Assembly (NCBI GenBank): GCA_019310865.1
Contig: JAFDDL010000033.1
Span: forward strand, 1-14,476
Direction: 5' to 3'
From: Deltaproteobacteria bacterium
GTDB lineage: Bacteria > Desulfobacterota > Desulfobacteria > Desulfobacterales > JAFDDL01
Length of the DNA: 14,476 nucleotides
Below are positions 1 to 14,476 of the stretch, piece by piece. Made by a program: the position numbers and the translations under genes. Within the stretch, counting starts at the first letter, position 1. Each line of letters opens with the position of its first letter. The notes beneath the pieces were generated by a model. That model worked only from the letters and a program-made list of their open reading frames with translations. It was not told the DNA's origin and searched no databases.

Positions 1-1688
1 CAGATGATGGGAATCTCCAAGCAACTGGGATGCTGCACATCATGATATAGCGTAATTTCAGCAGTGCGCGCGTCCTTGCCGGATTCTTCAGCCACCACAC
101 CGCCGCTATTGTAGTTTTTTTGAAAGTACCAGGTGCCGGGGGGACTGATCAGCACGCGCAATCGGCTGCCCCTGGCGATTCGTCTGGAAAAAAACGGAAA
201 TTCGCCAAAAACATATGCATTGATTTCGCCCGGTTTTACCAACGTTTCTCGGCTGTTCGATTCTCTGTATCTGGCTCTCAGAAAATCCTGTGACAGCCGG
301 ATCTGCGTTCCATCCGCCAACACTTCAAACAAAACAACCTGAAAATCCGTATCCGGTACATTCATGGCGATCCATAGCTTCGCTTTGACAAAACCGGTAA
401 TTTCCTTTTCTTCTTCAAACACAGGGCTATGATATATCAGCCCGTTGTTTTTAAGACTGAGCACAAAACGCTGGTCTGTCAGGTAGTCGTCGGTCTGATT
501 CCGGGAGGGATCGATCGGATGGTCCAGGGGGTTGTAAACATAGCGGTCGGGGAGGGACTGCCCTGGTCTGTCGGTTTGCATTCCCCCTGCATTAAACACA
601 TCATGGGCCTTGCCGCAGCTTGAATTCAGGAAGTATTTTTGCGCTTTGGCCGGGATGTCGTCAAGACTGTCGGCATATTTCCACGCTTCGGCCCCCATCA
701 CATAATAGGTTATCCGTTTTTTTAGAAATTCCGGTTTGGGGCCGTTCTTCAGCGTCCAGTCGTACCATTTTTTATGCAACTGGTTGAGGTCCCGTTTGGA
801 TTTCTTGTGAAATTTCAAGCCGCCGACTTCCAACGCCGGGTTGCTTACACCGCCGTGGTCCCACGGACCGAGGAGTAAATAATGTTTTGTTTGTCCCGCA
901 GGCAAACCGTGGGTCATGTGCATCTGGAAATGTTTTACCGCAGCGGGTTGAGTATCGTCATAATGTCCGCTGATGGTCAAAATTGGTATGTCGATTTTTT
1001 TATATGCTTCAATCGTTAAATTTCTGTCACGATAAAATGAATCAACCGTCGGATGCCCAAGGACCGTCTGGAAAAACGCAGACGGAAAGCCGGCTATTTT
1101 GTCCAGCTGATTGAACGGCAGGTGGTTGGCTTCAAGCTCATCATAGATTCCCGTCCAAAAGGTTTCGTCACCACTGATGTTATCATTGGCGGTCCTGCCG
1201 GAAACCCCCACCCACCATTGAAACTCTTCTCCGATAAAAATATTTTTCAGCATCGGGGTTACCATTCCCGCGTAGGTGGCCGCCCCCGGTACGATGGACT
1301 TGAGGTGGGGTGGATAATGTTTCAATGTTGTCCACTGAATCCCCCCCAAAAAGGATGCCCCCCGCATGGCCACTTGGCCGTCACACCAGAGTTGTGCGGC
1401 AATCCATTCCACGACATCATAACCATCTAGTCCGTTTTCAAAGCCATCGAATTGGCCTTCGGAATTGCCGCGGCCCCGATTATCCACTGCCACGTAAACA
1501 TACCCGTGTTGGGCAAAGAACATCCCTCTATCATGCAGACTGTCTGCGATATACGGTGTGATTGAGAGGATGGCCGGGACGGGATTATTGTCTTTGGGCT
1601 TGTATAAATTCGCACTGAGAAGAATGCCGTCACGCATGGGAATTTTTACATCCCACGTAAAATCCACTGCTACATTGTTTTTTCCCAT
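1..1688 (-). CDS. CocE/NonD family (X-Pro dipeptidyl-peptidase S15-like) serine hydrolase, 3' end outside window
   Basis: The frame is open from an ATG at 1688 to the window edge, giving about 562 residues, so only the extreme C-terminus is missing. It reads as an alpha/beta hydrolase of the CocE/NonD type. Visible motifs are D-N-R-G-R-G-N-S-E-G near residues 69-78, the nucleophile elbow G-A-S-F-L-G with Ser112, G-H-Y-D with Asp244, and G-P-W-D-H-G with His278. These match the order and spacing of the Ser/Asp/His triad in cocaine esterase and alpha-amino-acid ester hydrolases. A beta-rich PepX_C-like domain starts near residue 415. No signal peptide is evident, so it is probably cytoplasmic. 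The start lies 6 nt after the CPBP stop and its AGGAG is about 15 nt upstream inside that gene, so translation is probably coupled. Family members hydrolyse esters or amides of diverse acyl compounds; the substrate here is unknown. Confidence 0.9.
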   Translation of the reverse strand, partial: MGKNNVAVDFTWDVKIPMRDGILLSANLYKPKDNNPVPAILSITPYIADSLHDRGMFFAQHGYVYVAVDNRGRGNSEGQFDGFENGLDGYDVVEWIAAQLWCDGQVAMRGASFLGGIQWTTLKHYPPHLKSIVPGAATYAGMVTPMLKNIFIGEEFQWWVGVSGRTANDNISGDETFWTGIYDELEANHLPFNQLDKIAGFPSAFFQTVLGHPTVDSFYRDRNLTIEAYKKIDIPILTISGHYDDTQPAAVKHFQMHMTHGLPAGQTKHYLLLGPWDHGGVSNPALEVGGLKFHKKSKRDLNQLHKKWYDWTLKNGPKPEFLKKRITYYVMGAEAWKYADSLDDIPAKAQKYFLNSSCGKAHDVFNAGGMQTDRPGQSLPDRYVYNPLDHPIDPSRNQTDDYLTDQRFVLSLKNNGLIYHSPVFEEEKEITGFVKAKLWIAMNVPDTDFQVVLFEVLADGTQIRLSQDFLRARYRESNSRETLVKPGEINAYVFGEFPFFSRRIARGSRLRVLISPPGTWYFQKNYNSGGVVAEESGKDARTAEITLYHDVQHPSCLEIPII

Positions 1689-1694
1689 TCGGTT

Positions 1695-2636
1695 TTACGG
1701 TTGCTCCTGCAAACATTTCCTTAAACCCAATCCGGCCCCAGCCAGCCAAATGATGACCAGGACGATTACAAGCTTTAGCAGGTTTAAAACATCAAACTGA
1801 AGAAAGATGGTATGGTTGTGGCCGATCATATCTCCTATGTAATTGCTTAAGCCATGGATCACGATGACCGGGATGAGGCTCCCGCCCAGCCGATTGAAAA
1901 AATAAGCCAGGATAATCGTATGCAGGGTCGTCCCTAGTATAAAATTGAGTTGTTGAACAAAGTATTCTCCATAGCTGGTGATATAGGGAATATCACGCGG
2001 GAAATGCCAGACCCCCCATAAGATGCCAAGCAGAACTGCGGCCGCCAGTGGTGTTTTCATTTTTCCTTGCAGATAGGGCAATGCGTATCCTCGCCACCCC
2101 CCTTCTTCCAACAAGCCGCCACAATCGAAAAACGCAGCCAGAACAAAAAAGAACACCATCAGCAAGGGGGCATCCACCCGTAGATTGGCCAGGGATATCT
2201 GGAAGGCCTCTCCCCCGGAAATAAAGGCATTATACGCAAGAAGTATTCCCAGGTAGGCCAGGGCGCCTGCCAAAATAATACCGTAGGTTTTCAGTGCGTC
2301 TTTTCTCTCAACGCCATCGCGCCATGGCTTGAAACGGCTGAAAAACAGGTGCAGGCCCTTTTTTCGGGTTGTATACCAGATCATGATCAGCCCGGCTACG
2401 GTGGGGGCTGCCGGAAACAGGATGGCCGGCGCCAATAGCGGATATTTAAACGTCAACGAGAGGGGAACAAATACACTGAAATGGTTTATTCCAAGATTTT
2501 TTTGTGCCTCATCGAATATCTGCGCAATATCCATGGGCGCGAATGTGAACATCCAGAATGCCGCCCCCATGGCAATGAATAGGGCAAGAACATAAAAAAT
2601 CCAGAACTGTTGCCGATGGATAAATTCCTTAATCAT
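1695..2636 (-). CDS. CPBP family intramembrane glutamic endopeptidase (CAAX protease/Abi-like)
   Basis: This is a 313-residue polytopic membrane protein with about eight hydrophobic segments, roughly at residues 10-32, 60-88, 115-138, 155-172, 195-211, 235-250, 252-270 and 285-305. All three CPBP motifs are present: E-E-x3-R at Glu177/Glu178/Arg182, a hydrophobic stretch ending in W-H at His211, and H-x3-N at His261/Asn265. Family members are inner-membrane proteases; bacterial ones are linked to bacteriocin processing or immunity and to membrane-protein maturation, but most have no known substrate. A GGGGGG tract 6-11 nt upstream of the ATG serves as ribosome binding site. It is the first gene of a two-gene operon with the CocE-type hydrolase. 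That pairing does not reveal its target, and a role in processing the adjacent enzymes is speculation. Confidence 0.9.
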   Translation of the reverse strand: MIKEFIHRQQFWIFYVLALFIAMGAAFWMFTFAPMDIAQIFDEAQKNLGINHFSVFVPLSLTFKYPLLAPAILFPAAPTVAGLIMIWYTTRKKGLHLFFSRFKPWRDGVERKDALKTYGIILAGALAYLGILLAYNAFISGGEAFQISLANLRVDAPLLMVFFFVLAAFFDCGGLLEEGGWRGYALPYLQGKMKTPLAAAVLLGILWGVWHFPRDIPYITSYGEYFVQQLNFILGTTLHTIILAYFFNRLGGSLIPVIVIHGLSNYIGDMIGHNHTIFLQFDVLNLLKLVIVLVIIWLAGAGLGLRKCLQEQP

Positions 2637-2704
2637 GGCTGACCCCCCAAATTCAAAGATACCGCTCTACCGAGCCGTGTTGCCTGTGGAAATGCTGATG
2701 GTAT

Positions 2705-2786
2705 TTAATAAGGCAAACGGTGGGGAAAAGTCAACATAAAAATGAACTTTTGTTACATATTTTTATAATATGAATATTTTTGTTAC
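2705..2786 (-). promoter_or_regulatory. Promoter of the CPBP-CocE operon with two upstream direct repeats
   Basis: On the minus strand, GTAACAAAA occurs at 2786-2778 and again at 2756-2748, 30 nt apart, with a small AT-rich palindrome between them (CATATT/AATATG arms at 2756-2761 and 2767-2772 on the plus strand). A -35 TTGACT follows at 2734-2729, then TATTAA at 2710-2705 (18-nt spacer, 4 of 6 consensus bases). The predicted transcript would start about 60 nt before the CPBP ATG. The same arrangement occurs at 14227-14305. Repeats just upstream of the -35 are typical activator sites, but the regulator is unknown. Confidence 0.55.
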
Positions 2787-3593
2787 TTATTTGCCTTTAA
2801 AGACCGGTTTCCTTTTTTCCAGGGCAGCGGAAATAGCCTCTTTGATGTCTTCCGAAATCAACGCCGCGGCATTTTTCTGTGCGACATATTTCAATCCAGC
2901 GTCCACGCCGTAATCCCGACTATAGAGTAGAACATCCTTGGTGCCTTGAATAGTGAGCGGTGCACAGGAGGCCACCTCTTGTGCCAGTTTCTCCGCCTCC
3001 AGGAAAAGTGCTTCTTTTGTATCCGAGATGCGGGTAACCAATCCCATCTGAAATGCCTCTTCAGCCGTAAAATCCCTTCCGGTGAGGGCCAACTCCCTGA
3101 ACCACCCGTGACCGATGATGTGCGGCAGCCGCTGCAGGGTTCCCAAGTCGGCAACAACCCCCATTTTGGCTTCCCGAATACTGAAAATCGCATTCCTCGA
3201 AGCGATGCGGATGTCGCAGGCGCTGATCAAATCGACCCCCGCGCCGAGGCAGTAACCGTGGACCGCTGCAATCACCGGCTTGGTGCACCGCTCGACGGCC
3301 GTCATGCTCATCTGGCCCCGCAATATTTCTTTTCGAAGCGACTCCCGGGTGTCCGCGGCCCCATCACCGGATAGGGAGCTCAATGTTGCCAGGTCGATAC
3401 CGGCGGTAAAACATCTGCCTTCCCCCTTGATGATCACCACCCATATGTCCGGATCACCGTTAATTTGGTTAAAAACATCTCGAATTTGGTCAAAACCGTC
3501 CAGTGCGATGGTATTCAACTTCTCGGGACGATCCATGGTCAGCCGGGCAATATGCCCATCGCGTTCAACTTTGATAAAGTCTTTTTCACTCAT
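2787..3593 (-). CDS. Enoyl-CoA hydratase/isomerase family protein, delta3,5-delta2,4-dienoyl-CoA isomerase-like
   Basis: This crotonase-fold protein has 268 residues. The oxyanion-hole segments are A-G-I-D-L near residues 64-68 and H-G-Y-C-L-G-A-G at 112-119. Asp121, Glu141 and Asp149 are spaced 20 and 8 residues apart, exactly as the active-site Asp/Glu/Asp of mammalian ECH1 (176, 196, 204), and the following G-T-L-Q-R-L-P also matches that subgroup. It therefore probably shifts conjugated double bonds in an unsaturated acyl-CoA, letting beta-oxidation proceed. The ATG at 3593 is chosen because AAAGGAGC sits just upstream; the frame stays open to 3752, but that stretch holds the promoter. 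No other beta-oxidation genes are in view. Plain enoyl-CoA hydratase activity is the alternative. Confidence 0.88.
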   Translation of the reverse strand: MSEKDFIKVERDGHIARLTMDRPEKLNTIALDGFDQIRDVFNQINGDPDIWVVIIKGEGRCFTAGIDLATLSSLSGDGAADTRESLRKEILRGQMSMTAVERCTKPVIAAVHGYCLGAGVDLISACDIRIASRNAIFSIREAKMGVVADLGTLQRLPHIIGHGWFRELALTGRDFTAEEAFQMGLVTRISDTKEALFLEAEKLAQEVASCAPLTIQGTKDVLLYSRDYGVDAGLKYVAQKNAAALISEDIKEAISAALEKRKPVFKGK

Positions 3594-3663
3594 TGGTTGC
3601 TCCTTTATGGTGTCACAACAGATTCGATTGATTGAGCCTAACACAACGGCAACAGGCAATTCA

Positions 3664-3706
3664 ACAAACATTATATTTATTTTACTTTGCAACACAATGT
3701 TTGTTA
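3664..3706 (-). promoter_or_regulatory. Promoter of the crotonase gene bracketed by a 10-bp inverted repeat
   Basis: AACAAACATT at 3664-3673 and its exact complement AATGTTTGTT at 3697-3706 are separated by 23 bp. On the minus strand a perfect TATAAT lies at 3676-3671 and overlaps one arm. A weak -35, TTGTGT at 3698-3693 (16-nt spacer), overlaps the other arm. Arms about 33 bp apart, roughly three helical turns, covering both promoter elements look like a repressor operator. The predicted leader is about 70 nt. Confidence 0.5.
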
Positions 3707-3752
3707 TACTAACGTCAGTTTCAGTTTTGTTTTGCGTTTTCCCATCGACCAT

Positions 3753-4007
3753 GACCCGACCCCGGCCAAATCACAAATATGGGCTCTTGGCGGTGTGCGG
3801 TAGGGCATTGACAAGGCTAAGCCTTGGGCATAAACTGGCCCGAAGAATAGGTTCCATAAAATGGCAGAAACTGTCTGTCAGCCCCAAATCTTAAGACAGT
3901 GGAGGCATTGCCTTTACCGGCGTGATCACGGCTTAACCCCAAACCAGGCTCGCCGGAAGGTTATGGCGGTTGAGCCGCTAAAAACGAGCCAATCCTGCCA
4001 TACGGGC
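3753..4007. other. Non-coding stretch of unclear origin, probably decayed DNA
   Basis: No convincing gene is present in either direction between the crotonase promoter region and the broken binding-protein gene. The stretch is rich in short inverted repeats: AAGGC-TAA-GCCTT at about 3814-3826, ACTGTCT/AGACAGT arms near 3869-3901, a perfect 10-bp palindrome CGTGATCACG at 3921-3930, and the larger hairpin at 3930-3976. This density suggests the end of a mobile or repetitive element, but no transposase or terminal repeat can be named. Confidence 0.4.
3930..3976. repeat. Imperfect long hairpin with RYYYAAC/GTTRRRY-type ends
   Basis: GGCTTAACC (3930-3938) pairs with GGTTGAGCC (3968-3976) over 9 bp with one G-U wobble. 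A second stem, CCAAACC (3939-3945) against GGTTATGG (3959-3966), follows with bulged C3967 and T3961 on one arm and one A-A mismatch. The ends GCTTAAC and GTTGAGC satisfy the integron attC core consensus, and bulges on one arm are an attC trait. At about 45 nt it is shorter than normal attC sites, and no integrase or cassette array is visible. No T-tract follows on either strand, so it is not a standard terminator. Confidence 0.35.
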
Positions 4008-4414
4008 TCAACGGGGAAAACCTGAAGCATAGCAGAGGAAAAAATGGTCCAGCGAATTGAAAAAGGTCTTTGCGGTATCTGCCCTGCCGGTTGCGGGATC
4101 AAGGCCGTTGGCTCTAAGCGTTGAGCAGACATTCTGGAACTCTTGCCATGTTTTTGGCTCTTGCGGTTTGTATTTTTTAAATATTTTTACGTTATACCAT
4201 ACGCCGTTTAACATTTGCATACCCAGAGGCACCGCATAGGCATTGCCATTAAAGCACATGGTATTTCTAATATTTTCGGGAAAGATTTCATCCGCCTGTA
4301 CATCATACCATTTCGAGAAACAGTATTTTTTTCTTCTTTGTGATTATTAACCCAGAGGATCACTGAACCGGAAAACACTATGAGTATCAGTATAATAACA
4401 AATATGCTTTTCAT
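4008..4414 (-). pseudogene. Remnant of a family 1 extracellular solute-binding protein gene (sugar ABC transporter type)
   Basis: An ATG at 4414 begins a typical signal sequence (M-K-S-I-F-V-I-I-L-I-L-I-V-F-S). After about 29 codons the frame changes at an A7 run (4326-4332). The other frame then reads W-Y-D-V-Q-A-D-E-I-F, N-G-N-A-Y-A-V-P-L, G-V-W-Y-N-V-K-I-F and P-K-T-W-Q-E-F, the recognisable middle of a family 1 solute-binding protein, until a TGA at 4008. Adding one A to the run would join the frames, but even then only about 130 of the usual 400 or more residues would exist: most of the N-terminal lobe and everything after the P-K-T-W region are gone. The start has no clear ribosome binding site, and no permease or ATPase genes are adjacent. 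It is a decayed fragment, not a functional transporter gene. Confidence 0.75.
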
Positions 4415-4446
4415 GGGAATTTCCCGATTCAGTGCCTCAACTAAAC

Positions 4447-5739
4447 TTACTTATTTTTTTGCCGTTTTTTTTCGGACACATTCAGCTTTTCAACAAGCCA
4501 GTTAACCATATGTGGTTTGGCAACCGGCATGTAACACGGCGCACAGTGATGTCCCTGGCCTAGTACCCAGGTTTCGCTGTTAGCCGCAGCCTTTTCCACC
4601 AATTCGATATCCTCTTCCGACACAACCGCATCGTTGGTGCTGTGAACAATTAGCAAGGGTGTCTGAATGGTTTCTTTTCCTGTGCCGACAACACCTTGAG
4701 ATATAAGGGAGAATTCACTGGACAGTCGTAACATCGCCTCTCTTTGCCCGGCATTGCTCTCGTCTGGTTTATCAAATATAGCCGGATCAAATCCCATACT
4801 TCGAATTGTCGAGTAAACCATGGCGCCAGGAGCAGAGTGCAGCACAGAACGCATTGCTTCCGGAGTGACCTGAAAAGCCGAATGAACTATTCCGCAGTGA
4901 TCAACTACAGCCTTTAAACGTTTCTCATCCGCGGCCATTCTAATGGCGTAGTATCCCCCAAAACTTCCAGCAAACATACCGATGCGGTTAAAATCATATT
5001 CACCACCGGCCTCGAAATAATCCAAAATGCGCTTGTGCAACTTGTGAGAGTCCGGCCGTAGCAACCAATCCGTACTTTCACCGGTGCCAGCCAGGTCGAA
5101 AGCCGCAACTGCAATACCTTTGGGGACTAGTGACTGTGCGGTATCCTTACACCCTTCCTTGGAACCGTCGATACCGCCTGTGCAAAGTACCAACCCCGGT
5201 TTCTCAACCCCTTTTGGTTTGTATAGGTGAACGATGATTTGTTTTCCTTCAAAAGGAACCTTTACGACTTCAAATGGATAGGCCAGATACTGATTCATCT
5301 TTAAGGCGAGATCGCGGAAACGGATAAAGGACTTTCGCTCAGAAGGTGAATAATTACCGGGTAAATACCCCCTGCTATATACAGATATCGCCTTTTCGTA
5401 GTTTGTTAACGCCTCTTGGATTTTGTTTACTTTTGCGAGCTTATCACCCAGAGCTTCGTAATTGTCCCCTACAAGCCGCCATTCGTATGACCACACACCC
5501 GGTCCATCACCCTCGATGTGCTTGATTTTCGCAAGGGTCGTTTCAATAGTCTCTCGATCACCAGTCGTGAGAATCAGCCCTTCAATGCGGCCCCCTGCGA
5601 CCAGCAGTTCACCTTTCAGGGACATCATCTGGGCATTTACCCGGGGCGACAAAAGAACAAGTGCAAGGAACACGACAGTTACAATATAACTTACGATCCC
5701 AAGTTTCTCGAAGTGAAGTTTCCATTTTCTATTAAACAT
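4447..5739 (-). CDS. Exported alpha/beta hydrolase, FrsA/2,6-dihydroxypseudooxynicotine hydrolase-like
   Basis: This protein has 430 residues. A hydrophobic segment at about residues 16-31 ends in V-N-A before Gln37, a plausible signal peptidase I site, so the enzyme is probably periplasmic. Residues 65-155 look helical, as in the cap of FrsA/DHPON-type hydrolases. C-T-G-G-I-D-G-S-K-E-G at 186-196 resembles the oxyanion loop of that group. The nucleophile elbow is A-G-S-F-G-G (Ser259), the acid is probably Asp370 in H-S-T-N-D, and the base is His397 or His398 in G-Q-G-H-H. AGGAG about 6 nt before the ATG supports the start. It lies 112 nt downstream of the TonB receptor on the same strand and may be co-transcribed. 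Next to a ligand-sensing receptor, a role in hydrolysing the imported compound, such as an ester siderophore, is reasonable but unproven. Confidence 0.85.
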   Translation of the reverse strand: MFNRKWKLHFEKLGIVSYIVTVVFLALVLLSPRVNAQMMSLKGELLVAGGRIEGLILTTGDRETIETTLAKIKHIEGDGPGVWSYEWRLVGDNYEALGDKLAKVNKIQEALTNYEKAISVYSRGYLPGNYSPSERKSFIRFRDLALKMNQYLAYPFEVVKVPFEGKQIIVHLYKPKGVEKPGLVLCTGGIDGSKEGCKDTAQSLVPKGIAVAAFDLAGTGESTDWLLRPDSHKLHKRILDYFEAGGEYDFNRIGMFAGSFGGYYAIRMAADEKRLKAVVDHCGIVHSAFQVTPEAMRSVLHSAPGAMVYSTIRSMGFDPAIFDKPDESNAGQREAMLRLSSEFSLISQGVVGTGKETIQTPLLIVHSTNDAVVSEEDIELVEKAAANSETWVLGQGHHCAPCYMPVAKPHMVNWLVEKLNVSEKKRQKNK

Positions 5740-5772
5740 AACATCTCCTAACTATTTGATTCATGATAACAA

Positions 5773-5815
5773 TTAAACGTTTTTCATCTGCGGCCATTCT
5801 GATGGCATAGTATCC
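5773..5815 (-). pseudogene. 43-bp remnant of a second copy of the exported hydrolase gene
   Basis: This segment matches 4914-4956 inside the adjacent hydrolase gene at 39 of 43 bases. Read in the hydrolase frame both encode G-Y-Y-A-I-R-M-A-A-D-E-K-R-L. The four differences (TAT/TAC, ATC/ATT, GCA/GCG, GAA/GAG) are all silent third-position changes. The piece is therefore a scar of a diverged paralogue that was under coding constraint, not a random repeat. It lies between the receptor stop and the hydrolase start. Confidence 0.7.
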
Positions 5816-5836
5816 ACACTGGCCAATACCAGTGTG
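5815..5836. terminator. Stem-loop after the TonB receptor gene, no T-tract
   Basis: CACACTGG (5815-5822) and CCAGTGTG (5829-5836) form a perfect 8-bp stem with a 6-nt loop, starting 15 nt past the receptor stop codon. It lacks the run of T expected of an intrinsic terminator on the minus strand, so it may act as an mRNA-stabilising or attenuating hairpin between receptor and hydrolase rather than a full stop. Confidence 0.4.
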
Positions 5837-5851
5837 ATGCCGATAAAAATG

Positions 5852-8572
5852 TTACATGTTGATCTTAAGGCGCACACCGAAGGTTCGGGGACGCCCGACT
5901 TGGGAGATCGGAAGCCCCACCGAGAGCGAACCCTCCGGCTCGAGGCCAACCATATCCAGATCACTTTCACTACCAGCAGCTCGATAAATGATATCTTCAT
6001 CGAGCAGGTTGTCGACAAAAAACGTCAGCTGCCAATTCTCGCGTTCGATGCCGGCACGAAAATTGACGATCTCATATGCCGGTGTGTCAGGGTCGTTCGT
6101 CTGAAGGCCCGCACGCGATTCACCCGAATAGGAATAGCTGGTGCGGACGAAACCCCATAGCGTCTCTGAAAAAAGAAAATTATATTGCACCGCGGTGTTG
6201 AACAGGAGCTCAGCGGCATTTGGAATCGATGTTCCGGACGGCACCGTTCCACCTGATAATTCAAAATCATCGTCCGTTTCCGCTTGCAGGAAAGTGGCCC
6301 CGGCGGTCCATGAAAGGCCCCTGATCGGTCTCAGATAAAACTCAAGATCGACTCCCATCGAATGTGCGTCGCCTACATTGCCGGTGGCTCCCCCTGCACC
6401 AGCGACACCTGACGCGACCTCGGCCTGCAAATCTTTCCAATCCATGTAATAGGCGGCCATATTTAGCCGGGCGCGATCCTGCCAGAAGGTTCTCTTGAGG
6501 CCGATTTCATAGTTGCTCAAGGTCTCCGGGTCAAAAAACGGCGGCGCATCGGTCAGCAGAAAAACATTTTGACCGCCGCTGCGAAATCCCTTGGAATATT
6601 GCGCATAGGTCATCAAATCGTCCGTAAATTTGTACCGAAGCAGCAGCTTGGGATTAAAGATGGTCTCGTCGCCGCTAGACGTAAACATACCTCTTGAGAT
6701 CCCAGACGCCTCAAGAAAATATCCATCCGAGGTTGTCACCGCATCACGCTCTTCTAAAAAGAAACGCCCCGCCCCCGTTAGGGTCAATTTTTCAGACAAA
6801 TTATAAGATATTTCGCCAAACCCGGCATATTGTTCGAAAGTGCCACTGGCATCCACCACTATTGACGCCGCCGGCGAACCGGCAAACCCTGGAATCGGCA
6901 GCAATCCTATTGAGGCCTCAAAATCGCGATCCGGGGCTGGTATGGCATCCCCATCCAAGAAATATCGCTGTTCCTGTTTTTTATAAAATGCACCCAAAAC
7001 CCATTGCCATGGCCCATCACCGGTAGACACCAACCGCAGCTCCTGGGAAATCGCTTCCGAGTTGACAATTATATCAAGTATCACGCCATCCGGCGTAATG
7101 TAGTTCGGCCCCGGCAACCCAAACATGGGCATCAAGAAGTCCAAGGCCCCAAAGAGAGGAACAACGGAAGCCGTGAGCGGTGAGAAGTCCATGATACCGG
7201 TTATGTCCCGGTCAAAATGGGATGTGGACGAGATCAGCTCGGCAAAGGGGAAATCATAGGCCACCGTCAGGTTCAGCCCCAAAAGTTCATCATCTGCAAA
7301 CTCCTGCGTTAATGAGTGCTTGTCTCCTTCACGCGTCGCATAATTCTCCCGGTTGGCGTCCGTGTTTGAATACAATACCATCCCATCCAAGGTCAACCGG
7401 TCCGACGGCGTTGCGCGCAGTGCCATCCGCCCGGAAATCGTCTCATCATCATTTGCATCCTTCGCACGCACGGCATCGCTGTGGGGATCCAAAATGTCAA
7501 TCCATCCTCCGTTTTCTTGGTATGAGCCGATTAAACGAATCGCCGCCTTGTCCTTTAACAATGGCACGTTCACCATGGCATTGACAGTCGAGCTGGTTGC
7601 CCCACCTTTCGTGTCTGCATAGCTAAGATCAACCCAAGCATCCACTGCGGTGGTGTCCGGCTTGTTGGAAATCAGTCGGATGGTTCCGGCCAGGGACCCT
7701 TCACCGTATAACGTGCCCTGGGGACCACGCAAAATCTCCACCCGCGCCACATCTAAATTCGCGATATCTGCAAACCATCCGGCCATCGTCAATGGTAATT
7801 CGTCCAGGTAATACCCCACGGTCGCTCCCGGTCCCCCTTGTATCCGGGACAACTCTGAGATTCCTCGTATGTTAATATCCCCCCGTCCCGCACCTTCTCT
7901 ATTGCGAAACTCAACACCCGGTAGGGACTCCACCAAGTCTCCAAAATTTCGCGCACCGATAAAATTCAGTTCATCCTCGGAAAAAGCGGTGATTGCCTGG
8001 GGAATATCTTGCATTCTTTCCGCTCGTTTGGTGGCAGTAACCACCGTGTCTTCGAGGATGTAATCGTCGTGGGATTCGCTTTCAGGTTTTTTAGTCAGTG
8101 ATTTCGAAACGTTGTCAGGTTGAGTGGCCTGGTCGGTATTGTCCGCTTGCGAAGTGGTTGGAAGCGATTCCACTTTTTTATTTGAGTCTGTGGATGCATC
8201 GACCTTGGGTTTGGAGTTTACCTCCGCTTGGCTGTGGTTTTTCCTGATGGAAATCGTGGTCTGGCTGGTCATTCTGAAGGCTAATCCGGTCCCCTTCAAC
8301 ATAATATCCAGGGCTTTTTCTGGGGAGTAATGGCCCATCACGGGCCGGGTGATGACATGGCCGATGTTTTTTAGGGAATAGAGCATGCTGTACTTGGTTT
8401 GCTCCGCGAACGAGTCCAAGGCCGCGCTAAGCTCCTGGGATGGAATATCAAATTGAACCGTTTTCCCCAAAACACTCTGGCTACTGAAAACTACTGCACA
8501 TGCCAAAATTAAGAAACCCGCCAGCCGCAAAAAGTTTCCATCTTGATGACCCTTGATCAATGATACCTGCAT
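5852..8572 (-). CDS. TonB-dependent outer-membrane receptor with N-terminal STN signalling domain (FecA-type transducer)
   Basis: This is a 906-residue receptor. A signal peptide occupies about residues 1-36, with its hydrophobic core at 15-30. An STN (secretin/TonB short) domain spans about 38-111, beginning V-Q-F-D-I-P-S-Q-E-L. A polar Ser/Thr/Lys-rich linker runs from 112 to 170. The TonB box is D-T-V-V-T-A near 175-180. The plug covers about 183-305 and contains L-R-G-P-Q-G-T-L-Y-G, and the rest is a 22-strand-type barrel. An STN domain marks receptors that signal to a FecR-like anti-sigma factor, and exactly such a pair is divergently encoded next to it. The ribosome binding site AAAGGAGG is strong and close to the ATG. 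Known ligands of the class include ferric siderophores, haem, cobalamin and glycans; the ligand here cannot be assigned. The protein ends in Met rather than the usual aromatic residue of the barrel terminus. Confidence 0.95.
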   Translation of the reverse strand: MQVSLIKGHQDGNFLRLAGFLILACAVVFSSQSVLGKTVQFDIPSQELSAALDSFAEQTKYSMLYSLKNIGHVITRPVMGHYSPEKALDIMLKGTGLAFRMTSQTTISIRKNHSQAEVNSKPKVDASTDSNKKVESLPTTSQADNTDQATQPDNVSKSLTKKPESESHDDYILEDTVVTATKRAERMQDIPQAITAFSEDELNFIGARNFGDLVESLPGVEFRNREGAGRGDINIRGISELSRIQGGPGATVGYYLDELPLTMAGWFADIANLDVARVEILRGPQGTLYGEGSLAGTIRLISNKPDTTAVDAWVDLSYADTKGGATSSTVNAMVNVPLLKDKAAIRLIGSYQENGGWIDILDPHSDAVRAKDANDDETISGRMALRATPSDRLTLDGMVLYSNTDANRENYATREGDKHSLTQEFADDELLGLNLTVAYDFPFAELISSTSHFDRDITGIMDFSPLTASVVPLFGALDFLMPMFGLPGPNYITPDGVILDIIVNSEAISQELRLVSTGDGPWQWVLGAFYKKQEQRYFLDGDAIPAPDRDFEASIGLLPIPGFAGSPAASIVVDASGTFEQYAGFGEISYNLSEKLTLTGAGRFFLEERDAVTTSDGYFLEASGISRGMFTSSGDETIFNPKLLLRYKFTDDLMTYAQYSKGFRSGGQNVFLLTDAPPFFDPETLSNYEIGLKRTFWQDRARLNMAAYYMDWKDLQAEVASGVAGAGGATGNVGDAHSMGVDLEFYLRPIRGLSWTAGATFLQAETDDDFELSGGTVPSGTSIPNAAELLFNTAVQYNFLFSETLWGFVRTSYSYSGESRAGLQTNDPDTPAYEIVNFRAGIERENWQLTFFVDNLLDEDIIYRAAGSESDLDMVGLEPEGSLSVGLPISQVGRPRTFGVRLKINM

Positions 8573-8665
8573 ACGCCCTCCTTTAACTCGATTCGTTATT
8601 AAATGTTAAAGTTGAATGCCACAAGAAAAATATTGCCCTCTTAGTTACTTAAACGAATGCACCGA

Positions 8666-8713
8666 AAAACAGGTGAATGTTTTTTTTAAATTTATTTTTT
8701 TGTCACCTGTTTT
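8666..8713. promoter_or_regulatory. 11-bp perfect inverted repeat in the receptor/sigma divergent promoter region
   Basis: AAAACAGGTGA at 8666-8676 and TCACCTGTTTT at 8703-8713 are exact complements separated by a 26-bp, almost pure A/T spacer. They lie in the 206-bp intergenic region (8573-8778) between the receptor gene and the sigma factor gene. The right arm covers the -35 position expected for the TATAAT at 8731, so the repeat could be an operator. It does not resemble a Fur box. It could equally form a long RNA hairpin if transcribed toward the receptor gene. Confidence 0.5.
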
Positions 8714-8736
8714 AGTCCCTGTTCGTTATATATAAT
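8708..8736 (+). promoter_or_regulatory. Probable promoter of the sigma/anti-sigma operon
   Basis: A perfect -10 TATAAT lies at 8731-8736, about 43 nt before the sigma factor start. The -35 position (8708-8713, TGTTTT) is poor and is covered by one arm of the inverted repeat, which suggests dependence on or blocking by a regulator. No confident promoter was found for the receptor on the opposite strand; it may use the cognate ECF sigma factor. Confidence 0.4.
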
Positions 8737-8778
8737 AGAGGGTTTTTTTATTGATCGCAGTCCGGTCGAGGTGATACG

Positions 8779-9345
8779 TTGAGATATTCCGATACAAACA
8801 TTGCGGCAAACGGTATAAAAATGGTGTTTTTTCAGGATATGAAAGTCCCCAACGTTATCGCAGCGATGTATGAGAAATATAACGACCGGTTGTATTATTT
8901 CATAGAACGCCACTTGGGCTCAAAGGACGAGGTCGAAGATGTGGCCCAGGAAGTTTACCTTCGTCTTATCCGGCACCTTGAACGTCACAACCTGACCCCC
9001 TCGTTTGCTCTGCTGAGAACCATCGCAACCAATCTGATGACGGATCGGTTTCGCAAACGACGGTTACAATCGGCTGATATGCACGTGCCGTTGGAGGAAG
9101 TTGAACTGGCGTCCCAGGATGCAACACCCGAGGAGGTGGCCTGGTCCCGAGAGGGACTCAGAATGATCAAGGACGTGTTTGACGGTTTGAACACAAAGAG
9201 TCGCGAGGCGTTTATCCTTCACCGTTTCAGCGGCCTAACATATGAACAGATTGCCAATGAGATGGGAATTTCCAGAAGTATGGTTCAACGCCACATATCC
9301 CGTGTACTGCTTGAGTTGGACAAAAAATTCGAGACGGAAAAATGA
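8779..9345 (+). CDS. RNA polymerase ECF sigma factor, FecI-type
   Basis: This 188-residue protein has the two ECF domains. Region 2 covers about residues 25-66 and includes the conserved D-V-A-Q-E-V-Y-L-R-L. Region 4 covers about 134-184 and carries the helix-turn-helix in T-Y-E-Q-I-A-N-E-M-G-I-S-R-S-M-V-Q-R-H. It should direct RNA polymerase to the divergent receptor promoter when the receptor is occupied. The chosen start is TTG at 8779, with GAGGTGAT just upstream; an ATG at 8839 (preceded by AGGA) would give a protein 20 residues shorter and closer to typical FecI length. The stop overlaps the FecR start in ATGA, so the two are translationally coupled. Most FecI-type systems respond to ferric siderophores, but related ones sense glycans or other ligands. 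Confidence 0.92.
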   Translation: MRYSDTNIAANGIKMVFFQDMKVPNVIAAMYEKYNDRLYYFIERHLGSKDEVEDVAQEVYLRLIRHLERHNLTPSFALLRTIATNLMTDRFRKRRLQSADMHVPLEEVELASQDATPEEVAWSREGLRMIKDVFDGLNTKSREAFILHRFSGLTYEQIANEMGISRSMVQRHISRVLLELDKKFETEK

Positions 9346-10469
9346 AGATTACTTATTTCCACAATAAATTGGATAAACGGTATCGCAAAGAATCCACAGA
9401 AGCCGTGGAATGGGTTCTGAAATTGAAATCAGGGGAGTTGCCACCTGAGGACCAGGCGCAATTCGATGCATGGCTATGCGAAAGCTCCAAGAACGCTGAA
9501 AAGTTCAAATTAATCAACGCATTATGGGAATCCACCGAAACATTGCGTGAGGACGCGTTCACTTCTCAAGTGATGAATCGACGCGGTGTCACGGAAAAAG
9601 AACAGCCTGCCAGAGAAAAACCGATTCAATCCCTGACAAAACAAACACGCTTCCGGTGGGCTGCTTCAGCGGCAGCCCTGCTGGTCATCATAGTGAGCGC
9701 GGTTCTGACCCAGAGCTACCTGGGCACCGAAAAGATGTATCGGACGGATACCGGCGAACAGCGATCGATTTATTTTGACGACGGGTCGTTTATCCATCTC
9801 GACTCGGAAACCCATATTGCAGCCGCCTTTGATGAAAAAATACGCCATATAGACCTGGAAAAAGGACGGGCCCTGTTTTCAGTAGCGCATGATCCGAACC
9901 GGCCCTTCGTCGTCACTGTGGGCACCATAAATGTCCGGGCCTTGGGCACCAAATTCAACGTCGATAAATTGGATGACATGAGGGTCGCCGTGGCGGTGAC
10001 CGAGGGAAAGGTGAAAGTCACCAAGGCGAAAGATGACGAGGTCCTGGGCAAAAAGATCCCATTCGCTACGATAGAGGCGCCCCAACCAAAACCGGGAAAA
10101 AGCATCGCTCAATATAATGAAAAAATGGAAAATCTCCGAGCCGAAATCATTAGTACCGGCGAAGCCATCGTAGTGGACGATCGGGAGAAGAAATACCAGG
10201 TCAAGCAGGTGAATCTAAAACAGGCCAACGCATGGCGCGAAGGAAGGCTGCACTTCTCGAAAGCGCATCTACCTGACGTGATCGGCGAGATCAACCGCTA
10301 CCTGAAAAAGAAGATCGTCATTGGCGATGAGCGCCTCAATGATGTTGAAATCAACATGAATTTCGACATCAAGCACTGCAAATATTTTCTAGACACCCTT
10401 CATGACGTCGTACCAGTGACTAAGCATACCGATTCCCACAATCGGATTGTGATCGCAAAAAGGGATTGA
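9342..10469 (+). CDS. FecR-family anti-sigma/sigma regulator
   Basis: This is a 375-residue single-pass inner-membrane protein. Residues about 20-65 form the cytoplasmic DUF4880-like anti-sigma region (E-W-V-L-K-L-K-S-G). One transmembrane helix lies at about 106-127. The periplasmic FecR domain runs from about 132 to 226, with R-S-I-Y-F-D-D-G-S and G-T-K-F-N-V-D as landmarks. A C-terminal DUF4974/STN-like domain at about 300-375 is the part expected to contact the receptor's STN domain. Compared with a standard FecR there is a charged insert at about 228-295 rich in Lys and Glu. It overlaps the sigma gene by 4 nt. Its role is to hold the sigma factor and release or activate it when the receptor binds ligand; receptor, regulator and sigma factor together form a complete cell-surface signalling system. 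Confidence 0.93.
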   Translation: MKITYFHNKLDKRYRKESTEAVEWVLKLKSGELPPEDQAQFDAWLCESSKNAEKFKLINALWESTETLREDAFTSQVMNRRGVTEKEQPAREKPIQSLTKQTRFRWAASAAALLVIIVSAVLTQSYLGTEKMYRTDTGEQRSIYFDDGSFIHLDSETHIAAAFDEKIRHIDLEKGRALFSVAHDPNRPFVVTVGTINVRALGTKFNVDKLDDMRVAVAVTEGKVKVTKAKDDEVLGKKIPFATIEAPQPKPGKSIAQYNEKMENLRAEIISTGEAIVVDDREKKYQVKQVNLKQANAWREGRLHFSKAHLPDVIGEINRYLKKKIVIGDERLNDVEINMNFDIKHCKYFLDTLHDVVPVTKHTDSHNRIVIAKRD

Positions 10470-10538
10470 AATCAGATATTGTTGGTCACAATCGTGGGCC
10501 AGCTGCTCGTTACATCTTGAGCGATGGATCAGCGATAG

Positions 10539-11759
10539 TCACTTTTCGAAATAGACTATCTCATGATTTTGCGGACTTGGACCAGGTAAATGTCCCACTA
10601 TATGGTTTGATATTTCGCTTTTCTCTCCGTCTTTAATCACCAACCTGGGAATTAAAAATAATTCTCCAGGCACCTGATTTCCTGCCCGGCCGTCCTGGAA
10701 AAGAAAGTCGCCCTTCTTCATTTCAATAATAGTTATATCGGCGGGGCTTCCAACCTTCAGATTACCGCATTCACTTTCCGCCGAAAGCATTTTCGCTGAG
10801 TTGCTTGTGGCCATGGCAATCGTCGATTCAAGAGAAACACCCAATGCAACGAACTTGCTCATGATGGCAGCCACATTGTAAAAATGAGGTTGCGCTGTAT
10901 CCAGTTTCACCACATCCGTTCCCAGGGCATGCGGCAAAATACCCCCTTGGATGGCCTTTCCAGCAACCTTGAAGCTGAAATGGCCCTTTCCCGGGGCGGC
11001 ATCCAGCAAAACACCGCGAGATAAGGCATCTTCAAGGCCAGGAACCGGGATTCCACCCGGTAAAAACACACCACCGGGGTTATCGGTAAAGGCATGGGTT
11101 AGGATATCTCCTTTTTCGAGCAATCCCAACAGGCTTGCAATAAAATCATCAATTGTCCGCTTGGAAAGCGTTTCATTGCGATCCATCCCCAAGTGCACCA
11201 TCAAGGGCACACCAGCTCGGTCAGCTATTTTTTTTGCCTTTTCCGGAACGCTCGCCTGGTTGGCATGAATCAGCTCTCCAACCGCCCGGATCTTAATACC
11301 GCGTATGACATCACGATTGGATTCAATGATGTCTATAATCTTGTCTTCCTGTAGAACTTCGTAGCCAATTTCAGGCAAAATCGCCTCTCCGAAAGGCGCC
11401 ATATGGACAAACGAATAGACACGCGTTTTCGCGCGGGGCCAAATGTACTTACGAAACATGTGAAAATTTAACCAGCCACAGCTCCCGGCATCATTAACGG
11501 TGGTCACACCGGTGGTTATCCCCGCCTCATCCGGATCGACCGATAACGGTATCACGTCCGGGGCAACATGGGCGTGAAGATCGATCAAACCCGGTGTTAC
11601 CAACATCCCTTTGGCATCAATGATCTCCCCGGTGTCAGCAGGCAATTGTTTGCCGATTTTCTCAATACATCCGTTGCTGACAGCGACATCCCTTATACCA
11701 TCAATCCCCTGCGCAGGGTCCACGACTCTGCCGCCTGTAATGATCATGTCTGTTTTCAT
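10539..11759 (-). CDS. Amidohydrolase/deacetylase family metallohydrolase (COG3964, dihydroorotase-like)
   Basis: This 406-residue enzyme belongs to the amidohydrolase superfamily. Metal-site residues are visible in order: H62-A-H64 after strand 1, Lys156 (probable carboxylated bridge) in I-K-I-R-A, His189 in M-V-H-L-G, His222 in L-T-H-A-F, and catalytic Asp282 in L-G-T-D. G-V-T-T-V-N-D-A-G-S near residue 85 is typical of the COG3964 deacetylase branch. Characterised members remove acetyl groups from N-acetyl D-amino acids or acetyl-(R)-mandelate; dihydroorotase activity is unlikely. It is the last gene of the three-gene operon. The ATG at 11759 is preceded by GGGG; a GTG at 11768 would add three residues and sits 6 nt after the previous stop. 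No signal peptide is seen, so it is probably cytoplasmic. The exact substrate is unknown. Confidence 0.9.
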   Translation of the reverse strand: MKTDMIITGGRVVDPAQGIDGIRDVAVSNGCIEKIGKQLPADTGEIIDAKGMLVTPGLIDLHAHVAPDVIPLSVDPDEAGITTGVTTVNDAGSCGWLNFHMFRKYIWPRAKTRVYSFVHMAPFGEAILPEIGYEVLQEDKIIDIIESNRDVIRGIKIRAVGELIHANQASVPEKAKKIADRAGVPLMVHLGMDRNETLSKRTIDDFIASLLGLLEKGDILTHAFTDNPGGVFLPGGIPVPGLEDALSRGVLLDAAPGKGHFSFKVAGKAIQGGILPHALGTDVVKLDTAQPHFYNVAAIMSKFVALGVSLESTIAMATSNSAKMLSAESECGNLKVGSPADITIIEMKKGDFLFQDGRAGNQVPGELFLIPRLVIKDGEKSEISNHIVGHLPGPSPQNHEIVYFEK

Positions 11760-11774
11760 TTTCCCCACGCTACT

Positions 11775-12971
11775 CTATTGATACGGTTTCGGGGCTGGAT
11801 CAAGCCACTCAACCAGTTTATCTTTCAAACGCCACGCCATAAAAAAATTACCGGCCGGTGTATGGTGCCCATTATAAAATGGCGTTAAAAACGAATCAAT
11901 ATCCACTTTAAATCGTTTATATTCTTCGCGAAAAATGTCTCTCATATCAATAACCGGGTAAGGCTTGTTTTTCAGCCAATCCACAAAACTTTGATCAAAT
12001 CGTGGTTTATTATGCAGCTCGCGAGCGATATTATCCTTTCGGAAAGAAAGAATAATCATGAATTTTTTTCCACTTTCCTTAATAAAATTTTCCGTCCACG
12101 AAACGATGTTCTTGGATGCAAATAAGGCCGCTTCCGTATGGATTTTTTTTATTTGTAAGGCAATTTCCGTGTTTGTAATTGTTTCCTCTGGTATACCAAA
12201 ACTAACCGGCACGGGATTATTTAATTCCATTGAGCCTTTACTCGCCCCTCTTCCGGCCATGACCAACTGAAGAATGGGATCGTTTTCGAACGCAGCCCAA
12301 AGAAAATCCTTATCGCGAAGTTTAAAAACATCTTCCCGCGTCTTTAGTAAATTTTCCATTTGCTCACATCGGTTGTTTTTTACGTCCACGCGCAAATGCG
12401 GCAGCGTAAATCCACAATCTGATCCTTGTCCAAACCGAATGGATCGCCAAGCATCCAAACTTCGATAATGATCATCATCCCAAATGTTTAATATAATGTA
12501 CTTCGCACCCTTTTGTTTCTCTACTTTAAGCATTCGGCGATAGGCCTGATAAACACTGTACCCACCCACACCATAATTGCGAATCGGTTCCTGCAGATGT
12601 GCGGCCAGATATTCTTCCCAGGTTTCCCCATCATTGACTTGATCGCAATGCGTAAAACTGTTTCCATAGGCGTGAATGCGACACAGCTTGTCTGGAAAAT
12701 TAACCACCTTTCTGGCCCCATCGGACTCATAATGATAAAAGGTTTTTGAATGGTCCACACCATCCGGTGTCATGGCATCACAATGAATCCAACCCAGTTC
12801 GGCGTCATATGTCCATCCATTGGCGTGTTTCATGCTTTCTTCAGGCGTCATACGGCGTGTGAACTGAATGGTCCTTTCCCGAGTGGGCAGAATGGATTGT
12901 AAATACGCGTTTGCGCTATCCGGATTGAAAGCGCCAAACTCTTTTTGATCATTCCCTGATTTTTGTGACAT
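11775..12971 (-). CDS. SGNH/GDSL-type hydrolase-like protein
   Basis: This 398-residue protein has an SGNH-like core from about residue 95. Block I is Y-G-N-S-F-T with Ser105, block II is N-Y-G-V-G-G-Y-S (Gly near 136), block III is I-L-N-I-W-D-D-D-H (Asn162), and the C-terminal block is N-G-H-H-T-P-A-G at 367-374 with His370 as likely base. In the usual D-x-x-H block the Asp is Asn here (Asn367), so the triad is altered and His would act with Ser alone or with another acid. A family-specific N-terminal extension of about 95 residues precedes the core, and a helical insert lies at about 200-300. No signal peptide is seen. Its ribosome binding site is weak and it starts 15 nt after the C45 gene. 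It probably removes an ester-linked acyl group; acyltransferase or non-catalytic roles are possible. Confidence 0.78.
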   Translation of the reverse strand: MSQKSGNDQKEFGAFNPDSANAYLQSILPTRERTIQFTRRMTPEESMKHANGWTYDAELGWIHCDAMTPDGVDHSKTFYHYESDGARKVVNFPDKLCRIHAYGNSFTHCDQVNDGETWEEYLAAHLQEPIRNYGVGGYSVYQAYRRMLKVEKQKGAKYIILNIWDDDHYRSLDAWRSIRFGQGSDCGFTLPHLRVDVKNNRCEQMENLLKTREDVFKLRDKDFLWAAFENDPILQLVMAGRGASKGSMELNNPVPVSFGIPEETITNTEIALQIKKIHTEAALFASKNIVSWTENFIKESGKKFMIILSFRKDNIARELHNKPRFDQSFVDWLKNKPYPVIDMRDIFREEYKRFKVDIDSFLTPFYNGHHTPAGNFFMAWRLKDKLVEWLDPAPKPYQ

Positions 12972-12986
12972 CTTATCATTGCCCCA

Positions 12987-14123
12987 TTAAAAGTGGTAAG
13001 TTTTAAATGGTGTTGTACAAGGCGGCCCCGGGGCGATGTGAAACACCGGAGAGCTGCTCAGTTCCATAATCATACAACCTAATGTGATGACATCCTGGGT
13101 TCTCGAATCGTCCGGATGGCGACAAACCGGGCCTTCGTGGGAACTGAAAGCGGCTTTCATGTCATCGATGGTCGGTTGCATGGCCGGATCGTTTAATCGC
13201 TTGTCCAGCTCCTCGAAACGCGGGATGGTACTGCCGGCGAATGCGGGCATCAGCTTGTCTGAATTTTCTGTTACTCCCATGGCCTTTCTGTAAATTCCCT
13301 GGTCATCGTTTACAAGGGGATGGTTGGTATGTACAAGTCGGTCCGTGATGTCAGTCGGTTTGTATTCCACTACCTTGTTCGCTGACGCCTCCAGGTTGAT
13401 GGCCCGGCTGCCAGGTTCGGCAATAACATAATTCTGGCCCGAAGCGTGAGAAATAGCGTGTATAAATTCCAGGCCTTTTTCAAGAATGGGTTGCTCCAGA
13501 AATCCCCGCACCACAAAATCCTCCGGTAAACCCTTTTTGCTGTAATCTAGCTGACTCAAGGTATTGCAGCAAATCGATACCCCATTGCTGTTCATGCCGC
13601 AGAGGTTTATTTTGCCCGGCACGGCAAGGTTGAAGATTTCCACGGGCAGGTCCGGTCCCTTGTGGTGGAATAGTGTCTGGTGGCCGTCGTACCAGACCGG
13701 TGTATCCATGTTCTGGCCGATCATGGTTGGATGCCTATCGGTGGCATTCAAGCCAATGGATGAACATCCCCGCCCGCTCGTCATGGCCATCTTTTTCTCG
13801 CGACGGTACCAGGGCTCTTCATCGCTCAACTGGCGGGCGAGTACATAGCGGAAATCGATGCCGGCGCCTTCGGCGATCCCCCTCACCTCTTCCAGCAGGC
13901 CGGGCGTCCACCGTTTAATGGCGGGAATGAAATTGGTTTCAGAAAGCAGCTGGGCCAGATATGTTTCCATATCCAGACCGGTGTCGCTGTGCATATTTTG
14001 TTCCCAGCGGTCCCGGTGCTCGCGTATCATATCCTTCAGGGTTTCACCGTGCGCGCGACCTCGCTCACGGGGCGACTTACCTTCCAGAACGATAATCGGC
14101 AACCCTCTATTTCTTTCGGACAT
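12987..14123 (-). CDS. C45 family autoproteolytic acyltransferase/amidohydrolase (isopenicillin N acyltransferase-like)
   Basis: This 378-residue protein is an Ntn hydrolase. The self-cleavage site is G-R-G-C-S-S-I-G, cutting before Cys120, which would become the N-terminal nucleophile; the alpha chain would be about 119 residues and the beta chain about 259. Other family landmarks are R-G-R-A-H-G-E near 21-27, G-Q-N-M-D-T at 136-141 after the nucleophile, and G-M-N-S-N-G-V-S in the middle. Family members cleave or exchange linear amide bonds: penicillin side chains, N-acyl amino acids or peptide-like amides. The ATG at 14123 is chosen for its AGAGAGG site; a GTG at 14183 would add 20 polar residues and is less likely. 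It is the first gene of the operon with the SGNH and COG3964 genes. No signal peptide is seen. Confidence 0.9.
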   Translation of the reverse strand: MSERNRGLPIIVLEGKSPRERGRAHGETLKDMIREHRDRWEQNMHSDTGLDMETYLAQLLSETNFIPAIKRWTPGLLEEVRGIAEGAGIDFRYVLARQLSDEEPWYRREKKMAMTSGRGCSSIGLNATDRHPTMIGQNMDTPVWYDGHQTLFHHKGPDLPVEIFNLAVPGKINLCGMNSNGVSICCNTLSQLDYSKKGLPEDFVVRGFLEQPILEKGLEFIHAISHASGQNYVIAEPGSRAINLEASANKVVEYKPTDITDRLVHTNHPLVNDDQGIYRKAMGVTENSDKLMPAFAGSTIPRFEELDKRLNDPAMQPTIDDMKAAFSSHEGPVCRHPDDSRTQDVITLGCMIMELSSSPVFHIAPGPPCTTPFKTYHF

Positions 14124-14206
14124 ACGGTACCTCTCTTTTTCGTTATAATGTAACTTATTTTCGGCGTCTTCGCTTTCCTTCACAGCCCCTTAGATGCACA
14201 ACACGT

Positions 14207-14236
14207 ATCATACAGACCCTATAATTGCAACAAAAT
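14207..14236 (-). promoter_or_regulatory. Candidate promoter of the C45-SGNH-amidohydrolase operon
   Basis: On the minus strand TATGAT at 14212-14207 matches five of six -10 bases. A weak -35 (TTTTGT, 17-nt spacer) coincides with the first of the tandem repeats, so a protein bound there would affect this promoter too. The leader would be about 77 nt. Confidence 0.35.
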
Positions 14237-14265
14237 ATTTAGAAATATAACAATTGCAACAAAAT
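14223..14265. repeat. Two 14-bp perfect direct repeats in the divergent promoter region
   Basis: AATTGCAACAAAAT occurs at 14223-14236 and at 14252-14265, 29 nt apart. A 6-bp AT palindrome (ATATTT/AAATAT) lies between them. The core GCAACAAAA corresponds to the GTAACAAAA repeats before the CPBP operon, with the same spacing and the same distance to a TTGACTTT -35. They look like tandem binding sites for one regulator serving both divergent transcripts. Confidence 0.6.
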
Positions 14266-14276
14266 TATAATTTTTC

Positions 14277-14305
14277 TTGACTTTCAACAAGCCCTAACTT
14301 ATGAA
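14277..14305 (+). promoter_or_regulatory. Promoter of the plus-strand membrane protein gene
   Basis: TTGACT at 14277-14282 and TATGAA at 14300-14305 are separated by 17 nt; the -35 matches five of six bases and the -10 four. The -35 begins 21 nt after the start of the second repeat core. The leader to the ATG at 14398 would be about 85 nt and includes a tiny reading frame. Confidence 0.5.
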
Positions 14306-14349
14306 TGACTTCAATGATACAACCGTGAATCCTTGAAGGGGTGGGTAAA

Positions 14350-14382
14350 ATGAAACTAAGACGCGGTTGCTGCCGACGATAG
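14350..14382 (+). CDS. Possible 10-residue leader peptide ORF
   Basis: An ATG preceded by AGGGGTGGGTAAA opens the short frame M-K-L-R-R-G-C-C-R-R and ends in a TAG that overlaps the AGGAGG ribosome binding site of the next gene. The overlap would allow translational coupling or attenuation. With only ten codons, chance occurrence is quite possible. Confidence 0.25.
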   Translation: MKLRRGCCRR

Positions 14383-14397
14383 GAGGTAAGGATTACC

Positions 14398-14476
14398 ATG
14401 AACAATCACAACGTTTCTTTCTGGCCGTTTTATATTCTTGCGGTTTTAATCGGCATCTTCGGGGTGCTGTGGATGG
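14398..14476 (+). CDS. N-terminus of a membrane protein, cut by the window end
   Basis: Twenty-six codons are visible from an ATG with AGGAGG 11 nt upstream. The sequence begins M-N-N-H-N-V-S-F-W and turns into a hydrophobic helix from about residue 10 (Y-I-L-A-V-L-I-G-I-F-G). This looks like the first transmembrane segment of a transporter or other integral protein. It is transcribed divergently from the C45 operon, so a permease for that operon's substrate is a fair guess, but too little is visible to name a family. Confidence 0.7.
   Translation, partial: MNNHNVSFWPFYILAVLIGIFGVLWM

Follow-up and report, generated by a model that had tools for sequence, protein, structure and literature searches.

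A paired direct-repeat promoter module in CPBP-protease gene clusters and a candidate RpiR-type regulator

Two repeat sites and the genes around them

The window, meaning the whole stretch of 14,476 bases that was analysed, contains two intergenic sites, S1 and S2, in which a nine-letter word occurs twice on the same strand upstream of a -35-like hexamer (Table 1). At S1, on the minus strand, the copies of GTAACAAAA start 30 nt apart and TTGACT begins 22 nt past the start of the second copy; at S2, on the plus strand, the copies of GCAACAAAA are 29 nt apart and TTGACT follows 21 nt past the second. The far repeat of S1 begins immediately past the stop codon of the upstream enoyl-CoA hydratase gene. 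The word G[CT]AACAAAA is found four times in the entire window, each time at one of the two sites, and two of the three occurrences of TTGACT belong to them as well. The repeat pair itself gives two matches in the window, compared with a mean of 0.00 and a maximum of 0 in 200 dinucleotide shuffles. An earlier note on this DNA had reported the same repeats, hexamers and spacings, all of which are reproduced exactly, and had proposed chance recurrence as a test; the pair is absent from 200 of 200 shuffles of the window. The bare core GYAACA shows no enrichment, with 17 occurrences against 13.5 expected and 39 of 200 shuffles reaching 17, and the signal therefore resides in the pairing and spacing of the repeats.

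Table 1. Coordinates of the features at S1 and S2 and of the neighbouring genes (on the minus strand, a feature starts at its higher coordinate)
Feature	Position in window	Strand	Basis
S1 far repeat GTAACAAAA	2778..2786	-	exact word match
S1 near repeat GTAACAAAA	2748..2756	-	exact word match
S1 TTGACT, -35-like hexamer	2729..2734	-	exact word match
S1 best -10 candidate TATTAA	2705..2710	-	4/6, 18 nt past TTGACT
S2 far repeat GCAACAAAA	14227..14235	+	exact word match
S2 near repeat GCAACAAAA	14256..14264	+	exact word match
S2 TTGACT, -35-like hexamer	14277..14282	+	exact word match
S2 best -10 candidate TATGAA	14300..14305	+	4/6, 17 nt past TTGACT
CPBP-type membrane protease, first gene after S1	1695..2636	-	PF02517, 54.1 bits (cut-off 22.4)
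CocE/NonD family hydrolase, second gene after S1, cut by window edge	3..1688	-	TIGR00976, 282.9 bits (cut-off 66.3)
Start of second CPBP-type gene, after S2, 26 codons, cut by window edge	14398..14475	+	N-terminal similarity
C45 family hydrolase, divergent from S2	12987..14123	-	NF040521, 172.3 bits (cut-off 85)

The gene after S2 had been described as a membrane protein in an unrelated region. Its 26-codon fragment instead begins like a second CPBP protease. In a database made up of the proteins collected for the analysis, the fragment matches two CPBP proteins, P0007 and P0008, at their N-termini (68% across 19 residues, E values of 2e-9 to 3e-9) and the first CPBP protein of the window more weakly (45%, E 0.001). 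S1 and S2 thus each stand upstream of a CPBP-type gene, and the relation between the two regions lies in the genes that they would control. The promoter scan returned no strict sigma-70 match at either site. Together with the 4/6 matches of the best -10 candidates, this would suit promoters that are activated.

A 10-codon frame (MKLRRGCCRR; 14350-14382, plus strand), read by eye in the interval from S2 to the second CPBP gene, stops shortly 5' of a GAGG sequence resembling a ribosome site and could encode a leader peptide. Elsewhere in the window, a TonB-dependent receptor with an STN domain, an ECF sigma factor and a FecR-like protein form a surface-signalling set of the FecIRA type (5852-10469), and two short frames (3926-4414, minus strand) resemble, by eye, pieces of a broken ABC-transporter solute-binding protein.

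Conservation and rarity of the module

Relatives were collected by scanning an alignment of 11 CPBP proteins, drawn from 83 found, against a genome collection, which yielded at least 79 loci. Two of these are the close CPBP relatives among the matches listed: L001 (JAOZRI010000038.1, genome G001, labelled as a Desulfobacula MAG), with a CPBP protein 81% identical to that of the window, and L002 (JAOZSM010000033.1, genome G002, labelled as a Neomarinimicrobiota MAG), with one at 72%. Both derive from GMC6 isolates and their bin labels may be wrong; the rounded genome sizes are 3.0 and 3.2 Mb for G001 and G002, respectively. In L001, a third site (S3, minus strand, 3623) consists of GCAACAAAG, followed after 29 nt by GCAACAAAA and after a further 22 nt by TTGACTTT. 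The gene downstream of S3 is epimerase-like, its best NCBIfam match, L-Ala-D/L-Glu epimerase, falling under its cut-off; S3 is divergent from a run of serine hydrolase, MFS, CPBP and CocE genes, the first of which contains a stretch of N. In L002, a fourth site (S4, minus strand, 1886) shows GCAACATTT, then GCAACACTT 28 nt on and TTGACA another 22 nt on, and sits between the CocE gene and an RpiR-type regulator gene. S4 was first spotted by eye in the printed intergenic sequence between these two genes; a 9-mer weight matrix built from the first three modules missed it in L002 and gave its top rank to an unrelated place (290).

The core of the module can accordingly be written as GYAACA, a second GYAACA 28-30 nt on and TTGAC[T/A] 21-22 nt beyond, the last element being present in all four modules. 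The distance from the first repeat to the -35 element is 52, 50, 51 and 50 nt at S1, S2, S3 and S4, respectively. The -10 candidates of the relatives score 4/6 at 17 nt or 5/6 at 15 nt (S3) and 5/6 at 17 nt (S4). An AT palindrome between the repeats had also been proposed as part of the module; the spacers are 77-96% A+T, and palindromes at least as long as those observed arise in 56% (S1), 12% (S2), 52% (S3) and 94% (S4) of spacer shuffles, which for the two window sites is chance level in DNA of this composition. On the contig of L001, two additional CPBP-like genes are present on the minus strand (9813-10637 and 12127-12768), the latter cut by the contig end and 46% identical to the CPBP protein of the window.

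Outside these clusters, the complete arrangement is very rare. A relaxed wide pattern including the -35 part, whose core and widths were set only after S4 had been seen by eye, gives one match in the whole of G001 and one in the whole of G002, at S3 and S4, and none with the reversed control. A stricter pattern, also with the -35 part, matches one of 297 genomes of the phylum of G001, namely G001 itself. Among the CPBP loci, the core module with the -35 part occurs in 2 of the 79 among the matches listed (1.09 Mb), which are L001 and L002. A scan of 94 sources (1.15 Mb) returned eight rows that correspond to four distinct sites, all in the three clusters of the window, L001 and L002; the surplus rows are overlapping loci of the same places, and the reversed control gave none. 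Specificity drops when the -35 part is left out of the pattern: the scan of G001 and G002 recovers the module of L001 plus one unrelated place in G002, the reversed control yields one match in G001, and the 94 sources (1.15 Mb) contain four further distinct pairs beyond the modules, so that repeat pairs lacking the -35 part also arise by chance.

Comparison of the sequences establishes the module with its spacing and shows that it is confined to these clusters. A shared operator that is cluster-specific and conserved is well supported on this basis, as is a single shared regulator that would act at both promoters of the window. The earlier note had attributed both sites to one regulator and had named conservation in related genomes as a test; the arrangement is kept once each in the two closest relatives and is very rare elsewhere, which lends support to that proposal. 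The paired-repeat module most likely marks where a single local gene switch binds.

An RpiR-family protein as candidate regulator

In both L001 and L002, the cluster that carries the module also encodes an RpiR-family protein with HTH_6 and SIS domains. The two proteins share 69-73% identity and are orthologous. Such a protein is encoded in 2 of the 79 CPBP loci among the matches listed, each examined over at most about 17 kb, and these are the same two that carry the module. The module carriers are also the closest relatives, and the co-occurrence thus partly reflects shared ancestry. No RpiR gene lies within the window, and the corresponding gene of this genome would be located outside it. 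No orthologue was detected in any of 17 genomes chosen from those holding the other 77 CPBP loci, which contain more distant CPBP relatives. In overlapping genome samples around G001, G001 itself, which served as the positive case, is the only match at high identity (1 of 86, 1 of 389 and 1 of 395); one sample of 389 genomes contains five further matches at 28-34%, and the 245 genomes around G002 yield G002 and one match at 30%. The 984 plasmid records that match the protein all remain below 60% identity, and viral contigs gave no match. The protein database holds 22 RpiR entries at 53-100% identity, the L001 protein included. Two of these (86% and 82%) are at roughly the distance expected for the lineage of the window, whose CPBP and CocE proteins are 81% identical to those of L001, which is no more than suggestive. 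Across 21 RpiR orthologues the HTH region hardly varies, consistent with recognition of a single DNA word. The region upstream of the RpiR gene of L001 itself contains no module.

An SxSGxT-type phosphate loop in the SIS domain marks a phosphosugar ligand. All 21 orthologues carry ISFG at this position and lack such a loop, compared with SSSGST in chain 4ivn, which we take to be NanR of V. vulnificus. Chain 3sho, also named as RpiR family, likewise lacks the loop, so its loss is not unique to these orthologues. The ligand of the candidate is probably not a phosphosugar, and the accompanying genes, which encode an epimerase-like enzyme, an M42 aminopeptidase and hydrolases of the CocE and C45 families, suggest a compound derived from peptides or amides instead. 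C45 orthologues of the window protein are absent from G002, and G001 contains one relative at 33% on another contig.

It is proposed here, with somewhat better than even confidence, that the module combines a promoter with an operator of paired direct repeats and that one local RpiR-type regulator binds both repeats and probably activates transcription. In this model, the operator consists of two GYAACA words on one strand, 28-30 bp apart with AT-rich DNA between them, the nearer one 21-22 bp 5' of TTGAC[T/A]. A single locus-specific regulator would occupy both words and thereby control genes of the CPBP, CocE and epimerase types, and the RpiR-family (HTH_6 and SIS) protein encoded in the clusters of the relatives is its most likely identity. 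With TTGAC taken as the -35 element, the near repeat would be centred near -53 and the far repeat near -83, close to three helical turns apart. A dimer or tetramer of the regulator could then lie beside the contact region of the polymerase alpha subunit and aid promoters with weak -10 boxes. RpiR is the best regulator candidate, and the position of S4 adjacent to the RpiR gene of L002 speaks for it; from the present comparisons we infer both its identity as the binder and its activating role.

Several characterised RpiR-family regulators allow for comparison. SpNanR of Streptococcus pneumoniae is an RpiR-family activator of sialic acid operons. In its published model, it binds upstream of the -35 element, becomes tetrameric once the ligand is bound and may extend to a half-site adjacent to that of the alpha-CTD (PMC12713135, preprint). 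Family membership, a site upstream of the -35 element near the alpha-CTD (UP) site and a local catabolic cluster with several sites are features in common; as described there, the SpNanR operator differs in being an 18-bp near-palindrome about 55 bp upstream of the -35 element rather than two direct repeats, and the SpNanR ligand is a sugar phosphate (PMC12713135). The available text on carbon metabolism in Pseudomonas gives TTGT-N7/8-ACAA as the operator of HexR and TGTAGT/ACTACA as that of RccR (PMC5489143). These RpiR-family members likewise use short conserved words with a spacer of variable length (RccR has sites of 15 and 28 bp); the difference lies in the pseudo-palindromic form of their operators and in KDPG as the ligand (PMC5489143). 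Within the accessible parts of further reports, GlaR is described as another RpiR activator (PMC6528599), the sialic acid genes of C. perfringens are preceded by a conserved element resembling an inverted repeat (PMC4509764) and the pneumococcal NanR operator is palindromic (PMC12713135). At the four modules, no inverted-repeat operator of the HexR, RccR or NanR kind was found, and the conserved words are direct repeats, a type absent from the published RpiR operators compared, as far as the available texts describe them. This speaks against classing the operator with standard RpiR sites; its direct-repeat layout is the strongest argument against RpiR and would be the chief novelty if RpiR proves correct.

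A more far-reaching version, which we advance only tentatively, holds that RpiR regulators without the sugar-phosphate loop form a separate branch, which responds to a compound derived from peptides or amides and switches on scattered genes for CPBP proteases, CocE hydrolases and epimerase-like enzymes via two direct repeats nearly three helical turns apart. The finding is ordinary in kind and the operator layout is unusual. For an uncharacterised cluster of CPBP protease, CocE hydrolase, epimerase-like enzyme and C45 hydrolase, known here from metagenome assemblies alone, it supplies an operator that can be tested and names a candidate regulator, and it links the second CPBP gene with the CPBP-CocE operon at a distance of 12 kb. 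Should the RpiR link be true, the family gains a direct-repeat operator and probably a non-phosphosugar ligand. A literature search for a cluster combining at least three of CPBP, dipeptide epimerase, regulon and RpiR found no report.

Alternative readings and distant clusters

Promoters of the AraC/XylS type usually carry two direct repeats just upstream of the -35 element, about 21 bp apart, and serve in the activation of catabolic operons. The repeats could accordingly be operators for another regulator encoded elsewhere, for example of the AraC type, a reading that is unlikely but deserves serious weight. It shares with the module the tandem direct repeats 5' of the -35 element, a layout that sets the module apart from the palindromic RpiR operators in the available texts. 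The repeat distance of 28-30 bp differs from that of AraC/XylS promoters; RpiR is moreover the only regulator gene recognised among the ORFs listed for L001 and L002 and co-occurs with the module, and no AraC-family gene was recognised, by reading, in the lists of the window, L001 and L002.

Since -35 boxes of ECF sigma factors often contain AAC, the GYAAC words might be -35 elements read by the FecI-type ECF sigma factor of the window (8779-9345). FecI and FecR are both encoded in the window, and the GYAAC of the near repeat stands 16-17 nt 5' of TTGAC. The far repeat would have no role in such a promoter, and G002, a MAG of completeness not given, holds S4 with no FecR relative detected, which makes this reading very unlikely. 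The FecR relative of G001 (36%) is on another contig.

A single mobile or duplicated promoter might also have given rise to both S1 and S2, making them alike by descent rather than through a shared regulator; in favour of this, each precedes a CPBP-type gene. The lengths of their spacers differ, and agreement between S1 and S2 is little better than in shuffled sequence, both in the spacers (14/23 against 12.0 and 9/15 against 7.0) and over the 40 bases downstream (10/40 against 10.9). The same holds for the spacers and downstream 40 bases in most module comparisons, the largest excesses, both downstream, being 18/40 against 12.4 (S3-S4) and 17/40 against 12.6 (S2-S3). With spacers and downstream DNA unconserved, the modules are not recent promoter copies, and common descent is a highly improbable account of the likeness. 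What is held constant across the modules are the letters and the spacing of the repeats and of TTGAC. AT-rich promoters with UP elements and no specific regulator would fit the composition of the spacers and the TTGAC-type -35 element; they would keep neither GYAAC nor the 28-30 bp repeat distance and are given very little credence. Chance resemblance is close to negligible: the module was picked by eye and promoter-less pairs do arise (the unrelated G002 pair, the reversed control in G001 and the four in the 94 sources), set against 0 of 200 shuffles, the recurrence in L001 and L002 and the near-absence elsewhere.

The association of C45 and CPBP genes extends beyond the window. C45 proteins 64-65% identical to that of the window occur together with CPBP genes in L003 and L014: in L014 (Pseudomaricurvus, 6886-9041) the two genes are adjacent, and in L003 (a Cellvibrionales MAG, 1624-12468) C45, CPBP, a beta-lactamase-type serine hydrolase and an MFS gene form one cluster. 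By reading, these two clusters carry TetR-type and IclR-type genes instead of an RpiR gene. Among the Acidobacteria-labelled loci L004-L011, several carry, beside a distant CPBP gene, relatives of the MFS and serine hydrolase genes of L001 and of its epimerase-like gene (the last at 24-26%); these loci represent an older gene set lacking the module.
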